DNA of 64,000 nt from a bacterium (GTDB lineage: Bacteria; Hinthialibacterota; Hinthialibacteria; OLB16), in NCBI GenBank assembly GCA_022072055.1, contig JAJVIK010000007.1, positions 577,442 through 641,441 of the forward strand, read 5' to 3'. Both the position numbers and the translations under genes were made by a program. The notes under the pieces are model-generated. The model saw only the letters and a program-made list of their open reading frames with translations, searched no databases and was not told the origin of the DNA. Below are positions 1-64,000 of the stretch, in pieces (the stretch's first letter is position 1; every line of letters starts with the position of its first letter).

Positions 1-1890
1 ACTCTCGCGGTGTTCATTCCGGTCCTGTTCATCCAAGAGCGCGCGGGACAGCTCTTCCGCGATTTGGCGTACGCCATCATCTTTTCAGTCGGCCTCTCCG
101 CCATCGCCGCGATCACCATGGTCCCGATGCTGTGCAGCCGCTGGCTGTCCCGGCTCCCGGCTCGCGTGTTCGTGGGTCAGGGCGGAAAGGGCGGAACGGA
201 AGCGGAGGAAGACATCCACCGGGGCGGGTTTCCGCCCGCGGTCTGGCTCCACAAACTGATCGATCCGGTCCTGGGGGCCTTCGGCGGCGCGGTCGGAGGC
301 CTCTTCTTGGGCGTGGTCCGGCTGGGGGTGCGGCGACTCTCCTTTGCGCTGGCCGTGATCGCCCTGGTCACCCTCGGCTTCTTCTGGAGCCTTCGGCTGA
401 TTCCCCCGGCGGAATACCTCCCGCGCGGGAATGAGAATTTCATCCTCGGCATGATCAAGCTTCCGGCGGGCATGAGTCCCGAGGGGAGCGAGGAGCTCCT
501 CACCAAGATGGAACGGAAGGTCCTCGATATCCCGGAGCTGGATCGGACCTTCTTCGTGATGCTGCGAGACATGCCGATTTTCGGCGTGATCCTCCAGCGC
601 GAGGCGGCCTCCAAGCAGCGGATTCAGGAGATCGTGGCCGATCTGAACGGTTACGCGCGCTCGATCTACCCGTTTCCCGACATGATTCCGATCCTCTTTC
701 AGATTCCGGTTTTTGGACGGGGGCAAGGGAGCGGAAAAACGGTCACCCTCGACCTTTCCGGTCCGGACCTGCGTAAGCTCCAGGAGCTCACCAACCGCTG
801 CGCAGACCGGCTCCGACGGCTTCCGGGGGTTCTCTCCGTCCGTCCCACGCTCGACCTGGACAACCCCGAGCTGCAGGTGATCCCGGACCGCGAACGTCTC
901 GCCGATCTCGGCATGCGCGCGAGCGATGTGGCGGAGACAGTCGAAACCCTGGTGGAGGGCCTGACCACCTCGCTCTATCGGGACGCGGGCAAGGAATACG
1001 ATCTGGTGCTCAAGGCGCTGGATGAACAGATTCGCGCCCCGGAAGACTTGGCCTCGGTCATGCTCTCAACCCCTTCGGGGGAGAAGGTGCGCCTCGCGGA
1101 TGTGGCCCGCGTGGAGCGCCGTCTCGGTCCGGTTGTGGTCGAGCATGTCGAACAGGAGCGCTCGTCCTCGATTGAGATCACCCCGCTCGAAAACTTCCCG
1201 TTGGAGCAGCTTGTGGATGAGGTCAAGAGCGAGGTGGTCGATCCGATGCTCGCGGAGCTTCCGCTTGAGTATCAGATCTTTCTCTCCGGAACCGCCGATG
1301 ACCTGGTGAGGACCCTGGAAGCGCTGAGTTTCTCGTTCGTGCTCGCGCTGATCATCATTTACCTCCTGATGGCGGCGCTTTTCCGCTCGTTCTTCTATCC
1401 CTTCATCATCATGTTCTCGGTTCCGCTTTCGATGACCGGGGCGCTGCTCGCGATCTCCTGGACGGGAGCGGAGTTCAATGTCATCACGATGCTGGGGTTC
1501 ATCCTCCTCGCGGGGGTGGTGGTGAACAACGCGATCCTACTCGTGGATGTGACCCTGGAGCAGGTGCGCCAGGGGGTTTCACATGGGGAGGCGGTGATCG
1601 AATCGGTGCGTCGGCGCATCCGCCCGATCTTCATGACCTCGATCACCAGCGTGCTCGGCATGCTCCCGCTCGCCTCCGGACAAGGCGCGGGCGCGGACCT
1701 CTACAACGGCCTCGGAGTGGCGGTGATCGGCGGGCTGACTCTTTCCACTCTCTTCACCCTGGTGCTTATCCCGATCCTGCTCAAGGTGTTCATGCAGTTC
1801 CGCGACAACCTCGCGGTATGGATCGGCCGCGCCGAACTCACCGAGGCCGGAACCGCGCGGCGATTGGCGGAACTCGACGCCCAAATGTGA
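1..1890 (+). CDS. RND-family efflux transporter permease, C-terminal part (5' end outside window)
   Basis: Inner-membrane permease of the resistance-nodulation-division superfamily (HAE1/AcrB/CusA fold), which drives proton-coupled export through a tripartite envelope complex. The frame is open from base 1, so the gene starts upstream and only about 630 residues are present. Visible are transmembrane segments near the start, a large periplasmic domain (about residues 135-425) and then the hydrophobic C-terminal half. The repeated RND features LSFSFVLALIIIYLLMAALF and GFILLAGVVVNNAILLVD are typical. It ends in a TGATG overlap with the next gene, so the two are probably co-transcribed. The substrate class cannot be told without the N-terminal half. 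Confidence 0.93.
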   Translation, partial: TLAVFIPVLFIQERAGQLFRDLAYAIIFSVGLSAIAAITMVPMLCSRWLSRLPARVFVGQGGKGGTEAEEDIHRGGFPPAVWLHKLIDPVLGAFGGAVGGLFLGVVRLGVRRLSFALAVIALVTLGFFWSLRLIPPAEYLPRGNENFILGMIKLPAGMSPEGSEELLTKMERKVLDIPELDRTFFVMLRDMPIFGVILQREAASKQRIQEIVADLNGYARSIYPFPDMIPILFQIPVFGRGQGSGKTVTLDLSGPDLRKLQELTNRCADRLRRLPGVLSVRPTLDLDNPELQVIPDRERLADLGMRASDVAETVETLVEGLTTSLYRDAGKEYDLVLKALDEQIRAPEDLASVMLSTPSGEKVRLADVARVERRLGPVVVEHVEQERSSSIEITPLENFPLEQLVDEVKSEVVDPMLAELPLEYQIFLSGTADDLVRTLEALSFSFVLALIIIYLLMAALFRSFFYPFIIMFSVPLSMTGALLAISWTGAEFNVITMLGFILLAGVVVNNAILLVDVTLEQVRQGVSHGEAVIESVRRRIRPIFMTSITSVLGMLPLASGQGAGADLYNGLGVAVIGGLTLSTLFTLVLIPILLKVFMQFRDNLAVWIGRAELTEAGTARRLAELDAQM

Positions 1891-2837
1891 TGAATCTCCG
1901 ATTGCTTCTCACGGTGGCCTTGCTCGCGGTTCACTCCCGCTCATGGGCCAAGGAGTGGCCCGGCGAGGTCCAACGGGTGGAAATCGCGAGCAGCGCCGAT
2001 GGAACGACCCAGCCCGCCCTGTTTTACATTCCCGAGGCAACCGCCCCGCGCCCGCTGCTGGTGGCGCTTCACACCTGGAGCGGCGATTGGCTTCAGTCCC
2101 TCAGCGTCCCTTACGCGGAGTGGTGCGTTCAAAAGAAGTGGGTGTTCATCCACCCCGATTTCCGAGGCCCCAACAAGAACCCTTCCGCCGCCGGCTCGGA
2201 GCTGGTCGTGAAAGACATCCTGGACTCGGTCGCCTTCGCGACTCGGGAGGCGAAAGTCGATCCGAGGCGGGTCTATCTGGTGGGGGTTTCCGGCGGCGGC
2301 ATGGCCGCGCTGCTCATGGCCGGACGAGCCCCGGAGATCTGGGCGGGGGTTTCCGCCTGGGTTCCCATTTCCAACCTTCTCTCCTGGTTCTCCGAGTCCC
2401 GTGAGCGCGGCGAGGTGTATGAAGGGGACCTCCTCAAGGTCCTGGGGGCCGACCCGACCCGTGACTCAAGCGCCGCGAGGGAGGCTCTCGCGCGTTCTCC
2501 GATCACCTATCTTCTCGCCGCCAAGAACCTCGCCCTCGACATCAACGCGGGAATTGCCGACGGCCACACCGGGAGCGTGCCGATCAGCCACTCGCTCAAC
2601 GCCTTCAACCTCCTGGCGGATCCCAAGGATCGCATCCCCCAAGCGGATATCGAATTCATGGTGAAGAGCCAATCGATTCCGGAGGGACTGCGCTTCGATG
2701 GGGAAGACCCGACCTATGGCGAGAAGAAGGTCCTCCTCCGACGTGAGTCCGGGAAGGCGCGGGTAACCCTGTTCCAGGGCGGGCACGAAATCCTCTTCCC
2801 CGCAGCGCTTGAATGGCTGGAGGCACAGCGGAAGTGA
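1890..2837 (+). CDS. secreted alpha/beta hydrolase (esterase/peptidase-like)
   Basis: Predicted exported serine hydrolase of about 315 residues. The chosen start (ATG at 1890) overlaps the upstream stop by one base and gives a clean signal peptide (MNLRLLLTVALLAVHSRSWA). A longer in-frame extension reads into the RND gene and was rejected. The nucleophile elbow is visible as YLVGVSGGG (G-x-S-x-G), followed by AALLMAGRAPE as in prolyl-oligopeptidase/feruloyl-esterase-like enzymes. A C-terminal histidine in GGHEILFP fits the catalytic triad. The substrate is unknown. Coupling to the RND pump is probably positional rather than functional. Confidence 0.82.
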   Translation: MNLRLLLTVALLAVHSRSWAKEWPGEVQRVEIASSADGTTQPALFYIPEATAPRPLLVALHTWSGDWLQSLSVPYAEWCVQKKWVFIHPDFRGPNKNPSAAGSELVVKDILDSVAFATREAKVDPRRVYLVGVSGGGMAALLMAGRAPEIWAGVSAWVPISNLLSWFSESRERGEVYEGDLLKVLGADPTRDSSAAREALARSPITYLLAAKNLALDINAGIADGHTGSVPISHSLNAFNLLADPKDRIPQADIEFMVKSQSIPEGLRFDGEDPTYGEKKVLLRRESGKARVTLFQGGHEILFPAALEWLEAQRK

Positions 2838-2848
2838 CCCGGTTCGTT

Positions 2849-2885
2849 CCTTGATATCTCGGTCCTGTCAACCGAGATTTCAAGG
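2849..2885. terminator. long hairpin, probable transcription terminator
   Basis: Two 15-base arms (2849-2863 and 2871-2885) are inverted copies with a single mismatch, separated by a 7-base loop. The hairpin lies just after the hydrolase stop codon and before tpx. No T-run follows, so it may be a Rho-independent-like stem, an mRNA-stabilising end or a repeat. Confidence 0.5.
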
Positions 2886-2940
2886 ATGTCCCCGCGCCCG
2901 GAGTGGGACCGCCATCCCAGCCGGTCCCTTTTCCCCGCTA

Positions 2941-2968
2941 TTGACCTTTCGGCAAAAATCCCAAGAAT
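2941..2968 (+). promoter_or_regulatory. candidate sigma70 promoter for tpx
   Basis: TTGACC at 2941-2946 and AAGAAT at 2963-2968 are separated by 16 bases, about 60 bases before the tpx start. The -10 match is moderate, so this is a weak call. Confidence 0.35.
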
Positions 2969-3027
2969 GAAGCCCGGCGCGAGAGGTTTATCCCGCGCGC
3001 CTCACTTTCCCCGAAAGGAACTGTCCC

Positions 3028-3525
3028 ATGGCCACCATCACCCTCAAGGGCAACGCAATCCACACTTGTGGAGACCTTCCCGCGGTGGGTTCCGCCGCGC
3101 CCGAATTCAGCCTTCTCCGGAACGACCTCTCGACCGCCACGCCGGCAAGCTATTCCGGCAAGAGGAAGGTGCTTTCGGTGTTTCCGAGCATCGACACCCC
3201 GGTCTGCGCCACCTCGGTCCGGACCTTCAATCAAAAGGCCGCCTCGCTGGCCAACACGGTGGTCCTCAACATCTCCGCGGACCTGCCGTTCGCCCAGAAG
3301 CGCTTCTGCGCGGCGGAGGGGATTTCCGGAGTCGAGACCCTCTCCACCTTCCGGAGCAGCTTCGCCAAGGACTATGGGCTTGAGATCGCCGATGGGGCGC
3401 TGGCCGGGCTGTGCTCGCGAGCGATCGTGGTGCTCGATGAGAACAACAAGGTCCTCTACACCGAGCAGGTTCCGGAGATCGCCCAGGAGCCCAATTACGA
3501 CGCGGCGCTCGCGGCGCTCGGATAG
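3028..3525 (+). CDS. tpx: thiol peroxidase (Tpx), atypical 2-Cys peroxiredoxin
   Basis: Periplasmic/cytoplasmic lipid-hydroperoxide-reducing peroxiredoxin that uses thioredoxin as reductant. The 165-residue length is normal for Tpx. The peroxidatic cysteine is Cys60 in PSIDTPVC, and the resolving cysteine of the Tpx subclass is Cys94 in QKRFCAAEG. The N-terminal TLKGN and PEFSLL elements are also typical. A gene-like -35/-10 pair and a purine-rich stretch (cgaaaggaactg) precede the ATG. It appears to be a single-gene unit, with a hairpin upstream and an AT-richer stretch downstream. Confidence 0.95.
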   Translation: MATITLKGNAIHTCGDLPAVGSAAPEFSLLRNDLSTATPASYSGKRKVLSVFPSIDTPVCATSVRTFNQKAASLANTVVLNISADLPFAQKRFCAAEGISGVETLSTFRSSFAKDYGLEIADGALAGLCSRAIVVLDENNKVLYTEQVPEIAQEPNYDAALAALG

Positions 3526-3700
3526 GGCCACCGCATCTCTCTTTTCAGGAAGAGCTGCCATCTCATTGCCTTCGCACAGGGGATTCGGGTCAGCAGGACG
3601 CTTTTTGGGGTGCAACTGGCCATTTTGGGAAAGAGAGGTTATTCTCTCGTTCTTGTGGTGGGTCTGCTTTACCGCTTGGTCTTCTGAGGAGCCTGCTTCG

Positions 3701-4075
3701 ATGGCAAAGAGAAAAGGACCGGAGGGTGTCATCCACAAACTGGAAATCGATTTCATCAAGAGCCACCATTATCGTGTCGTACAAGTGGATGGAGCATGGG
3801 GTTCTGTCGGCCCCCACGGGAATACGATACAGATGTCAGTCTATAATGAACGATTTGCTATTCCGCAGCAGGTCTCCCTTCAGGTTGACGATGGAGTAGC
3901 TGTGAAGGAGCTCGACAGGTCCGGAAAGAAGGGATTGGTTCGCGAAATAGAGTGCACCTTGGTGATGGGTGTTGATCAAGCCGAGGCAGTTGCGAAGTGG
4001 CTGATGGAACGGGCCGAAGAGGCGAGGCGATTTAATGAGAAACGTTCATCCAAAGAGCATAGGGACCAACGCTAA
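3701..4075 (+). CDS. conserved hypothetical protein, about 124 aa
   Basis: No named function recognised. The start at 3701 is preceded by a TCTGAGGAG ribosome-binding site; an in-frame extension back into tpx is a shadow. The protein is soluble and mixed alpha/beta. It has the pattern HYRVVQVDGAWGSVGPHGNTIQMSVYNERFAIP and a C-terminal helix rich in charged residues (AVAKWLMERAEEARRF). I recall similar short proteins with a central S-E-R-x-P-I-P motif in many bacteria without assigned roles. It overlaps the next gene by 41 bases, so the two are translationally linked. Base composition is clearly less GC-rich than its neighbours, suggesting a transferred block. Confidence 0.72.
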   Translation: MAKRKGPEGVIHKLEIDFIKSHHYRVVQVDGAWGSVGPHGNTIQMSVYNERFAIPQQVSLQVDDGVAVKELDRSGKKGLVREIECTLVMGVDQAEAVAKWLMERAEEARRFNEKRSSKEHRDQR

Positions 4076-4604
4076 AATCGAACAGCCATTCCTTCTTGTA
4101 GCAGCGGTTCCGATAAGGACGAGGTACTCCTTAGCCGGAATCAACGTACAGGGCTCCGGATATCCACGGGGACGGATCAACACAACCACAAGAACTGGGG
4201 TTGGTGTTAACCTTGATCGATCCATTCTCTTCCAAAACCACGAAGATTGGCTTAAGGGTGCATTAGGCTGCATAGATGGGTTCACAGGGTTGAGGAAAGG
4301 GTGGAACAGCTATTCGGCACTACCGCCTAACAGAAGGGCAGTAAGTTTGACGCGGGAATTCATCTTGATCGCTCACCAATTGGGAATGCGCCCAACTCGA
4401 ATTTCCCCCGGCGCATTCGGTGGAGTCGCAGTCTTTTTCGAGGCCGGAGTTCGGGAGGTTTATGTCGCCCTCACCAACCGGGGGGAGGTTTCCGCGCTGT
4501 TTACGGATGAAGCTCGCCCCGAAGAGGCCGAAACTGTGAAGTATCCGCCGGGTATGACCGGGTTCCGAAAACTCCTGAGGGCGGCGGGCGCTCACCTTGG
4601 CTGA
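4035..4604 (+). CDS. hypothetical protein, second gene of a coupled trio
   Basis: 189 residues, function not recognised. The start at 4035 overlaps the previous gene by 41 bases; an internal start would leave only the C-terminal domain. The conserved part is probably residues 75-189: a tryptophan/glycine segment (LRKGWNSYSALPPNRRAV) followed by FGGVAVFFEAGVREVYVALTNRGEVSALF, which looks like a small beta-rich domain. The first 70 residues look poorly structured. It shares an 8-base overlap with the third gene, giving a compact operon of unknowns. Confidence 0.62.
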   Translation: MRNVHPKSIGTNAKIEQPFLLVAAVPIRTRYSLAGINVQGSGYPRGRINTTTRTGVGVNLDRSILFQNHEDWLKGALGCIDGFTGLRKGWNSYSALPPNRRAVSLTREFILIAHQLGMRPTRISPGAFGGVAVFFEAGVREVYVALTNRGEVSALFTDEARPEEAETVKYPPGMTGFRKLLRAAGAHLG

Positions 4605-5088
4605 GAGCGGTTTCCCGGAGGCGTTGCTTCAGGGTAGACGGGGTGAGATTAATGATTTCCACCCGAATGAGCGCCTTTATCGCAGGGTGACGGCTCTTCA
4701 AGTGGATAGGAGGGACCCGAAGAAGGTTCTCCCCGAGGCATTGGAGCTCCCTGACATGTCTGTCAACCGCGATTTCTGCGATCCCAAAACCAATCGCCCC
4801 GAGTATCTCCTGCTTGATCCCAAAGTCGGGCGCATGGGGATTGCTTCCTTTCGGGTCGAAGACCTACCCTCGAAACGGTTCCACGGCGGCTCAGAACTGC
4901 AATTCCTTCCCATGCATCGCCCGCAAAGAAGAAATTACCTCCATTCGCAAGTCGAGGTCTACCGGAATGGAGTTCATGTAACGCATCAGGGAGAAGACGG
5001 TCTTCCCATCGGGGTTTATCAACGATGGCAAAAGGATCTGGCGCGAAAGGCTGTGGTCATTCGTCAGCCTGAATCGGAAGAACGCTGA
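4597..5088 (+). CDS. hypothetical protein, third gene of a coupled trio
   Basis: 163 residues, no function recognised. It begins with TTG at 4597, inside the end of the previous gene. The central pattern NERLYRRVTALQV followed by PEALELPDMSVNRDF resembles a family of bacterial hypothetical proteins that start with L-Y-R-R and have a P-x-x-S-V-x segment. No signal peptide or membrane helix is seen. Its stop overlaps the start of tag (TGATG), so trio and glycosylase probably share a transcript. Confidence 0.65.
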   Translation: MAESGFPEALLQGRRGEINDFHPNERLYRRVTALQVDRRDPKKVLPEALELPDMSVNRDFCDPKTNRPEYLLLDPKVGRMGIASFRVEDLPSKRFHGGSELQFLPMHRPQRRNYLHSQVEVYRNGVHVTHQGEDGLPIGVYQRWQKDLARKAVVIRQPESEER

Positions 5089-5648
5089 TGCGCGATCGTT
5101 GCGCCTGGCCGACCAACGACTTGATGCGCGAGTACCATGACACCGAATGGGGTGTGCCCCTCCACGAGGATCGCAAACACTTCGAATTCCTCATCCTGGA
5201 TGCCGCGCAGGCCGGACTCTCCTGGAACACCGTTCTTCAGAAGCGCGAAAACTACCGCAAGGCCTTCGCCGAATTCGATCCGGAAAAGGTCGCGCGCTTC
5301 ACACCCAAGCGGATCGAAAAACTCCTCCAGAACCCCGGGATCATTCGCAACCGCCTCAAGGTCCAATCCGCGATCACCAACGCCCGGGCCTTCCTCGCGG
5401 TGCGGGAGGAATTCGGGTCCTTCGACGCCTACATCTGGCGCTTTGTGAACGGGAAACCCATCACAAACAAGTGGCGCTCCCTGTCCGAATTGCCCGCGAG
5501 CACCCCGATTTCGGACACGATGAGCAAGGACCTCAAGCGGCGCGGCTTTGCCTTTGTCGGCTCCACCATCTGCTACGCCTACATGCAGGCGGCGGGACTT
5601 GTAAATGACCATGTGGTACAATGCTTCCGCTACAACGAGGTCGGATGA
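5088..5648 (+). CDS. tag: DNA-3-methyladenine glycosylase I
   Basis: Base-excision repair glycosylase that removes 3-methyladenine from alkylated DNA. Length (186 aa) and the zinc-binding set match the family exactly: Cys5, His17, His175 and Cys179, as in the E. coli enzyme. The helix-hairpin-helix region around QAGLSWNTVLQKRENYRKAF and the segment NPGIIRNRLKVQSAITNA are diagnostic. The residue at the usual Glu38 position is Asp here, a variation I believe occurs in the family. It is translationally coupled to an unknown gene upstream. Confidence 0.95.
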   Translation: MRDRCAWPTNDLMREYHDTEWGVPLHEDRKHFEFLILDAAQAGLSWNTVLQKRENYRKAFAEFDPEKVARFTPKRIEKLLQNPGIIRNRLKVQSAITNARAFLAVREEFGSFDAYIWRFVNGKPITNKWRSLSELPASTPISDTMSKDLKRRGFAFVGSTICYAYMQAAGLVNDHVVQCFRYNEVG

Positions 5649-5670
5649 TCAGGAATTGGGGGTGGTCGCC

Positions 5671-6672
5671 ATGTCCAGCAAGATCAAACTTGGTTTCATC
5701 GGTTGCGGAGGAATTGTCAAAGGGCACTTGGAGCACGGTCTCGCATCGTTTCCGGATGTCGAATTCGTCGGTTGGTGCGACACGAACCCCGAGGCCGCCG
5801 AGGCGCGGCGCGCCGAGGTGGGGGGGCGCGGAAAGGTCTACACGCACGCCGGGAAGATGCTCGATGAGAGCCAGCCGGACGCGGTCTATATCATGCTTCC
5901 GCCTTTCGCCCATGGTCCCGCCGAGGAAGCCGTGGTGGAGCGCGGACTTCCATTCTTCATCGAGAAGCCGGTGGCCATCGACCTCCCCACCGCGCGCAAG
6001 GTGTTTAGTGGAGTCCAGAGGAAGAAGCTCCTCACCTCGGTCGGATACATGACACGCTACCGGAACTCGGTCCAGCGGGTGAAGGAACTCCTCAAGAAGC
6101 AGAAGCCGGTGCTGGCGCATGGCGGGTGGCTCGGCGGCGGCCCGGACAAATATGAGGGGATCTGGAAGTGGTGGGTTCAGAAAGACAAGTCCGGCGGACA
6201 GTTCCTCGAACAGACCACCCACACCACCGACCTGATCCGCTACCTCTTCGGCGAGGTCAAGAGCGTGTACGCGGTCCCGGTCACCGAACGGAAGAAGCGC
6301 CCGAGCTTCTTCACCATCGAGGATGCCTCCATGGTGCAACTCGCTTTTGCGAGCGGCGCGGCGGCGAACCTGTACAGCTCGGTCAGCACCTCGGTCGGCG
6401 GGGGCATCTTCCTTTCCGTGTGGGGGACCGACCTGCGGGCCGATTTCACCGGATGGGAGCACACAGTGCGCATCGAATCTCCGGATGGCGAGGTCATTCA
6501 GATCCCCGGCGAGGCCAACATCTTCGCCAAGGAAGACCGGGCGTTTATCGATTCGGTCAAGGCGGGCAAGAACAAGGGGATTCTCGCCACTTACGAGGAT
6601 GGCCTGCGCGCCACGGAAATCGCCTGCGCCGCGAGCGAGTCGATGAAGTCCGGGAAGGTGGTCAACCTTTGA
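5671..6672 (+). CDS. Gfo/Idh/MocA family NAD(P)-dependent oxidoreductase
   Basis: Cytoplasmic dehydrogenase of the glucose-fructose oxidoreductase/inositol dehydrogenase superfamily, 333 residues. The Rossmann motif GFIGCGGIVKGHL lies at the N-terminus. The EKPVA element, the usual active-site lysine position, is visible in PFFIEKPVAIDLP. The C-terminal alpha/beta domain contains GGQFLEQTTHTTDLIRYLFG, with the family histidines. The start at 5671 was preferred over an upstream in-frame start inside tag because it removes non-conserved residues. The substrate is probably a sugar or cyclitol derivative and cannot be specified. Confidence 0.9.
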   Translation: MSSKIKLGFIGCGGIVKGHLEHGLASFPDVEFVGWCDTNPEAAEARRAEVGGRGKVYTHAGKMLDESQPDAVYIMLPPFAHGPAEEAVVERGLPFFIEKPVAIDLPTARKVFSGVQRKKLLTSVGYMTRYRNSVQRVKELLKKQKPVLAHGGWLGGGPDKYEGIWKWWVQKDKSGGQFLEQTTHTTDLIRYLFGEVKSVYAVPVTERKKRPSFFTIEDASMVQLAFASGAAANLYSSVSTSVGGGIFLSVWGTDLRADFTGWEHTVRIESPDGEVIQIPGEANIFAKEDRAFIDSVKAGKNKGILATYEDGLRATEIACAASESMKSGKVVNL

Positions 6673-6764
6673 GGGGGCCGGCGCATCGGCCCTCGGTGAA
6701 TTCCTCCTTGCCCGCGAGGGGGATGTGGAATACGGTGAAGGGAGACCTTGGGAGGTGCTTGCCG

Positions 6765-6992
6765 ATGGATGAATTCCTGACCATGCGGGAGATCAAGGAG
6801 CGCTATGATTCCGAGTGGGTGGTGATCGCGGACCCGGTGACCAACAAACTCCTGGAAGTGCAGGGCGGGGCTGTCCTCTGGCACGGGCCGGACCACGACA
6901 AGGCGTATGATAAGCTTGAGGAGTTTCAGCCGAAAAGCGCGGCGGTCCTCTATATTGGGGACCTCCCCAAGGAGGAAGTCTTTTGGCTATGA
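6765..6992 (+). CDS. small conserved protein paired with retropepsin-like gene, 75 aa
   Basis: 75-residue acidic protein without signal peptide or membrane segment. The pattern YDSEWVVIADPVTNKLLEV, then VLWHGPDHDKAYDKL, then SAAVLYIGDLPKEE, matches from memory a family of short proteins found next to retropepsin-like genes; their role is unknown. The ATG at 6765 lies 17 bases after GGGAGACC-rich sequence. It overlaps the next gene by ATGA (6989-6992), so the two are translated together. Confidence 0.75.
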   Translation: MDEFLTMREIKERYDSEWVVIADPVTNKLLEVQGGAVLWHGPDHDKAYDKLEEFQPKSAAVLYIGDLPKEEVFWL

Positions 6993-7267
6993 GGTTCTTC
7001 GTCAATCCCAAGGAGAACCTGATCCTTGGCCTGGACCTGAGCGAACCTGAAAGGAAAGTCCGCATCACGACCGGAAGTCGTACTGAGGTTGGTTCGATAA
7101 TGACGGTGGATGAGTTTGAGAGTTTGGGGAACATCCGAAAGAACTTCCAGGTCGTTTGCCACGATTTGCCGCCAAGAGCCGGCGTCGATGGCGTCCTTGG
7201 TCTCGACTTCCTTCGCGGTCATCGCTTGCTCCTCGACCTCCGCGAGGGCTTTCTTTCCCTCAAATAG
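6989..7267 (+). CDS. retropepsin-like domain protein lacking the catalytic DTG segment
   Basis: 92 residues. The C-terminal half fits the clan-AA aspartic protease fold: VRITTGSRTEV, then FQVVCHDLPPRAGVDGVLGLDFLRGHRLLLDL, where GLDFLRG is the family signature. Full-length relatives run about 130-140 residues and carry a DTGA active site before the RVTTGS strand. Here the N-terminal strand (FFVNPKENLILGLDLSEP) runs directly into that strand, so the catalytic segment is missing in frame. The gene therefore probably encodes an inactive or remnant protein. Coupled to the 75-aa gene upstream by a 4-base overlap. Confidence 0.7.
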   Translation: MRFFVNPKENLILGLDLSEPERKVRITTGSRTEVGSIMTVDEFESLGNIRKNFQVVCHDLPPRAGVDGVLGLDFLRGHRLLLDLREGFLSLK

Positions 7268-7360
7268 CTCCTGCTCGCCGCCTTCAAAATCGTCCCTTCT
7301 TTCCCGTCCCGGATGGGCTAGAATCGATCATCGCGCCCATTCTCTCGAAAGGATTCCGGG

Positions 7361-9127
7361 ATGGACCTCCTGCTTTTCCTGCTTGTCTCGTTTGTGATCC
7401 TGTTTGTCGCCTACAAGGTGGTCGGGCAGTGGCTGGTCCGCGTCTTCTCACTCTCTACCGAGGAGACCACCCCCGCGCATGAATTACGCGATGGACTCGA
7501 TTACGAACCCGCGCGGATGAGTTACCTCCTCCCCCAGCACTTCTCCGCCATCGCCGCCGCCGGTCCGATTGTGGGGCCGATCCTCGCCGGGACCTACTTC
7601 GGCTGGGGACCGGCGTGGCTGTGGATTCTGGTCGGTTCGATCCTGATCGGCGGGATCCATGATTTCACCGCCCTGGTTTCAAGCGTCCGGCACCGCGGCC
7701 AGTCGGTCGCGCAATTGGTCCGCGAATACATGAACCCGCGCGCTTACATGCTCTTCCTGATCTTCATTTGGTTCGCGCTGATCTATGTGGTGATCGCGTT
7801 CACCGATGTCACCGCCGGGACCTTTGTGCAGAAAGGCAGCAGCGCCGTGGCCGAAGCCCCCGGACCCGCGGTGGCCACCTCCTCGGTGCTCTATCTGTTG
7901 CTGGCGGTGGCGATGGGGCTGTGTCTGCGCTTCACCAAGCTTGGTCCTCTGCGCGCCAAGCTGATCTTTCTCCCGCTCGTGGGGGTCGCGATTCTGATCG
8001 GACCCTACATCCCCGTCGATCTCGAGAAACTCCTCCCCGCCGATTGGAACGCGCAGCAGGTTTGGGGGTATGTGCTCTTGGCGTACTGCTTTCTCGCGGC
8101 CATGGCCCCGGTGTGGTCGTTGCTCCAACCGCGCGGGGAGCTGGGGGGGTACTTCCTTTATCTGGTGATGTTCTTCGGGGTGCTCGGCATCGGCATCGGC
8201 GCGCTCACCGGGGGGCTGCACATCGAGCAGAGTTTCTTCAAGGGTTGGAACGCCAAGGACTCTTTCGGGGAGGCCGCGCCCCTGCTTCCGATCCTCTTTA
8301 TCACCGTGGCTTGCGGGGCCTGCTCGGGGTTTCACAGCATTGTCGCGAGCGGCACCACCAGCAAGCAGCTGCGCTGCGAGATGGATGCGCGTCCCATCGG
8401 CTATGGCGGGATGCTGCTGGAGGGCTTCTTCGCCTGCATCTCGCTCGCCACCTTGATGATCCTCTCCGACCCGAAAGGCGGTCCGAATCTGATTTACGCG
8501 CAAGGGATCGCCGACTTCGGCAACCGAGTTGTGTCCCCGCTTCTGCCGGAATCGGTCTCGCTCGCGGATGTGCTTTTCAAGTTCGCGCTGCTCTGTTTCG
8601 CCACCTTTGTGTTCGACACCCTGGATGCCTGCACACGTCTGGCGCGCTATGTCCTCATGGAGCTCTTGGGTTGGAAAACGCGCGCCCAGGCGGCGTTCGC
8701 GACACTCCTGTCGTTGGGGATCCCAATCTACGCGGTCTCGCTTCCGCGCATTGAATTCGGGGGGAAAGAGGTGCCGCTTTGGCAGGTGTTCTGGGGGATT
8801 TTCGGGAGCAGCAACCAGCTTCTGGCGGCGCTGACCCTGCTGGGGGTGACCGTCTGGCTGGCGCGTAAGGCCAAGCCTTACTGGTTCACCTTGGGGCCGA
8901 CCCTGTTCATGCTGCTGATGTCGTTGTGGAGTCTGATTCTGACCATCCGTCCTTATGTCGTCCTAAGGAACAGCGGGGCGGAGATTTCCGCGATCCGGCA
9001 TGTGCAGTTTCTGGTGTGTGTCTCGCTGGTGGGGCTTGCGGCGTGGCTGATTGTGGAGGCGATTATCACCTGGCAAACGATGATCCGAGGCGGGGCGCGG
9101 CGGGAGTCGCTGGCCGAGGCGGGGTGA
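7361..9127 (+). CDS. cstA: carbon starvation protein A (CstA), peptide/pyruvate transporter
   Basis: Large polytopic inner-membrane transporter, 588 residues, of the CstA family, which imports peptides or pyruvate during carbon limitation. Diagnostic N-terminal pieces are DGLDYEPARMSYLLPQHFSAIAAAGPIVGPILAG and the following FGWGPAWLWILVGSILIGG. About 14-16 hydrophobic segments follow, plus CGACSGFHSIVASGTTSKQL. A TAGAAT hexamer at 7319-7324 may be its -10 box; no good -35 is evident. It is a single gene whose 3' end meets a DUF433 remnant on the other strand. Confidence 0.96.
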   Translation: MDLLLFLLVSFVILFVAYKVVGQWLVRVFSLSTEETTPAHELRDGLDYEPARMSYLLPQHFSAIAAAGPIVGPILAGTYFGWGPAWLWILVGSILIGGIHDFTALVSSVRHRGQSVAQLVREYMNPRAYMLFLIFIWFALIYVVIAFTDVTAGTFVQKGSSAVAEAPGPAVATSSVLYLLLAVAMGLCLRFTKLGPLRAKLIFLPLVGVAILIGPYIPVDLEKLLPADWNAQQVWGYVLLAYCFLAAMAPVWSLLQPRGELGGYFLYLVMFFGVLGIGIGALTGGLHIEQSFFKGWNAKDSFGEAAPLLPILFITVACGACSGFHSIVASGTTSKQLRCEMDARPIGYGGMLLEGFFACISLATLMILSDPKGGPNLIYAQGIADFGNRVVSPLLPESVSLADVLFKFALLCFATFVFDTLDACTRLARYVLMELLGWKTRAQAAFATLLSLGIPIYAVSLPRIEFGGKEVPLWQVFWGIFGSSNQLLAALTLLGVTVWLARKAKPYWFTLGPTLFMLLMSLWSLILTIRPYVVLRNSGAEISAIRHVQFLVCVSLVGLAAWLIVEAIITWQTMIRGGARRESLAEAG

Positions 9128-9317
9128 CCGCGCCATAGGCAAGGGCGGCCTGGATATAGCTGAGGATAGTCCTCAAGCTCCTCCTGAACCGTCATTCCGC
9201 CGGCCAGGAAGTCCGGATCAAGGATACCCAAATCCGCGTGCCACGGATAACCGGTTTTCCGAAGCAAATCCGGGGATCCGCTGAAATCCGTTCCAGCAAC
9301 TCTTCGCGCGTTTTCAC
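9127..9317 (-). pseudogene. DUF433 (antitoxin-type) gene remnant with two frameshifts
   Basis: On the minus strand a GTG at 9317 opens KTREELLERISADPRICFG followed by KPVIRGTRIWVSLI, the unmistakable DUF433 N-terminus. After that the frame shifts by one base: DFLAGGMTVQEELEDYPQL continues in a second frame. A further small deletion then leads into IQAALAYGA in a third frame, which runs into the cstA stop. Intact DUF433 proteins are about 75 residues and often act as antitoxins to PIN-like toxins. No toxin partner remains beside it, so this is a decayed copy. Confidence 0.8.
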
Positions 9318-9358
9318 GTCAATATTCCACTCAAATTCCCACCCGCATGAAGACGCCT

Positions 9359-10750
9359 CTACACCATCCCCGCCTTGAGCGCCTCGCAGCGTTCGCGCAA
9401 TTTCGCCAACATGTCCTTGTGCGCGGGGTCTTGCGCCAGGTTGTTCTCCTCGAATGGGTCCTTGGAGAGGTCGTACAACTCCTCAAACATCGGGTCGGTT
9501 TCGACATAACGGATATACTTATGAGTCTGGGACCGGACCCCCTCGCATTTGGGAATCTTCGGATGCTGGAACAGATGCTCATAAAACCATTCCGTGCGCC
9601 ATTCGGGGGTCTTGCCTTCAAGGAAGGGGCGGAAGCTTTTACCCGCCATGGGACCGTTGGCTGAAACACCCGCGAGATCGAGCAGGGTCGGTGCGATATC
9701 GATGTTCAAGGTCATCGGCACGAGGCGAAGACCGCGAAGGTCCTGAGGGAGTCGCGGATCATAGACAACGAGCGGAGTGCGAATCGATTCCTCATACATC
9801 AGCCACTTCCCCTCGAAGCCGCGCTCGCCCAGGAAGTAACCGTTGTCGCCGGTGAACACAATCACGGTGTTGTCGGAGAGACCTCGCTCCTCCAGCGCCT
9901 TGAGCATCACTCCGATGGCGCGGTCCACTCCGGTGATGAGGCGGAAATAATCGCGCGTGGTCTCCTCCGCATCCTTGAACCACGCCAAGCGTCGCACACG
10001 CCCCTCCGATTCCCGAATGAACTCCGGGAGCCTGGCCCGATGCAACTCATCGCCGGTTTTCGGCTGGGGGATGGGAATTCCCTTGTAAAGGTCCGCATCC
10101 TCGGGGTCGGGCGGGAAGGGGCGGTCCCGGTATTCGGGTTGCGAGTGCGGCGCCTTGAAACTCACCGAGAGGCAGAAGGGTTGATCGGATGTGCAGCCCT
10201 CGAAGAACCGAACCGCCTGTTCACCCATGCGCCGGGTCAGGTGAGTCCCCTTGCCGAGCTCCCCCTCGAAATAAGAACCCTGTCCGGGAAAACCTTCCCA
10301 GAAATCGAAATCCTCGACCGGCATCTTGTTGCCCACCCCGAACTTTCCGATGAAGCCGGTGCGGTATCCCGCCGCGCGCAGCAGCATCGGGTAGGAGTTC
10401 CTCCAAACCTCTTCTGGAAGTTCCTTGTCGAAACGATGCAGGTCCATCGGGCCGCCATAACGCCCGGAGAAGATCGAGGCGCGGCTGGTGCAGCAGATCG
10501 CGGTGGTGACAAAGTTGTTCCTGAAAAGGACTCCATCCAGCGCGAGACGGTCGATGTTGGGGGTTTGCAGAAAGGGGCGCCCCATGCAGCCGAGGGCATC
10601 CGCGCGGTGGTCATCGGTGAGGAGAAAGAGGATGTTGGGTCGTTTGCCTTCCCCGCCGGAGGCGCGCCTTGGGAGCGACAATCCGGCAAGTCCGAGCGCG
10701 CCGGCCGCCGCGCCGGTCTTCAGGAAGTCTCGTCGAGAGTGTCCAGGCAT
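9359..10750 (-). CDS. Tat-exported type I sulfatase
   Basis: Formylglycine-dependent sulfatase, 463 residues, hydrolysing sulfate esters outside the cytoplasm. The start at 10750 follows a GAGGAGG site and gives a twin-arginine signal (SRRDFLKTGAAAGALGLAG). The metal-binding pair is Asp46-Asp47 in LLTDDHRADALG. The maturation motif C-x-S-R is Cys87-Thr-Ser-Arg90, and downstream elements HxxK/GDNG (VFTGDNGYFLGERG) complete the active site. No maturase is in the window. Such enzymes in PVC-like bacteria usually act on sulfated polysaccharides; the substrate here is unknown. An in-frame extension to 10882 is repeat-derived. Confidence 0.93.
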   Translation of the reverse strand: MPGHSRRDFLKTGAAAGALGLAGLSLPRRASGGEGKRPNILFLLTDDHRADALGCMGRPFLQTPNIDRLALDGVLFRNNFVTTAICCTSRASIFSGRYGGPMDLHRFDKELPEEVWRNSYPMLLRAAGYRTGFIGKFGVGNKMPVEDFDFWEGFPGQGSYFEGELGKGTHLTRRMGEQAVRFFEGCTSDQPFCLSVSFKAPHSQPEYRDRPFPPDPEDADLYKGIPIPQPKTGDELHRARLPEFIRESEGRVRRLAWFKDAEETTRDYFRLITGVDRAIGVMLKALEERGLSDNTVIVFTGDNGYFLGERGFEGKWLMYEESIRTPLVVYDPRLPQDLRGLRLVPMTLNIDIAPTLLDLAGVSANGPMAGKSFRPFLEGKTPEWRTEWFYEHLFQHPKIPKCEGVRSQTHKYIRYVETDPMFEELYDLSKDPFEENNLAQDPAHKDMLAKLRERCEALKAGMV

Positions 10751-10766
10751 CTTTGCCTCCTCGTGG

Positions 10767-10837
10767 ATTCCCGCTTGCGCGGGAATGACAACTTCATGGA
10801 CGCCACAGTACTTCCGTCCTTCCCGCGGAGGCGGGAA
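10767..10837. repeat. pair of palindromic dispersed repeats
   Basis: Two hairpins lie between the sulfatase and cbiO. One has 8-bp arms ATTCCCGC/GCGGGAAT at 10767-10786 with a TTGC loop. The other has 7-bp arms TTCCCGC/GCGGGAA at 10820-10837 with a GGAG loop. The outer sequences GTCATTCCCGC-like ends are a common dispersed bacterial repeat type. The hairpins may also stop transcription. Confidence 0.7.
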
Positions 10838-10865
10838 TCCAGATCCGCTCTTCGGAAAGATCGTG

Positions 10866-11627
10866 TCAACCAGCCGCGCCATTTCCCTTCAAGAGATACG
10901 GCAGCCACTCCGGTTGAACAAGCCCGCACGACTCAAGCAACTCCTTGTCCGCGAGGATTTTGTCCGCCGGGCCGGAGGCCGCCACTCGCCCACGATTCAT
11001 CAGGGCCACATGGGAGCAGACCCGCAGGACCAGTTCGTAATCGTGCGTGGCGATCAGCATGGTGAGCGGCATGTTCTCCAAGAGCTGGAGGATCTCAACC
11101 CTCCCGCGCGGATCGAGGTCATTGGTCGGTTCATCGAAGAGCAGCAGCTCCGGCTCCATCGACAGCACCGAGGCGACCGCCACCTTGCGCTTTTCGCCGC
11201 CGGAAAGGTGCTGCGGAACACGCTTCTCGTAACCTTCGAGTCCCGCGCTCCGGAGCGCGGCGTCGGCGCGCGCGCGCGCCACTTCCGGGGGAAGATCATG
11301 GTTGAGCGGCCCGAAGAGGACCTCCTCCAGCACGGTGGTGCAGAACAGCTGGTCATCCGGGTTCTGAAACAGGAAGCCCACTCGCTTGCGGATCTCCACC
11401 ATCTCCCTCGGGTTGGAAAGCGCGCTGCCGAGGACCTCAATCGCGCCGCTCGCGGGGCGAAGGAGCCCATCCGCGAGCAGGAGCAGGGTGGTCTTCCCGG
11501 CCCCGTTCGGACCGATCAGCGCCCACTTCTCCCTTTCGCGCACCACCAGGTCGCAACCCTCCAGGCTGTGAGTGCCGTCCGGATAGGCGAACGAGAGCTT
11601 CGAAGCGCGCAGGTCTACCCGAGCCAC
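10866..11627 (-). CDS. cbiO: energy-coupling factor ABC transporter ATPase (CbiO/NikO)
   Basis: ATP-binding subunit of a cobalt/nickel ECF importer, 253 residues. Walker A is GPNGAGKTT with Lys45, the ABC signature is HLSGGEKRK, Walker B is LLLFDEPTNDLD, and the switch histidine lies in LIATHD. It overlaps the 3' end of cbiQ by 13 bases and is the last gene of a fully overlapping four-gene operon. The cytoplasmic domain powers the CbiQ/CbiM membrane unit. Confidence 0.95.
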   Translation of the reverse strand: MARVDLRASKLSFAYPDGTHSLEGCDLVVREREKWALIGPNGAGKTTLLLLADGLLRPASGAIEVLGSALSNPREMVEIRKRVGFLFQNPDDQLFCTTVLEEVLFGPLNHDLPPEVARARADAALRSAGLEGYEKRVPQHLSGGEKRKVAVASVLSMEPELLLFDEPTNDLDPRGRVEILQLLENMPLTMLIATHDYELVLRVCSHVALMNRGRVAASGPADKILADKELLESCGLVQPEWLPYLLKGNGAAG

Positions 11628-12376
11628 AAGCGGTCTCCGATCACGAGCAGCGTTGAAAGGGCCGCGAGTAGGACCAGCTTGCCCCAGTCCGACAGCTCGC
11701 GCTTGGGGGTTTCCAAAGTTCGGATCCGCCCATCATAACCCCGCGATTTCATGGCCGCGAGAACACGCTCCGCCTGTTCGTAACTGGTCACCAGGAGCAT
11801 GCCCACCTGCGAGCCATAGACTCGGAACGAGCGCGCATCAACCCCCGGAGAGAAGCCCCGCGCGGCGAGCGCGAGACGCATGCGGTGGAACTGATCAAAG
11901 TACACGAACAGGTATCGATAGGTGAAAAGCACAAGTTGCACCAGAACATCCGGTACACCGAGCGCGGAGAGCGCCCTGAGGGAAACATGCAGGGGCGCTG
12001 TTCCCCACATCGGGAAGATCGCAACGGCAATCGCCATGGCCCGCAGGCTGATCACTCCGGCGAGGACAAGGCCCTCTTTCGACCAACCGACGACAATCGG
12101 GGTGTCACCCCCCAGAGTTACCCGAAGCGGCAGGAGCAGGTACAACGGCAGGAGCAGGAAGAAGATCCATTTCACCCGCGAAGCGACCTGTGTGAGCGAG
12201 AAGCCCGCCGCGCGCGCCAGCAGAATGGAGGCGGCCATTCCCATCAAAATGGCATGAACATGTAGCAGCGCGGCCAGCGCGAGAATGAAGAGGCCGAATC
12301 CGACCATCTTCAGGGCAGGGTCCCAGCGATGGACCGGGGATTCGAGGGTGGAATGGGACTCAAGACGAATGTCCAT
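11615..12376 (-). CDS. cbiQ: cobalt/nickel ECF transporter transmembrane component CbiQ
   Basis: T-component of the metal ECF importer, 253 residues, with five to six hydrophobic helices. The family coupling motif appears as LALAARGFSPG and later AMKSRGYDG: two A-R-G/S-R-G cytoplasmic helices that contact CbiO. The ATG at 12376 overlaps the previous gene by 17 bases; longer in-frame starts read through that gene in another frame and were discarded. Neighbours cbiM and cbiO confirm the role. Confidence 0.93.
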   Translation of the reverse strand: MDIRLESHSTLESPVHRWDPALKMVGFGLFILALAALLHVHAILMGMAASILLARAAGFSLTQVASRVKWIFFLLLPLYLLLPLRVTLGGDTPIVVGWSKEGLVLAGVISLRAMAIAVAIFPMWGTAPLHVSLRALSALGVPDVLVQLVLFTYRYLFVYFDQFHRMRLALAARGFSPGVDARSFRVYGSQVGMLLVTSYEQAERVLAAMKSRGYDGRIRTLETPKRELSDWGKLVLLAALSTLLVIGDRLWLG

Positions 12377-12890
12377 GAGCGCCCCTCTTCTGTTCACGGC
12401 GATTGAGCCAATACGCGCCCAGTCCGGTGAGACCAAGCAGGTAACCCAGTCCCGACCCGATCTTCCCCCAATCCAGCGGCACGGCGGCGCGCGCGGGCTT
12501 CCCATCTTCAATCGCCCCTTTGGAGAGAGAAGAAGATCGCGCATCGATTCGACCCGACTCGAGGGCCTTGAGAATTCGCTCGCGGGTGATCCGGTAAACC
12601 AAACGATGCCCCAAACTGTCCCTGACCACCAACCGTTCCTCCTTCTCCAGGTTGGGGACAATGTGGACACAACCCGAGGCGGAGGTTGTTCCGGACAGGA
12701 CCAGGGCACCCGAGGCATCCAGAATCTGGAAGGGGAGGTTGGCCATCGGACTTCCATCGTTGTAGCTCGCCTCCAGGCGCAGCTCGATTCCCTCCACCAC
12801 CATCCTCGCGCCCGCTCCATGGCCCTCGGCCCGGAGGGGGACCAGACACACGGGAACCAGGATCAGGAGCCGGCCGATTCGAGGGGACAT
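12360..12890 (-). CDS. NikL/CbiL-like accessory membrane protein of metal ECF importer
   Basis: 176 residues with an N-terminal signal segment (RLLILVPVCLVPLRA), an extracytoplasmic beta domain beginning HGAGARMVVEGIELRLEASY, and one C-terminal transmembrane helix (SGLGYLLGLTGLGAYWL). This layout, between the M and Q genes, matches the NikL/CbiL-type accessory components whose histidine-bearing domain aids metal capture. Sequence identity in this class is low, so the call rests on topology and operon position. It overlaps cbiM by 28 bases and cbiQ by 17. Confidence 0.78.
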   Translation of the reverse strand: MSPRIGRLLILVPVCLVPLRAEGHGAGARMVVEGIELRLEASYNDGSPMANLPFQILDASGALVLSGTTSASGCVHIVPNLEKEERLVVRDSLGHRLVYRITRERILKALESGRIDARSSSLSKGAIEDGKPARAAVPLDWGKIGSGLGYLLGLTGLGAYWLNRREQKRGAHGHSS

Positions 12891-13483
12891 CCGAGCATCT
12901 CCGGTTTGACCTTCTGGAGGAACGAAACCACCGAGGCCGCCACCGCCGCCTCAATCGCCATGATCGGAACATGGGCAATCAGTAAAGCCGCCGCCACTTC
13001 GCGAAAGGATTCCCCTCCGGACAGCAGCGCGAGCGCGGCCAGGATCGCGGAAAGAGCCACCGCGAAAGCGGTGAGCAGGGCCGCGAGTCCGGCACGGAAG
13101 CGCGCCGACTTTTCGCGCGCCAGCCCCTGATAGGCCCAACCGACCAAGCACGCCGGAATCCCCATCAGGCAGGCGTTGACCCCGAGACTCGCCACTCCTC
13201 CATGGCCGAACTGAAGCGCCTGAAGGGCCAGGCCCAAGCTGATCGCGATGAAGGCTCGGCCCCCCAAGATGATTCCGACCAACCCATGCAGGAGGAAGTG
13301 AACGCTCACCGGGCCGAGTGGAATCGGCAGGAGCGAGGCCACAAAGAAGGCGGCGCTCATCACCCCGATGCGCGGCATGTCCTCCGCGGCAAGGTTCCGC
13401 GCGCTCGCGGCGATCCACGCGCCGGAGATCGCAAAACCACCGACCAATGTCGGGATCGGCAAGACTCCATCGGCAAGGTGCAT
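12863..13483 (-). CDS. cbiM: cobalt/nickel ECF transporter substrate-binding subunit CbiM/NikM
   Basis: Integral-membrane substrate-capture protein, 206 residues. The start was placed at 13483 because the family requires Met-His at its extreme N-terminus (MHLADGVLP), where the amino group and His2 bind the metal. The longer frame to 13537 adds a basic non-conserved stretch. Further family elements are PIPLGPVSVHFLLHGLVGIILG and ALQFGHGGVASLGVN. About seven hydrophobic segments are visible. First gene of the M-L-Q-O operon; nickel versus cobalt cannot be told. Confidence 0.94.
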   Translation of the reverse strand: MHLADGVLPIPTLVGGFAISGAWIAASARNLAAEDMPRIGVMSAAFFVASLLPIPLGPVSVHFLLHGLVGIILGGRAFIAISLGLALQALQFGHGGVASLGVNACLMGIPACLVGWAYQGLAREKSARFRAGLAALLTAFAVALSAILAALALLSGGESFREVAAALLIAHVPIMAIEAAVAASVVSFLQKVKPEMLGCPLESAGS

Positions 13484-13542
13484 GAATGGGACTCTCGGCG
13501 CCGTGCGGCATCGAACGATGCGCGTGAGGCGCGGCAAGTCAT

Positions 13543-13548
13543 ATTCTA
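13543..13548 (-). promoter_or_regulatory. possible -10 element of the cbiM operon
   Basis: Read on the minus strand this is TAGAAT, 5 of 6 matches to the consensus -10, 60 bases before the cbiM start. The -35 position holds only a weak TTACAT 17 bases upstream. The region 13484-13595 shows no cobalamin-riboswitch-sized leader. Confidence 0.3.
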
Positions 13549-13595
13549 TGGGAAAAGGTATGAGTATGTAAGCTCGGGTCCGGTTGGCCCCTCAC

Positions 13596-14588
13596 TCATT
13601 TCGACCCCTCTCGACTCAAGCCGAAATCGAGCCCCGGCAGCCACACCAAGGTATGCACATGATTGGCGTTGTTCTGGCGGTTCGAGAATTGAATGTCGAT
13701 TCCTTTTCCGCAGATCCGGTAGTAGCAGTTCTGCCCCCGCTCCATCCCGCCAAGCCATTGAAAGACCAGCTCCGGTTCCGCGAGGATCGAGTCGAGGTCG
13801 CGCCCCAGCGATGCAAAAGCCTCCCCTCGAAAACAGTCGAGGTAGGTCTCGAGCAGCTTCTTGAAGAGTTCGCGGCGGGATGAATCCAGATCGGCAATCC
13901 GAAGGCCCGCCCCAAGCGGGGACCGGATGGCGGCCTGTTCGGCGCCTTCGACCTCAATCGGATCGCCGGGGACTCGCGCTTTCTCACGGTCCTCCTTGCC
14001 GAGCGCGGCCAGGAATTCGTAGGCGACATCCTCCTCCAGAGGCAGATTCCGAAACCCCATCCACTCCCCCTCCAAAACCTTCGCGGGGTTCGCGCCGAGG
14101 AACAGGGGGGTCATCGAAATCGGCTTCTCGCCCTCCAGGGTCACATTGAGGGAGAGGTGGTGGCCTTCAAAGCGGAACCCCCAACGCTTATCGGGGGCCG
14201 GTTCACCCCAGAAGACCAGGTAGTACCTCCCCGGGTCTCGCGTGGGGGACTGCTCCTTGTCGAGCAGCACCTGCTCCAGGCGAATCACCCCCTTGGCCTG
14301 CTCGATCCCCGCGGGAGAGAGACAGGTTTCGAGGAGTTTCCAGAGCAGCTCCTTTTGCTCCTCGTCCATCCGCTCAATCGGAATCCCCTCACGCTCCTTG
14401 GGGAAGAAATGCCACTTGGTGCGAGCGGGGGAATCAAAGGGAAGCAGGGCCATGAACTTCCGGTCGGGGGACATCTTGGCGAGCAGCGCCTTCGCGGCCG
14501 CTAGGGTCGATTCGGCGAAGGCGGGGAATGGACTTGGAATCGAGACGAGAACCGAAAGAAAAACGATCGAGAATACGCGCTTCAGCAT
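13596..14588 (-). CDS. secreted DUF3500 family protein
   Basis: 330 residues with a signal peptide (LKRVFSIVFLSVLVSIPSPFPAFA). The start at 14588 has a GAGG site 6 bases upstream; an in-frame extension to 14675 was rejected. The body shows the DUF3500 pattern: ARTKWHFFPKEREGIPIERM, GRYYLVFWGEPAPDKRWGFRFEGHHLSLN, and near the end NHVHTLVWLPGLDFG. The conserved histidines (EGHHLS, NHVHTL) may bind metal, which is inference. Function is unknown; the protein is probably periplasmic. It sits alone between the metal importer and the ATPase/DUF4276 pair. Confidence 0.85.
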   Translation of the reverse strand: MLKRVFSIVFLSVLVSIPSPFPAFAESTLAAAKALLAKMSPDRKFMALLPFDSPARTKWHFFPKEREGIPIERMDEEQKELLWKLLETCLSPAGIEQAKGVIRLEQVLLDKEQSPTRDPGRYYLVFWGEPAPDKRWGFRFEGHHLSLNVTLEGEKPISMTPLFLGANPAKVLEGEWMGFRNLPLEEDVAYEFLAALGKEDREKARVPGDPIEVEGAEQAAIRSPLGAGLRIADLDSSRRELFKKLLETYLDCFRGEAFASLGRDLDSILAEPELVFQWLGGMERGQNCYYRICGKGIDIQFSNRQNNANHVHTLVWLPGLDFGLSREGSK

Positions 14589-14653
14589 GGAATACCTCAT
14601 CCTCCGAAGATTCCCCACGACCTTTGCCAATGGGAAGACAAAAGTATCCGCAT

Positions 14654-15268
14654 TCACAGTGTCTGCCCACCACAAAGTCGCAGAATTGTGTTGAGAAACT
14701 CCCTCAGTTGGAGACAGCGCTGGGCGGAAACGCCAAGATCTCGACCCCTAAGAACCCTGGCCGCGTCTCGCTCCTTCACGTAACCTCTCCCCGTTGAGCC
14801 TCTTCGAAACAGGTCCCCGATTCGCCTTGAGGGTGGGTTCAAATGATTTACCATCTCGGGATCGGGCCCCGGCTCCGCCAGATTATGCCCGGCAAGGTGA
14901 CGAAGGTCATCCCAGAACGGCAGTAGCCAAGCCTCAAACTCAAACTGCGCCGCGTGGGGATGGAAGCGAGGTTCCTCCCCCACCCAAAGTCTCAACTGTC
15001 GCTTAGCATCCTCCGCGTCCCTGAACTCTGGGGGCACGCTACCGGTGTAAACGTCAGTCAACGCGATTACCGCATCCGCGGGAAATTTCCTATCGTCCAA
15101 GTGCCTTCGCACGTCCCCCTTGAGCTGATCGCCGCGAGGGATTCGCCCATGGAAGGGCTTAGGGTCCAACTTTGGCATCCTTCCCTGAAGGCGGGGCTCG
15201 AGGAACCGCCGGAGAGCGGCCATCAGGACCCGCTCGGTTTTCCCTTCCACCATGATGACAATCTTCAC
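14654..15268 (-). CDS. DUF4276 family protein (TOPRIM-like), partner of AAA ATPase
   Basis: 204 residues. The start MKIVIMVEGKTERVLMAALRR carries the E-G-x-T-E motif of DUF4276/OLD-type TOPRIM folds. VIALTDVYTG supplies an acidic D-x-Y variant of the DxD strand, and FEFEAWLLPFWDDL matches the family's E-F-E-A-W-L-x motif. It overlaps the ATPase gene by ATGA (15265-15268). In OLD, Gabija and PARIS systems an ATPase acts with a TOPRIM effector. By analogy this protein may be the nuclease-like effector, which is inference. Confidence 0.82.
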   Translation of the reverse strand: MKIVIMVEGKTERVLMAALRRFLEPRLQGRMPKLDPKPFHGRIPRGDQLKGDVRRHLDDRKFPADAVIALTDVYTGSVPPEFRDAEDAKRQLRLWVGEEPRFHPHAAQFEFEAWLLPFWDDLRHLAGHNLAEPGPDPEMVNHLNPPSRRIGDLFRRGSTGRGYVKERDAARVLRGRDLGVSAQRCLQLREFLNTILRLCGGQTL

Positions 15269-16413
15269 GAACGGGCTCCGAGTTGGCCTTTCATCCAGAG
15301 CTCATCCAAGGAGTATTCCCTTAGCCATTCCTCCAGGTCCAGCGAGTCCGCCCATGTCGCCAAGGCCGACCCGTCCTCGACGACATCCATCAGGACGACC
15401 TCCTCGGGTCTCAGAAAACGAATGAATCGCTCTGAGTGCGTGGCTACAATGATCTGAGTCCGGGTGGAGGCCTCCCGCATGAGACCCGCAAGGAGACTGA
15501 GGAGTTCGGGATGAAGACTTATCTCCGGCTCGTCAATAAGCGTGATTGCGGACAAACCCGGACTCTGGAGAAGGGTCGCAAGCCATAGGAATCGAAGTGT
15601 CCCTTCCGATAACTGGTGCATGTAGAGTGGACTCGTAAAGCGGGTATCTCTCCAGGTCATGGCGAGTGTGCCCGCCGCAACGGGTGGAAAATCCAATCGG
15701 ACGAATCCTGGAAACGCTGCTCGGAGAGCGTCTTCAACGGAGTCAAACCGATCACGATGACTTTCGCGCAAGGTAAAAAGGCAGGATACCAAAGCCTCTC
15801 CATTCAGTCCGGGCAACTCCGCGGGACGTAGTGGTTGTGGCAGTCGGATGGGAGCAAGGCTCTCAACATTCAGCGAATGATAATACGTGGAGGAGGCAAG
15901 GCGGCTGCGGAATTCCTCTGGTTCACGGAACATCTTGGGGACCTGGCAGAGGGAGGTCTCAAGAGGCATATGCTCCCATGTTGGTTGGACGAGCCTTTTT
16001 GAGTCGGGATCGAAATATCGTACCGCCCCTTGCGCCGAATGTACGTGCATGAACGGTGGCGGCGACTGTCTTGTCACCTGAGTCAGCGATTCCTCAGCGA
16101 TCATGTATGATATCCCTGATCGCGCAAGAACCAGCTCGTACACCAATGGGTTGTGGTTTGGCACCCCCATTTGAATGGATAAACGGAGCTCCGCCGGTCC
16201 GTCCAACGTCAGAATGGACGAAATCCCCTCGAATTCGCTGATCCTCTTGCCGAGGCTACCGACAGCCGATGCGGACAACAGTGAAAGGACATCCAGGAAT
16301 GAGGTTTTCCCGCACCCGTTCGCTCCGATGAGGACGCACAGATCTCGGAGGTCGAGACTGAGGTCGCGTAGTCGCCTGAAGCCCTGAACCCGAATGTGTT
16401 CGAATCGGTCCAT
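15265..16413 (-). CDS. AAA family ATPase (OLD/RecF-like), putative defence sensor
   Basis: 382 residues, SMC/ABC-type AAA ATPase. Walker A is VLIGANGCGKTSFLDVL, the ABC-like signature region is MHQLSEGTLRFLWLATLL, Walker B is ITLIDEPEISLHPELLSLL, and the H-loop is IIVATHSERFI. The start at 16413 follows GGAGGTG with 3 bases between; a GTG at 16425 is the alternative. It is translationally coupled to the DUF4276 gene. The pair resembles two-component ATPase/TOPRIM phage-defence modules, but no phage context is visible here. Lower GC than the flanking cbi and trmB genes. Confidence 0.88.
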   Translation of the reverse strand: MDRFEHIRVQGFRRLRDLSLDLRDLCVLIGANGCGKTSFLDVLSLLSASAVGSLGKRISEFEGISSILTLDGPAELRLSIQMGVPNHNPLVYELVLARSGISYMIAEESLTQVTRQSPPPFMHVHSAQGAVRYFDPDSKRLVQPTWEHMPLETSLCQVPKMFREPEEFRSRLASSTYYHSLNVESLAPIRLPQPLRPAELPGLNGEALVSCLFTLRESHRDRFDSVEDALRAAFPGFVRLDFPPVAAGTLAMTWRDTRFTSPLYMHQLSEGTLRFLWLATLLQSPGLSAITLIDEPEISLHPELLSLLAGLMREASTRTQIIVATHSERFIRFLRPEEVVLMDVVEDGSALATWADSLDLEEWLREYSLDELWMKGQLGARS

Positions 16414-16501
16414 CTTCACCTCCACCCTCCAGTTTCATCTCCCTCGATCCGCTTGTCAAAGGCGAATCCAGGGGCGGGAGAGGTGCGCTTCGCGCGGGTG
16501 T

Positions 16502-17119
16502 TCACGCTGCCCCCTTCCTCTTCCCCGTGATGAAATACAGCGGCCTGCCCGCGGCGGCGTACTTGATCTCATAATTGGTCCGCCCCGCAAGAGTCGCGAG
16601 CTCCTCGGGGCCTTCAATTGCTCTGGGTTCGATTTCGAAGGACTCCCCGAACCCGGCGAGCTGTTCGAGCATCCAATCGAAATAGCCGCGGTGGTCGGTG
16701 GCAAGGTTGAGCAGCGCGCCCGGAACCAGCGCGCGTCGGAGGTCCACAAGGAAATCCGGGCGGATCAGGCGGCGCTTGTGGTGACGTTTCTTGGGCCAGG
16801 GATCCGGGTAGAGCAGGTGAAAGGCTGAAACCGAGGATTCCGGGACAAACTCCTGGAAAAAACGCGCGGCTTCCTCGCGCGCCGCGCGGACATTGGCGAG
16901 CCGCAGGCGTTCCGCGCGCTCCGCAAGAGTCCGCAAGTACGCCCGGGCGTATTCCAAGCCCACAAAATTCACTTCCGGATGCTCCATGGCGCGTCCGAGT
17001 AGGAACCGTCCCTTGCCGCACCCGACCTCCACCTCCACCGGCCCGGACCTCCCGAAAAGGTCTGTCCAGTTGAGCGGCTTGGAGAGTTGGTCAGGTTCGA
17101 AGAGGATCGTGGAGTTCAT
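16502..17119 (-). CDS. trmB: tRNA (guanine-N7-)-methyltransferase
   Basis: SAM-dependent enzyme that makes m7G46 in the tRNA variable loop; 205 residues, normal for the family. The SAM motif is PVEVEVGCGKGRFLLGRAM, followed by NFVGLEYARAYL. The diagnostic TrmB stretch is FHLLYPDPWPKKRHHKRRL, and the C-terminal TNYEIKYAAAGRPLYFI fits the T-x-Y-E region. It is divergent from the kinase gene, with about 100 bases between. Confidence 0.96.
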   Translation of the reverse strand: MNSTILFEPDQLSKPLNWTDLFGRSGPVEVEVGCGKGRFLLGRAMEHPEVNFVGLEYARAYLRTLAERAERLRLANVRAAREEAARFFQEFVPESSVSAFHLLYPDPWPKKRHHKRRLIRPDFLVDLRRALVPGALLNLATDHRGYFDWMLEQLAGFGESFEIEPRAIEGPEELATLAGRTNYEIKYAAAGRPLYFITGKRKGAA

Positions 17120-17223
17120 GGATTCCGAAGCCCGGCTCCAGCCGCATGGACCTCCTCGGAGCGGGCGTCTATGCTAGTTCGAGGTTGCAATCAAACCACG
17201 GGAGGAAACGGAACGGAACCTCC

Positions 17224-18627
17224 ATGGCGGGCGAAAAGACTCCGCAATACGGCGACTATCGGGTGGTCCGGAAGATTGGGAAGGGCGGATTCGGATCGGT
17301 GTATCTGGCCGAGAATCCCCTGTTTCCCAAACACCTCTTCGCGGTCAAGGTCTTCGACCCGAGAGAGGACGACATCGATGGCGCCACCCCGCTGCGCGAT
17401 GAGCTCCACAACCTGATCGGTCTGTCCCACTCCAACATTGTCCAGGTGCGAGGGTTCGGCATCGAACTCGGCGGCGAACGCGCCGAACCCTACATTGTCA
17501 TGGACTACATCGAGGGTCCAAACGGCGGGAGCTACAACCTCAAGCAGCACCTGATCGCCTCGGGGGGCCGCCTCGCGCCCCTCGAGGTCAAGCGCCTGTT
17601 CCGTCAGATCCTTTCCGCCCTCGCGCTGGTCCACAAGAAACGAATCGCGCATCTCGACCTCAAGCCCGAGAACATCCTCTTGGACCGCGATCTGAACGCC
17701 TATGTCTCGGATTTCGGGGTGAGCCAGACAGTCACCTCGCATTCCCTACGCGCCGACCGTCCCCCGAGCATCCAGGGGTTCTCGCCCATCTACGCCTCGC
17801 CGGAGCAGATCCGTCACGCCTACGGCAGCCGTCACAGCGATGTCTTCTCCCTCGGCGTGATGATCCTGGAGTGCCTCACCGGAATCCGCCCGGAGGTGGT
17901 CCATTCCGAGTCCAATCCCAAGGTCGATTACACCCCTCCATCCGCCTCGGGCCTGGACCGCAAATGGGACCAACTGATGGAGCGCTGCCTTTCGATTGAC
18001 CCCGCGTACCGTTTCCCGAACGCCGAGATCTTCCTGCGCGCTTTGGAGCAGATGCCGAGCAATTTGCCCGGCGAGCGCTCGGACATGGCCGTGATCCGGG
18101 AGGCGCCCACTCCCGCCGCGGGGGTGCAGGTCGAGACTCCGCGCTCGGGGTTGAGCGCGGGTTCCTCGACCACGCCGCGCCCCGTGATCCCAAGAATCCC
18201 TCCCGCCACTCAAGCGGCCATCACGCCGTATGAGGGTAACATTTCGCGCCTACTCGATCGCGAGCGAATGTTCGAAAGGGAGGCCCGCGAAGAAGTCCGT
18301 CGCGTGGCGCCGAACGCGGGGGCGCTTCTCTCGGCGCGGTTTGGAATCCGGCTGATTGCTTTCTTCGGCGCGCTGATTGGGCTGTTGGTGGGGGCTTTCC
18401 TTGGGCTGAATATCGGCGAGCGGGTTGGAACTCAGTATGCGGGTCAGATCGGAAGGGTCCTGAGCTATTTTGTCAACGATGACCTGGGCACCTGGATCGG
18501 GCGTGGCGCGGGCCAGGTCATGGGAGCCATTGCCGGGGGGCTTGTGCTGGCGGGACTCGGATGGCTGCTCGGAAGACTGGCGGGCACTGGGCTGTACCGG
18601 CTGACACGCGGCGCGGAGGAGGAGTGA
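17224..18627 (+). CDS. membrane-anchored serine/threonine protein kinase
   Basis: 467 residues. Hanks-type kinase domain at residues 10-290: glycine loop GKGGFGSVY, catalytic Lys42 in FAVKVF, catalytic loop HLDLKPEN (His143, Asp145, Lys147, Asn150), DFG at 163-165 and ASPEQIRH in the P+1 region. The catalytic loop has Leu instead of Arg before Asp, so it is a non-RD kinase. A proline/threonine-rich linker follows, then a C-terminal pair of glycine-zipper hydrophobic segments (FFGALIGLLVGAFLGLNIG and GAIAGGLVLAGLGWLLG). The start at 17224 begins just before the kinase fold; 17146 is an alternative lacking conservation. No cognate phosphatase is nearby. Confidence 0.9.
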   Translation: MAGEKTPQYGDYRVVRKIGKGGFGSVYLAENPLFPKHLFAVKVFDPREDDIDGATPLRDELHNLIGLSHSNIVQVRGFGIELGGERAEPYIVMDYIEGPNGGSYNLKQHLIASGGRLAPLEVKRLFRQILSALALVHKKRIAHLDLKPENILLDRDLNAYVSDFGVSQTVTSHSLRADRPPSIQGFSPIYASPEQIRHAYGSRHSDVFSLGVMILECLTGIRPEVVHSESNPKVDYTPPSASGLDRKWDQLMERCLSIDPAYRFPNAEIFLRALEQMPSNLPGERSDMAVIREAPTPAAGVQVETPRSGLSAGSSTTPRPVIPRIPPATQAAITPYEGNISRLLDRERMFEREAREEVRRVAPNAGALLSARFGIRLIAFFGALIGLLVGAFLGLNIGERVGTQYAGQIGRVLSYFVNDDLGTWIGRGAGQVMGAIAGGLVLAGLGWLLGRLAGTGLYRLTRGAEEE

Positions 18628-18668
18628 AGCAAGTCCGGAGGGAGGCCGCGGCCCGCACATCCGCCGCG

Positions 18669-18698
18669 TTGCCTTGCCACGCCGAATCTCTCTAGAAT
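18669..18698 (+). promoter_or_regulatory. promoter of the truncated antitoxin copy
   Basis: TTGCCT (18669-18674) and TAGAAT (18693-18698) are separated by 18 bases, the same layout found before each of the three intact antitoxin copies. It shows that the truncated copy kept its upstream region. Confidence 0.6.
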
Positions 18699-18728
18699 TG
18701 ACTCATTCGATCCGGTTGAGAAAGAACG

Positions 18729-18848
18729 ATGACTTATCGCGGCCATATCGAAAACGGTGTCGTGGTGTTGGATGAACCGGCGGAATTGCCGGAGAGCGAG
18801 GACCTGTTCCTCTTTCAGTCGAAATGGGGGAATGCGACAAGCCCCTGA
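18729..18848 (+). pseudogene. truncated copy of the island antitoxin
   Basis: A 39-codon ORF starts MTYRGHIENGVVVLDEPAEL and matches the three full antitoxins at 22667, 23353 and 24173 for about 22 residues. The sequence after PES then becomes unrelated and reaches a stop. No toxin gene follows; an ORF6N gene begins 40 bases later. It is best read as a deletion remnant of a fourth module whose distal part was replaced. Confidence 0.78.
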
Positions 18849-18888
18849 GGGTCTTGAAATGCTCCGCCCGCCGCCCTAAGAGTCCCCC

Positions 18889-19413
18889 ATGGCTCCGCCC
18901 CCCATACCCACTCCACGCATTGAACAGGCAATCCTCCTGATCCGTGGTCATAGGGTTCTATTGGACGAAGACTTGGCCTCACTGTATGGAGTCTCGACTG
19001 GCCGACTCAACGAACAAGTCAAGAGGAATCGGCGCCGGTTTCCCGAGGATTTCATGTTCCAATTGACTCCCAAGGAGTGGGACAACTTGAGATCGCAGTT
19101 TGCGACCTCAAGTTGGGGAGGACGCCGCTACCCACCCCATGCCTTCACCGAGCAAGGGGTGGCCATGCTTTCCAGCGTCCTGCAAAGCGACCGCGCCATC
19201 GAGGTCAACATCGAGATCATGCGCGCCTTTGTCCGAATGCGCCAAGTGCTCGCGTCCCATGCCGAGTTGGCCCGCAAGCTGGCCGCTCTGGAGCGCAAAT
19301 ACGACAAGCGCTTTCAGGCGGTCTTTGAAGCCATCCGCCAACTCATGACGACCCCGGTCACCAAGCTGCGCCCGATCGGCTTTCACCACCGGGATTCGGC
19401 CAAGAAATCCTGA
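18889..19413 (+). CDS. ORF6N domain protein (phage-type DNA-binding)
   Basis: 174 residues. The N-terminal ORF6N domain shows [37 protein letters not shown] followed by [20 protein letters not shown] and [18 protein letters not shown], all diagnostic. A helical, probably coiled-coil C-terminal part (residues 120-160) follows. ORF6N proteins occur in phages and in bacterial islands as putative DNA-binding regulators. A decayed relative lies at 53320. It sits among toxin-antitoxin genes, consistent with a mobile region. Confidence 0.92.
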
Positions 19414-19436
19414 GCGCGCTCGGTCGGACTGACCCT

Positions 19437-22400
19437 CTATTGCACCCAAACAGCCCTCGGCGGCGCCATCAACCCATATGGGATTATGTGATATTCGCTT
19501 CCCTTCGGGGGTCCGCTCTCCGGACCCTTCTGAAACTGCCCCGGCCAGGCGGTTCCAAGCGACGGGTTCCCATGATGAGGTCCCAGTGTGTTCTTCAGAC
19601 TTCCGATCACCTCAATGGAGAATTCCACTCCCGCACCGAGCGTGGCCTCATACGGCGGCCAGGCGATAAGTTCCGAGTTCCCGCCGCCTTCCACCACCGC
19701 CACCACCCCCTCCCACTTGGGGAGCAACACTTTAAGGGCGCTCGATCCCGGATTGGACTCAGCACGATACACATAGCGCACGCCGCCGCCATAGAACGGC
19801 ATCCCCTGATCCTTCCAAGAGCCCATGTCCGGCGAATTCGCGGGCCGAACCACCCACCCCTTGTCGCAACTCTCCAGCGAAAACTCACCCAGCAGATACA
19901 CCGGCTCGACCTCGCAGTGGACGGAGAACTTCTTCGAGGTCAGAACCAGCTCGTTGACTCCCGCCGCCACGGCATCCCCGCAGTCGAGTAGCTCGAATTT
20001 CCGATCCAACCACCACTTTCCATTCGGCTGAAGCGGCTTCCCATTCAAGGTGAACTCGTACAGATGGGCCTGTTCGACCGCGAGCTGGAGCGCGGGCGGA
20101 GTCTCGAAACCTTTGACCGTGAAATGATAGCGGACATTAAAGCCGCTCCCCTCCTTGAACTCCGCATCGCGCGAGAGAACTCGATCCTCGAACTGGACCG
20201 CGTTGTCCCAGGGGTTCTTGTCAAATCCGCGCGCCTTGTAGATCGCGGTCTGCGCGCGGTAGAAATACACATCCTTCTCGCCGTTGCCGTCAATCTCATA
20301 GTCGCAGTAATCGAGGGGGAGAACGTTCGGGCCGTTGCGCTCGATTCGGACCAGCGTAAGCGTGGCGGGATCGGTCTTGGGTTCCGCCGGCGCCTTCGGC
20401 GAAACCGCTTCTTGGTTTGTAATCAGGTACAGCGCGCTTCCCGCCGGGGGAAGCTCAAAAGCTACCTCCACCTGCTTGTCGCGGGTCACCCAGCTGCAAG
20501 GATCACTCTTCCCCGAAAACAGTTCGAGGAGTCGAACCTGCTTGCCCTCAGTCAGCCATTTTCCGGAAGCGCTTTCCTCCATGCTGGTGTTGCACAGGAA
20601 CAGGAGGCCGCCGAAATCGGTTTGGCGAAATTGATGGAAGAGTTTCCCCCCTTGGTGTTGTTCAAAGCGGATTGACGAGTATCCCGCCAAGTATTCACGG
20701 ATCTTGTCCTGTCCCTGAATGACGCCATGGACTCCAGCGACTGGAACGAGCGGAATCGCCTCGCCCTCCTTCGGTTCGGGGAAGAGCGCGCTCAGTTCGT
20801 CGCTCTCTGCTCCCTCGACCCACTTCGGTCGCCCGCCGACCAAAAGAACATTGCCCCCATTCGTCGCGAACTGCTTGAGCAGACCGAAGGTCCCAGCGCC
20901 GAGATTCGCGCAAGTGTGATGGAGAACCACCAGATCATAAACACGCTCGCCGACACGGAAGCCTTTGGCCTCCACTTTGCCGTGATCGCGGATCACCTGC
21001 TCGCAACCGAGGTCATATTCGACCTGGTGCAGGGACAAATCGGTGAGGAAGGCCTGGAAGTCCTCTCCCAGCTTGTCCAGCTCCGAATTGTCCCCTTGCG
21101 AACGGTGGAGCACCCAGCCGCTTGTCGTGGGCTCCAAAACCAGAATCCGGTTACGCTCGGCGCCGCTTGAGAGCGCGAGCGAAAGGCGCGCCAGGTATTC
21201 CCCCATCGCCGAGTAATGCTCCCACCACGGTTCGTGGTCGGAGAACGAAAGCGGGTGATCGCGCTTGCGCGGCCCGCGCAGGGTCATGTAGGTGAGGTGC
21301 TGGTCGAAGAAATCGATCCCAAGGACCCCCAGCCAATCCGCGATGCGCTTCTGGTCCTCGAAGGTCATCTCCCAGCCGCCCGCGCCATACACCTCGCAGA
21401 GCCTCCGCGCGCGCCCGAGCTGGTTCGCCACCGAGGCGACTTCCCTGACCGCGCGGACATTTCCGAACTGGGCATGCACACCCTCGTTATACTGGTTCAT
21501 CAGGCAGTCGATGCCGGGCATCTGCTGCCAGGCCGCCATCGCCATGTTGTCGGGCACGCTCGCCGGGCGCGGCCACTCGTGCTCCCAATAGTGCCCGGTG
21601 AAGTTCAGGCGGTTCCTGGCGCATTCGTCATAATAAGGCTTGGCCCAGCGTTCGATGAACAGGTCGAGCAGGAGTTGAAAGTAATCATAACGGACTTTGC
21701 GGAAGTCCCCGGTATCCTCGAACAGAGAAGGGAGGCTCGCGAGCAGGTCATAACCGCAACGACTCTGGAATTGCTCCGCCAGGTCGGGACTCCAATGCAG
21801 GCTCCCGGTGGGCCTCAGGTGCGGCTCATCGGTGAAGCAGTGGCGAACCGTTTTTCCGAACTCGGCGCCAAAGGCCTTCTTGTAGGGATCGAGCGTGATT
21901 TTAATAAACTCCTCGGTCAGTCCCGGCTCGAGCAAGTCCACATACGGAAACCCGCCATTCCAAGGGGAAGGTTCACGAACCTTCAGGCGCACCAGCGCGC
22001 CGGGTCCTTTGGCTTGCGCGAGGTCCCCCTCGATCCGGATGTAACTGTCCCCTTCCCGCCTGTAGGCCGCGATCAGGTCCTCCGGCGCGGACGAGGGGAA
22101 TTCGTCAACTGCTTCCCAGACTATCCCTTTACCGGCCCATTCGGGGCGCCGCGCGGGGACATGCCCCCCGGCGAATCCGGAGGGGTAGGAGTTTTCATCA
22201 TAGATGTGCAGGAGCATCCCGCGGGACTTGGCGGCCTCGACCGCATGCTTGTAAAGCTCGAGCCAGCGCTCGGAAAGATAGGGGGTGATCAGGCCGGGCC
22301 TTGGGTGAACAAAGGCCTGGAGGACCTTGGCCGAGGCCAGCATGTCGAGCTGCTGGTCGATTTCTTCCTCGGTGATGTCATCGTTCCAGACCCACAGCGG

Positions 22401-22529
22401 CGCGGAGTGGAACTCGGCGGGCGGGGTCTCGAAATGGCGGAGAAAGGCGTCTTCGGCGCCCAGTGCGGACATGGCGCCACAGTACCACACAATCACTGAA
22501 ATCGGGGCCAACAGGGTCAGGGTTCTCAT
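19437..22529 (-). CDS. large secreted glycoside hydrolase (GH106/alpha-L-rhamnosidase-like)
   Basis: 1030 residues with a signal peptide. The N-terminal catalytic barrel shows APLWVWNDDITEEEIDQQLDML, FVHPRPGLITPYLSERWLEL and LHIYDENSYPSGFAGGHVPA. This pattern is known from GH106-like putative rhamnosidases/glycosyl hydrolases of Planctomycetes and Bacteroidetes. A histidine/acid-rich stretch TVRHCFTDEPHLRPTGSLHW could hold catalytic acids. The C-terminal third looks like beta-sandwich carbohydrate-binding modules. It is probably periplasmic or extracellular and degrades plant or algal polysaccharide; specificity is unknown. It lies between ORF6N and the toxin array on the opposite strand. Confidence 0.82.
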   Translation of the reverse strand: MRTLTLLAPISVIVWYCGAMSALGAEDAFLRHFETPPAEFHSAPLWVWNDDITEEEIDQQLDMLASAKVLQAFVHPRPGLITPYLSERWLELYKHAVEAAKSRGMLLHIYDENSYPSGFAGGHVPARRPEWAGKGIVWEAVDEFPSSAPEDLIAAYRREGDSYIRIEGDLAQAKGPGALVRLKVREPSPWNGGFPYVDLLEPGLTEEFIKITLDPYKKAFGAEFGKTVRHCFTDEPHLRPTGSLHWSPDLAEQFQSRCGYDLLASLPSLFEDTGDFRKVRYDYFQLLLDLFIERWAKPYYDECARNRLNFTGHYWEHEWPRPASVPDNMAMAAWQQMPGIDCLMNQYNEGVHAQFGNVRAVREVASVANQLGRARRLCEVYGAGGWEMTFEDQKRIADWLGVLGIDFFDQHLTYMTLRGPRKRDHPLSFSDHEPWWEHYSAMGEYLARLSLALSSGAERNRILVLEPTTSGWVLHRSQGDNSELDKLGEDFQAFLTDLSLHQVEYDLGCEQVIRDHGKVEAKGFRVGERVYDLVVLHHTCANLGAGTFGLLKQFATNGGNVLLVGGRPKWVEGAESDELSALFPEPKEGEAIPLVPVAGVHGVIQGQDKIREYLAGYSSIRFEQHQGGKLFHQFRQTDFGGLLFLCNTSMEESASGKWLTEGKQVRLLELFSGKSDPCSWVTRDKQVEVAFELPPAGSALYLITNQEAVSPKAPAEPKTDPATLTLVRIERNGPNVLPLDYCDYEIDGNGEKDVYFYRAQTAIYKARGFDKNPWDNAVQFEDRVLSRDAEFKEGSGFNVRYHFTVKGFETPPALQLAVEQAHLYEFTLNGKPLQPNGKWWLDRKFELLDCGDAVAAGVNELVLTSKKFSVHCEVEPVYLLGEFSLESCDKGWVVRPANSPDMGSWKDQGMPFYGGGVRYVYRAESNPGSSALKVLLPKWEGVVAVVEGGGNSELIAWPPYEATLGAGVEFSIEVIGSLKNTLGPHHGNPSLGTAWPGQFQKGPESGPPKGSEYHIIPYGLMAPPRAVWVQ

Positions 22530-22606
22530 GGTGAGATCGGTGCCTTTCGCGGGTTGGAATGGGAGATGCTATTATAGATCGGCTTTACCGGAAGGTCCAT
22601 TCGGAA

Positions 22607-22636
22607 TTGCGGGGGGGGATAGGAATGGCCTACAAT
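22607..22636 (+). promoter_or_regulatory. promoter of toxin-antitoxin module 1
   Basis: TTGCGG (22607-22612), an 18-base spacer, then TACAAT (22631-22636). The antitoxin ATG lies 30 bases further on with a GGAGAGGTT ribosome-binding site. Spacing is identical to the other modules although the spacer sequence differs. Confidence 0.6.
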
Positions 22637-22666
22637 CCAGGAGACTGATCGAATGGAGAGGTTGTG

Positions 22667-22885
22667 ATGACTTACCGAGGCCATGTGGAGAACGGGGTGG
22701 TGGTGCTGGATGAAGGCGCCGAGCTGCCCGAAGGGGCGGTGGTGGAGGTGGATGTCCTGAAAGAGGATGACCCGGTCAAGTCGCTCCGCGAGCTCCTCCT
22801 CGAATTTGCGGGTTGCATGGAGGGATTGCCATCCGACCTGTCCGTGAATCACGACCACTATATTCACGGCACGCCAAAGAAATGA
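22667..22885 (+). CDS. antitoxin of PIN-toxin module 1 (DUF104/AF2212-like)
   Basis: 72 residues. The N-terminus MTYRGHVENGVVVLDEGAEL then PEGAVVEVDV resembles the short beta-barrel DNA-binding fold of DUF104/AF2212-type antitoxins (x-E-N-G-V-x-x-L-x-x-L-P-E-G). The C-terminal half (SLRELLLEFAGCMEGLPSDL) should wrap the toxin and ends DHYIHGTPKK. It overlaps the toxin gene by ATGA. The start ATG at 22667 is preceded by a GTG that was not chosen. It presumably autoregulates its operon as a complex with the toxin. Confidence 0.83.
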   Translation: MTYRGHVENGVVVLDEGAELPEGAVVEVDVLKEDDPVKSLRELLLEFAGCMEGLPSDLSVNHDHYIHGTPKK

Positions 22886-23283
22886 GGCGGGTCTTCGCGG
22901 ACACAGGGTACTTCCTCGCTCTCTTGAACCCACGTGATGCCCTGCATCGGGTGGCGTTGGACCTTGCGCAAGACCTCTCCTATCCATTACTGACAACGAC
23001 CTGGGTCCTGACTGAGGTTGCCGACGCCTGCGCGAAACCTCCAAACCGTCAGAGGTTTACAACCTTCGTTGACAGGCTGCGAAGGGACCCGACGGCGACG
23101 GTTGTCGGCCTCGATCAAGACCTGTTCGAGCAAGGCTTGGGCCTCTTCAGGAACCGTCCCGACAAGGAGTGGTCCCTCACCGACTGCATCTCGTTCGTCG
23201 TGATGGAACGGGAGGGTCTTACCGAGGCTTTCACCGGAGACCGGCATTTTGTTCAGGCCGGGTTCAACGCCCTCTTGGCCTGA
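22882..23283 (+). CDS. PIN-domain ribonuclease toxin (VapC-type), module 1
   Basis: 133 residues, complete PIN fold. The acidic metal site is Asp7 in FADTGYF, the Glu in TWVLTEVADA, the Asp in SLTDCISF and the Asp in TGDRHF. VapC toxins cleave RNA, often tRNA or rRNA; the target here is unknown. The C-terminal segment RPDKEWSLTDCISFVVME is shared nearly unchanged with modules 2 and 3, while the middle differs. Translation is coupled to the antitoxin by a 4-base overlap. Confidence 0.9.
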   Translation: MRRVFADTGYFLALLNPRDALHRVALDLAQDLSYPLLTTTWVLTEVADACAKPPNRQRFTTFVDRLRRDPTATVVGLDQDLFEQGLGLFRNRPDKEWSLTDCISFVVMEREGLTEAFTGDRHFVQAGFNALLA

Positions 23284-23292
23284 CCCCCTCCG

Positions 23293-23322
23293 TTGCTTCC
23301 CCATCCCGAATTCCCTTAGAAT
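23293..23322 (+). promoter_or_regulatory. promoter of toxin-antitoxin module 2
   Basis: TTGCTT (23293-23298), 18-base spacer, TAGAAT (23317-23322). The spacer ends GAATTCCCT, identical to module 3, showing that the intergenic region was duplicated along with the genes. Confidence 0.65.
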
Positions 23323-23352
23323 AACCCTGCGAGGAAGAGCGGAGAGAAAGAA

Positions 23353-23571
23353 ATGACCTATCGCGGCCATGTGGAGAACGGGGTGGTGGTGCTGGATGAA
23401 GGCGCCGAGCTGCCCGAAGGGGCGGTGGTGGAGGTGGATCTCCCTGAACCCGAAGATCAAGGAGAGAGCCTGCGTGAGCTCTTTATGCGCTTTTCCGGCG
23501 TGGTCAAGGGCTACCCCTCCGACTTCTCGGAAAACCATGATCACTACATTCATGGGACTCCGAAGCGGTGA
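23353..23571 (+). CDS. antitoxin of PIN-toxin module 2
   Basis: 72 residues, intact. The first 29 residues are identical to module 1; the C-terminal part (PEPEDQGESLRELFMRF, then SGVVKGYPSDFSENHDHYI) has diverged. It keeps a 4-base GTGA overlap with its toxin gene, which is disrupted by an insertion. The antitoxin is therefore now probably orphaned, unless it cross-acts on the neighbouring toxins. Confidence 0.85.
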   Translation: MTYRGHVENGVVVLDEGAELPEGAVVEVDLPEPEDQGESLRELFMRFSGVVKGYPSDFSENHDHYIHGTPKR

Positions 23572-24104
23572 CAGCCGTTTTCGCGGACACGTTCTACTTT
23601 ACAGCCCTACTGCTTAACAGTCCGTTGAAAATGTCATCCTGAACGTAAGTGAAGGATCTCAACCCGCCATGGAGCGCAACAAAACGTTGAGATTCCTCGC
23701 GGTCACTCGGAATGACAGATATATGAGACGGACATATTCAACGGGCTGTTAAGGATGACGAATGGCACGAGAAAGCGGAGCGTGTCGGATCGTCTTTCAG
23801 GGGGCGGATAGTCACCACCGACTGGGTTCTGACCGAGTTCATCAATGGTCTGGCCAAGGGGCCCCACCGAACGGTGGCGCTCAACTTTGTTCGCGCCCTG
23901 ATGGCTAATCCGAACGCGAAAGTTGTTCCAGCCAGCCGAGATCTTTTCGAGGAAGGCCTGAGCTTGTTCTCCCGTCGCCCCGACAAGGAGTGGTCCCTCA
24001 CCGACTGCATCTCCTTCGTGGTGATGGAGCGGGAGGGGCTGACCGAGGCGCTCACCGGGGACCGGCATTTTGTTCAGGCGGGTTTCAAAGCCCTGCTGGG
24101 TTGA
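23568..24104 (+). pseudogene. PIN-domain toxin of module 2, interrupted by an inverted-repeat element
   Basis: The gene starts with GTG at 23568 (VTAVFADTFYFTALL) and runs into a stop at 23640 inside the inserted element. The remainder resumes at 23751 in the same frame as KDDEWHEKAERVGSSFRGR, through VVTSRDLFEEGLSLF-like sequence, to RPDKEWSLTDCISFVVME and ends at 24104. Removing 135 bases with one TTAA copy gives a 402-base ORF of 133 residues, exactly the length of the module 1 toxin, with all four PIN acids. The gene is split but otherwise undamaged, so the insertion looks recent. Confidence 0.92.
23614..23752. mobile_element. MITE-like non-autonomous element (131 bp plus TTAA duplication)
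   Basis: The element is bounded by TTAA at 23614-23617 and 23749-23752. Its ends form inverted repeats: TTAACAGTCCGTTGAA on the left against TTAACAGCCCGTTGAA read from the right. A second, inner inverted pair follows (left TCATCCTGAACG..GGATCTCAAC; right, reversed, TCATTCCGAGTG..GAATCTCAAC). It codes for nothing. The TTAA either forms a target-site duplication or is part of the repeat; either way excision with one copy restores the toxin frame. No second copy or matching transposase is in the window. Confidence 0.88.
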
Positions 24105-24112
24105 CCGATCCG

Positions 24113-24142
24113 TTGCCTCCCCCTCCCGAATTCCCTTAGAAT
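24113..24142 (+). promoter_or_regulatory. promoter of toxin-antitoxin module 3
   Basis: TTGCCT (24113-24118), 18-base spacer, TAGAAT (24137-24142), almost base-for-base the same as in module 2, followed by the shared leader AGAGCGGAGAGAAAGAA before the ATG. Confidence 0.65.
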
Positions 24143-24172
24143 GACCCTGTAATCAAGAGCGGAGAGAAAGAA

Positions 24173-24385
24173 ATGACCTATCGCGGCCATGTCGAAAACG
24201 GAGTGGTGGTGCTGGATGAGCCGGCGGAGCTGCCCGAAGGGGCGGTGGTGGAAGTGGATTTGCCACGGCCCCTTCCGAAAAAACCGGCCCAAGCAGTCCA
24301 TCTCAAGTATGCGGGTTCTATCGAAGGTCTGCCCCCGGATTATTCGTTGAATTACAGACAATACCGCGCGAGCGCGAACGAATGA
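24173..24385 (+). CDS. antitoxin of PIN-toxin module 3
   Basis: 70 residues. MTYRGHVENGVVVLDEPAEL then PEGAVVEVDL at the N-terminus matches the other copies. The rest (PRPLPKKPAQAVHLKYAGSI, then EGLPPDYSLNYRQYR) is distinct and lacks the DHYIHGTPK ending. It overlaps the toxin by ATGA. The E-P-A variant in LDEPAEL is shared with the truncated copy at 18729, suggesting those two are the closest relatives. Confidence 0.84.
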   Translation: MTYRGHVENGVVVLDEPAELPEGAVVEVDLPRPLPKKPAQAVHLKYAGSIEGLPPDYSLNYRQYRASANE

Positions 24386-24786
24386 GACGGGTGTTTGTGG
24401 ACACCAATTACTACTTGGCGCTCCTCTCAAAGCGGGACAACCTCCACAAAGCCGCTCTGGCCGAGGGCGGAGACCCTTCCATCGAATTTGTGACTACTGA
24501 ATGGGTCCTGACCGAACTCATGGACGCCTTGAGCCAGGGCGCCGCCCGGAAAATCGCGGTGGGCTTCATCCAAGAGATCCGCGAGAGTGACAACGTGATC
24601 ATCGAGTTTGCGACCCACGGACTTTTTCAATCCGGACTTGACCTTTACATCGCGCGTCCCGACAAGGAGTGGTCCCTCACCGACTGCATTTCGTTCGTGG
24701 TGATGGAACGGGAGGGACTGGCCGACGCGCTTACCGGGGACCGCCACTTTGTCCAGGCCGGATTCAACGCCCTGCTGGCCGGATAG
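24382..24786 (+). CDS. PIN-domain ribonuclease toxin, module 3
   Basis: 134 residues, complete. Acidic site residues are in FVDTNYY (Asp7), EWVLTELMDA (Glu), SLTDCISF and TGDRHF. Residues 35-95 (GDPSIEF through LYIA) differ strongly from module 1, but the last 45 residues are nearly identical. It is the last gene of the array; the beta-helix gene follows after 110 bases. Confidence 0.9.
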   Translation: MRRVFVDTNYYLALLSKRDNLHKAALAEGGDPSIEFVTTEWVLTELMDALSQGAARKIAVGFIQEIRESDNVIIEFATHGLFQSGLDLYIARPDKEWSLTDCISFVVMEREGLADALTGDRHFVQAGFNALLAG

Positions 24787-24897
24787 CCTCTCCATCCCCG
24801 GCTCACTGCTCTCCTCCCAAACCCAGTGACCTAGCCATGTCGCTGTGCTATCCTCTTACCGGTGTCGGGTTCCATCTCCTCCTCGAAGGAGGCTGCC

Positions 24898-26403
24898 ATG
24901 CTCCGGGTCCATCTGTCCGCGCCCCTCTTGCTCGTGCTTCTGTCCCTCTCCGGTTCGACCGAGGCGCGGACCCTCTCGGTGGGAACAGGCGGGGAGTTCG
25001 ACACGCTCAGCGCGGCGGTTACGGCTTCGTCCACGGGTGATGTGATCGCGGTGGCTGAGGGGGTCTATGACGGGACCAGGGGGGAATCGTTTCCGATCCA
25101 GTTCACACACCCTATTCGGATTACTGGACCTACTGAGAATGTCGACCATGCAATACTCAGAGGCGATGGACAGGGCTCGCTGATAATCGGGAGAAGTGTT
25201 GAAGGGATCGTGTTGGAACACTTGATGTTTGAAAATGGCTCAAGCGATATCGGCGGTGGCATGCGGTTTGAAAATGCTCATGTAACGGTTCATCGTTGTG
25301 GAATACGTTCGAATGTCGCGGTGGAGTCTGGAGCAGGCCTATACGCTTTCAAGTCGCAAATCGTTTTGACTGAAAGCGAAGTCATTGGGAACCATTCAAT
25401 CAGTGTAGATGGTGAAGCAATTGCTTTGTTCCAGTGTGAAGTGGTTGTTAAATCTTGTTCAATCACCGGGAATTGTTCATCCGGATTAGTCAACGTGTTT
25501 GGAAGTATAGTTCTTGAGGACACGACAATAGCTGAGAACTGCTTTGTTGGAGCTGATATAGGGTTTGTCACGGGTCCAAGTTCAGTGCAACGATGCCAGT
25601 TCGCAGGTAACGGCGAGCACGGGTGCAGTGTAACTGCTCCGCATTCAAGCGTACTTATTGCGCGATGTGAGTTTCGTGACAACGGGAACTTCCCAGATTA
25701 TCCTTTTGTTACGGAAGGTGGAGGCCTGTATCTCGCGTCGGCGGAGAGGACCACGATAGAAAATTGTGTGGTTGCGAACAACGAGGCAACGGTAGGCGGT
25801 GGAGTTTTCATTGTTTTTGGAAGGGGTGAGATCGCCCACTGCACGTTTACTGGTAACACGGCTCGTTACGGAGGATCTATTCTATTCGAACGTGCGACAG
25901 GGTTTCGGGTTCGTAACTCGATAATTGAAGACTTCAGCGAGTATCCTATCGACCCTTTTACAGATGGATTTGTGAGCTACTCCGCAGTCTCCGGCGGTTA
26001 TCCCGGGATTGGGAATACTAGCTCCGACCCGCTCCTGAGGGGTGCAGAGAATGGCGACTTTCACCTCCTTCCCAACTCCCCTTGCATCGACAGCGCCTCG
26101 GTTGTCGGGCCAATAGATGACTTTGCAGGAAATCCAAGGCCAGTAGACATTCCTGGTATCGAGCGCGAGGGGAACGGTGCCTTTGACATGGGGGCCTATG
26201 AGTTTCAGCTCTCAGACCTCCCCACCCCCACGCCATCGATCACCCCCACCCCAAGCGTGACTTCCAACCCAACGGAAACGGGAACGCCCACAGCGGCACC
26301 CACACCCACGTTCAACACCGACATCAACCGCGATGGGCGCGTGGACGTTCTCGACCTCCTCATACTGACGGAAGATTTGGGGAAGGCCCCAGCGGGGCGC
26401 TGA
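24898..26403 (+). CDS. secreted right-handed beta-helix protein with Pro/Thr linker and half dockerin repeat
   Basis: 501 residues. The ATG at 24898 has an AAGGAGG site; the signal peptide is LLLVLLSLSGSTEA. Residues 25-420 form a parallel beta-helix (DUF1565/NosD-like): GTGGEFDTLSAAVTASSTGD, and many short I-x-x-C/N-x-I rungs such as TTIENCVVANNEATVGGGVF. A linker rich in PTPT/TPTPS follows (about 435-475), then DINRDGRVDVLDLLILTEDL, one calcium-loop dockerin-type repeat. Adhesion or polysaccharide binding is likely. The central 1 kb is visibly richer in A and T than its surroundings, pointing to recent acquisition or relaxed composition. Confidence 0.86.
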   Translation: MLRVHLSAPLLLVLLSLSGSTEARTLSVGTGGEFDTLSAAVTASSTGDVIAVAEGVYDGTRGESFPIQFTHPIRITGPTENVDHAILRGDGQGSLIIGRSVEGIVLEHLMFENGSSDIGGGMRFENAHVTVHRCGIRSNVAVESGAGLYAFKSQIVLTESEVIGNHSISVDGEAIALFQCEVVVKSCSITGNCSSGLVNVFGSIVLEDTTIAENCFVGADIGFVTGPSSVQRCQFAGNGEHGCSVTAPHSSVLIARCEFRDNGNFPDYPFVTEGGGLYLASAERTTIENCVVANNEATVGGGVFIVFGRGEIAHCTFTGNTARYGGSILFERATGFRVRNSIIEDFSEYPIDPFTDGFVSYSAVSGGYPGIGNTSSDPLLRGAENGDFHLLPNSPCIDSASVVGPIDDFAGNPRPVDIPGIEREGNGAFDMGAYEFQLSDLPTPTPSITPTPSVTSNPTETGTPTAAPTPTFNTDINRDGRVDVLDLLILTEDLGKAPAGR

Positions 26404-26413
26404 GGCGACGCGG

Positions 26414-27214
26414 TCAACCCAACCACCCGCGTACCATCGCCACCGGGTTCCAGCCGGTGATGAGCTGAATCCCTGTAAGAAACAGCAACGTGTAAACAAT
26501 CCGACTGAAAACCATCTCGTTCATCGCGCGGTTCATCCATACCCCAAGACCCACTCCCACCGGCACGAGCGGCATCAGGAAAAAGCTCATCTCCAGGTTC
26601 TCCTTGGGGAACAACCCGAGCCACCAGTAGGGGACCAGCTTCATGGCATTGATCGCGGCGAACAGCCACACGGTGGTTCCCACGAACAGGCGACGGTCCA
26701 GGTGTTGCGGGAGCAGATACATCGCCACCGGCGGCCCCCCGGCATGCGCCAGCGCCGAGGTGAACCCCGCCGAACCCCCGAGCAGCCACCCATGCCACCC
26801 TTTGGGGTGATACCTTTCAAGCTCCTCCTGAATCCAGGCGCGTCCCACCTGATAGATCACAAACAAGATCGAGATCCAGCCGATCAACATCTTGAGGCTC
26901 TTCTCGGCCACTTCAGGCTTTCCTTGGAAATAGGCGATGGTGAGCGCGCCGAGCGCGATGCCGAGCGCCGAACCGGGCAGGAGCTCCTTGAGGCTCCGAA
27001 CCGCGAAAACCCTCCGATAGAAATAGATCGACACCGCATCACAACCGCACAGCAGCGGCAGGAGGATCGCCGCCGCCTGAGTGGGGGACATGACCAGCGA
27101 TAGCAGCGGGGTGGCGATCACTCCGATCCCCCCGGCGAATCCGGCCTTGGCGATGCCCACCAGGATCACGCAGAGACCGGACACGATCCAGGTCCAGAGA
27201 TTGGCGGTGTCCAC
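26414..27214 (-). CDS. TSUP family permease (TauE/SafE-type sulfite/organosulfonate exporter)
   Basis: 266 residues with about eight hydrophobic helices and the TSUP duplicated pattern: GFAGGIGVIATPLLSLVMSPTQAAAILLPLL near the N-terminus and SAGFTSALAHAGGPPVAMYL in the second half. Members move sulfite, sulfoacetate or related anions across the inner membrane. It is convergent with the beta-helix gene (11 bases apart). It may share a transcript with the two minus-strand genes upstream, but no sulfur gene in the window points to the substrate. Confidence 0.9.
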   Translation of the reverse strand: MDTANLWTWIVSGLCVILVGIAKAGFAGGIGVIATPLLSLVMSPTQAAAILLPLLCGCDAVSIYFYRRVFAVRSLKELLPGSALGIALGALTIAYFQGKPEVAEKSLKMLIGWISILFVIYQVGRAWIQEELERYHPKGWHGWLLGGSAGFTSALAHAGGPPVAMYLLPQHLDRRLFVGTTVWLFAAINAMKLVPYWWLGLFPKENLEMSFFLMPLVPVGVGLGVWMNRAMNEMVFSRIVYTLLFLTGIQLITGWNPVAMVRGWLG

Positions 27215-27252
27215 CGGAGGCGCGGCGCTTTCGGCTCGGATCGGCTGCCCGC

Positions 27253-28083
27253 TCAGCGGACACAGAGTCCGACAAATTTTTCGGTCTGTTCGCGGATCGC
27301 GCGTTCGGTCGGCAGACGCTCCATCGAGCTCGCGCCATAGAAGCCATCCACCGCCTTGCAGGTCTTGAGGATGAATTCGGCATCCTCCGGCTCCGCGATG
27401 GGACCGCCATGGCAGAGCATCAACACATCGGCGCGCGCCGACTTGGCGGCATCGCTGATCTCATCAATGATCGGGACACACTGTTCAAGGGTCCTTGCGG
27501 TGTGCGCGCCGATGGAGCCGGAGGTGGTGAGTCCCATGTGCGCCACCAGGATGTCGGCTCCGGCCCGGGCCATCTCGGCGGCATCGGCGGGGCTGAAGAC
27601 ATAGGGGGTGGTGAGGAGATCGAGGTCCCGCGCCAAGCGGATCATCTCCACCTCGCGGTCATAGCCCATGCGAGTCTCCTCCAGGTTGGCGCGGAAGCCC
27701 CCATCAATCAGCCCGACTGTCGGAAAGTTTTGAACCCCGGCGAATCCGGCATCCCGAACTTGGGGAAGGAAACGACTCATGATCCGCATCGGGTCGGTCC
27801 CGCACACCCCGGCAAGGACCGGGGTCTTCTTGACCACCGGGAGCACCTCGGAGGCCATCTCCATCACAATCGCGTTGGCGTCTCCATAGGGCATCAGTCC
27901 CGCGAGCGACCCATGCCCGGCCATGCGGAAACGGCCGGAGTTGTAGATCACGATCAGGTCGATGCCGCCGGCCTCCTCGAATTTGGCGCTGATTCCGGTC
28001 CCGGCGCCACCGCCGATGATCGGGCGCCCCAAGGCGATCTTGGAGCGAAAGCGGGAGAGGATTTCCTCACGGGTTTCGGGCAT
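27253..28083 (-). CDS. phosphoenolpyruvate hydrolase family protein (TIM barrel)
   Basis: 276 residues. [41 protein letters not shown] and the following [20 protein letters not shown] are the hallmark of the Pfam PEP-hydrolase family (similar to the C-terminal part of plant Tm-1). Proposed to bind phosphoenolpyruvate-like ligands; the reaction is not established. The ATG at 28083 was chosen over an upstream frame. It follows the UPF0261 gene in the same direction, the usual pairing of the two Tm-1 halves. Confidence 0.9.
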
Positions 28084-28127
28084 TGGACAGGGCTCCTTTC
28101 TTTCCACCTATTGAACCGCGGACTGCC

Positions 28128-28234
28128 TTGAACCACGGAAAGGTGGATTGCCAAGGGAAGGGCGCGGAAGGCGCTCGATCGGAGTCCTTGCTTTCCGCGG
28201 GCTTCCGCGCACTTCCGTGGTTTCCGTGGTTCAA
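28128..28234. repeat. perfect 14-bp inverted repeat spanning the intergenic gap
   Basis: TTGAACCACGGAAA at 28128-28141 is an exact inverted copy of 28221-28234, with a 79-base spacer containing partial CGCGGAAG copies. The right arm overlaps the UPF0261 stop codon. The sequence resembles the common dispersed ACCACGGAA repeats. Confidence 0.7.
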
Positions 28235-29457
28235 TGGTTTTCGCGCCGCATCATCTTCAAGAGCTCCTCCGCGCAGATGCGGGCGAACTCGGGATCATTG
28301 ATATTGTGATCCAATTCCACAACCGGGATGTCTCTCCGGAGATCCTCCTTGAGAGAGCCGAGCAACGCCTGATCCGCCTCCGGCCACCAGAAGGGTCCGC
28401 CCGGCGAGTCGATCATCGAGAGCCCCTTGAGGGGAAACAGGACTGTGACCGGCCCCAGGCTCTGGTTCAGTTTTTCGGCGAGGATTCGTCCCAGCTCGCG
28501 GTTCTCCTCCACATTCGTGCGCATGAGGGTCACATTGGGGTTGTGGGGATAGAACTTGCGCCCCTTGAACCTGTCCGGGACCGTTTCCGGAGCCCAGAAG
28601 TTGACCATGTCCAGGCATCCCGGGACCACCACGACGGGGATCCCGATTCTCGCGGCGGCCTCGAGGCGAGTGGGACCCGCGCTGAGCACCCCCCCGACCA
28701 GTTCGTCCGCCCACTCCGTGGTGGTGATATCGAGCACGCCCGAAATAAGCCCGGCCTCAATCAGGCTCTCCATGGTTCTCCCGCCTGTTCCGGTTGCATG
28801 AAACACCAGGACCTCGTACCCGCGTTCTTCGAGGAAGCCTTTCGCGGCTTCCACACAGTTTGTGGTGTTGCCGAACATCGAGGCCACAATGAGCGGCTTG
28901 TCTTGTCCGAAAGGGACCTTGGCGGTGACCATCCCGCACACCGCGCCGGCGGCGCGCGCGAGAACCTCGCGGCTGATGCGGTTGATGCCGGAAATGTCCA
29001 CAATGCTCGGGATCATCACAATGTCCTTGACCCCGACATAAGGCGAGACATCGGTCCCCGCGAGGGTGGAGACCATGACCTTGGGGACCCCGATGGGGAG
29101 CATCCGCATCGCGGCGCAGGCCATGGCGGTTCCGCCCGAACCGCCCATCGCCATCACCCCCTGAAACCGTCCCTCGGCGTACAGCTTCGGAACCAGCGCC
29201 TCGGCCCCGCGAGTCATCGCCGCCACCGCCTCGCCCCGGTCGGCTTTGGAGACCAAGGCCGCCAGAGCCGCACCACCCGCCGCGGCCACCTCCTCGCGAG
29301 GGATGTTCGGCTCAAGTCCCGGCGCGCCGAGAATCCCGAGGTCGATGACCAGGGCGCCCAGCCCAGCGGCCTCGATGCACTCTTTCACGAAGCGGTATTC
29401 GGCGCCCTTGGTGTCCAGGGAGCCAAGGAGGGCAATGGTGGGGGGCATGGAATTCAT
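28231..29457 (-). CDS. Tm-1-like ATP-binding domain protein (UPF0261)
   Basis: 408 residues. IALLGSLDTKGAEYRFVKECIEAAG, VMAMGGSGGTAMACAAMR, GTDVSPYVGVKDIVMIPSIVDISGINRISREVLARAA and GTGGRTMESLIEAG match the UPF0261/Tm-1 N-terminal family, an ATP-binding two-domain fold. Plant Tm-1 is a viral resistance protein, while bacterial roles are unknown and probably metabolic. Starts at 29457 or 29448 are both possible. It is paired with the PEP-hydrolase-like gene, separated by 147 bases holding an inverted repeat. Confidence 0.92.
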   Translation of the reverse strand: MNSMPPTIALLGSLDTKGAEYRFVKECIEAAGLGALVIDLGILGAPGLEPNIPREEVAAAGGAALAALVSKADRGEAVAAMTRGAEALVPKLYAEGRFQGVMAMGGSGGTAMACAAMRMLPIGVPKVMVSTLAGTDVSPYVGVKDIVMIPSIVDISGINRISREVLARAAGAVCGMVTAKVPFGQDKPLIVASMFGNTTNCVEAAKGFLEERGYEVLVFHATGTGGRTMESLIEAGLISGVLDITTTEWADELVGGVLSAGPTRLEAAARIGIPVVVVPGCLDMVNFWAPETVPDRFKGRKFYPHNPNVTLMRTNVEENRELGRILAEKLNQSLGPVTVLFPLKGLSMIDSPGGPFWWPEADQALLGSLKEDLRRDIPVVELDHNINDPEFARICAEELLKMMRRENH

Positions 29458-29696
29458 TTACCTTCCGGCGAAACTGTTGCAGAGACAGGGTCTGATAGAA
29501 TATTCCTCGTGCGCTCTGGGAGAAAGGGGACACCGAATGGTTCGGGTCCGGAGAAAAGAAAGAGGGATCTTCAAATTGATTTCCTGCCTTTACAACGGGA
29601 CGCAAACGCGCTAACGTTCCTAGAATCGTACGCGTCGGGAATGCCTGGAAATGGAGCAGGTCACCAGGCTCATCGGTTTGTAGGTGAGACCTTACG
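29458..29696. other. divergent intergenic region with TAGAAT elements and a 25-codon ORF
   Basis: This gap separates UPF0261 (minus) from the aminotransferase/radical SAM fusion (plus). On the plus strand TAGAAT hexamers lie at 29496-29501 and 29621-29626. A short ORF at 29537-29614 starts MVRVRRKERGIF after an AGAAAGGGG site. It could be a leader peptide or chance; nothing conserved was recognised. Confidence 0.4.
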
Positions 29697-32279
29697 ATGC
29701 GACTTGATCAGTCCCGAAACCTCCACCGCCGTTTTACTCAATCCGCTCCCTGCGACCCATGGCCGGAGGGCATTCCCCCCCCACACTTTTTTATGCGCGG
29801 GTCGGGATCCCATGTCTGGGATGCCGACGGAAATGAATACATCGATTACATCCTGGGGATGGGACCGCTCATTCTCGGACACTCGCCCGCCACGGTGATC
29901 GAAGCGGTCACTCGCCAGCTCCAGGATGGACTGCTGTTCGCCACCCCGACTGACCTTGAAATCGAAGTCGCGGAATCCCTGAAAGCGCTTGTCCCCTGCG
30001 CGGAAAAAGTCCGCTTTGGAACCTCCGGCTCCGAGGCGGTGCATGCCGCGCTGCGATTGGCTCGCGCCGCGACGGGCAGACCGAGGATCCTCCGTTTCGA
30101 GGGCCACTACCATGGCTGGTTGGACAACATTGCTTGGGAAGGCGCGGGTGGAAATGGGGGCGGCGCTCTCAAGCCCAGCGCGGCGAAAGGACAGATTCCG
30201 AGCGACTCGGAAGGTCTGTTGATCCTCCCTTGGAATGACTTGGAGGCGGTGGGGGACCTCTTCCGGGGTAAGGGGAGCTCGATCGCGGCAGTGATCTTGG
30301 AGCCGGTGATGGCGAGTTGCGGAGCGATTCCCCCGACGAATGGTTTTCTCGCGGGCTTACACGAATTGTGCGCGCGTCATGGATCGGTCCTGATCTTTGA
30401 TGAGGTGGTGACCGGTTTCCGTCTGGCCCTCGGAGGAGCCCAAGAGTTCTTCGGGGTCACTCCCGACCTCGCGGTGTTTGGAAAGGCGCTTGGCGCGGGA
30501 ATTCCGATCAGCGCGGTGGCCGGCGGGGAGCGAGTCATGAGGCATTGGGGGGAAGCCAGCCCGATTCTCGCCGGGACACACTCGGCCAACCCGGTCAGTC
30601 TGGCCGCCGCGCGCGCGACCCTGGAAACTCTCTCCGCCGACGGAGGGAAGCTCCTGCTCGGGATGCGCGAGACCGCCGCGAAGCTGCGGTCCGGCCTTGA
30701 GGCCCTCCGCGAGCAAACCTCCCTTCCCCTGACCATCCGCGGCGTGGGACCTCTGCTTAATGTTTCGTTTGTCCCACGGGACTCCTCACCCATAACCGAC
30801 CATCGGTCCTATCTCCAAACTGACTTCGCCCTCACCGCGCGCCTTTTCGACTCCCTTCGCGCGCGAGGCGTCCATGTCGGCCATGATGGGCGCTGGTTTC
30901 TCTCATCGACCCACACGGATGAAGACATCCAACGGACCTTGGCGGCGATGCAATCCTCCCTCGAGGAGCTCGGAGCGGAGTCCACGAGTTCAATTCGGAG
31001 GCCGAGGGGGGGCGGCGCCTTCGACGGAAATGGGCAAGCTCACAAGGTGGGGTGGGTCCGAGCGGCGCTCTCGCCCCTGTGCGCGAGGATTCATCGCCGG
31101 TACCAACACGAGCGGGATCGAGCCTATCGTTCTCTGGAAGAGAATCATCCCAGGAATTATCACTGGATTGTCGGGTGGGAGGTGTCGCACAAATGCAACC
31201 TTTCCTGTGTGTATTGCGCGCAGGACCACCGGAACGGGCATCCCAGCGAGGATTTCGAGAAAGGGCTTGCGCATGTTCTTCGCATTCAGCCCCGTCTCCT
31301 GTGGGTCACCGGCGGCGAACCTTCCCTGGTTCCGAAACTCCCCGAGACCCTGCGTCGCATCCGCGTGGAATGCGGCAACCCTGCAATCCTGATGTCCACC
31401 AATTTCCAGCGGCCTGCGGCGGTCTTCGATGAGTTCGCCGAGGTCCTGGACTTCCTGTTCATCACGCTCGATGGAGTGGAGGAGGACAACTGGACCACGC
31501 GCGGATTCAACGGGCGGAAACTGCTGGAGCGACTCGCTGAGTTCATCCCACGTCATCCGAAGCTGTCTATCACCCTCACGACCGTGGCGACTGTTCACAA
31601 CCTGGACACTTTGGAGAGCTTTGTCGATTCGGTTCAGACTGTCTTGCCGGGGATTCAGCAGTACATCTGGCCCATGAATCCCACCTTCCATCCGCTCTCG
31701 GTCGGCGGCTCCCCGGAGACGGCGGCTCGCTTCGCCGAGATTATGGAGCGGCTTTCCATTCGCTATCCGAGCATCCGAGGCTCCACGCCCAAGAACAAGG
31801 AGGCGCGCGTGGAACACGGGGGCAATGGATCGCTCCTCCGGCGATGGCTCAGGGATTCCGATCTGGTCCGCTGCGACCGTCAATACTTCTACGCGGATAT
31901 CGGCGCGGATGGGCTCCTCATGGACTGCCGCTTGGCCCGCATCATTCCCAACCTCGACCACCGCGCGAACCAGGCGCTCGAGAAAGGACAGCCGCTTGAG
32001 CTTTACCGCGCGCTCCAGCTGCTCCGAAAGCAGACCCGCGACATGGAAGGCTACAATCCTGTCTGCTCCCACCCCTGCACTTGCGTGGAAGGTCTGGGGG
32101 AGGTGGTCCTGTCGAGCAGTCGCGAAGACCCTCGGCTCCACTCGGTCCCGCAGCTCCTGGGGAGCCGTTTTCGCCCCGAGGATCGCCGCGCCGCGTCCGA
32201 GTTCATTCAACGGCACATCAACTCCCTTTTCGAGGAATCCTTCTTCGATGAAATCGGACCCAAGGCGGGTAGGGGATGA
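29697..32279 (+). CDS. fusion: class III aminotransferase (glutamate-1-semialdehyde-type) plus radical SAM domain
   Basis: 860 residues in one frame. Residues 1-425 are a class III PLP enzyme of the glutamate-1-semialdehyde aminomutase type: HFFMRGSGSHVWDADGNEYIDYILGMGP, RFGTSGSEAVHAALRLARAATGR, and PLP lysine Lys263 in VFGKALGAGIP. A linker of about 60 residues leads to a radical SAM domain with Cys500, Cys504 and Cys507 (CNLSCVYC), TGGEP at the SAM site, and C-terminal cysteines (VCSHPCTCVEG) that may bind a second FeS cluster. The fusion is unusual. It overlaps the next radical SAM gene by 4 bases, suggesting stepwise modification of one substrate, possibly an amino acid or peptide. Confidence 0.9.
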   Translation: MRLDQSRNLHRRFTQSAPCDPWPEGIPPPHFFMRGSGSHVWDADGNEYIDYILGMGPLILGHSPATVIEAVTRQLQDGLLFATPTDLEIEVAESLKALVPCAEKVRFGTSGSEAVHAALRLARAATGRPRILRFEGHYHGWLDNIAWEGAGGNGGGALKPSAAKGQIPSDSEGLLILPWNDLEAVGDLFRGKGSSIAAVILEPVMASCGAIPPTNGFLAGLHELCARHGSVLIFDEVVTGFRLALGGAQEFFGVTPDLAVFGKALGAGIPISAVAGGERVMRHWGEASPILAGTHSANPVSLAAARATLETLSADGGKLLLGMRETAAKLRSGLEALREQTSLPLTIRGVGPLLNVSFVPRDSSPITDHRSYLQTDFALTARLFDSLRARGVHVGHDGRWFLSSTHTDEDIQRTLAAMQSSLEELGAESTSSIRRPRGGGAFDGNGQAHKVGWVRAALSPLCARIHRRYQHERDRAYRSLEENHPRNYHWIVGWEVSHKCNLSCVYCAQDHRNGHPSEDFEKGLAHVLRIQPRLLWVTGGEPSLVPKLPETLRRIRVECGNPAILMSTNFQRPAAVFDEFAEVLDFLFITLDGVEEDNWTTRGFNGRKLLERLAEFIPRHPKLSITLTTVATVHNLDTLESFVDSVQTVLPGIQQYIWPMNPTFHPLSVGGSPETAARFAEIMERLSIRYPSIRGSTPKNKEARVEHGGNGSLLRRWLRDSDLVRCDRQYFYADIGADGLLMDCRLARIIPNLDHRANQALEKGQPLELYRALQLLRKQTRDMEGYNPVCSHPCTCVEGLGEVVLSSSREDPRLHSVPQLLGSRFRPEDRRAASEFIQRHINSLFEESFFDEIGPKAGRG

Positions 32280-33394
32280 TGGCGACGGCAATCGGGGCGG
32301 TGGTGAGATCGCTTTCGGAGGTCCTTGGGTGGCACGCTCGCAGGAATGGATCCCCCGTTCGGAATCTGGGGCGCGAAATCTATCTGTTGATGGACCTCTC
32401 CACAACGTGCGACATCCTGTGTTCGCACTGCTTTCGTAACGCGTATACGCCCGCGCCAAGGACAATGACCGCCCGCGAATTGGAGGTTCTTGAAACGAGC
32501 GTCTTTCCGCATGTGGATCGCCTCGCCTTTTCCGAGACTGCCGAGGCTCTGCATGTCCGCATGATGCCGGAGGCGCTTTCCGCCGCCCGTCGCGCCGGAA
32601 TCCCCTTTATTCGTATTCAATCCAACGGCACACACCTCTCGCCGGAGGTGGGCAAAGTCCTTCTGGACCATGCTCTGAACGTTCTCGGCGTTTCCCTGGA
32701 TGCCGTCACACCCGAGACCTTCGCGCGAATTCGCAAGGGGGCTGATTGGGAACAGGTTGTAAAGAATGTCCGCGCATTCGCTCGCATGCGGGATGCGCGG
32801 CCCGAAGCGCGGACCCGCATCGCGCTCAACTTCTCGGTGATGGTCCAAAACGCCGCCGAGGCCCCGTCCTTCATACGATTCGCCAAGGAACTTGGGGCCG
32901 ACTCGGTGAGCTTCACCCACCTGATGATTGAGACTGAGGAGATGCGCTCCTGGAGCCTGATCCACGATCCCGTGCGCGCCAATTCCCTCTTCTCCGAGCT
33001 GCGCGAGGAGGCCGAGCAGGTGGCATTCCCTGTCCTTGTCCCCGAGGATGTGCCCTCGACCCTGAAGCCGTTCGATGGCGCCCTGCTGGAATCCCCATGC
33101 TACCATGGCCCGTGCCAGGCGGCTCGCGAGAAGTGGGTCTATCTGATGGCGGATGGAACTTGCCACCCCTGCCTGAACCTCCAGGACTGCCGGCCGATGG
33201 GGAATGTGTTCGAGACCCCACTTTCCGAGCTTTGGTTCGGCCCACGGAACCAAAGCTTCCGACGCGGAGCCTTGGTCTCGGGCCATGTGGAAGGGTGCGA
33301 CCACTGCAAGATTTTCATCGACCCCTCCGAAACCGGAAATGAAATGGCCTACATGGCCAAGCGCCTGACCACCCGTTCCGCCGCGAATTTGTGA
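32276..33394 (+). CDS. radical SAM protein with SPASM-type C-terminal cysteines
   Basis: 372 residues. The radical SAM motif C-x3-C-x2-C is Cys45, Cys49, Cys52 (TTCDILCSHCFRN). AFSETAEALHVRMMPEAL stands at the usual GGE position, which is altered to S-E-T-A-E. The C-terminal part has CYHGPCQ, CHPCLNLQDC and GCDHC, a cysteine layout like SPASM domains that carry auxiliary FeS clusters. It overlaps the fusion gene (ATGATG at 32276; ATG at 32279 is possible). SPASM enzymes often modify peptides or cofactors; the substrate is unknown. Confidence 0.88.
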   Translation: MMATAIGAVVRSLSEVLGWHARRNGSPVRNLGREIYLLMDLSTTCDILCSHCFRNAYTPAPRTMTARELEVLETSVFPHVDRLAFSETAEALHVRMMPEALSAARRAGIPFIRIQSNGTHLSPEVGKVLLDHALNVLGVSLDAVTPETFARIRKGADWEQVVKNVRAFARMRDARPEARTRIALNFSVMVQNAAEAPSFIRFAKELGADSVSFTHLMIETEEMRSWSLIHDPVRANSLFSELREEAEQVAFPVLVPEDVPSTLKPFDGALLESPCYHGPCQAAREKWVYLMADGTCHPCLNLQDCRPMGNVFETPLSELWFGPRNQSFRRGALVSGHVEGCDHCKIFIDPSETGNEMAYMAKRLTTRSAANL

Positions 33395-33655
33395 CGATTG
33401 TCTTGACTGATCCCGAGCCCCTATCTCGGTCCCGAGCAGCCAACCTTTGCAGAGACAGAGCAGCCGATACAGAGCCGTCCAACACGATTTACGACACCCT
33501 ATGTAACGGTGCAAGCTGCGCCATCTTAGTAGCCTCCATGCGGGAATTGGGAGGAGGGGTGTCTTGCCCAAACGGGAAGTGCAAGTCCCGGATTTCATGC
33601 AACTCGCGGTTCAGGACGAGATTCTCCGCCTGGAGGAGTCCCGCGGTGAGCATCA
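33395..33655. other. intergenic region after the radical SAM pair
   Basis: It holds no recognised gene. A GTG at 33391 overlapping the upstream stop opens a cysteine-rich frame (with CNGASC and SCPNGKCKS), and a different frame gives a 37-codon ORF with a strong ribosome-binding site (next entry). A short palindrome CGGGA/TCCCG lies near 33583-33600. The stretch is less GC-rich than its neighbours. Confidence 0.35.
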
Positions 33656-33677
33656 TCATTCAAAGGCCAGCGAATAG
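33564..33677 (+). CDS. possible 37-residue small ORF behind the radical SAM genes
   Basis: TTG start preceded by GGAGGAGGGG at good spacing. The product begins PKREVQVPDFMQLAVQDEIL, continues into a short amphipathic helix, and ends GEHHHSKASE. It overlaps the 3' end of the convergent hydrolase gene by 22 bases. It could be a genuine small peptide, a truncated gene or chance; no family is recognised. Confidence 0.25.
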   Translation: MPKREVQVPDFMQLAVQDEILRLEESRGEHHHSKASE

Positions 33678-35182
33678 ATGTCCGCCTCGCGCAACACAAA
33701 GCGGACGACAACCGGGTTGCCTCGATGCGCGGCGACACTGCGATTCCCCTTCCAGCTAACTCGCCGATCAAGAGCGTCACCGTAGATCGGATCACACTCG
33801 TCAAGCGTAAAGCCGGGGATTGGCGTGCCGCCGGGTTCGCGGATCTCGACTTGGATCCTACCGGCGGCACTGGTGGCGGCGTTGAGCGAGAGTTCGTGGC
33901 CGGAGAAGGTGATCGGCTTGGTTGTAAACTCGCCTTCCTGCAATTTGGCGTGGACGGAGGCGAAACCGTCGATCCGCAACGCATAGCGGCGGAGGCGCGA
34001 GTCGCGCCCGGTGAAGTAGGACTCTGTGGCGTAGAGGGAGAGCTCCCTTGGGGAATCGTCGCGAGCGGATTGGGTTTCAACGACGTGCCAAGCGATATAG
34101 TTGTCGCCGTATGACCAGTTGTGGCGCGTTCTAAGTCCGGGCCGTAGAAACACGTCGTTACTCTGGCGGAAGCTTTTCCCGTCGCGGCTGGTGATGTAAA
34201 CCGAGTCCGTGACCGCCGTGCCGTAGCGCGGCGAGACGCTCATGCGCTTTTCCCGAAGGTCCCATTCAGGCAACAACTTCGTGGATTCTGTAAAGCCGTG
34301 ATCCACATACCGTGCGGGGAACCCGATATAGAGGTGCGGCGCCCGCGAATACGGTTTGATCTGGTTGATGTAGAACTGCGCGAGGGGCTGCGGGCCCTCA
34401 CCGTCGGGAAAGGTGATAGCGCCTTCTTCGGTCCAGTGGAGGTAATCCTTGGAAACCGCGCGGTTCACCCGGCGCGTTCCCTTGAAGTTGCCTTGTGAAA
34501 ATGTCCGGTAGTAAAGGACATACTGCCGCTCCGCTTCGGACCAGAAGGAAACGTTTTGCGAGTCGAAAGCGCCGTTACTAAAGACCGGCGCGTCGGCCAT
34601 GGGCGTCCAGTGGATGCCGTCCGGCGATTGATAGACCCAGATCCCCTTGCCGGTCTCGGCGCCCGCGCCGGTAGCCTTGTATCGGGCTTCGGGCGTTGCG
34701 GTAGGGTTCTCATCAATAAATGGAGAGAAGTCGTGACAACCGCCGCCGTCGCCCATCTTGTTAAGGATAATGTTGTTGTCTTTGGAGCCGTTGAACTCGC
34801 AAAGGCCAAGGCTGGGGCGCACCCAGGTGATGCCGTCCTTGCTCTCGAAGTAGGCGATGCTCAGCGGGCCACCCGGTTCAATGCCGGTGGGGATCTGCCA
34901 GGCATGGTAGTACATGCGGTAAACGGACTCGCGCGCGTCGTGCAGAACGGTGTAGTAGCCGCAGCCGTTCCCTTCCCACGGCGCGTCGCATTGGACCGCG
35001 ATTTCCCGGGGTTCGGGCTGATGCACGAGTATCTGAACATTCTTCATCTCGCCGATGAGATGGTTGTCGATAAACAGCTCGCGCCGGCGGGCAAGGTCTA
35101 TCGACTCAGCGAAAACCGGGTGCGCCAGGCAGACCAGCAGGCCTGCCGTCATTCCGAGGGTCAGATTTCCTGTGGCATGCAT
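33656..35182 (-). CDS. secreted glycoside hydrolase-like protein, five-bladed propeller
   Basis: 508 residues with a signal peptide (LTLGMTAGLLVCLAHPVFA). RRELFIDNHLIGEMKNVQILVHQPEPREIAV, then YYHAWQIPTGIEPGGPLSIAYFESKDGITWVRPSLGL, and later repeated S-x-D-G-x-x-W units (YQSPDGIHWTPM, SKDYLHWTEEG, SRDGKSFRQS) are typical of GH32/43-like propeller proteins common in Planctomycetes. The start at 35182 was preferred because the frame upstream is a remnant of a different gene. The substrate is unknown; carbohydrate binding is likely. Confidence 0.83.
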   Translation of the reverse strand: MHATGNLTLGMTAGLLVCLAHPVFAESIDLARRRELFIDNHLIGEMKNVQILVHQPEPREIAVQCDAPWEGNGCGYYTVLHDARESVYRMYYHAWQIPTGIEPGGPLSIAYFESKDGITWVRPSLGLCEFNGSKDNNIILNKMGDGGGCHDFSPFIDENPTATPEARYKATGAGAETGKGIWVYQSPDGIHWTPMADAPVFSNGAFDSQNVSFWSEAERQYVLYYRTFSQGNFKGTRRVNRAVSKDYLHWTEEGAITFPDGEGPQPLAQFYINQIKPYSRAPHLYIGFPARYVDHGFTESTKLLPEWDLREKRMSVSPRYGTAVTDSVYITSRDGKSFRQSNDVFLRPGLRTRHNWSYGDNYIAWHVVETQSARDDSPRELSLYATESYFTGRDSRLRRYALRIDGFASVHAKLQEGEFTTKPITFSGHELSLNAATSAAGRIQVEIREPGGTPIPGFTLDECDPIYGDALDRRVSWKGNRSVAAHRGNPVVVRFVLREADIYSLAFE

Positions 35183-35332
35183 GCTTCGCGCACTCCCCGC
35201 GCCCCACTCGTTGGGGCGAATGCAGTAACCGATCTGACCGCCTTCGATGAGTAGCCCCTCGTTCAGGACATGCCGGAAACTCACGGTTCCGAGAAGCCTT
35301 GATTCACGCGCAAACCCCAATACGCGCCGCAC
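35183..35332 (-). pseudogene. fragment of a GNAT acetyltransferase gene
   Basis: Directly upstream of, and in frame with, the propeller gene the minus strand encodes RLLGTVSFRHVLNEGLLIEG then GQIGYCIRPNEWGAGSAR. That corresponds to the middle of a GNAT N-acetyltransferase: strand beta4 followed by the acetyl-CoA loop, normally Q/R-x-x-G-x-G/A. Both ends of the domain are missing and the pyrophosphate loop is degraded. It is a relic left at a recombination junction. Confidence 0.65.
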
Positions 35333-35383
35333 GGAACAAATCCGCCATGGAGGCTTTTTCCGCGCTCCAAGTCCGGAACAACT

Positions 35384-36133
35384 TCAGTTCACCAGGCGAT
35401 CGTTGTAATGCTCCCGCGCGATGCCCATGTCGGTGGCGATCACCCGCCAGAGATCCCCGTGGCTGTTGGTGCCGTTGGTCGGGTTGTAGGGCAACCCCTC
35501 GCGCAAGCCATCCCCATCCACATCAATGGTGTAAGGGGTCTCCCGGAGCCAGTCTCCCGCCACCTTGTCCGGTCCGATCCCGAACACACCCCCATAGGAC
35601 AGGCGCCCTGTCAAACGACTCCCGCGGTACTGCGGAAAGGAGTCGTAGCCGTGCGTGATCCGACCGTTGCTGAACGGGTCGGCGGTCGATGCCGCGGTCA
35701 TGTAGGGGACTGGGGAGGTGAGCGGGCAATGAACGCCGGGGGCGTAAAAATCCTCCTCGCTCGCCACGAAGGTCACCAGACCTTTGTCTCTCGGGAGCGG
35801 AGGGGCGTAACAGCTGCACACCCGGTCAGGATTCCCACACCCTCCAAGTCCGAGCTTCTTGGCGCGTAACTTGGCGACCAACAGGGTGAGCTCACCCACC
35901 CCAGCGTCATTGTAGTCCGGGTACACATCCCCCCAATCCAGGACAAAGGCGTGCATGGCGGTCTCAAAAGACTTGAGGTTCCCGCGCGTGGCGGTCACCT
36001 TGGCGCGGACTTGCGCCTCGAGGAAATTCGGAAGCGCGATGGCGATCAGGATCAGGATGATGGCGATCACGATCAGGAGTTCGATCAGCGTGAAACCGCC
36101 GGGACTTGGTTTCTGGAGGGATTGCCGCATCAT
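35384..36133 (-). CDS. type II secretion/prepilin-like protein with N-terminal methylation motif
   Basis: 249 residues. The class III signal GGFTLIELLIVIAIILILIA, with Glu5 of the mature part and a single hydrophobic helix, is followed by LPNFLEAQVRAKVTATRGNLKSFETAMHAF. This variant is abundant in Sumerlaeota/Hydrogenedentota-type genomes, which carry many paralogues. The globular part contains YPDYNDAG, four cysteines (CGNPDRVCSCY, HCPLT) and repeated G-D/Y stretches. The start at 36133 has GAGAGG upstream. No secretion ATPase is nearby, so it is an isolated pseudopilin. Confidence 0.9.
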   Translation of the reverse strand: MMRQSLQKPSPGGFTLIELLIVIAIILILIAIALPNFLEAQVRAKVTATRGNLKSFETAMHAFVLDWGDVYPDYNDAGVGELTLLVAKLRAKKLGLGGCGNPDRVCSCYAPPLPRDKGLVTFVASEEDFYAPGVHCPLTSPVPYMTAASTADPFSNGRITHGYDSFPQYRGSRLTGRLSYGGVFGIGPDKVAGDWLRETPYTIDVDGDGLREGLPYNPTNGTNSHGDLWRVIATDMGIAREHYNDRLVN

Positions 36134-36210
36134 GTTGATACCTCTCAAGCGAGAGATGGCACGGTCCGCGCGGGTGGGACTGTTCAGGTCGATTGCCCGG
36201 AGACAGGAGA

Positions 36211-37296
36211 ATGCTAGACGGAATGAGCCGGGGCCACAATGCCCCGGTCCGAACCTCGGCAATTCGGCGAAGGGAGGGCTTTACGGTCGTGGGGGCCCGA
36301 GCGGTCTTCGCTTTGATCCTCTCTGTCTCCCTGATCCCCCCATCCTCGGGTTGGGCGGCGGACAAACTCTACCTGGGCGAGCGCTTTGGGCAGGTGGTGA
36401 TGGAAATCGATGTTCGCACCGGGGACCGCCGTCTCTTTGAAATGGAGGATTACCCCCGCGTGCTCACGGCCCGCAACCCCGCCGTGGATGGGGCCGATTC
36501 CTTCCTGTTCCTCGCCGGCGACGCCATCCAGCGTCTCTCCATCAAGCGATATCGAGTCTCCACAGGGGTGGTGGAGGGGGTCAGCGGCTACGACAACTAC
36601 GCCTCGATGGAGCCGCACGGCTCAGGACCGGACATCGGAATCACCCTGGCGGACATGGTGGTAACCCCGGAAAACACGCTCCTCGCCCTCCAAGGCTCGC
36701 TTGGGCCGATGGAGATCGAACTCGACAGCGGCGACCGCAGGCTGCTCGCTGGGCCCATCAACCCGCCGACCGGCCACAATCCGCCGATGCAGGAGCCGCT
36801 CGACCTGGTGTGGGAGTCCTCGGAAACAATTCTGGTCGCGGACCGATTCCAGGGGATTTTCCGCATGAGTCGTTCGACCGGCGACCTGGATCTCCCCTAT
36901 CCCACCGGCGCCTTTCTCAGTCCGCCCTACAACATCGAGCGCCTGCCGAGCGGGCAGATCCTGCATTGTCTGAGCCAGGAAGACCACGCCCTCTATCTCT
37001 TCGATCCGACCACGGGAGAGGACCAAGTGCTCTCCTCGGGAGGACCGTTTCCGGTGGGTCCCGGAATCCCCTTTGTGATCGTGTGGGACATCGCCGCCGA
37101 TGAGATCGGGCACATCTATGTCTACGACCTGGGGATCCCCGCGGTCTTTGAGGTCCGCGCGAAGACCGGGGAGCGGATCCTGATCTCGAGCTCCGAACGG
37201 GGCCAAGGACCCGACCTTCTCGCGGGCCTGAGCCGACCTTCGCTCTCCGCCGGCAGGGCTTTCAAGCTTTCCGGAAGCGGCTGGATTCTCCGCTGA
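36211..37296 (+). CDS. hypothetical secreted beta-propeller-like protein
   Basis: About 361 residues with an N-terminal hydrophobic export segment (VFALILSVSLIPPSSGWA). The rest is a repeat-poor but propeller-like series: LYLGERFGQVVMEIDVRTGDRRL, LALQGSLGPMEIELDSGDRRLL, ILVADRFQGIFRMSRSTGDLDL, IYVYDLGIPAVFEVRAKTGERIL, each ending in T-G-D/E-R. No catalytic residues recognised. Start 36211 follows ACAGGAG very closely; 36223 is the alternative. It is divergent from the prepilin-like gene. Confidence 0.72.
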   Translation: MLDGMSRGHNAPVRTSAIRRREGFTVVGARAVFALILSVSLIPPSSGWAADKLYLGERFGQVVMEIDVRTGDRRLFEMEDYPRVLTARNPAVDGADSFLFLAGDAIQRLSIKRYRVSTGVVEGVSGYDNYASMEPHGSGPDIGITLADMVVTPENTLLALQGSLGPMEIELDSGDRRLLAGPINPPTGHNPPMQEPLDLVWESSETILVADRFQGIFRMSRSTGDLDLPYPTGAFLSPPYNIERLPSGQILHCLSQEDHALYLFDPTTGEDQVLSSGGPFPVGPGIPFVIVWDIAADEIGHIYVYDLGIPAVFEVRAKTGERILISSSERGQGPDLLAGLSRPSLSAGRAFKLSGSGWILR

Positions 37297-37393
37297 TTCC
37301 GCGCCGACCCTGGATTTCACTTGCGACCGGGGTATCGTATCGGCGGCGAACAGACCGCCCTTTGGACTTCGACCGCTTCCCTGGAGATTCCCC

Positions 37394-39499
37394 ATGAGTC
37401 GCTCCGCTCTCCCCGTAACCTTCCTCCGCGCTTTCGCCCTGTGCCTTCTTCTCGCCGCCGCGAGCCTGGCCGAGGAGGTCAAGATCATCCGCGATGATTT
37501 CGGCATCCCCCACATCTTCGCCGAAAGCGATGAGGGGATGTCTTACGGCCTGGGCTATGCCCAAGCCGAGGACCGTTTGGAGGAACTGCTCAGGAACTAT
37601 CGCCTCGCCGAGGGAACCATGTCGGAGGCCTTCGGGAAGGAATTCTATAAGCACGATTACCGTCAGCGGGTGTGGCGTCACCGTGAGGTGAGCGAGTCGA
37701 AATACGGAACCCTTTCGGAAATGTCGCGCCGCTGCATGGAAGCTTTTCAGGAAGGGATCAAGGCCTACATGAAGGAGCACCCGGAACAGGCTCCCGCCTG
37801 GGCCCCGGAGCTCCACCCGTGGCAGATTGTGGCCCTTTCGCGCTTCATCATCTGGAACTGGCCGGAGGGGGATGCCGCCGAGGACCTCGAACGCGGCGGC
37901 ATCGCCCCCGATCCGGTCGAGTATCGCGGCTCGAACCAGTGGTTGATCGCCCCCAAACGAACCACGGACGGAGCGGCGCTCGCGCTGATCGATCCGCATC
38001 TCTCCTGGTATGGCACGTTCCGGTTTTATGAGGCGCGCCTGTACGGCAAGACCATCAAGATGTCGGGCGCCGGCATCCTGGGCGCGGCGCTCCCCGCGCT
38101 TGGCCACAGCCAGTGGTGCTCGGTGGCGATGACCACCGGCTCGGGCGACACCGCCGATGTCTTTGAGGAGACTCTCAACCCGGACAATCCGCTCCAGTAT
38201 CAGGTCGATGGGGAGTGGCGCGACATGACTGTTCGCCAGGAGGTGATCCGGGTGAAGAAGGAGGATGGTTCGCTCGATGAAGTGAAGGTGGAGATCCCTT
38301 ACACCCATCACGGCCCGATCGTGGCGCGCAAGGCGGGCAAGGGGTACGCCATGGCGATCCCCTACATGGAGGACATCGGGCTTTCGGACCAGGTGTACGA
38401 GATGATGACCGCGAGGAACCTCGCGGAGATGAAGAAGGCGCTCTCGCGGCTCGCGCTCATGGGCCAGAATGTGATGATCGGGACCGTGGATGGCGACATC
38501 TACTACCAGCGCACCGGGAAAGTCCCGATCCGGGCCGAGGGAACCGATTCCTCCCGACCGATTCCCGGGCATCTCTCGAAGAACGATTGGAAGGGGATTC
38601 ACCGGGCGGAAGACCTGGTTCAGGTCACCAATCCCCCCCAGGGGTACATGCAGAACTGCAATGTCTCCCCCTTCGCGATGATGAAGAACAGCCCGATGCG
38701 TCTCGCGGACTACCCCGCCTATGTCTATGGCGCGCCGGAGATGCCCGCGCACCAACGCGCGGCGATGGCGCTTGAGGTTCTCGACCGGGATTCGAGTTTC
38801 ACCGTGGAGGAGGCGCTCGACTTGGCCATGAACACCGAGGTCTATAACGCCGACAAGTGGCAAGCGCGCCTCAATCAGGCTTGGGACAAGAAGCCATCTT
38901 CCGGTGCCGACACGGTCCGCGTGCATGCCCTGATCTCCGAATGGGACCGCCACAGCCGCCCCGAGTCAACCGGCGCGATGGCCTACAAGTATTGGAAGGA
39001 CTCCCTGCCGGAGGATGCGCGCAAGGGGGATCGGATGGGGGACCCGCCGCCCGAATCGCTGACCGATGAGGAGGCCCTGGCCGCGCTCGAAGCCGCCGCC
39101 AAAAAGCTTCAAGCCGATTTTGGGAAGCTGGAGGTCGCCTTCGGCGAGGTCTACCGTGTGGGCCGCGAAGGCGGGAAGGAGACCTGGCCGGTGGGTGGCG
39201 GGAATCCGGGGAGCGGGATGGCCACTCCACGGAACATCAGCTTCAAGAAGGGCAAGGATGGGAGGTTCATCGGGTCCGGTGGGCAAACCGCCATCCAGGT
39301 GATTCAGCTCACCAAGCCGCCCAAATCCTGGACCGTGATTCCCCTGGGCGAAAGCGACCATCCGGAGTCCGGCCACTGGGACGACCAAGCCCAAAAGCTC
39401 TTCAGTCAGGGTAAGCTCAAACCCTCGTACTTCATGGACGAGAGGGGCCTTGCGGCGCACACGGAGAGGGTGGTGAGGGTGGAGTTTGAACGAAAATGA
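37394..39499 (+). CDS. penicillin acylase family protein (N-terminal nucleophile amidase)
   Basis: 701 residues, exported by a signal peptide (ALCLLLAAASLAEE). The family pieces are VKIIRDDFGIPHIFAESDEGMSYGLGYAQAEDRL in the A-chain and, at the autocleavage site, RGSNQWLIAPKRT, where Ser180 becomes the N-terminal nucleophile of the B-chain. The later HHGPIV and NVMIGTVDGDIYYQRTGKVP fit the oxyanion and substrate pocket. It hydrolyses amides such as acyl-homoserine lactones or beta-lactam side chains; specificity is unknown. Periplasmic, apparently monocistronic. Confidence 0.93.
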   Translation: MSRSALPVTFLRAFALCLLLAAASLAEEVKIIRDDFGIPHIFAESDEGMSYGLGYAQAEDRLEELLRNYRLAEGTMSEAFGKEFYKHDYRQRVWRHREVSESKYGTLSEMSRRCMEAFQEGIKAYMKEHPEQAPAWAPELHPWQIVALSRFIIWNWPEGDAAEDLERGGIAPDPVEYRGSNQWLIAPKRTTDGAALALIDPHLSWYGTFRFYEARLYGKTIKMSGAGILGAALPALGHSQWCSVAMTTGSGDTADVFEETLNPDNPLQYQVDGEWRDMTVRQEVIRVKKEDGSLDEVKVEIPYTHHGPIVARKAGKGYAMAIPYMEDIGLSDQVYEMMTARNLAEMKKALSRLALMGQNVMIGTVDGDIYYQRTGKVPIRAEGTDSSRPIPGHLSKNDWKGIHRAEDLVQVTNPPQGYMQNCNVSPFAMMKNSPMRLADYPAYVYGAPEMPAHQRAAMALEVLDRDSSFTVEEALDLAMNTEVYNADKWQARLNQAWDKKPSSGADTVRVHALISEWDRHSRPESTGAMAYKYWKDSLPEDARKGDRMGDPPPESLTDEEALAALEAAAKKLQADFGKLEVAFGEVYRVGREGGKETWPVGGGNPGSGMATPRNISFKKGKDGRFIGSGGQTAIQVIQLTKPPKSWTVIPLGESDHPESGHWDDQAQKLFSQGKLKPSYFMDERGLAAHTERVVRVEFERK

Positions 39500-39605
39500 C
39501 TGAGGTCCTCCAGGAAGAAACCAGGATTCTCATCGAGTTTCGCCGGATTGACAGACCCATCCGGCTGAACAATACTGACCATAATTGCAGCGGAAGGGGG
39601 CTGAC

Positions 39606-40286
39606 TTGAGTCGAGACCAATCTCGGGGGAAACCACAATCTCGGAAATGCCCGTCCACGGAATTGAAAACTCTCCCAGAATTGAGAGGGCGTTTCTCGAC
39701 CATTCTGGCGGACCCTCCTTGGAGGTTTTCCAACAGCACAGGGAAGGTTGCCCCCGAACACAAGCGTCTGCGGCGCTATGGCACAATGAGCATCGAGGAA
39801 ATCTGCGGGTTGCCGGTGGTGAACCATGCAACCGATCAGGCCCATCTCTATTTGTGGGTGCCCAACGCCTTGTTGCCTTGGGGACTCCGGGTGATGGAAG
39901 CTTGGGGCTTTGAGTACAAGACAAACATCGTTTGGTACAAAGTCCGCAAGGATGGTGGGCCGGACGGACGTGGAGTGGGGTTTTATTTCCGAAACGTGAC
40001 CGAGCTCTTACTCTTTGGAGTTCGCGGGAAATTGAGGACACTTTCGCCCGGCCGGAGACAGGTCAACATCCACGCTTCTCGCAAACGTGAGCATTCCCGA
40101 AAACCATCGGGTATTTATCGGATCATTGAGAGTTGCAGTCCCGGTCCCTATGTCGAACTGTTCGCGCGCGAGTCCCGCCCCGGATGGACACAATGGGGTG
40201 ATGAGATTGAAACTTACGGTCAGACCAGGCAAGCGTATCCCGCTTATGACGGGGATGAATCCAGCGTTTATTCCTTCTCGCTGTAA
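39606..40286 (+). CDS. MT-A70 family adenine DNA methyltransferase
   Basis: 226 residues from a TTG at 39606, which has GGAAGGGGG five bases before it (a TTG at 39585 is the alternative). The catalytic DPPW is in FSTILADPPWRFSN. The family continues with YGTMSIEEICGLPV, AHLYLWVPNALLPWGLRVMEAWGFEYKTNIVWYK and ELLLFGVRGK. N6-adenine methylation of DNA is expected. It faces the BglII-type endonuclease gene with a 19-base tail-to-tail overlap, so the two very likely form a restriction-modification system. Lower GC than its neighbours. Confidence 0.93.
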   Translation: MSRDQSRGKPQSRKCPSTELKTLPELRGRFSTILADPPWRFSNSTGKVAPEHKRLRRYGTMSIEEICGLPVVNHATDQAHLYLWVPNALLPWGLRVMEAWGFEYKTNIVWYKVRKDGGPDGRGVGFYFRNVTELLLFGVRGKLRTLSPGRRQVNIHASRKREHSRKPSGIYRIIESCSPGPYVELFARESRPGWTQWGDEIETYGQTRQAYPAYDGDESSVYSFSL

Positions 40287-40858
40287 CACAGTCTGGTGAT
40301 GCCAATAAGGAGCAGCGGACAGCCCCCGGCGGCGCCACTATTGACCTTGGGCATGAGCTTGTCCCAGTGCGTCGTGGAAGGTCCGTATTTCGACCCGATT
40401 CCAAGGCTATTGAGCAGGTCTTGAAGCTCGCTCGTTCGCGTTATGATTATCCCGACCGACAAGGCCCCGATACTGTGGAGTAATCGGAAATTGTTCAAAT
40501 CCCGGTCATAGAACTCGGTCTTGTTGTTCCATTCAACCTCGAGGCCAATCCCCCCTTTCTCATTGTCAACCTCGTGTGTTCTTGTCGGATAGTCGCGACC
40601 ATCCACGCGAAGGTCGATCTGAAAGCTCCTTTTCCCCCACCCCCTTCGCTGGAGAAAGCCATCAATTTCCTTGGGGACATTCGACCTGCCGCCCCCTTTG
40701 ACTATGATCGCGCTTCGCCGCAACCGGAATGCCTCAAGGCAAGCGAGAAGATCAGACCACTGCTCCGGGAAGTCGGATGAGAGCACCCCAATTGCATGCC
40801 GATGCTCGGCAAGACAGTACCGTTCACGGAGATGTTCGGGGACGATGTCGAGCGCCAT
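40268..40858 (-). CDS. BglII/BstYI-family type II restriction endonuclease
   Basis: 196 residues from ATG 40858. The family core is HEVDNEKGGIGLEVEWNNKTEFYDRDLNNFRLLHSIG, which holds the catalytic D/E-x-E and N-N-K residues, followed by VGIIITRTSELQDLL. The C-terminal GSKYGPSTTHWDKLMPKVNSGAAGGCPLLLIGITR is diagnostic of BglII/BstYI-type enzymes, which cut sequences of the R-GATC-Y type. Exact specificity needs testing. It is convergent with the MT-A70 gene. Confidence 0.9.
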   Translation of the reverse strand: MALDIVPEHLRERYCLAEHRHAIGVLSSDFPEQWSDLLACLEAFRLRRSAIIVKGGGRSNVPKEIDGFLQRRGWGKRSFQIDLRVDGRDYPTRTHEVDNEKGGIGLEVEWNNKTEFYDRDLNNFRLLHSIGALSVGIIITRTSELQDLLNSLGIGSKYGPSTTHWDKLMPKVNSGAAGGCPLLLIGITRLCYSEKE

Positions 40859-40981
40859 GTTTCCGAGGATGGATCTGAGAGGGGAATGGGTCAACTGGGA
40901 AACCTAGTGGGCCGCGGGGTCCCGGCGGTTCCTCTCATTCTGATCGGTGTGGATGCTTGAAATGAAGGGACGGCTGTCGCC

Positions 40982-41473
40982 TTAAAACCCCTTCGGCCAG
41001 TCTCGCCCCTCGGGGTCCACGGAGAGGATCTTCCACTCCCCGCGCTCTTTTCGCATCTTCAAATGGTAGAGCTCCCCAAGGACCGTGGAGTCCCTGAATC
41101 CCAAGCTGACCTCGCCCCCGCTGCGCCCCACCACCTGGATGCGGAGCTCCACCTCCGCCAAATCCTCCCCCTCAAACTCCACGCTCGATCCGAGTCGCAA
41201 GATGCTGACCGAATCCTGGCCCCGGAAGTAGCTTGCGGCCAAGCGGAGGATGTCGCTCCGGGAAAGCCCCGAGCGGTCCTGGTAGTCCGAGGAAAGAACT
41301 TGTTGGAGACCCAGCAGAGACTTCTTTTGGACCGCCTCCTCCGCGCGGGTGACAACCAGCAACACGCGCTGCGGCTCGGTAACCCCCAGACCCGAGAAGA
41401 GATAACGGCCCAAGAGGTATAGGCCCACCAGGAGGAGAATCACACGCTTCCAGTTCAGGCGGCGCAGGTCCAT
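40982..41473 (-). CDS. membrane-anchored hypothetical protein, NTF2/SnoaL-like
   Basis: 163 residues. One N-terminal transmembrane helix (RVILLLVGLYLLGRYLF) is followed by a soluble domain that begins EPQRVLLVVTRAEEAVQKKSLLGLQQVLSSDYQDRSGLSR and ends MRKERGEWKILSVDPEGR, the usual start and end of SnoaL/NTF2-like folds. No catalytic residues are identifiable. It is followed by the two thymidylate-kinase-like genes upstream on the same strand and may share their transcript. Confidence 0.75.
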   Translation of the reverse strand: MDLRRLNWKRVILLLVGLYLLGRYLFSGLGVTEPQRVLLVVTRAEEAVQKKSLLGLQQVLSSDYQDRSGLSRSDILRLAASYFRGQDSVSILRLGSSVEFEGEDLAEVELRIQVVGRSGGEVSLGFRDSTVLGELYHLKMRKERGEWKILSVDPEGRDWPKGF

Positions 41474-41508
41474 CGGGGAGCCTCGCGGTCTCGATTGTGG
41501 GGAGGAGC

Positions 41509-42204
41509 TTACGGCGTGGTTCCCTTGAAGAGCTTTTCGATTTTCTTTCGAAGCTTGGTCTGAACCGAGTTGATGCTGCCCTTGGAGTCGATCACGGTGA
41601 TCGCGAACTCCTTGGTCATGGCGTCAAACTCGCCGAGCAGGCGGGATTGGTATTCGCGGAAGGAGTCGAACAGGTTGTCGGCGAGACCGAGGTCCATGCC
41701 GGCTTCCCAGTAGTTGAGCTTCCCCGCGCGCAGGACCCGCGGGATCAGAGTGTCCACATCAATCGACAGATAGAACACGGCATCCGGGATCAGGGTGAAG
41801 CCATACAGGTCGCGCAACCACTGCGAATCCGCGCCGCGGACCTTGTCGCGCGCGAGCAGCGTGAAGAGGTAACGGTCCGCGATGACCACAAAGCCCGCGC
41901 GCAAGGCGGGGATGATTTCGTGCTCCAACCGATCCGCGAAATCGGTGGCGTAAAAAAGGGTCATGGTCAGGTGACCGAGATACTTGGTCTCCTTGGCCGC
42001 CTTGAGGCCCTCGCCCACGAGCGGCGAGCGAGTAAGCCCGGTGACAAGCACCCCTTTGCCCTTGCTCTCCAGCCAGTCGTGCAGAAGGTTCACATGGGTG
42101 GAGCGCCCGACTCCATCGGTGCCCTCGATCACAATCAGCTTGCCGGGAAGCTCCAGGCCCTCCATCCCCGGAAGGCCCTGGCCGTAGAAGCGGGCCTTTT
42201 TCAT
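41509..42204 (-). CDS. thymidylate kinase-like protein with Arg in the P-loop
   Basis: 231 residues, dTMP-kinase fold. The P-loop reads EGTDGVGRST, with arginine where Walker A normally has lysine. The D-R-Y motif is present in VVIADRYLFT, and FYATDFADRLEHEIIPALRAG matches the paralogue beside it. Start 42204 overlaps the neighbour's stop by ATGA. I recall this G-x-D-G-V-G-R-S-T variant in paired genes of several phyla, so it is probably a conserved divergent partner, perhaps with changed nucleotide specificity. Confidence 0.85.
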   Translation of the reverse strand: MKKARFYGQGLPGMEGLELPGKLIVIEGTDGVGRSTHVNLLHDWLESKGKGVLVTGLTRSPLVGEGLKAAKETKYLGHLTMTLFYATDFADRLEHEIIPALRAGFVVIADRYLFTLLARDKVRGADSQWLRDLYGFTLIPDAVFYLSIDVDTLIPRVLRAGKLNYWEAGMDLGLADNLFDSFREYQSRLLGEFDAMTKEFAITVIDSKGSINSVQTKLRKKIEKLFKGTTP

Positions 42205-42896
42205 TCCGATCTCCGAATCGGACGGGTCTTGAGGAACGGCTTCACGCTCTCCCGGACCTCCGATTGCATCTCCTCGATGGTCTTGTTGGAGTCGATCACC
42301 TGCAGGCCCCACTCCTCCACGAGAAGGTCGTATTCCTTCATGATCCGCTCCTGAAAGAGGCGGAAGCTCTCCAGCGGATCGTGCGAAAGTCCCAAATCCA
42401 TCCCGGCCTCATAGTACTTGAGCTCGGAGCGCCCCAGAAGAATGCGCTCCAGCGCGGTCTCGAGCGTGGGCCGGAAATAAAACGCCAAGTCGGGGCGCAC
42501 CGCGAAGTTGTAGAGGTTTCGGACCCACTCCCGATTCACACCGCGGACCGTGTCGCGCGAAAACGCGGTGAACACATAGCGGTCGGCCAGCACAATCATC
42601 CCCGCCTTGAGCGGCGGAATGATCGCGTGCTCAAGCCGGTCCGCGAAATCCGTGGCGTGGATCAGGCTGAAGGTGGTCGGCGTGAGGAGCTTCTTCTTCT
42701 TCCCGATCTTGGTGGTCTTCTTGACCAGCTGGGACGAATTCCACTCGGTGAAGAAGACATCATACTCCTGCTGCTGAAGCCAGGTCTTGAGCAGGTGGAG
42801 CTGAGTGCTCTTCCCGGAGCCGTCGATCCCCTCGCAGATGATCAGCAGTCCGGGGAAATCGTGGTTGGTCTTGAGGTTGGTGAATGGTTTCGACAT
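42201..42896 (-). CDS. thymidylate kinase-like protein with standard P-loop
   Basis: 231 residues, the same length as its downstream paralogue. The P-loop EGIDGSGKST is canonical. LADRYVFTAFSRDTVRG holds the D-R-Y nucleotide-binding motif, followed by a lid-like segment. It shares HATDFADRLEHAIIPPLKAG and YYEAGMDLGLSHDPLESF with the second copy. Expected to phosphorylate dTMP or a related nucleotide. First gene of the pair, about 90 bases after rpmE. Confidence 0.87.
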   Translation of the reverse strand: MSKPFTNLKTNHDFPGLLIICEGIDGSGKSTQLHLLKTWLQQQEYDVFFTEWNSSQLVKKTTKIGKKKKLLTPTTFSLIHATDFADRLEHAIIPPLKAGMIVLADRYVFTAFSRDTVRGVNREWVRNLYNFAVRPDLAFYFRPTLETALERILLGRSELKYYEAGMDLGLSHDPLESFRLFQERIMKEYDLLVEEWGLQVIDSNKTIEEMQSEVRESVKPFLKTRPIRRSE

Positions 42897-42983
42897 TCCC
42901 GATGGGCCCTGTCGGGCCTCTTCCTTTGGCGCGCGGCCGAGGCCCGCCCTCGGCGGACAATCCCCGATCCGAGCGGAGACCCT

Positions 42984-43184
42984 TTACTGCAGCCCGTGCT
43001 TTCTCTTGAACTTCTCCACTCGTCCGGCGGTGTCCACCAGACGCTGCTTGCCGGTGAAGAACGGGTGACAGGCCGAGCAGATGTCGATGTGGATCTCCTT
43101 GAGGGTGGAGAGAGTCTCAAAGGAATTGCCGCAGGTGCACACCACCTTCGCGCTATGAATTGTCGGATGAATTTCAGCTTTCAC
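42984..43184 (-). CDS. rpmE: 50S ribosomal protein L31, zinc-binding type
   Basis: 66 residues, standard for L31. Zinc ligands are Cys16 and Cys18 (VVCTCGN) and Cys36 and Cys39 ([14 protein letters not shown]); the C+ form predominates when zinc is plentiful. Basic C-terminus [10 protein letters not shown]. Located between a small membrane protein gene and the thymidylate-kinase pair. Confidence 0.97.
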
Positions 43185-43214
43185 TTGTTCGGGTCCTTGG
43201 TCCTGTTGTGTATT

Positions 43215-43445
43215 TTAATCGCTCCCGCCGTGGGAGCTGTTCTTGGCGATCTCCAGAACCCCCAGCGCGATGGCGAATAGGGCGCACACCGAGCCGAATC
43301 GCATGAAGGCGTCCGGGGTGATTCCATTCGTAAGCGGGGGTTGGAGGAATCCGTGGGTGTCATTGTACCCCAACACCCGCAAGAGCACGGCGAGCGCCAC
43401 AAACACCGCGCCGATATAAAGCAGTTTACCGGCCCACCCAAGCAT
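43215..43445 (-). CDS. small membrane protein, 76 aa
   Basis: Two hydrophobic helices (GKLLYIGAVFVALAVLLRVLG and AFMRFGSVCALFAIALGVLEI) joined by a polar loop FLQPPLTNGITPD. No family recognised; possibly an accessory membrane protein. A GGTTGAACC stretch precedes the ATG. It lies 30 bases upstream of rpmE on the same strand and may be co-transcribed with it. Confidence 0.68.
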   Translation of the reverse strand: MLGWAGKLLYIGAVFVALAVLLRVLGYNDTHGFLQPPLTNGITPDAFMRFGSVCALFAIALGVLEIAKNSSHGGSD

Positions 43446-43534
43446 GGTTCAACCTCCTGGGGAAGTCACCCGCTCCGCCACGAATCTTGGGAAAATACAA
43501 CGGCGCGCGTGGGATCGTCTAGTAGGACCGGAAC

Positions 43535-44716
<1,182 letters not shown>

Positions 44717-44791
44717 GGGGTTCTTTTTCTCGCTTCCGCTGAATGTTGAATCATTATTCCAAGATTAGGTCGGAATCGCAACGCTACCGAC

Positions 44792-44862
44792 GGACAGGCA
44801 GGAATGCCTGTCCTACATGGAGGGGTGCGGTCTCTCGCGCCCGGACACGACGGAGCGTGTCC
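44792..44862. repeat. two hairpin repeats between DUF362 and VanZ genes
   Basis: Hairpin 1 has perfect 9-bp arms GGACAGGCA/TGCCTGTCC at 44792-44813 with a GGAA loop. Hairpin 2 has 7-bp arms GGACACG/CGTGTCC at 44843-44862 with a 6-base loop. The second resembles the GGACGCG/CGCGTCC hairpin of the 83-bp repeats at 48893 and 54559. Probably members of one dispersed palindromic family. Confidence 0.7.
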
Positions 44863-44893
44863 TTCCGAGCTCCGGGCTCTCGCCAAGTCCGCG

Positions 44894-45304
44894 TTAGCCC
44901 CCGAACCGCTCTCTTTCCCAGCTCAGGAGCCGCCAGACCCACCCCTGAAGCGGATAGAGAAGCATAGCCCCCACGGCATCCGCCAGCCAATCGGAGAAAT
45001 CCGCGGTCCGCGTGGGAACATAACGCTGGTGCCACTCATCCGTGGCTCCATAGAGGGCCGAGAGCGCCGCCGCCAGCACAACGAAGCGGGTGGAGCACGG
45101 ATGCCCACGCCAGAGAAACCCCCGCAGAAAAAGTACCGCGAGCACGAAATAGGCGGCGGCGTGCAGAGCCTTATCCTGGAGGTCGAAAATCTTGTGCTTG
45201 AGAATTTCCGGCGCATCCCGCGAACTGAAGAAGAAGATCAGCGCCATCAGCAAGACCGCCGGGAGCCACCCGACGATTGCCCGCGCCAGGGGAGACTTCC
45301 ACAC
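44894..45304 (-). CDS. VanZ-like family protein
   Basis: 136 residues, four hydrophobic helices. The VanZ motif is visible as DKALHAAAYFVLAVLFLRG and LYGATDEWHQRYVPTRTADFSDWLADAVGAML, which contains the D-E-x-x-Q-x-x-x-P-x-R-x-x-x-x-x-D-x-x-x-N/D core. VanZ proteins raise teicoplanin resistance in some species, but most chromosomal homologues have unknown roles. It is 6 bases from the PilZ gene, likely the same operon. Confidence 0.92.
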   Translation of the reverse strand: MWKSPLARAIVGWLPAVLLMALIFFFSSRDAPEILKHKIFDLQDKALHAAAYFVLAVLFLRGFLWRGHPCSTRFVVLAAALSALYGATDEWHQRYVPTRTADFSDWLADAVGAMLLYPLQGWVWRLLSWERERFGG

Positions 45305-45310
45305 CGGGGT

Positions 45311-45685
45311 CTAGCGGTCGTTGTCGCCCGCGACCCGGTCGAGAAACTCCTCCAGGATCCGCAGGTGACCGGGATCGAGATGCTGGAAGAAAAAGGCGGT
45401 CTGGAAAAGGTTTTCCTCGCCCACCTCCACTTCCTCGACCCTCACCACGATTCCCTCTCCCTCGAGTTGCTGGACTTCGCCATTGTCTTGGGGAATGCCG
45501 AGACGGAAGCGGTACTTGGTGAAGAGGCTGAGGGGTTCGGGGAGAACGCACGAAAGCCCGTTCAGACAAAGGTCGCGGGTCGAAACCGTGGTCTGGCGCG
45601 CATCCAGGTGGACACTGATTTCGATTTCCGCGCGGTGACGCTGTTTGGCGCGCCTTTCGACCTTCGGCTCCTTGGAATGCGGCAT
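45311..45685 (-). CDS. PilZ domain protein
   Basis: 124 residues. The PilZ hallmark is the N-terminal R-x-x-x-R (ERRAKQRHRAE) followed by STRDLCLNGLSCVL in place of D/N-x-S-x-x-G; the serine of the motif is replaced by C-L-N-G. The beta strand KYRFRLGIP and downstream VVRVEEVE suit the barrel. It may bind c-di-GMP, although the altered second motif makes that uncertain. Start 45685 is 2 bases after the DUF151 stop, so the two are translationally linked. Confidence 0.8.
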   Translation of the reverse strand: MPHSKEPKVERRAKQRHRAEIEISVHLDARQTTVSTRDLCLNGLSCVLPEPLSLFTKYRFRLGIPQDNGEVQQLEGEGIVVRVEEVEVGEENLFQTAFFFQHLDPGHLRILEEFLDRVAGDNDR

Positions 45686-45687
45686 TG

Positions 45688-46089
45688 CTAACTCCCCTCC
45701 GGCTGACTGTGCTCGAGGACATGCTCCTCGATAAAGATCGGACACCCGACTCGAACCGCGAGGGCGACCGCGTCGCTCGGACGGGCATCGATCACCACTT
45801 CCTCCTCGCCCATCATCACAATCACTTGGGCGTAATAGGTTCCCTCGCTCAAGTCGCTGATCACAATCCGGTCGATTTCGCCCCCCTGCGCCGCCACGAC
45901 ATTGCACAGCAGGTCGTGGGTCAGCGGGCGCGGCGGCTGAATCCCATGCACCCGAATCTGGATCGCGTTGGCCTCGCAGAGACCGATCACGATCGGGAGT
46001 CGGCGCTCGCCTTCCTTCTCGGCGAGCACAATCAGCTGTTCGTGCTCGACCTCGTTGATCCGGATCTCAAACAGCTCCGCCTCGACCAT
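45688..46089 (-). CDS. bifunctional nuclease family protein (DUF151)
   Basis: 133 residues. EHEQLIVLAEKEGERRLPIVIGLCEANAIQIRVHGIQPPRPLTHDLL and GTYYAQVIVMMGEEEVVIDARPSDAVALAVRVGCPIFIEEHVL are the two DUF151/BFN blocks. Homologues have nuclease activity or unknown roles. Start 46089 lies at the edge of the intergenic region that also holds the promoter of the divergent lipoprotein gene. First gene of the DUF151-PilZ-VanZ cluster. Confidence 0.93.
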   Translation of the reverse strand: MVEAELFEIRINEVEHEQLIVLAEKEGERRLPIVIGLCEANAIQIRVHGIQPPRPLTHDLLCNVVAAQGGEIDRIVISDLSEGTYYAQVIVMMGEEEVVIDARPSDAVALAVRVGCPIFIEEHVLEHSQPEGS

Positions 46090-46178
46090 CGGTGATTCTA
46101 CCCTCTTTGGCCTACATATAGCACACCGCCCGCCGGGGATACAGTCACAGGGGCCGATCCCCGCGCGGACGCGGGTGG

Positions 46179-46208
46179 TTGCAAGGGGAAGGCTCGGGTC
46201 CCTAAGAT
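46179..46208 (+). promoter_or_regulatory. promoter of the DUF1080 lipoprotein gene
   Basis: TTGCAA (46179-46184), an 18-base spacer, then TAAGAT (46203-46208), 29 bases before the ATG. The TTGC-N18 layout is the same as in the four antitoxin promoters. Confidence 0.55.
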
Positions 46209-46237
46209 GCCCACTATTCCAACGAGGGAGGGCACCC

Positions 46238-47548
46238 ATGCGCCTGATCCATCCAGTTCTTATCCCCGGTCTCTTGCTCCTCGCGGCCATCACCTTCTCC
46301 GGTTGCTCCAAGGTCGAGGGAAAAAAGAACAACGAAGCGCTCACCCTTCAGAACGGCGTCTTGATGCGCGGCGACAAACCCGCCGAGGCCAGATGCATCG
46401 AAGCTCCCGGGATCGCCAAGGTGGGAACCCCTTACGAGACTTATGCCATGGCGCTCCATCGCGCGGCGGATGTCGGAGCGAATTGCGTGTGCACCGAGCT
46501 GGACGGCTTCAGCTTGGATGGCTCCTCCCTCGATGAGGGGGCGGTCAAGGCGGCGCGGGCGCTCTTGCGCGACGCCACCCAACGTCACATGGCTCTGGTC
46601 TTCCGGGTCTTCAGCGCGAGCGCCTCGACCGAGGCCGCCTTCCGGACCAATGCGGTCAAGACCGCGGCCAAGGCCTTCGCCGAACGCCCGGAGGCGATCT
46701 ATGTGATCGAAGGCTCCGGCGCCAAACAGCTCACCGCGCAATTCAAGGAACTCGCGCCCAAGGTTCTGGTCGCCTCCCCCGCCGGAGGCGATCTCGCCCT
46801 GATCGATTCCTCGACCCCCCACGATGCGAGCGCGAAACCCCCGTTCCTCCATTTCGGATCCCTGCCAATGGATCGCGTGGCTCAGCCGCATTTTGTTTTA
46901 CCCGACGCCGACCGGAGCTACGCCGACCTGGATGCCGCCCTGGCCGACCCCATCGAGTCCCAACCTTGGACCCCCGACAACTCGGTCCTCTCCGAGGAAG
47001 AGCGCAACGAGGGCTGGATCGCCCTCTTTGACGGAAAGACCTTCAACGGTTGGACCATCACGGGGGCTAACCAGAACGGCTGGAAGATCAATGACGGGGT
47101 GATCGAGTGGGCCGAGGATGGCGGCGGAGTGGTGCGCTCCAGGGACCGCTATGACAACTTCATCCTGCGCCTGGATTGGAAGATCGACGCCGGAGGTAAC
47201 AGCGGCGTGTTCGTCCGCGCCCCTCGCGCATCGCGCGCATCGCGCATCGGGATGGAGGTGCAGATCGAGGGGGATTACGGCGAGCCGCCCGACACCACCA
47301 GCACCGGTTCGCTCTATTCCCAGCAACCCCCCCTGCTCGCCGCTCAAAAGCCGAATGGGGAATGGAACTCCTATGAGATCACGCTGGATGGACCAAGGAT
47401 CAAGGTGGTTCTGAACGGCCAGGTGGTCCAGGACCTGGACACCACCACCCACCCGGACCTGAAGCTCCGACTCCGTCGCGGCTTCATCGGCCTGCAAGAT
47501 CACCACAACCACGCCGCGTTTCGGAACATCCGAATCAAACCGCTCTGA
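46238..47548 (+). CDS. DUF1080 lipoprotein (3-keto-disaccharide hydrolase-like)
   Basis: 436 residues. The lipobox ends at Cys23 (LLAAITFSGC). Residues 30-230 form an unrecognised N-terminal domain with a TIM-barrel-like pattern (ADVGANCVCTELDGFSLDG). Residues 245-436 are a DUF1080 beta-sandwich: EGWIALFDGKTFNGWTITG, FILRLDWKIDAGGNSGVFVRAPR, NGEWNSYEITLDGPRIKVVLNG and GFIGLQDHHNHAAFRNIRIK. DUF1080 proteins of this type act on 3-keto-glucosides. Twelve bases from the PQQ-like gene, so co-transcribed. Confidence 0.92.
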   Translation: MRLIHPVLIPGLLLLAAITFSGCSKVEGKKNNEALTLQNGVLMRGDKPAEARCIEAPGIAKVGTPYETYAMALHRAADVGANCVCTELDGFSLDGSSLDEGAVKAARALLRDATQRHMALVFRVFSASASTEAAFRTNAVKTAAKAFAERPEAIYVIEGSGAKQLTAQFKELAPKVLVASPAGGDLALIDSSTPHDASAKPPFLHFGSLPMDRVAQPHFVLPDADRSYADLDAALADPIESQPWTPDNSVLSEEERNEGWIALFDGKTFNGWTITGANQNGWKINDGVIEWAEDGGGVVRSRDRYDNFILRLDWKIDAGGNSGVFVRAPRASRASRIGMEVQIEGDYGEPPDTTSTGSLYSQQPPLLAAQKPNGEWNSYEITLDGPRIKVVLNGQVVQDLDTTTHPDLKLRLRRGFIGLQDHHNHAAFRNIRIKPL

Positions 47549-47560
47549 GGGGGACCCGAC

Positions 47561-48874
47561 ATGAGATTGAAACTGCCGATCCTGCTGCTCTGCTTGCAGG
47601 CCACCACCGAGGCCTTCGCCGAAACCACGAAGGATTGGTCGCAGTGGCGCGGACCGTCCTTCAACGGCTCCAGTGAGGCGGTCAACCTGCCGGAGAGCTG
47701 GAGCAAAACGGAGAAAGTCGCCTGGGTCCAACCGATGCCCGGCGCCGCCGGATCCACCCCGGTCTTCTTCGGCGACAAGGTGTTCACGACCTCCCTCGAC
47801 AAGGAAACCAAGGACCTGGTGGCGTTCTGCTTCAATCGCAAGGATGGGAAGCTGCTTTGGAGCGAAGTCCTCGGCATCGGCTTCGGGGATGAGGGGCGCG
47901 GGAGAAACATGGCTTCCCCTTCGCCGATCGCCGACAGCGAGCGGGTCTACTTTCTCTTCGGAACCACCGATTTCGCCGCGCTCGATCATGACGGAAAGAC
48001 CCTCTGGAAGCGGAACCTCCAGGAGGATTTCGGCAAGTTCAACATCCTTTTCGGATATCACTGCACGCCGCTGCTGTATGACGGCAAGCTCTATGTGCAG
48101 GTGCTCCAGCGGGATGTTCCGATTCATGGTCCGCCTCTCGCCGACTCCCCGGCTGAATCCTTCCTTCTGGCCGTGGACCCGGCCACCGGGAAAGATCTCT
48201 GGAAGGTGACCCGCCCCACCGACGCCGTCCTGGAATCCCATGAAACTTACTCCACTCCGATGCCCTACACCTGGGGGGATCGTCGCGAAATCCTGATTGT
48301 CGGAGGAGACTGTGTCACCGGGCATGACCCCGGCAGTGGCGCCGAACTGTGGCGCTGGGGGAGTTGGAACCCCGCCAAGATCACCCACTGGCGGATAGTC
48401 CCCTCGCTGGCGGCGATGGAGGGGTTCATCTATGTCTGCGCGCCCAAGGGCAGCCCGGTCTTCGCCATCAATGCCGGCGGCAAGGGAAAACTGAGTGATG
48501 ACGCCATCGCCTGGAAGCTCGAACAGAACACCAGCGATGTGTGTGTGCCGCTGATCTACCGGGATCGCATCTATGTTCTGGATGGTGATGGGCGGGTGCT
48601 CACCTGCATGGATCCGCGCACGGGCGAGGTCAAATGGGCCGAGGAACTCGAAGGGACCGCGACCATCAAGGCTTCCGCCACCGGCGCGGATGGGAAGATT
48701 TACATCATTGACGAAGAGGGCACCGTGTTTGTCCTCGCCGCCGGGGACCGGTTCCGGATTCTCTCCAAGGTCGAAATGGGCGAGGGGCTTTGCCGTTCGA
48801 GCATCCCGGTCGCCGACGGACAACTCTTCATCCGGACCGCCGAGAATCTGTATTGCGTGGGGGATGGGGAATAG
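47561..48874 (+). CDS. PQQ-like beta-propeller repeat protein
   Basis: 437 residues with a signal peptide (KLPILLLCLQATTEAFA). Several W-x-x-x-x-D/x-G propeller blades are visible: WSQWRGPSFNGSSEAVNLPESWSKTEKVAWV, FCFNRKDGKLLWSEVL, LDHDGKTLWKRNLQEDF, LAVDPATGKDLWKV, CMDPRTGEVKWAEEL. Such outer-membrane or periplasmic proteins accompany DUF1080 and heme propellers in PVC bacteria. PQQ binding itself is unproven. Second gene of a secreted-protein operon. Confidence 0.9.
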   Translation: MRLKLPILLLCLQATTEAFAETTKDWSQWRGPSFNGSSEAVNLPESWSKTEKVAWVQPMPGAAGSTPVFFGDKVFTTSLDKETKDLVAFCFNRKDGKLLWSEVLGIGFGDEGRGRNMASPSPIADSERVYFLFGTTDFAALDHDGKTLWKRNLQEDFGKFNILFGYHCTPLLYDGKLYVQVLQRDVPIHGPPLADSPAESFLLAVDPATGKDLWKVTRPTDAVLESHETYSTPMPYTWGDRREILIVGGDCVTGHDPGSGAELWRWGSWNPAKITHWRIVPSLAAMEGFIYVCAPKGSPVFAINAGGKGKLSDDAIAWKLEQNTSDVCVPLIYRDRIYVLDGDGRVLTCMDPRTGEVKWAEELEGTATIKASATGADGKIYIIDEEGTVFVLAAGDRFRILSKVEMGEGLCRSSIPVADGQLFIRTAENLYCVGDGE

Positions 48875-48892
48875 AGCATTTCTCAATCGAAT

Positions 48893-48975
48893 GTAGCGTT
48901 GGAGGGACGCGCTTCGTCGCGTCCCGTGGCCCCGCAAGACCAGCCACGACTGAGCGTGGCCCTCCAAGGCGCTAC
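48893..48975. repeat. 83-bp dispersed palindromic repeat, copy A
   Basis: It begins GTAGCGTTGGAGGG and ends in the near-complementary CCCTCCAAGGCGCTAC, with two internal hairpins: GGACGCG/CGCGTCC and GCCACG/CGTGGC. An inverted second copy lies at 54559-54640. Together with the C-rich hairpins below it fills most of the 351-base gap to the heme-protein gene. Confidence 0.82.
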
Positions 48976-49048
48976 GCGATGAGGTTAACCGCGATAAGCC
49001 CCCTTCGACCCTCCCCGAGGATGAAGAGTGAATGCCCCCCTCCCAACC

Positions 49049-49180
49049 TCCCCCCTCCAAAGGGGAGGAGACGTGCCCCGGACACACCCCGGTTCCATGT
49101 CCGGGATGGGGAATTGACCCCCACCCAACCTCCCCCTTGAAAGGGGGAGGAGATACGCTCCCCTCCCGCTCGCGGGAGGG
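49049..49180. repeat. cluster of C/G-rich hairpins
   Basis: Three palindromes: CCCCT/AGGGG near 49049-49063; a 10-bp-arm hairpin at 49129-49150 with a 2-base loop; and CCCTCCCGC/GCGGGAGGG at 49161-49180. The flanks carry repeated CCCAACCTCCCCC. They may form terminators or are dispersed repeats. No gene is seen between 48875 and 49225. Confidence 0.75.
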
Positions 49181-49225
49181 GTTGGGGGAGGGTAGAAGTT
49201 CACACTCTAACAAGGATGGTTTTTC

Positions 49226-52200
49226 ATGAGTCGCTTACGCCGCCCGCTCCTGCTGTCCGTCGTCGCCCTTTGTTTGCCAAGTCTTCAAGTCTTCGCCGAA
49301 GGCCCCTTCGAGCCTGAGGAATCCCTCAAACATCTGACCGTGGCCGAGGGACTGGAGGTCACCCTGTGGGCCGCAGAGCCGATGGTTCGCAACCCCGCGG
49401 TCATGGACATCGACTCGCGCGGACGGGTGTGGGTCGCCGAAGGGGTCAACTACCGCGGCTGGAAGGACCTCGAACCGGAAGGGGACCGGATCCTGATCCT
49501 CGAGGACACGGATGGGGATGGTCGCGCGGACTCATCCAAGGTGTTTTACCAGGGAAAAGACATCGACAACGCTCTGGGACTGTGCGTCATGGGCAACCGT
49601 GTGGCGGTCTCTCGATCCCCGAATGTGTTTGTGTTCACGGATGAGAATGGCGACGATGTGGCCGACAAGAAAGAAGTCCTCTTCGCCGGGCTCTCCGGCG
49701 AGCAGCACGATCATGGGGTCCATTCGGTGGTGTTCGGTCCGGATGGCAAGTTCTACTTCAACGCCGGCAACGAAGGCAGACAGCTCCTCCACGCGGATGG
49801 CTCGCCGGTCATCGATCGGGCGGGCAACAAGGTGGATGTCTCCGATTCCCCTTACCATGAAGGGATGGTCTTTCGCTGCAACCCGGATGGCTCCGAGTTT
49901 GAAACCTTGGCCTGGAACTTTCGGAACAATTACGAGGTGTGCGTGGACTCCTTCGGGACCCTGTGGCAATCGGATAACGATGACGATGGCAACAAGGGGG
50001 TGCGGATCAACTATGTGATGGAGTTCGGCAACTTCGGCTACAAGGATGAACTCACCCGCGCGGGGTGGTCCACCCCACGCCTGAACCTCGAGGCCGAAAT
50101 CCCGCTGCGCCACTGGCATCAGAACGATCCGGGCGTGGTCCCCAACCTGCTACAGACCGGCGCCGGTTCTCCCACCGGCATTCTCGTGTATGAAGGGGAG
50201 CTCCTCCCGGAGGTCTTTCGGAACCAGGTGATTCACTGCGACGCCGGCCCGAATGTGGTCCGCGCGTATCCGGTGACCCCCAAGGGGGCGGGGTATGAAG
50301 CGCGGATCGTGAATCTCTTGCACAGCCAAACCGACACCTGGTTTCGTCCAGCGGATGTCTGTGTGGCCCCGGATGGTTCGGTCTTTGTGGCCGATTGGTA
50401 TGACCCCGGCGTGGGCGGGCATGCCATGGGAGACAACACTCCGGGGGCGATACGCGGGCGTCTCTATCGGCTTGCACCCCCCGGTCACAAGGGGGTCTCC
50501 CCCAAGCTCGACTTGCAGTCCGCCGACGGGTGTGTCGCCGCGCTCGCCTCGCCCAACCTCGCCACCCGTTTCCTGGCCTGGAAACACCTCCATGAGCTTC
50601 AGGCGGAGGCCGAGGAGGCCCTGCTCGGATTGTGGAAAGGCAAGAACGCCCGACTCCGGGCGCGCGCGTTGCACCTTCTCGTCCGGATCGAGGGACGAGC
50701 CGAGCGCTACCTCGAAGCCGCGCTCCGCGACAAGGACCCGGATATTCGCCTCACCGCCCTACGAATCACTCGCTCCCTTGGATTGGATGTGATCGGTGCG
50801 GTCCGACGCCTGGTGAAGGACCCATCTCCCCGTGTTCGACGAGAGTGCGCGATTGCCCTTCGCCACTCGGATTCTCCCTTCGCCCCTTCCCTGTGGGCGG
50901 AGCTCGCCAAGCGACATGACGGCGGCGACCGGTGGTATCTGGAAGCGCTCGGAATCGGCGCGGAGGGACGCTGGGATGCCTGCCTTTCGGCTTGGTTCGA
51001 GGAAGTCGGGGAGAAGTGGAACACCCCCGGCGGAAGGGACATCCTCTGGCGCGCGCGTTGCGCCGCAGCGCCCGAATACCTGGAGCGCATCATCGCCGAT
51101 CCCGCCACGGACTCCACCGCAAGTTTGCGCTATCTGCGCGCCCTCCAATTCCAACCCGAACGGCGGAAGCAGGCGGCCTTCACCGCCCTTTTCAAGCGCT
51201 CCAAGGAGACTCTCGGCGAGGACCCCAAATGGACCCGGATCGGACGCGAGCTCTTGACCCGCGCCTCCGATTTTAAGTTTGATCCAAGCGAAATCCCCGA
51301 TGTGTATGTGCGGGAACTTGCCGATGCGAGTGTTGGAACCGAGAACCTGGCGGAGATTGTCAATCGCTTCAATTTGAGGGATCGGAACGAGCAGCTCTGG
51401 GCCTTCATTCTCGCCGCGGTGTCCCAAGATTCGCCCAGCCGCGGGGTGATCACACGCGCCTTGCGGGCGATGGCGGACCACGGCGGAGAGGAGGCGATCC
51501 TCGCGGGAATCAAGGCGGCGGAGCCGAGCCAAGGCGAACGGGTCGCGGATATTCTCGGAAACCTGCATGACGAAAAGGGGCGCGCGCTGCTCTCCGCCAT
51601 TGCCCTGGACATGAGCCTGCCGCTCAATGTCCGCCAAGGGGCTGTCATCGGCATGGGGCACTCGCAAGGGGCCTCGATCATGCTCATCAACCTGGCTAAA
51701 GAGGGGAAACTCCCGGAGGACCTCAAGACCGCCGCGCGCGAACGGCTTGTCCGGGTTTCAACCGAATGGAGCGAGGTCCACCAAGAGCTCGACACACTCC
51801 TTCCGGCGCCCACGTCCGGCGAGGGCGCGCCGCTTCCCCCGTTGGAAGTCCTGCTCAGCCTCCCGGCCGATGCCGCGCGCGGCGCGACGGTGTTTGAAAA
51901 GGCGTGCCTGCTCTGCCATCAGATCAACGGCAAGGGTACGGAATATGGTCCCAATCTCTCCGAGATTGGCGGGAAGCTCGGCAAGGATGCCCTCCTCGTC
52001 TCGATCCTCGAGCCCAGCGCGGGGGTTTCGTTCGGGCACGAGGGGGTCACCCTGGTGCTCGATGATGACTCGGAACCGGTGGGCTACATCACCGGGGAGA
52101 ATGACAAGGAGGTCACCCTCCGCGAATCCGGCGGCGCGCTGAATGTGTATCCCAAGGATCGGATCATGGAGCGCCGTAAGCACACCCTCTCGCTCATGCC

Positions 52201-52279
52201 GGAGGACCTGGAGAAGGGCATGACCGCGCAAGACATGGCGGATCTGTTGGAGTATCTTTCCTCGCTCAAGGCAAATTGA
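49226..52279 (+). CDS. PVC-type heme-binding CxxCH protein (membrane-bound dehydrogenase-like)
   Basis: 1017 residues with a signal peptide ([17 protein letters not shown]). Domain order: a six-bladed propeller (about 40-400) with [38 protein letters not shown] and [19 protein letters not shown]-like helical repeats (about 420-860); and a C-terminal cytochrome c-type domain with the heme motif CLLCH at 894-898 and [18 protein letters not shown] after it. The family is typical of Planctomycetes/Verrucomicrobia and is thought to oxidise sugar-derived substrates. The ADH gene follows after 16 bases. Confidence 0.95.
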
Positions 52280-52295
52280 ACGGGAGAGTGAACCC

Positions 52296-53297
52296 GTGCG
52301 CGCCATGGAATTGACCGAATGCGGAGACATCGATAGCTCCCCGCTGTCTCTCGTGGAATTGCCCGACCCAGAACCCGGACCGGGAGAGGTCCGAGTGAGG
52401 GTCTCGGTCTGCGCCATCTGCCGAACCGACCTGCACGTGATCGAGGGCGATCTCCCCAAGGCGAAACGTCCGATCATTCCGGGCCATCAGGTGGTCGGCG
52501 TGGTGAACCGGTTGGGGGAAGGCTGCACGCGGCTTACGGTCGGTCAAAGGGTGGGAATCGCCTGGCTGCGTTTCACCGATGGGACCTGCAAGCATTGTCT
52601 GCGCGGGCGTGAGAATCTCTGCCCGAGCTCGCGCTACACCGGATACCACGAAGATGGGGGCTACGCCGAATATGCGGTTGTGCCGGAAGGGTTTGCGTAC
52701 ACCCTCCCCGAGGGGCTCTCCGATGTGGAAATCTCGCCGCTCCTTTGCGCGGGCCTGATTGGCTATCGCTCGCTGGAGCGCGCCTCGGTTCCCCTCGAAG
52801 GGAGGTTGCTCCTGGTCGGGTTCGGGTCTTCCGCGCATGTCGTGATTCAGCTCGCGGTCCATCGCAGGCATGAGGTGTATGTGGTCACTCGAAGCGAGAG
52901 TCACCAGCGCATGGCGGAGAGCCTGGGGGCGGTGTGGGCCGGTTCGGAGATGAGCTCCTTGCCGCGCAAGATGGACAGCGCGATTCTGTTCGCGCCTTCG
53001 GGCAAGCTCCTGCCGCCGACCCTTGAGGCGCTGGATCGCGGCGGAATTGTGTCTCTGGCGGGAATCCACATGAGCGATGTTCCGCAAATGGGGTATGACC
53101 GCCATCTCTTTCATGAGCGCGAAATCCGCTCGGTGATGAGCAACACGCGCGCGGATGGGCGCGCCCTGCTCGCGGAGGCTGTCGCGGCGGGAGTGAAACC
53201 GCGTGTCACGGAGTACCCCCTCTCCGACGCCAACCGCGCGCTCAAGGACATGAAACACAGCCGGATTGATGGGACCGGGGTGTTGGTTGTTTCTTAA
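52296..53297 (+). CDS. zinc-dependent alcohol dehydrogenase family protein (MDR)
   Basis: 333 residues. The catalytic zinc region shows [17 protein letters not shown] and [12 protein letters not shown]. The structural zinc loop [23 protein letters not shown] has three cysteines (CKHC, NLC); the fourth, normally just before, is replaced (FTDG). [24 protein letters not shown] is typical of the AdhA/AdhP group. The coenzyme loop [14 protein letters not shown] lacks the full G-x-G-x-x-G. It might act on aldehydes from sugar degradation by the adjacent secreted enzymes. Confidence 0.9.
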
Positions 53298-53319
53298 CCG
53301 ACAGTTGAGAACCGCCCTA

Positions 53320-53856
53320 ATGGTTACCAACCAACTTGAGGGAGCAACCGGAATGACGGGAAACAGTGACCGCTTTCCTGAAGACTTTGTCTTTCGCCTG
53401 ACCGCCGATGAGTCAACAGAATTGAGGGACTCCGCATGGCGGAAGCCCGTGACCGGTTCACAGAGGCATCGTGATCCCCGACATACACCCTATGCCTTCA
53501 CTGAGCATGGGGCAATCATGGCGGCCAGTGTCCTTAACATTCCGCGCGCCGTCGAAATGAGTGTTTTTGTGGTGCGAGCCTTCGTTAGAATGCGCTCAAT
53601 GCTCACTGAACACCGGGGATTGGCGATCCAACTCGCCGATCTCGAGGAGAAACTGACCAAACGTTTGGATATTCACGAGGCTGCAATTGTCGACATCCTC
53701 CGTCGAATCATGACTCTTCTGGATCCCCCACCACCGCCTCCAACACCCAGGAAGCGAGAGATCGGGTTTCACGCGGGGAAAGATAAGGCCCAGCCGGCTC
53801 GAAGAATCAATAGAATCCCCGCCGCCTGTGTTGGGGAAGATGGTCAAATCCGATAG
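53320..53856 (+). pseudogene. ORF6N-type gene lacking its N-terminal domain half
   Basis: The C-terminal side of an ORF6N protein is clear: SDRFPEDFVFRLTADESTEL, HTPYAFTEHGAIMAASVLNI, PRAVEMSVFVVRAFVRMRSM, then a helical tail. The N-terminal I-x-x-x-R-G-x-x-V-x-L-D-x-D-L-A part seen in the intact copy at 18889 is absent. Only about 14 unrelated residues come first. Candidate starts are 53320 and 53353. It is probably not functional, but the helical part may still be translated. Confidence 0.7.
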
Positions 53857-54206
53857 GGCACGCGAATCTCTGGGGAACGACTGTCAAAGTCCTTGGTGTT
53901 GCGGGTTACCAGCAGGCACCCCAGCAGGTGGGCCGTCGCGAGGATGATGGCGTCGGGTAAGCGGTGTCTTCGTTCACGCCGAATGGCCAAGGTTGTTTCC
54001 GCAATGTTCGCTGTCAACTCTTGGATCGTGAAGAGCCGGAGAAACCGCCTGGTTTCGATCTCCTCCTCCGGGCTCGCGCCGGCCAGGACCTCGATCCAAG
54101 TGATGCGACTGATAACGAGCTCCGAATATCGGCGGAGCTCTTCCGCGGCCTCCTGGTGTCCGTTCAGGTAATCCACAAGGATGTTGGTGTCAAAGACCGC
54201 CTTCAC
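53844..54206 (-). CDS. PIN-domain toxin (VapC family), second type
   Basis: 120 residues from GTG 54206, overlapping the antitoxin stop as GTGA; an ATG at 54215 is the alternative. The acidic residues are in KAVFDTNILVDYL (Asp), ITWIEVLAG (Glu) and RHRLPDAIILATAHLLGCLLVTRNTKDFD. The sequence is unrelated in detail to the tandem PIN toxins at 22882-24786. It probably cleaves a specific RNA. Converges with the ORF6N remnant (13-base overlap at the 3' end). Confidence 0.9.
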   Translation of the reverse strand: MKAVFDTNILVDYLNGHQEAAEELRRYSELVISRITWIEVLAGASPEEEIETRRFLRLFTIQELTANIAETTLAIRRERRHRLPDAIILATAHLLGCLLVTRNTKDFDSRSPEIRVPYRI

Positions 54207-54430
54207 CGGTCCCATTCCTCGCGCATCCTGCGTTGGTAATCGAGGCCATCCTCGCCCTTCCCCTTCCAGGCGCCAAAGCCGGGAAGGTCCTTGACGTCGG
54301 GGGTATCGTGCTCCTTCAGGTAAGCCTCCACCGCCGCCCGAATCAGCTCCGCGCGGGAGGTCTTCCCAGGGCCCCGAAGGCGGTCCAAGGCTTGAATTTG
54401 ATCCGAGGGAATGTCGATGATGGTCCGCAC
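54203..54430 (-). CDS. CopG/ribbon-helix-helix antitoxin
   Basis: 75 residues. MRTIIDIPSDQIQALDRLRG is a ribbon-helix-helix N-terminus (beta-strand then helices), and KTSRAELIRAAVEAYLKEH completes it. The C-terminal DLPGFGAWKGKGEDGLDYQRRMREEWDR should bind the toxin. A GTG at 54430 starts the gene; the upstream gap is too short for a normal ribosome-binding site and the message may be nearly leaderless. It should bind the twin palindromes in its own promoter. Confidence 0.9.
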   Translation of the reverse strand: MRTIIDIPSDQIQALDRLRGPGKTSRAELIRAAVEAYLKEHDTPDVKDLPGFGAWKGKGEDGLDYQRRMREEWDR

Positions 54431-54435
54431 GGATA

Positions 54436-54466
54436 GATATCATATATCATCATCAGATGATTTCAA
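54436..54466 (-). promoter_or_regulatory. promoter with twin palindromic operator for CopG/PIN module
   Basis: On the minus strand TTGAAA (54466-54461), a 16-base spacer, then TATGAT (54444-54439). Two abutting palindromes overlap it: ATCATC-A-GATGAT at 54449-54461 and GATAT-CAT-ATATC at 54436-54448. Ribbon-helix-helix dimers usually bind tandem half-sites of this size, so autoregulation is likely. Confidence 0.68.
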
Positions 54467-54558
54467 GGGCATGGGGGAAACACAAACCTCGCGGTTTAGA
54501 ACAGGAAGCGCGGCCGGGTCGATGGGACGAGGGTGCTTGAGCGGGTTACGCTTGTGTG

Positions 54559-54640
54559 GCGCGCGTTGGAGGGCCACGCTCAGTCGTGGCTGGACTTACG
54601 GGGTCGTGGGACGCGACGGAGCGCGTCCCTCCAACGCTAC
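54559..54640. repeat. 83-bp dispersed palindromic repeat, copy B (inverted)
   Basis: On the minus strand it reads GTAGCGTTGGAGGG, then a GGACGCG/CGCGTCC hairpin, a short spacer, then GCCACG/CGTGGC, ending CCCTCCAACG. That is the same order as copy A at 48893 with only a few changes. Apart from this and the operator above, nothing was seen in 54431-54759. Confidence 0.82.
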
Positions 54641-54759
54641 ATCCAGGCGAGATGCTCCGGGAGTGTTGCGTGACCGTTGCCGATTACTGGAAATGCCTCC
54701 GCCCTAACGCGCGATCGAGGTCACGCGCAACCGGCCCGGCGGACGAAGGTCTCCCATCC

Positions 54760-56037
54760 TCAAATCGAATTCGCGTACGGGCGCTCCGGGCGCTCGAAGA
54801 CCGGCTCCTCGATGGTGAGGCGAACCACCTCGCGGTCGAGCTTGTTGTACCCGATCACCGTGTCGTTGTAGATCTCCTGCACCTTGGTCTTCCCATCCGG
54901 CATGGTCACCGGAACCTCGGCCACCTTCTCGCCCTCGATGATCGAGTAGCGGAAGAGGATCTGCTGGGTGGCCCGGAAAAGCTGCAACACCGCGAGCAGC
55001 TCGCGGTCCGGGCAAGAGTATTGCTCGATGGCGTGCTGGACTCCCGGTCCGAACATCTGCTCCAGATAGGGCCTCGGCACCCAGCGCGGCGGGATGTAGA
55101 ACCCGTTCGGCTCGGTTCCGAACTGCGGATAGAGCGGAAGCGCCACCTTGCGGTCGCGGATCAGGTAATACAGCGGGCTCGCGGCGTCCTCCACCCACTG
55201 CCCATCCTCGCCCACCCGCACCAGCCCCTGCAGGCGGATCTTTCCGGGGCAGGCGGTCATGCAGCGGGTCTCGCAGGGTTCGCCGTTGGGGGAGAGCTCC
55301 GGATCCTTGCCCTCGATGCGGGGATAGCAGGCCACGCACTTCTCCGAGGTGGTGGTGTTGGGACGATTGATGGCTTTCTTGTAGGGGCAGGCCTCCACGC
55401 ATTTCTGATAGCCGCGGCAACGGGACTGATCGATAAGCACAATCCCATCCTCCGGGCGCTTGTAGATCGCCTGGCGCGGGCAGGCCGCGAGACAACCGGG
55501 ATAAGTGCAGTGGTTGCACAAGCGCGCGAGATAAAAGAACCAGACCTTGTGTTCGGGCAGGGTGGTGCTGGGGGAAAGCCCCGCGCCCCCGCGCGCGTGG
55601 TCCTCATACACATTCGGCGCCTCCCACTCCTCGGGCGCGGGAAGGTACCCGATGGCGGCCTTGGGGCCATCGGTTCCGGAATACCCCTCCGCCGCCTCGA
55701 AGATGGTCTTCCCATCGAAATGACCGTAAGGGGCCTTGGGAGAGGGTTCGCCCGCGCTCCAGAACTGCCCCTCGGGATTCAGCTCCGACAGCATCCCCAG
55801 GAGCTTGGAGTCCCAGTTGTGGGGATACCCGCCGAAGGGCTTGGTCTCCACATTGTTCCACCACATGTGCTCCTGCCCCTTGGAAAAGGTCCAGGTGCTC
55901 TTGCAGGCCATGGTGCAGGTCTGGCAGTTGATGCAGCGGTTGGTGTTGAAGATGAAGGCGAACTGCCACTGAGGGTGGTGCTCGTCATAAGGGTAGGCCA
56001 TCTCGCGGCCCAGTTGCCAGTTGTAGACCTTGGACAT
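54760..56037 (-). CDS. FeS beta subunit of nitrite-oxidoreductase/nitrate-reductase-like complex (NxrB-like)
   Basis: 425 residues. Starts MSKVYNWQLGREMAYPYDEH, then RCINCQTCTMACKSTWTFSKG and EHMWWNNVETKPFGGYPHNWD, the NxrB/type II DMSO-reductase-family pattern. Four cysteine clusters are visible: CINCQTCTMAC, CNHCTYPGCLAAC, CRGYQKCVEAC, and CVACYPR with CETRCMTAC. It lacks a Tat signal and would travel with the alpha subunit. It passes electrons between the alpha subunit and the heme subunit. Last gene of the locus; 2 bases after the 122-aa gene. Confidence 0.88.
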   Translation of the reverse strand: MSKVYNWQLGREMAYPYDEHHPQWQFAFIFNTNRCINCQTCTMACKSTWTFSKGQEHMWWNNVETKPFGGYPHNWDSKLLGMLSELNPEGQFWSAGEPSPKAPYGHFDGKTIFEAAEGYSGTDGPKAAIGYLPAPEEWEAPNVYEDHARGGAGLSPSTTLPEHKVWFFYLARLCNHCTYPGCLAACPRQAIYKRPEDGIVLIDQSRCRGYQKCVEACPYKKAINRPNTTTSEKCVACYPRIEGKDPELSPNGEPCETRCMTACPGKIRLQGLVRVGEDGQWVEDAASPLYYLIRDRKVALPLYPQFGTEPNGFYIPPRWVPRPYLEQMFGPGVQHAIEQYSCPDRELLAVLQLFRATQQILFRYSIIEGEKVAEVPVTMPDGKTKVQEIYNDTVIGYNKLDREVVRLTIEEPVFERPERPYANSI

Positions 56038-56039
56038 GA

Positions 56040-56408
56040 TTATCTCCCTTTTTCAAAGACTCCGTGGGCAAGAAATCGGTAATCCGGATTGTGCGCGGGC
56101 GGGACCGCCGCCTCCCGTGTCACCACCCGATGAACCCCCACTCGCGCCGCGGTCGAGTCCAGGATGTCCTCAAACACGGCCGCGCCGAGTGTCTCCCGCG
56201 CGGCGTTCAGCGCCTGGTAATTCCGATCCTCCGCCATGGCGCGGATCGTGGTCGGGCCAAGCCCGGAGAGGAGGAGCTCCTCCAGCAGGCATTGCGCCAT
56301 GAAGCGGGTGTTCCCCGGCACAATCCCACCCTCAAGAACCATCGGATGGTCGGGTTCGGCGGGACGGTCCCCAGGCGTGAGACGGTCGCGTATCGGTTCG
56401 GAACTCAT
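56040..56408 (-). CDS. uncharacterised 122-aa protein inside the molybdoenzyme operon
   Basis: 122 residues without signal peptide or membrane helix. The central part GNTRFMAQCLLEELLLSGLG and YQALNAARETLGAAVFEDIL is alpha-helical, while the N-terminus is charged and proline-rich. It is not a TorD homologue (no family motif), nor a recognisable FeS protein (one cysteine). It lies between alpha (10 bases) and beta (2 bases), so it belongs to the unit and may be an assembly factor or small subunit. Not recognised by me. Confidence 0.7.
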   Translation of the reverse strand: MSSEPIRDRLTPGDRPAEPDHPMVLEGGIVPGNTRFMAQCLLEELLLSGLGPTTIRAMAEDRNYQALNAARETLGAAVFEDILDSTAARVGVHRVVTREAAVPPAHNPDYRFLAHGVFEKGR

Positions 56409-56418
56409 CGCGGTCTCC

Positions 56419-59400
56419 TTAAGCTCCGACCGTGGTCAGAACCCCTTCAAGGTATTTCAGGTTCACTTCGGATTGGCCAATCGGACCGAATCCGGTTTTG
56501 GTCCCTTCCCAGGCCCCCTTGCCGTCCAGGCCGCCATCCTCGGCCTTGACAATCCGGACCAGGGTCTCCTTGGGGACCGTGTTGATGGCGTGGTTGTCGG
56601 CTTCGCCGCCGAACATGAAGCCCATCTTGACTTTGGCCTTGTGGAAGAGCGTGTCGGTCTGATGCATCGGCATCAGCCAGTTGCGGGTGATCGACTGGTG
56701 CGAGCCATAGCGGAAGTTGGCCTGGTAGCCGGTGTCCTCGGAGCAAGCCAGTTTGTCGGGGCGAGATTCGTGGGAGAGGACCGTCTTTTCGGTGGCGATG
56801 AAGGCGCCGTGCTTCATCATCACAATCCCAGCCGGATAGGCCGGGTTGACCGTCACCCGAAGCATGGCGCGTCCCACCTTGGCGAGCTCGGGATGCTTCT
56901 CCCAACCGCGGAAGGGTCTGTCCGCCGGGTTCGCATCCACATACACATAATCGCCGGTCTTCAGCCCCAGCGCGTCCGCGTCCGCCGGGTTGACATGCAG
57001 TTGGTGTTCGCCGACTCCCGGTTGACGTTTATCCTTGCGGCGGAAATCGGCGAAGTTCGAGTCATAAGCCTGATGCCACTCCACCACCGACCACGAGGAG
57101 TGGACCCGGTGACGAGTCTTGGGGGTGAGGCAGTAGAACCGGAAGCCCTGCTGCCAGAGCGGGTTGACAGTGCCCTTCACCTCTTTCCAGGGGAGCTTGA
57201 TGTTGCGAATCGTCCGTTCATCCCACCCGAGGGCGTCCGGCGGTATCCCGAAATCATCGGGACGAATCAGCGGATTGGAGGAGACAATCACGTTCGGCAG
57301 GTACGGCGTGGCCTCGGGCCCCTCGCGGTGAACAATGAAGTTCTCGCCATGGAGGATCGCCTCGGGGATGTCGCAGTAGCTGTTCAGTCGTCCGGTGTCG
57401 GTCCAGAAGGGGATCCCGTCCTTGATGTTCTCCCAGAACGGTATGCGCGGATATGTGCGGAAGAGCATCAGCGCGGCGCCCTCCTCGCCGTACTGTCCGT
57501 TCAAGATGTCATCCACTTTGTAGCCGCGCGTGGTGGTGGAGCCGTCGAGCAGCCTCTGGAGGTACACCTTGACCCCGTTCTTCTTGTCCTCGAGGACAAA
57601 CTTCCAGTAGTCCGCGAAACGCGAATCGCCGACCTCTTTCCCGAGCGCCTCGGCGGTCTCGGCGAGGATTCGGATGTCGTCCCGGCCGTCGCGCGTGGGC
57701 GCGAGTCCCCCGGTCCAGATCTGCAGGAACGGATTGGAGCAGGAGGCGGTCACCTCGTAGGTCTGGAACTCCGGCCACATCAGCGCGGGGAGCACCAAGT
57801 CGGAATACTCGACCGTCGAGTTCATCTCCACATCCTGGGAGATGATGCAGTCGATCTTCGGATTGACATTGAAGAGCATGTCGTAGGCGTGCTTGGCGTT
57901 GTTGAACAGGTTCACATTGGTGAACCAGAGGAACTTGGTCGGCGTGGGCATGTGGGTGTCGCCGGTGAAGCATTTGCGCCCATACTTGGGGGTCTCCACC
58001 ACCAACGGGCGATCGCCGTGGTTCCAGTAGGCCGGCTCCTCATCCTTGGTGGTCTTGAGAACCTTGATGTCCTTGCCATCGACCGCGGGATCGAGGTTGG
58101 GGGCGAAGGGATTCTCGGCGATCCAGCCGAGGAACCCCGGGCCGACATCCGCCGCGCCTTGGAACAGGGCGGCCTTGTAGTTTCCGGCCCAGGTGTAGCA
58201 GCCCGCGCCGGGACGGCCGATCGAGCCGGTGAGCATCAGCGGAAGATATTGGGCGCGATTGCAGAGGGTGGCGTGAAACCAGTGGTTGATCCCCTCGCCC
58301 ACGTGGACCGCGACCGAATGCCCGCGGCTCGCGGTTTCCCAGATGTCGCGCGCGAGACGTTCGATCATCTCCTTCTCCGCCCCGGTGATCTCGGAGGCGG
58401 TCTCGAGGTCGTAGTCCTTGAGGTGAAGCCTGTAACCCTCCCAAGTGGTCATGGCCTCGACCTCGGTCCCATCCGCCAGGGTGACTTTCCCGGTCCAGGC
58501 AAGCTGTGGGCTGATCCCGTCCCCCTCCATCTTGCCCGAGACCTGATCGCGGGTGATCGGGACCACCTTGCCGGACTTCGAGTCGAACACGGTGAAGTCG
58601 CCGATCTTCCGGTACTGCTCGTCGGTGATGTGCTGGACCTTGTAGGAGGGTCCATCCTTGGGAAGCGCGAGGGCGTAGTTTGGAATGATGTCCGAGGCTC
58701 GCAACCGGGTGAGGGTGTCGGCGCGGATCAACAGCGGGAAGTCGGTCATCGAGAGCAGGAACTTTTCGTCATACCAGCCCTGATCGATCATGTGTTTGGT
58801 GACCGCAAGGAACAACGCCGTGTCGGTGCAGCCGGGGCGCACTCGAATCCAGTAGTTGGCCTTGGTGGAGGCGGGGGAGTATTCGGGGGTGATCACCACG
58901 ATCTTCCCGCCGCGCTCCATCATGGTGATGAACCAGTGCGCCTCCGGCATCTTGTTCTCCACCAGGTTCTTGCCGCACTGGATGTGAAGTTTGGCGTGAC
59001 GCAGCTCGTTGAAATCGCAGTCGGAGGCCTGAAGTCCATGCACATAGGGGTGCCCCGGCGCCTGGTCGCCGTGCCAGGTGTAGTTCGACCAGAGCCGCCC
59101 CCCCAGCGCCTCCGCCTCCGGGACTCCGCGCACCTTCTGATCGAGCAGCGCGAGCATGTTCGACCAGCGATAGATGCCGTACTTGCCCATCACGCCCAGC
59201 AAGCCCATGCCGCCGCGAAGCTTCATGGTTCGCGTGCCGGCCCCATGGCAAGCGTGGACCATTTCCGGCTCGTAGCCATCCTTGGCCAGGCGCGCCTCGC
59301 CCTCCGCGCCGCTGTAGGTCTTGGCGATGGCCACCGCCGCCTTCGCGAGATACCCGTAAACCTCATCCCAGCTCGCGCGCACAAAAGTGTCGCGCCCGCG

Positions 59401-59931
59401 GGAGTTGAATTTGTACTTGTCGCGCAGCTCGGGGTTTTCCGACAGCGAGGGAAACCCATCATCGGCCCAAGCCTTCCACCCCGCGCGGATCAGCGGATGG
59501 TTCAAGCGATAGGGGCCATAGAGCCTGCGTTGGATGGTGTAACCCTTGGAGCACCCGCGCGGATGCCAGGCTTGGGTGGCCTTGTTCCCGTACAGATCCG
59601 CGCAGCGGTCCACATCGTAATTCTGCTCGGTGCGGATCATCACTCCGTTGCGAACAAACCCCCGAAAGCGACAGTTGTGCGTGTCGTTCGGCGCGCAGAT
59701 GTAGGTGAAAGAGGAGTCGTAGCGATACTGGTCGCGGTACACTTTCTCCCAATCGCGCGTCGGGTAGTGCTTGAGTGGATTCTCAATGGTCGCGAGCGGC
59801 GCCAGCCCTCCGAGGGCCAGGCCCGAACCGAACAGGGACAGGCTTCCCGCTCCCATCGCCGCCAGGAAGTCTCTTCGCCCCCAGCCGCCGCTGGTTTCCC
59901 GCGTTGAAGTTGGTTTCAGGGAGTCGCTCAT
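56419..59931 (-). CDS. Tat-exported molybdenum alpha subunit, nitrite-oxidoreductase/type II DMSO-reductase-like (NxrA-like)
   Basis: 1170 residues. Tat signal WGRRDFLAAMGAGSLSLFG. The first FeS site shows Cys79, Cys87 (APNDTHNC) and Cys127 (RGCSKG), the type II arrangement. The probable molybdenum ligand is Asp289 in SNYTWHGDQAPGHP, the position seen in periplasmic type II enzymes. Later elements include GEGINHWFHATLCNRAQYLPLMLTGSIGRPGAGC and HRVHSSW. It binds bis-MGD and works outside the cytoplasm. Nitrite, nitrate or another oxyanion could be the substrate; identity rests on recalled similarity to NxrA. A 4-base overlap links it to the cytochrome gene. Confidence 0.87.
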   Translation of the reverse strand: MSDSLKPTSTRETSGGWGRRDFLAAMGAGSLSLFGSGLALGGLAPLATIENPLKHYPTRDWEKVYRDQYRYDSSFTYICAPNDTHNCRFRGFVRNGVMIRTEQNYDVDRCADLYGNKATQAWHPRGCSKGYTIQRRLYGPYRLNHPLIRAGWKAWADDGFPSLSENPELRDKYKFNSRGRDTFVRASWDEVYGYLAKAAVAIAKTYSGAEGEARLAKDGYEPEMVHACHGAGTRTMKLRGGMGLLGVMGKYGIYRWSNMLALLDQKVRGVPEAEALGGRLWSNYTWHGDQAPGHPYVHGLQASDCDFNELRHAKLHIQCGKNLVENKMPEAHWFITMMERGGKIVVITPEYSPASTKANYWIRVRPGCTDTALFLAVTKHMIDQGWYDEKFLLSMTDFPLLIRADTLTRLRASDIIPNYALALPKDGPSYKVQHITDEQYRKIGDFTVFDSKSGKVVPITRDQVSGKMEGDGISPQLAWTGKVTLADGTEVEAMTTWEGYRLHLKDYDLETASEITGAEKEMIERLARDIWETASRGHSVAVHVGEGINHWFHATLCNRAQYLPLMLTGSIGRPGAGCYTWAGNYKAALFQGAADVGPGFLGWIAENPFAPNLDPAVDGKDIKVLKTTKDEEPAYWNHGDRPLVVETPKYGRKCFTGDTHMPTPTKFLWFTNVNLFNNAKHAYDMLFNVNPKIDCIISQDVEMNSTVEYSDLVLPALMWPEFQTYEVTASCSNPFLQIWTGGLAPTRDGRDDIRILAETAEALGKEVGDSRFADYWKFVLEDKKNGVKVYLQRLLDGSTTTRGYKVDDILNGQYGEEGAALMLFRTYPRIPFWENIKDGIPFWTDTGRLNSYCDIPEAILHGENFIVHREGPEATPYLPNVIVSSNPLIRPDDFGIPPDALGWDERTIRNIKLPWKEVKGTVNPLWQQGFRFYCLTPKTRHRVHSSWSVVEWHQAYDSNFADFRRKDKRQPGVGEHQLHVNPADADALGLKTGDYVYVDANPADRPFRGWEKHPELAKVGRAMLRVTVNPAYPAGIVMMKHGAFIATEKTVLSHESRPDKLACSEDTGYQANFRYGSHQSITRNWLMPMHQTDTLFHKAKVKMGFMFGGEADNHAINTVPKETLVRIVKAEDGGLDGKGAWEGTKTGFGPIGQSEVNLKYLEGVLTTVGA

Positions 59932-61829
59932 GGTTTCACCTCGGTCGTGGTTGGAGTGGAGGGGTTGGATTCAAGACTTGCTTGGGGCGCCTGCGCGCTC
60001 TGAGTGGAGTTTCCAGCCAGGAGCCAATGCCAGCCCGAGACCAGCTTGAGGCCGTCGCGGTCCCGTTTGGCCCCATCCCAGACCGCGAAGGTCACTGGGA
60101 TTCTCCCCGTCTGGTCGAGGCGAATATCCGCCTCTTGCGCGGCGGCGAGGTCGCGAACCAGCACCACGCGCCACAGGCCGGTGGTCCACACCGCGGTTCC
60201 GAGAACGTTCTGATCCGAGACCGGCTGAGGTGTCAGGGTCCCGAAGCCTTCGGCGTTGGACTCGAGCACCGAATTCCGACTCAGAGTGGGAAGAGCCGGG
60301 ATGTTTCCGGCCTCCTCGGCGGAGCGGAAGTTGGGGAGCTCCGGCGGCGCGCCCGTGGCCGAAGGTTTTTCCGCCTGGGCCGCTTGCGCCTCCGAGGACA
60401 GCAGAAAGAGCTTCCATTTCTCGGTCGGCTGTTCGAACGAACCGCCTTGTTCCGCTCCGGGAGTGGAGGCGACAAATTGACGGTCCGCTTGCCAATGCCA
60501 GATGTTCACCGGGGCTTCGGGCTGATGTCCGGGGATGTGCACTCCCATCGGGAGGGCCGGGACCTCTTTCCCAAGAGAGAACATGACCGCCGCGCCATCC
60601 GGGAAGACCCCCTGGTCACGGTGGATGTCCATGCTGGGGTCGCGCCATTCCAGGGCCAGCGCGATTTGCGTCGCGTTTTTCACCGCGCGGACCGTGACAT
60701 GGTTGATTGTCTCCTCGCGCTGCCAGATCGGCTTGAGCTCGATCTCCGAGGGGGTCACACCGAGCCAAGCGACATGCGCGGGGTCGTGGATCATGCCCTC
60801 GTCGGGGGCCTCCACAATCGCGATTTCAGCGCCCGATCCGACCCCAATCGGCGGGGTCTTGGGCTGAAGACTCTGAACGAACGCCACCAGCGCCCAGGCG
60901 TCGGTCAGGTTCCGCGTTCCATCCGGGTTGGTGGTGGTCACACTGGCCTCGAAGGCGGCCATGGGGGTTCCTGGAATCCCCTTGAGGACCACCCGGCAGA
61001 GGTCCTCAGGGGTCTGACCGGCCTTGAACAAGCCGGAGGTGAGGTCCGCCGGGCGCACGGGACGTCCGACCGAATCGAGAAGGGTGCGGGAGCTCGGGCC
61101 ATCGCCATGCCCGGTCGCGCCATGGCAGGCCACGCACCCGAGGGAATCGAACAGGTGCGCGCCGCGCGCGATCAAGCCGGGGGTGGTTGGGGGACGGGTC
61201 CCGACCTCCACCTCTTGAGTGGGGGAACCGGGTTGAGCCCCCGCCCGAAGGCTCACCACGTATCGGGCCAGCCCCGCCACCACCGGCTCTTCCAAAACCC
61301 CTCGAAACCCCGGCATGGAGCTCCTGGAAACCCCCTGCCGAATGGTTCGCTCCACCGCCAGCACCAGCTCTTCCTGGCCACCGCCGATCGGCGCGAACCG
61401 AAACGGGCTTTCCACAAAATCACGCGGGCGCGGATAAAGCTGGCTTGCCGCGGGACCATCCCCCCGGCCGGTAAGCCCATGGCAGGCCGCGCAGTGTTGA
61501 ACATACATGCCCTGAATCACTCCCGGATCGGGTAGGGTGATCGGATTCACAATCGCCGGAACCGCCGGCGGAGCGGGCGCGGCGACCGGCGCGGCGACCA
61601 CAAGCGTTCCGGTTTCCGGGCCTCTTGACGGCGCGGGAGGGACCCCGGCCACTTGGGCGGGCGCGACTGGGTGCTCCGCCGGGGGATGCTCCGGGTGGTT
61701 CGTTCCCGTGCGGACCGAGTACGCCAGTATGGCGAGATTGACCGCGAACACCGCCGCCAGCACGGTCACCACCAGCGCCTTGGAGCTGGATGATGTCGCC
61801 TCGTTGGAAATGGTTGCCTTGGGTTCCAT
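59928..61829 (-). CDS. membrane-anchored multiheme gamma-like subunit (two cytochrome c domains plus heme-b-type domain)
   Basis: 633 residues. An N-terminal anchor helix (ALVVTVLAAVFAVNLAILAY) precedes a Pro/Ala-rich linker and two cytochrome c domains with CAACH at 113-117 and CVACH at 232-236, spaced by the usual C-A-A-C-H-G-x-x-G-x-G-D. The C-terminal half (about 360-633) looks like an ethylbenzene-dehydrogenase gamma/heme-b beta-sandwich: IELKPIWQREETINHVTVRA, LALEWRDPSMDIHR, AVMFSLGKEVPAL. It probably transfers electrons between the alpha-beta core and a membrane carrier. ATG 61829 preferred over 61868. Confidence 0.85.
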   Translation of the reverse strand: MEPKATISNEATSSSSKALVVTVLAAVFAVNLAILAYSVRTGTNHPEHPPAEHPVAPAQVAGVPPAPSRGPETGTLVVAAPVAAPAPPAVPAIVNPITLPDPGVIQGMYVQHCAACHGLTGRGDGPAASQLYPRPRDFVESPFRFAPIGGGQEELVLAVERTIRQGVSRSSMPGFRGVLEEPVVAGLARYVVSLRAGAQPGSPTQEVEVGTRPPTTPGLIARGAHLFDSLGCVACHGATGHGDGPSSRTLLDSVGRPVRPADLTSGLFKAGQTPEDLCRVVLKGIPGTPMAAFEASVTTTNPDGTRNLTDAWALVAFVQSLQPKTPPIGVGSGAEIAIVEAPDEGMIHDPAHVAWLGVTPSEIELKPIWQREETINHVTVRAVKNATQIALALEWRDPSMDIHRDQGVFPDGAAVMFSLGKEVPALPMGVHIPGHQPEAPVNIWHWQADRQFVASTPGAEQGGSFEQPTEKWKLFLLSSEAQAAQAEKPSATGAPPELPNFRSAEEAGNIPALPTLSRNSVLESNAEGFGTLTPQPVSDQNVLGTAVWTTGLWRVVLVRDLAAAQEADIRLDQTGRIPVTFAVWDGAKRDRDGLKLVSGWHWLLAGNSTQSAQAPQASLESNPSTPTTTEVKP

Positions 61830-61890
61830 CGAACTCACCCTTCCTCCCTTCCGGGTCTCAATCTCCAATCGTTGATTCCAAGCCCCCGCC

Positions 61891-63132
61891 TCACTTGATC
61901 AGATAAAGAAGCGGGAACAGAAAGATCCAAATCACATCCACCAGGTGCCAATAAAGCCCGCCCAGATCGACCGGCGTGAAGTAGCTCGGCCCAAATTCAT
62001 CCCGCAACGCGCGGAACAGGAGCCAACTGATCACCATCATCCCAATCAGGACATGGATGCCGTGCAGCCCGGTGAGCAGGAAATAGATGCTGAAAAAGGT
62101 TTGCGCGTTGGCCGGACGATTGGGATCGTGACGCGGGTCCGGCACATCCGCCCGGTGGCCCGCGGCGGGAGTGACAGCCAACCCCACCGGCCCTTCCGCC
62201 GCCGGTTGGAGGAAACTCTTGTGAATCTCGAAGGGGGGCTCTTCCGGAACCGGCGGCGCCGCCTCACTGGGCTTGGCGGCAACCTTGGCCGAGCCGCCTC
62301 CCTTCGGTTTGGCCACGACACGGACCTGCGCGATGATGTCCATCAGGTCCTGGTCGGTGTACGCCGGGTTCCCGCCCTTGGGGGGCATCGGTTTCCCGGT
62401 GGTGTTGAGCGGGTCGTTGGGCTGACGGCCCTTCTTGATGAACGCCAAGAGGCCCGCGTCATCCAGGCCCTCGATGAAGCTGCTCCCGCGCATGTCCTTC
62501 CCCAACCCCGGCATCCCTTGCCCGGCCAGCCCGTGGCAAGCCGCGCAAGTCACTCGGAACAAGTCGCGGCCTCGGTCCTTGTTGCCGGGCGCTAGGGCGG
62601 GAGCGGCTTGGCTGGGTCTTGCGTTTTCGGACACCTGCCGCTCGTCCGATTTCACCGCCTGAACCGCTCCCGCCCCCACAAGACCCGGATGCGGATCCTC
62701 CAGAAAGCGCTTTCCCCACACCAGGTTCTCACGGAACTTGTGGGTGTATTCGATGGCCTTGATCCCCAGAAAGTCCACCGCGAGCAAAAGGGTGAGACCG
62801 AGGAAAAGAATCAGCTCGCGCCGGTGGTTGGTCTGCGCCGAGCGCACCGCAAGCGCCATGGTGAAGCTGCTCAGGATCAGCACCAGGGTGTTGAGCGCCC
62901 CCCAGTTCTTGTCCAAGAACTGATGCGCATAATGGAAAACCTCGGGGTGATTCCCGCGAAAGACCGCGTAAAGGCAAAACAGCCCGGAGAACAAGAGGAT
63001 CTCAGTCCCTAGAAAGATCCACATGCCCAGCTTGGCGGCGCTGAATTGCTGAGTGGAACTATCAAAATGGTGCGCCAAATGGGGATCGTGCAACTCACCC
63101 ACCCGATGCTCGCCGAGGATCGCTTCGCTCAT
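61891..63132 (-). CDS. heme-copper oxidase subunit III with inserted cytochrome c domain
   Basis: 413 residues. Helices 1-3 of CoxC/CtaE type: LGMWIFLGTEILLFSGLFCLYAVF, then ALNTLVLILSSFTMALAVR and ELILFLGLTLLLAVDFLGIKA. A cytochrome c domain follows, with CAACH at 196-200 and a Met in KPMPPKGG. A proline/alanine linker then leads to two more helices: FFSIYFLLTGLHGIHVLIGMMVISWLLF and LYWHLVDVIWIFLFPLLYLIK. The heme domain thus sits inside a subunit III. No subunit I or II lies in the window. It is the first structural gene after the Rrf2-regulated promoter. ATG 63132 chosen. Confidence 0.9.
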   Translation of the reverse strand: MSEAILGEHRVGELHDPHLAHHFDSSTQQFSAAKLGMWIFLGTEILLFSGLFCLYAVFRGNHPEVFHYAHQFLDKNWGALNTLVLILSSFTMALAVRSAQTNHRRELILFLGLTLLLAVDFLGIKAIEYTHKFRENLVWGKRFLEDPHPGLVGAGAVQAVKSDERQVSENARPSQAAPALAPGNKDRGRDLFRVTCAACHGLAGQGMPGLGKDMRGSSFIEGLDDAGLLAFIKKGRQPNDPLNTTGKPMPPKGGNPAYTDQDLMDIIAQVRVVAKPKGGGSAKVAAKPSEAAPPVPEEPPFEIHKSFLQPAAEGPVGLAVTPAAGHRADVPDPRHDPNRPANAQTFFSIYFLLTGLHGIHVLIGMMVISWLLFRALRDEFGPSYFTPVDLGGLYWHLVDVIWIFLFPLLYLIK

Positions 63133-63181
63133 AATCAATATCCTCTTTACTTCTTTACTCCGCCCCTCCGGAATGGGGGGA

Positions 63182-63219
63182 ATCATACTATAAGGCATTT
63201 CTGGATGTCAATATCCAGA
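63182..63219 (-). promoter_or_regulatory. promoter with inverted-repeat operator before the CoxIII-like gene
   Basis: On the minus strand TTGACA (63211-63206), an 18-base spacer, TATGAT (63187-63182). A 7-bp inverted repeat TCTGGAT-N6-ATCCAGA covers 63200-63219 and spans the -35. Placement fits binding by the Rrf2 protein encoded immediately upstream. Mechanism is inferred. Confidence 0.7.
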
Positions 63220-63277
63220 TTGCGTCCCCATGATACTCTCCGACTCTCCCCACATCCCCCAAAAAATTGGACCTCGC

Positions 63278-63715
63278 TCAGGAGGCGCGGACCGCCTCCT
63301 CGGAATAATCCCAAGAGGGTTTTTCGGCCAGATCGGCCAGAGTGGTGTTGCCGAGAAAGCCCTCGTAGCGTGTCAGAATCTCGGCCCACTGGTCATGCAC
63401 CGGACAGGGGTTCCCCGCCCCGCAGTGGAGGTTCCCGAATGGGCATCCGGTCCTTTCCTGGGTGTCTTCAAAAGGATCGATCAGCTCGCGTAGCGTGATC
63501 CTTTCCTTGGGCCGCTTCAGGCGGAAGCCCCCGCCCACCCCACGGCTGCTTTCGAGGATTCCGTGACGCACCAGGTCGTGCAGGATCTTGTGCAAGTAAT
63601 TGGCGGGGATGTGGGTCATTCGCGCGACTTCGCGCGCTTGGATGGGGGATTCCTCACGGAGATGCGCGATGCAGTAAGCCGCGCGCAGGGCGTATCGAGA
63701 GGTCTGGCTCAGCAT
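63278..63715 (-). CDS. Rrf2 family FeS-dependent transcriptional regulator
   Basis: 145 residues. The winged-helix start LSQTSRYALRAAYCIAHLRE and the recognition helix region IPANYLHKILHDLVRHGILESSRGVGGGFRLKRP are diagnostic. Three cysteines in CPFGNLHCGAGNPC match the FeS-binding loop of Rrf2 regulators such as NsrR and IscR. ATG 63715 follows TTTGAGGAAAACG; a TTG at 63727 is the weaker alternative. Its 3' end is 146 bases from the CoxIII-like gene, with the operator in between. It probably senses redox state or NO and controls the respiratory genes. Confidence 0.93.
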   Translation of the reverse strand: MLSQTSRYALRAAYCIAHLREESPIQAREVARMTHIPANYLHKILHDLVRHGILESSRGVGGGFRLKRPKERITLRELIDPFEDTQERTGCPFGNLHCGAGNPCPVHDQWAEILTRYEGFLGNTTLADLAEKPSWDYSEEAVRAS

Positions 63716-63730
63716 CGTTTTCCTCAAACC

Positions 63731-64000
63731 TCAGTCGGCTCCGCATCCCTCGCACTCGCTGTCGAGACTCTCCTCGACAACGGGCAAGCGGACCTCCGGT
63801 CCGACCGAGCGTTCGGAGGGACTGATCCCACATAGGACCCGCTCCGCGGTGACCCATGCGCGTAGTAAACGCGCCACTCCGGCGAGGAGCTCCACATCCT
63901 CGGCCACCTGTTCGGGCGCGAGACGCTCCTTCACCTCCCGGCAGCGCTTGGCCAGGTCCCAAGCAAACGCCGGCGCCCACCAGCTGACATGCTCCTTGAG
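63731..64000 (-). CDS. TorD/NarJ-like molybdoenzyme chaperone, C-terminal part
   Basis: Open to the right edge of the window, so only the last 89 residues are visible. EHVSWWAPAFAWDLAKRCRE is the H-x-x-W-W-x-P-x-F-A-x-x-L-A signature of the TorD/NarJ chaperone C-terminal helices, followed by LAPEQVAEDVELLAGVARLL. The protein ends SECEGCGAD, a short cysteine-bearing tail not usual for the family. It should bind the alpha subunit's Tat signal or apo form until molybdenum cofactor insertion. Rrf2 starts about 15 bases after its stop. Confidence 0.8.
   Translation of the reverse strand, partial: LKEHVSWWAPAFAWDLAKRCREVKERLAPEQVAEDVELLAGVARLLRAWVTAERVLCGISPSERSVGPEVRLPVVEESLDSECEGCGAD

Follow-up and report, generated by a model that had tools for sequence, protein, structure and literature searches.

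What would an enzyme do that carries an aminotransferase and a radical SAM domain in one chain, and does a second radical SAM protein encoded directly behind it take part? The question arises from a locus inside a window of 64,000 nucleotides (the whole stretch of bacterial DNA that was analysed). The features needed to follow the argument are:

29697..30968, plus strand: class III PLP aminotransferase domain, residues 1-424, supported by Pfam PF00202, by alignment with unfused relatives and HemL, and by the tree. Lys263 and the FDEV aspartate are kept and the N-terminal S-x-x-R motif is absent.
30969..31133, plus strand: linker, supported by the alignment of both known fusions and by AlphaFold2 pLDDT.
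31134..32276, plus strand: radical SAM domain (Pfam PF04055), with CxxxCxxC at residues 500/504/507, GGEP, then Cys 726/744/790/794.
32276-33394, plus strand: second radical SAM protein of 372 aa with a SPASM/twitch C-terminus, assigned by Pfam, by a four-member family (A4) and by a BtrN profile match.
33656..35332, minus strand: convergent gene with no Pfam match; a 38% homologue is encoded 4.4 kb ahead of an unfused aminotransferase in another genome (locus L151).

The fusion is a genuine, conserved and lineage-restricted joining of two known kinds of enzyme, and its novelty lies in the combination. A single open frame (29697-32279, plus strand) encodes an 860-aa protein in which Pfam detects Aminotran_3 (PF00202) at residues 30-419 (E 1.8e-61) and Radical_SAM (PF04055) at residues 495-646 (E 1e-11). 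This agrees with the 860-residue fusion described in an earlier note on this DNA. The Aminotran_3 score of 208.5 bits against a gathering score of 30.5 makes the protein a class III PLP aminotransferase, and Lys263 aligns with the catalytic lysine of that family. The earlier note had positioned Lys263 and Cys500/504/507 correctly and had mentioned extra C-terminal cysteines; these are found at 726, 744, 790, 794 and 796.

The earlier note had also asked for a check of the frame near 30960-31080 and had named what would speak against the fusion: a frameshift at the junction, or homologues that exist solely as separate genes. Neither was found. Codon-position GC stays in the same phase between 29697 and 32247, the stretch 30897-31197 included, and does not switch until the gene boundary. 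A second genome encodes the same fusion in an open frame of 926 aa, so the junction is no artefact. A frameshift or a chimeric assembly at the junction was considered as a candidate explanation and is ruled out by these two observations.

The second genome (G012) belongs to another genus of the same family. Its fusion (L103:10231-13011, minus strand) is 44% identical to the window protein and keeps the PLP lysine, the radical SAM cysteines and four auxiliary cysteines. The linker varies in length and sequence between the two fusions, and model confidence is low at residues 434-470. Among 14 genomes of the phylum, strong matches to the radical SAM half are confined to the source genome and G012. 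On another G012 contig (contig 267), a contig-end fragment (L104:8358-10679, minus strand) is related to the fused radical SAM domain, and a 494-aa SPASM radical SAM protein comes after this truncated relative.

A search of limited sensitivity through about 1,250 further genomes did not turn up the fusion. At the thresholds used there was no match in any of 68 genomes of Hydrogenedentota (the phylum of locus L008) or of 388 genomes of the phylum of L053 (labelled Verrucomicrobia). In the phylum of L040 (labelled Desulfobacterales), 3 of 395 genomes gave weak matches that are too short for a fusion. The extra matches in a broad sample of 386 genomes were all unfused, and the 16 single genomes behind the compared loci yielded just one match, short and weak. 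In the larger samples scoring was limited to four candidates per genome at most, and the fusion may therefore occur elsewhere. Plasmids hold many aminotransferases, but none of the plasmid records reaches 80% coverage of the fusion, and none matches the radical SAM part alone; viral contigs contain distant radical SAM proteins only. A text search of the literature found no described enzyme with an aminotransferase-radical SAM make-up, and within that literature the earlier note's statement that no pathway with this architecture has been described holds.

The nearest stand-alone relatives of the fused radical SAM domain are two radical SAM/twitch proteins in a genome of another phylum, G200 (L173:1706-2863 and L174:8094-9263). 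They belong to the same family and have the same cysteines at 21-24% identity. Unlike in the window, an aminotransferase is neither fused to them nor adjacent.

The aminotransferase half had been taken for a glutamate-1-semialdehyde-type aminomutase, and this assignment did not survive. In a maximum-likelihood tree both fused aminotransferase domains group together (support 93/94) and form one clade with their unfused sisters (95/97), while HemL forms a separate clade (100/100). The branches of the fused domains are longer than those of the unfused sisters, as expected for a changed role. The source genome has its own HemL (L089:7555-8841), to which the fused domain is 37-38% identical. Fold, catalytic lysine and PLP-binding aspartate are shared with HemL, and solved GSAM structures are the best structural matches of the domain. 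The differences are the clade, the attached radical SAM domain and three sequence features. The window protein and most sisters have Gly at the position of HemL Glu406 (F-E-A-W-F; Synechococcus numbering), and the mobile loop also differs in the alignment. The N-terminal S-x-x-R motif is present in the unfused sisters and in the G012 fusion and is missing from the window copy. The functional roles given here to S-x-x-R, Glu406 and the mobile loop are those known for GSAM. The missing motif is not hidden in another frame: the fusion's ATG is closely preceded by an in-frame stop, and the other forward frames, read by eye, do not contain the motif. With S-x-x-R lost, the window copy may use a substrate quite unlike those of its sisters. 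HemL function was rejected for the fused domain: it scores 336.9 bits against the cut-off of 527.3 of the curated NCBIfam HemL model (TIGR00713), carries the changed residues and lies outside the HemL clade.

A tetrapyrrole role, in which the aminotransferase domain would be a further glutamate-1-semialdehyde aminomutase and the radical SAM parts would serve alternative haem synthesis, is therefore scarcely credible. It would account for the HemL-type family scores, although these stay below the HemL cut-offs, and HemL and radical SAM genes do share loci in Coriobacteriia and others. Besides the position of the fused domain outside the HemL clade and the HemL gene elsewhere in the genome, the radical SAM parts fall below the AhbC/AhbD/NirJ cut-offs and no tetrapyrrole gene is present among the adjoining genes searched.

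In the radical SAM half, Cys 726, 744, 790 and 794 are invariant wherever covered in five sequences (one partial), including the two stand-alone proteins from the other phylum. By sequence, the four cysteines fit one auxiliary cluster of the twitch type. The distinction between the single-cluster twitch and the full SPASM domain follows PMC9012708, according to which the auxiliary cluster of BtrN has four cysteine ligands and that of MoaA three. BtrN oxidises 2-deoxy-scyllo-inosamine, an aminocyclitol, by two electrons (PMC9012708). Neither the fused domain nor the second protein has the cysteine set of a two-cluster SPASM domain, each having four invariant auxiliary cysteines. A profile search of solved structures with the fused domain returned viperin, SkfB, CteB and MoaA and no BtrN match. 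The AlphaFold2 model of the whole protein, built on a thin alignment, has low confidence in the linker and the radical SAM half. A model of the radical SAM domain is confident in the core barrel only and gives generic radical SAM fold matches, among them the cores of viperin, SuiB, MoaA and DesII. Since the domain is not close to BtrN and its matches are generic, homology does not settle which reaction it catalyses.

The fusion gene and the second radical SAM gene share 4 bases (ATGA), an overlap of the length given in the earlier note, and the product of the second gene is probably made from the same mRNA. The description of the protein as SPASM-like stands as far as Pfam goes, with both Radical_SAM and SPASM matches, and does not stand by cysteine count. 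Cys 280, 299, 341 and 344, one cluster's worth, are invariant in its family (the window protein, the genome's own C18 copy and two G012 members), and this twitch-like set would fit a single auxiliary cluster. Both proteins have CxxxCxxC and a GGEP-like motif and exceed the profile cut-off of the radical SAM superfamily, but in the second the GGEP-like motif is degenerate. It reads TAEA, where its three relatives read TGEP, TGES and SGEP, and this may alter SAM binding. BtrN ranks first among solved structures for the family profile (E 2.2e-7), mostly through the C-terminal domain.

The proposed coupling of the two proteins applies to the source genome and breaks down in G012, where no radical SAM gene follows the fusion. 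Downstream of it there lies an unrelated gene in convergent orientation, and other contigs carry the two relatives of the second enzyme. No recurrent gene partners were found around the second enzyme's three relatives.

The neighbourhoods of the unfused sister aminotransferases (50-56% identity) are more regular. They occur in clusters of a sodium:solute symporter, a GFO/IDH/MocA oxidoreductase and the aminotransferase in the source genome (L088), in G003 (L151) and in a Hydrogenedentota genome (L008). Two further arrangements were seen in the comparison. In G006, a fusion of a CTP_transf_3 domain (cytidylyltransferase) with an aminotransferase (L159:8234-10297, plus strand) comes straight after a GFO/IDH/MocA-like gene; its surroundings resemble a nonulosonate locus of the NeuB type. 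In G005, the gene for an 896-aa tandem double radical SAM/SPASM protein overlaps that of a class III aminotransferase with an extra N-terminal domain (L158:1136-5466, minus strand); coupling of an aminotransferase with radical SAM proteins thus exists elsewhere in the phylum. In a motif scan of all compared loci, other aminotransferase-radical SAM neighbours were found only in HemL loci resembling haem clusters.

Around the fusion itself, neither a symporter-type transporter nor a GFO/IDH/MocA gene is present among the neighbouring genes searched with Pfam. The genes upstream of the fusion and divergent from it are UPF0261, PEP_hydrolase and TauE genes by Pfam. The UPF0261 and PEP_hydrolase-like genes adjoin each other (27253-29457, minus strand) and are presumably counterparts of the plant Tm-1 protein's two halves. 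A penicillin amidase family gene (Pfam E 1.2e-126) lies at 37394-39499 on the plus strand. The contextual link of the convergent gene at 33656..35332 to an aminotransferase is weak. A scan for promoters and terminators gave nothing above chance.

Our preferred reading, to which we assign a probability of roughly 35%, is that the fusion is a bifunctional enzyme that oxidises and aminates a hydroxylated small molecule (a sugar, a cyclitol or an amino derivative). The radical SAM domain would oxidise a C-H or C-OH position of the substrate and the tethered class III aminotransferase would swap the resulting carbonyl for an amine, or the order may be reversed. The radical SAM part would thereby stand in for the NAD enzyme of the sister clusters, and the second radical SAM protein may carry out a related oxidation. 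We infer the redox direction, the carbohydrate-like substrate, the order of the steps and the cooperation of the two proteins. Oxidation followed by amination is the most economical reading because the sisters are paired with NAD-type oxidoreductases and the predicted auxiliary clusters are of the BtrN-like, four-cysteine kind. In 2-deoxystreptamine pathways the same oxidation is performed by an NAD enzyme or by BtrN, depending on the organism, and each is accompanied by an aminotransferase. The BtrN/BtrS pair of butirosin synthesis resembles the proposed system in its logic of radical oxidation and transamination and in the four-cysteine single auxiliary cluster. It differs in that the second protein is only distantly similar to BtrN and the fused domain has no BtrN match; BtrS is unfused and belongs to another aminotransferase family than the class III domain of the window.

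Retention of the catalytic residues of both domains across two genera supports the oxidise-and-aminate reading, as do the second enzyme's profile match to BtrN, the overlapping gene pair of G005 and the G006 aminotransferase fusion behind a GFO/IDH/MocA-like gene. Counting against it are the missing kinship of the fused radical SAM domain with BtrN, the G200 relatives that have no aminotransferase neighbour, the gene order with the second enzyme that is not kept in G012, the loss of S-x-x-R, and the searched neighbours, which include no symporter-type or GFO/IDH/MocA gene. A bolder version gets long odds: one polypeptide would convert an unactivated C-H or C-OH of a small molecule into C-NH2, through radical oxidation and then transamination, without releasing the carbonyl, and the second enzyme would act at a further position, on an undescribed substrate.

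Three other explanations share parts of this evidence. The two domains may act on unrelated substrates, having been joined in this lineage without serving a common pathway, and the second radical SAM gene would then be a neighbour by chance. The linker and the pairing with the second enzyme, both unconserved between the fusions, favour this, as do the stand-alone radical SAM relatives that lack an aminotransferase context. We consider it somewhat unlikely, given that the fusion is kept in two genera with both active sites intact, that the fused aminotransferases form one clade with longer branches than the unfused sisters, and that the two genes overlap by 4 bases in the window. Closer to the earlier note's idea of a shifted amino group is a scheme in which the aminotransferase produces or processes an amino sugar, from which the radical SAM domain removes the amine or on which it shifts the amine by a 1,2-migration. 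Deoxysugar pathways offer a precedent: a PLP aminotransferase is followed by a radical SAM deaminase, and the two enzymes, DesI and DesII, act sequentially on one sugar. The fold matches of the fused radical SAM domain include DesII structures, but these match no better than viperin, SuiB or MoaA, so the similarity is to the radical SAM core in general. In TDP-desosamine synthesis the two enzymes are separate proteins, DesI presumably belongs to a different aminotransferase family than the window's, and no nucleotide-sugar genes adjoin the fusion; the scheme is improbable.

Maturation of a ribosomal peptide (RiPP), with both radical SAM modules modifying the peptide and the aminotransferase aminating a carbonyl on it, is also quite unlikely. 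SPASM/twitch enzymes often act on peptides (PMC9012708). In the window, no convincing precursor-sized open frame lies between or beside the fusion and the second gene, although a precursor may be encoded farther away, and the fused radical SAM domain falls below every curated peptide-maturase cut-off. In daptides, class III aminotransferases reportedly do act on peptides, which counts in favour of this explanation.

The significance of the fusion depends on whether its sites work together. If they do not cooperate, the locus represents no more than the local joining of genes for two common enzyme folds. If they do, radical SAM oxidation and PLP transamination would be combined in one chain that turns C-OH or C-H into C-NH2, which would inform amino-sugar and aminocyclitol chemistry in a little-known lineage and would be useful for biocatalysis.
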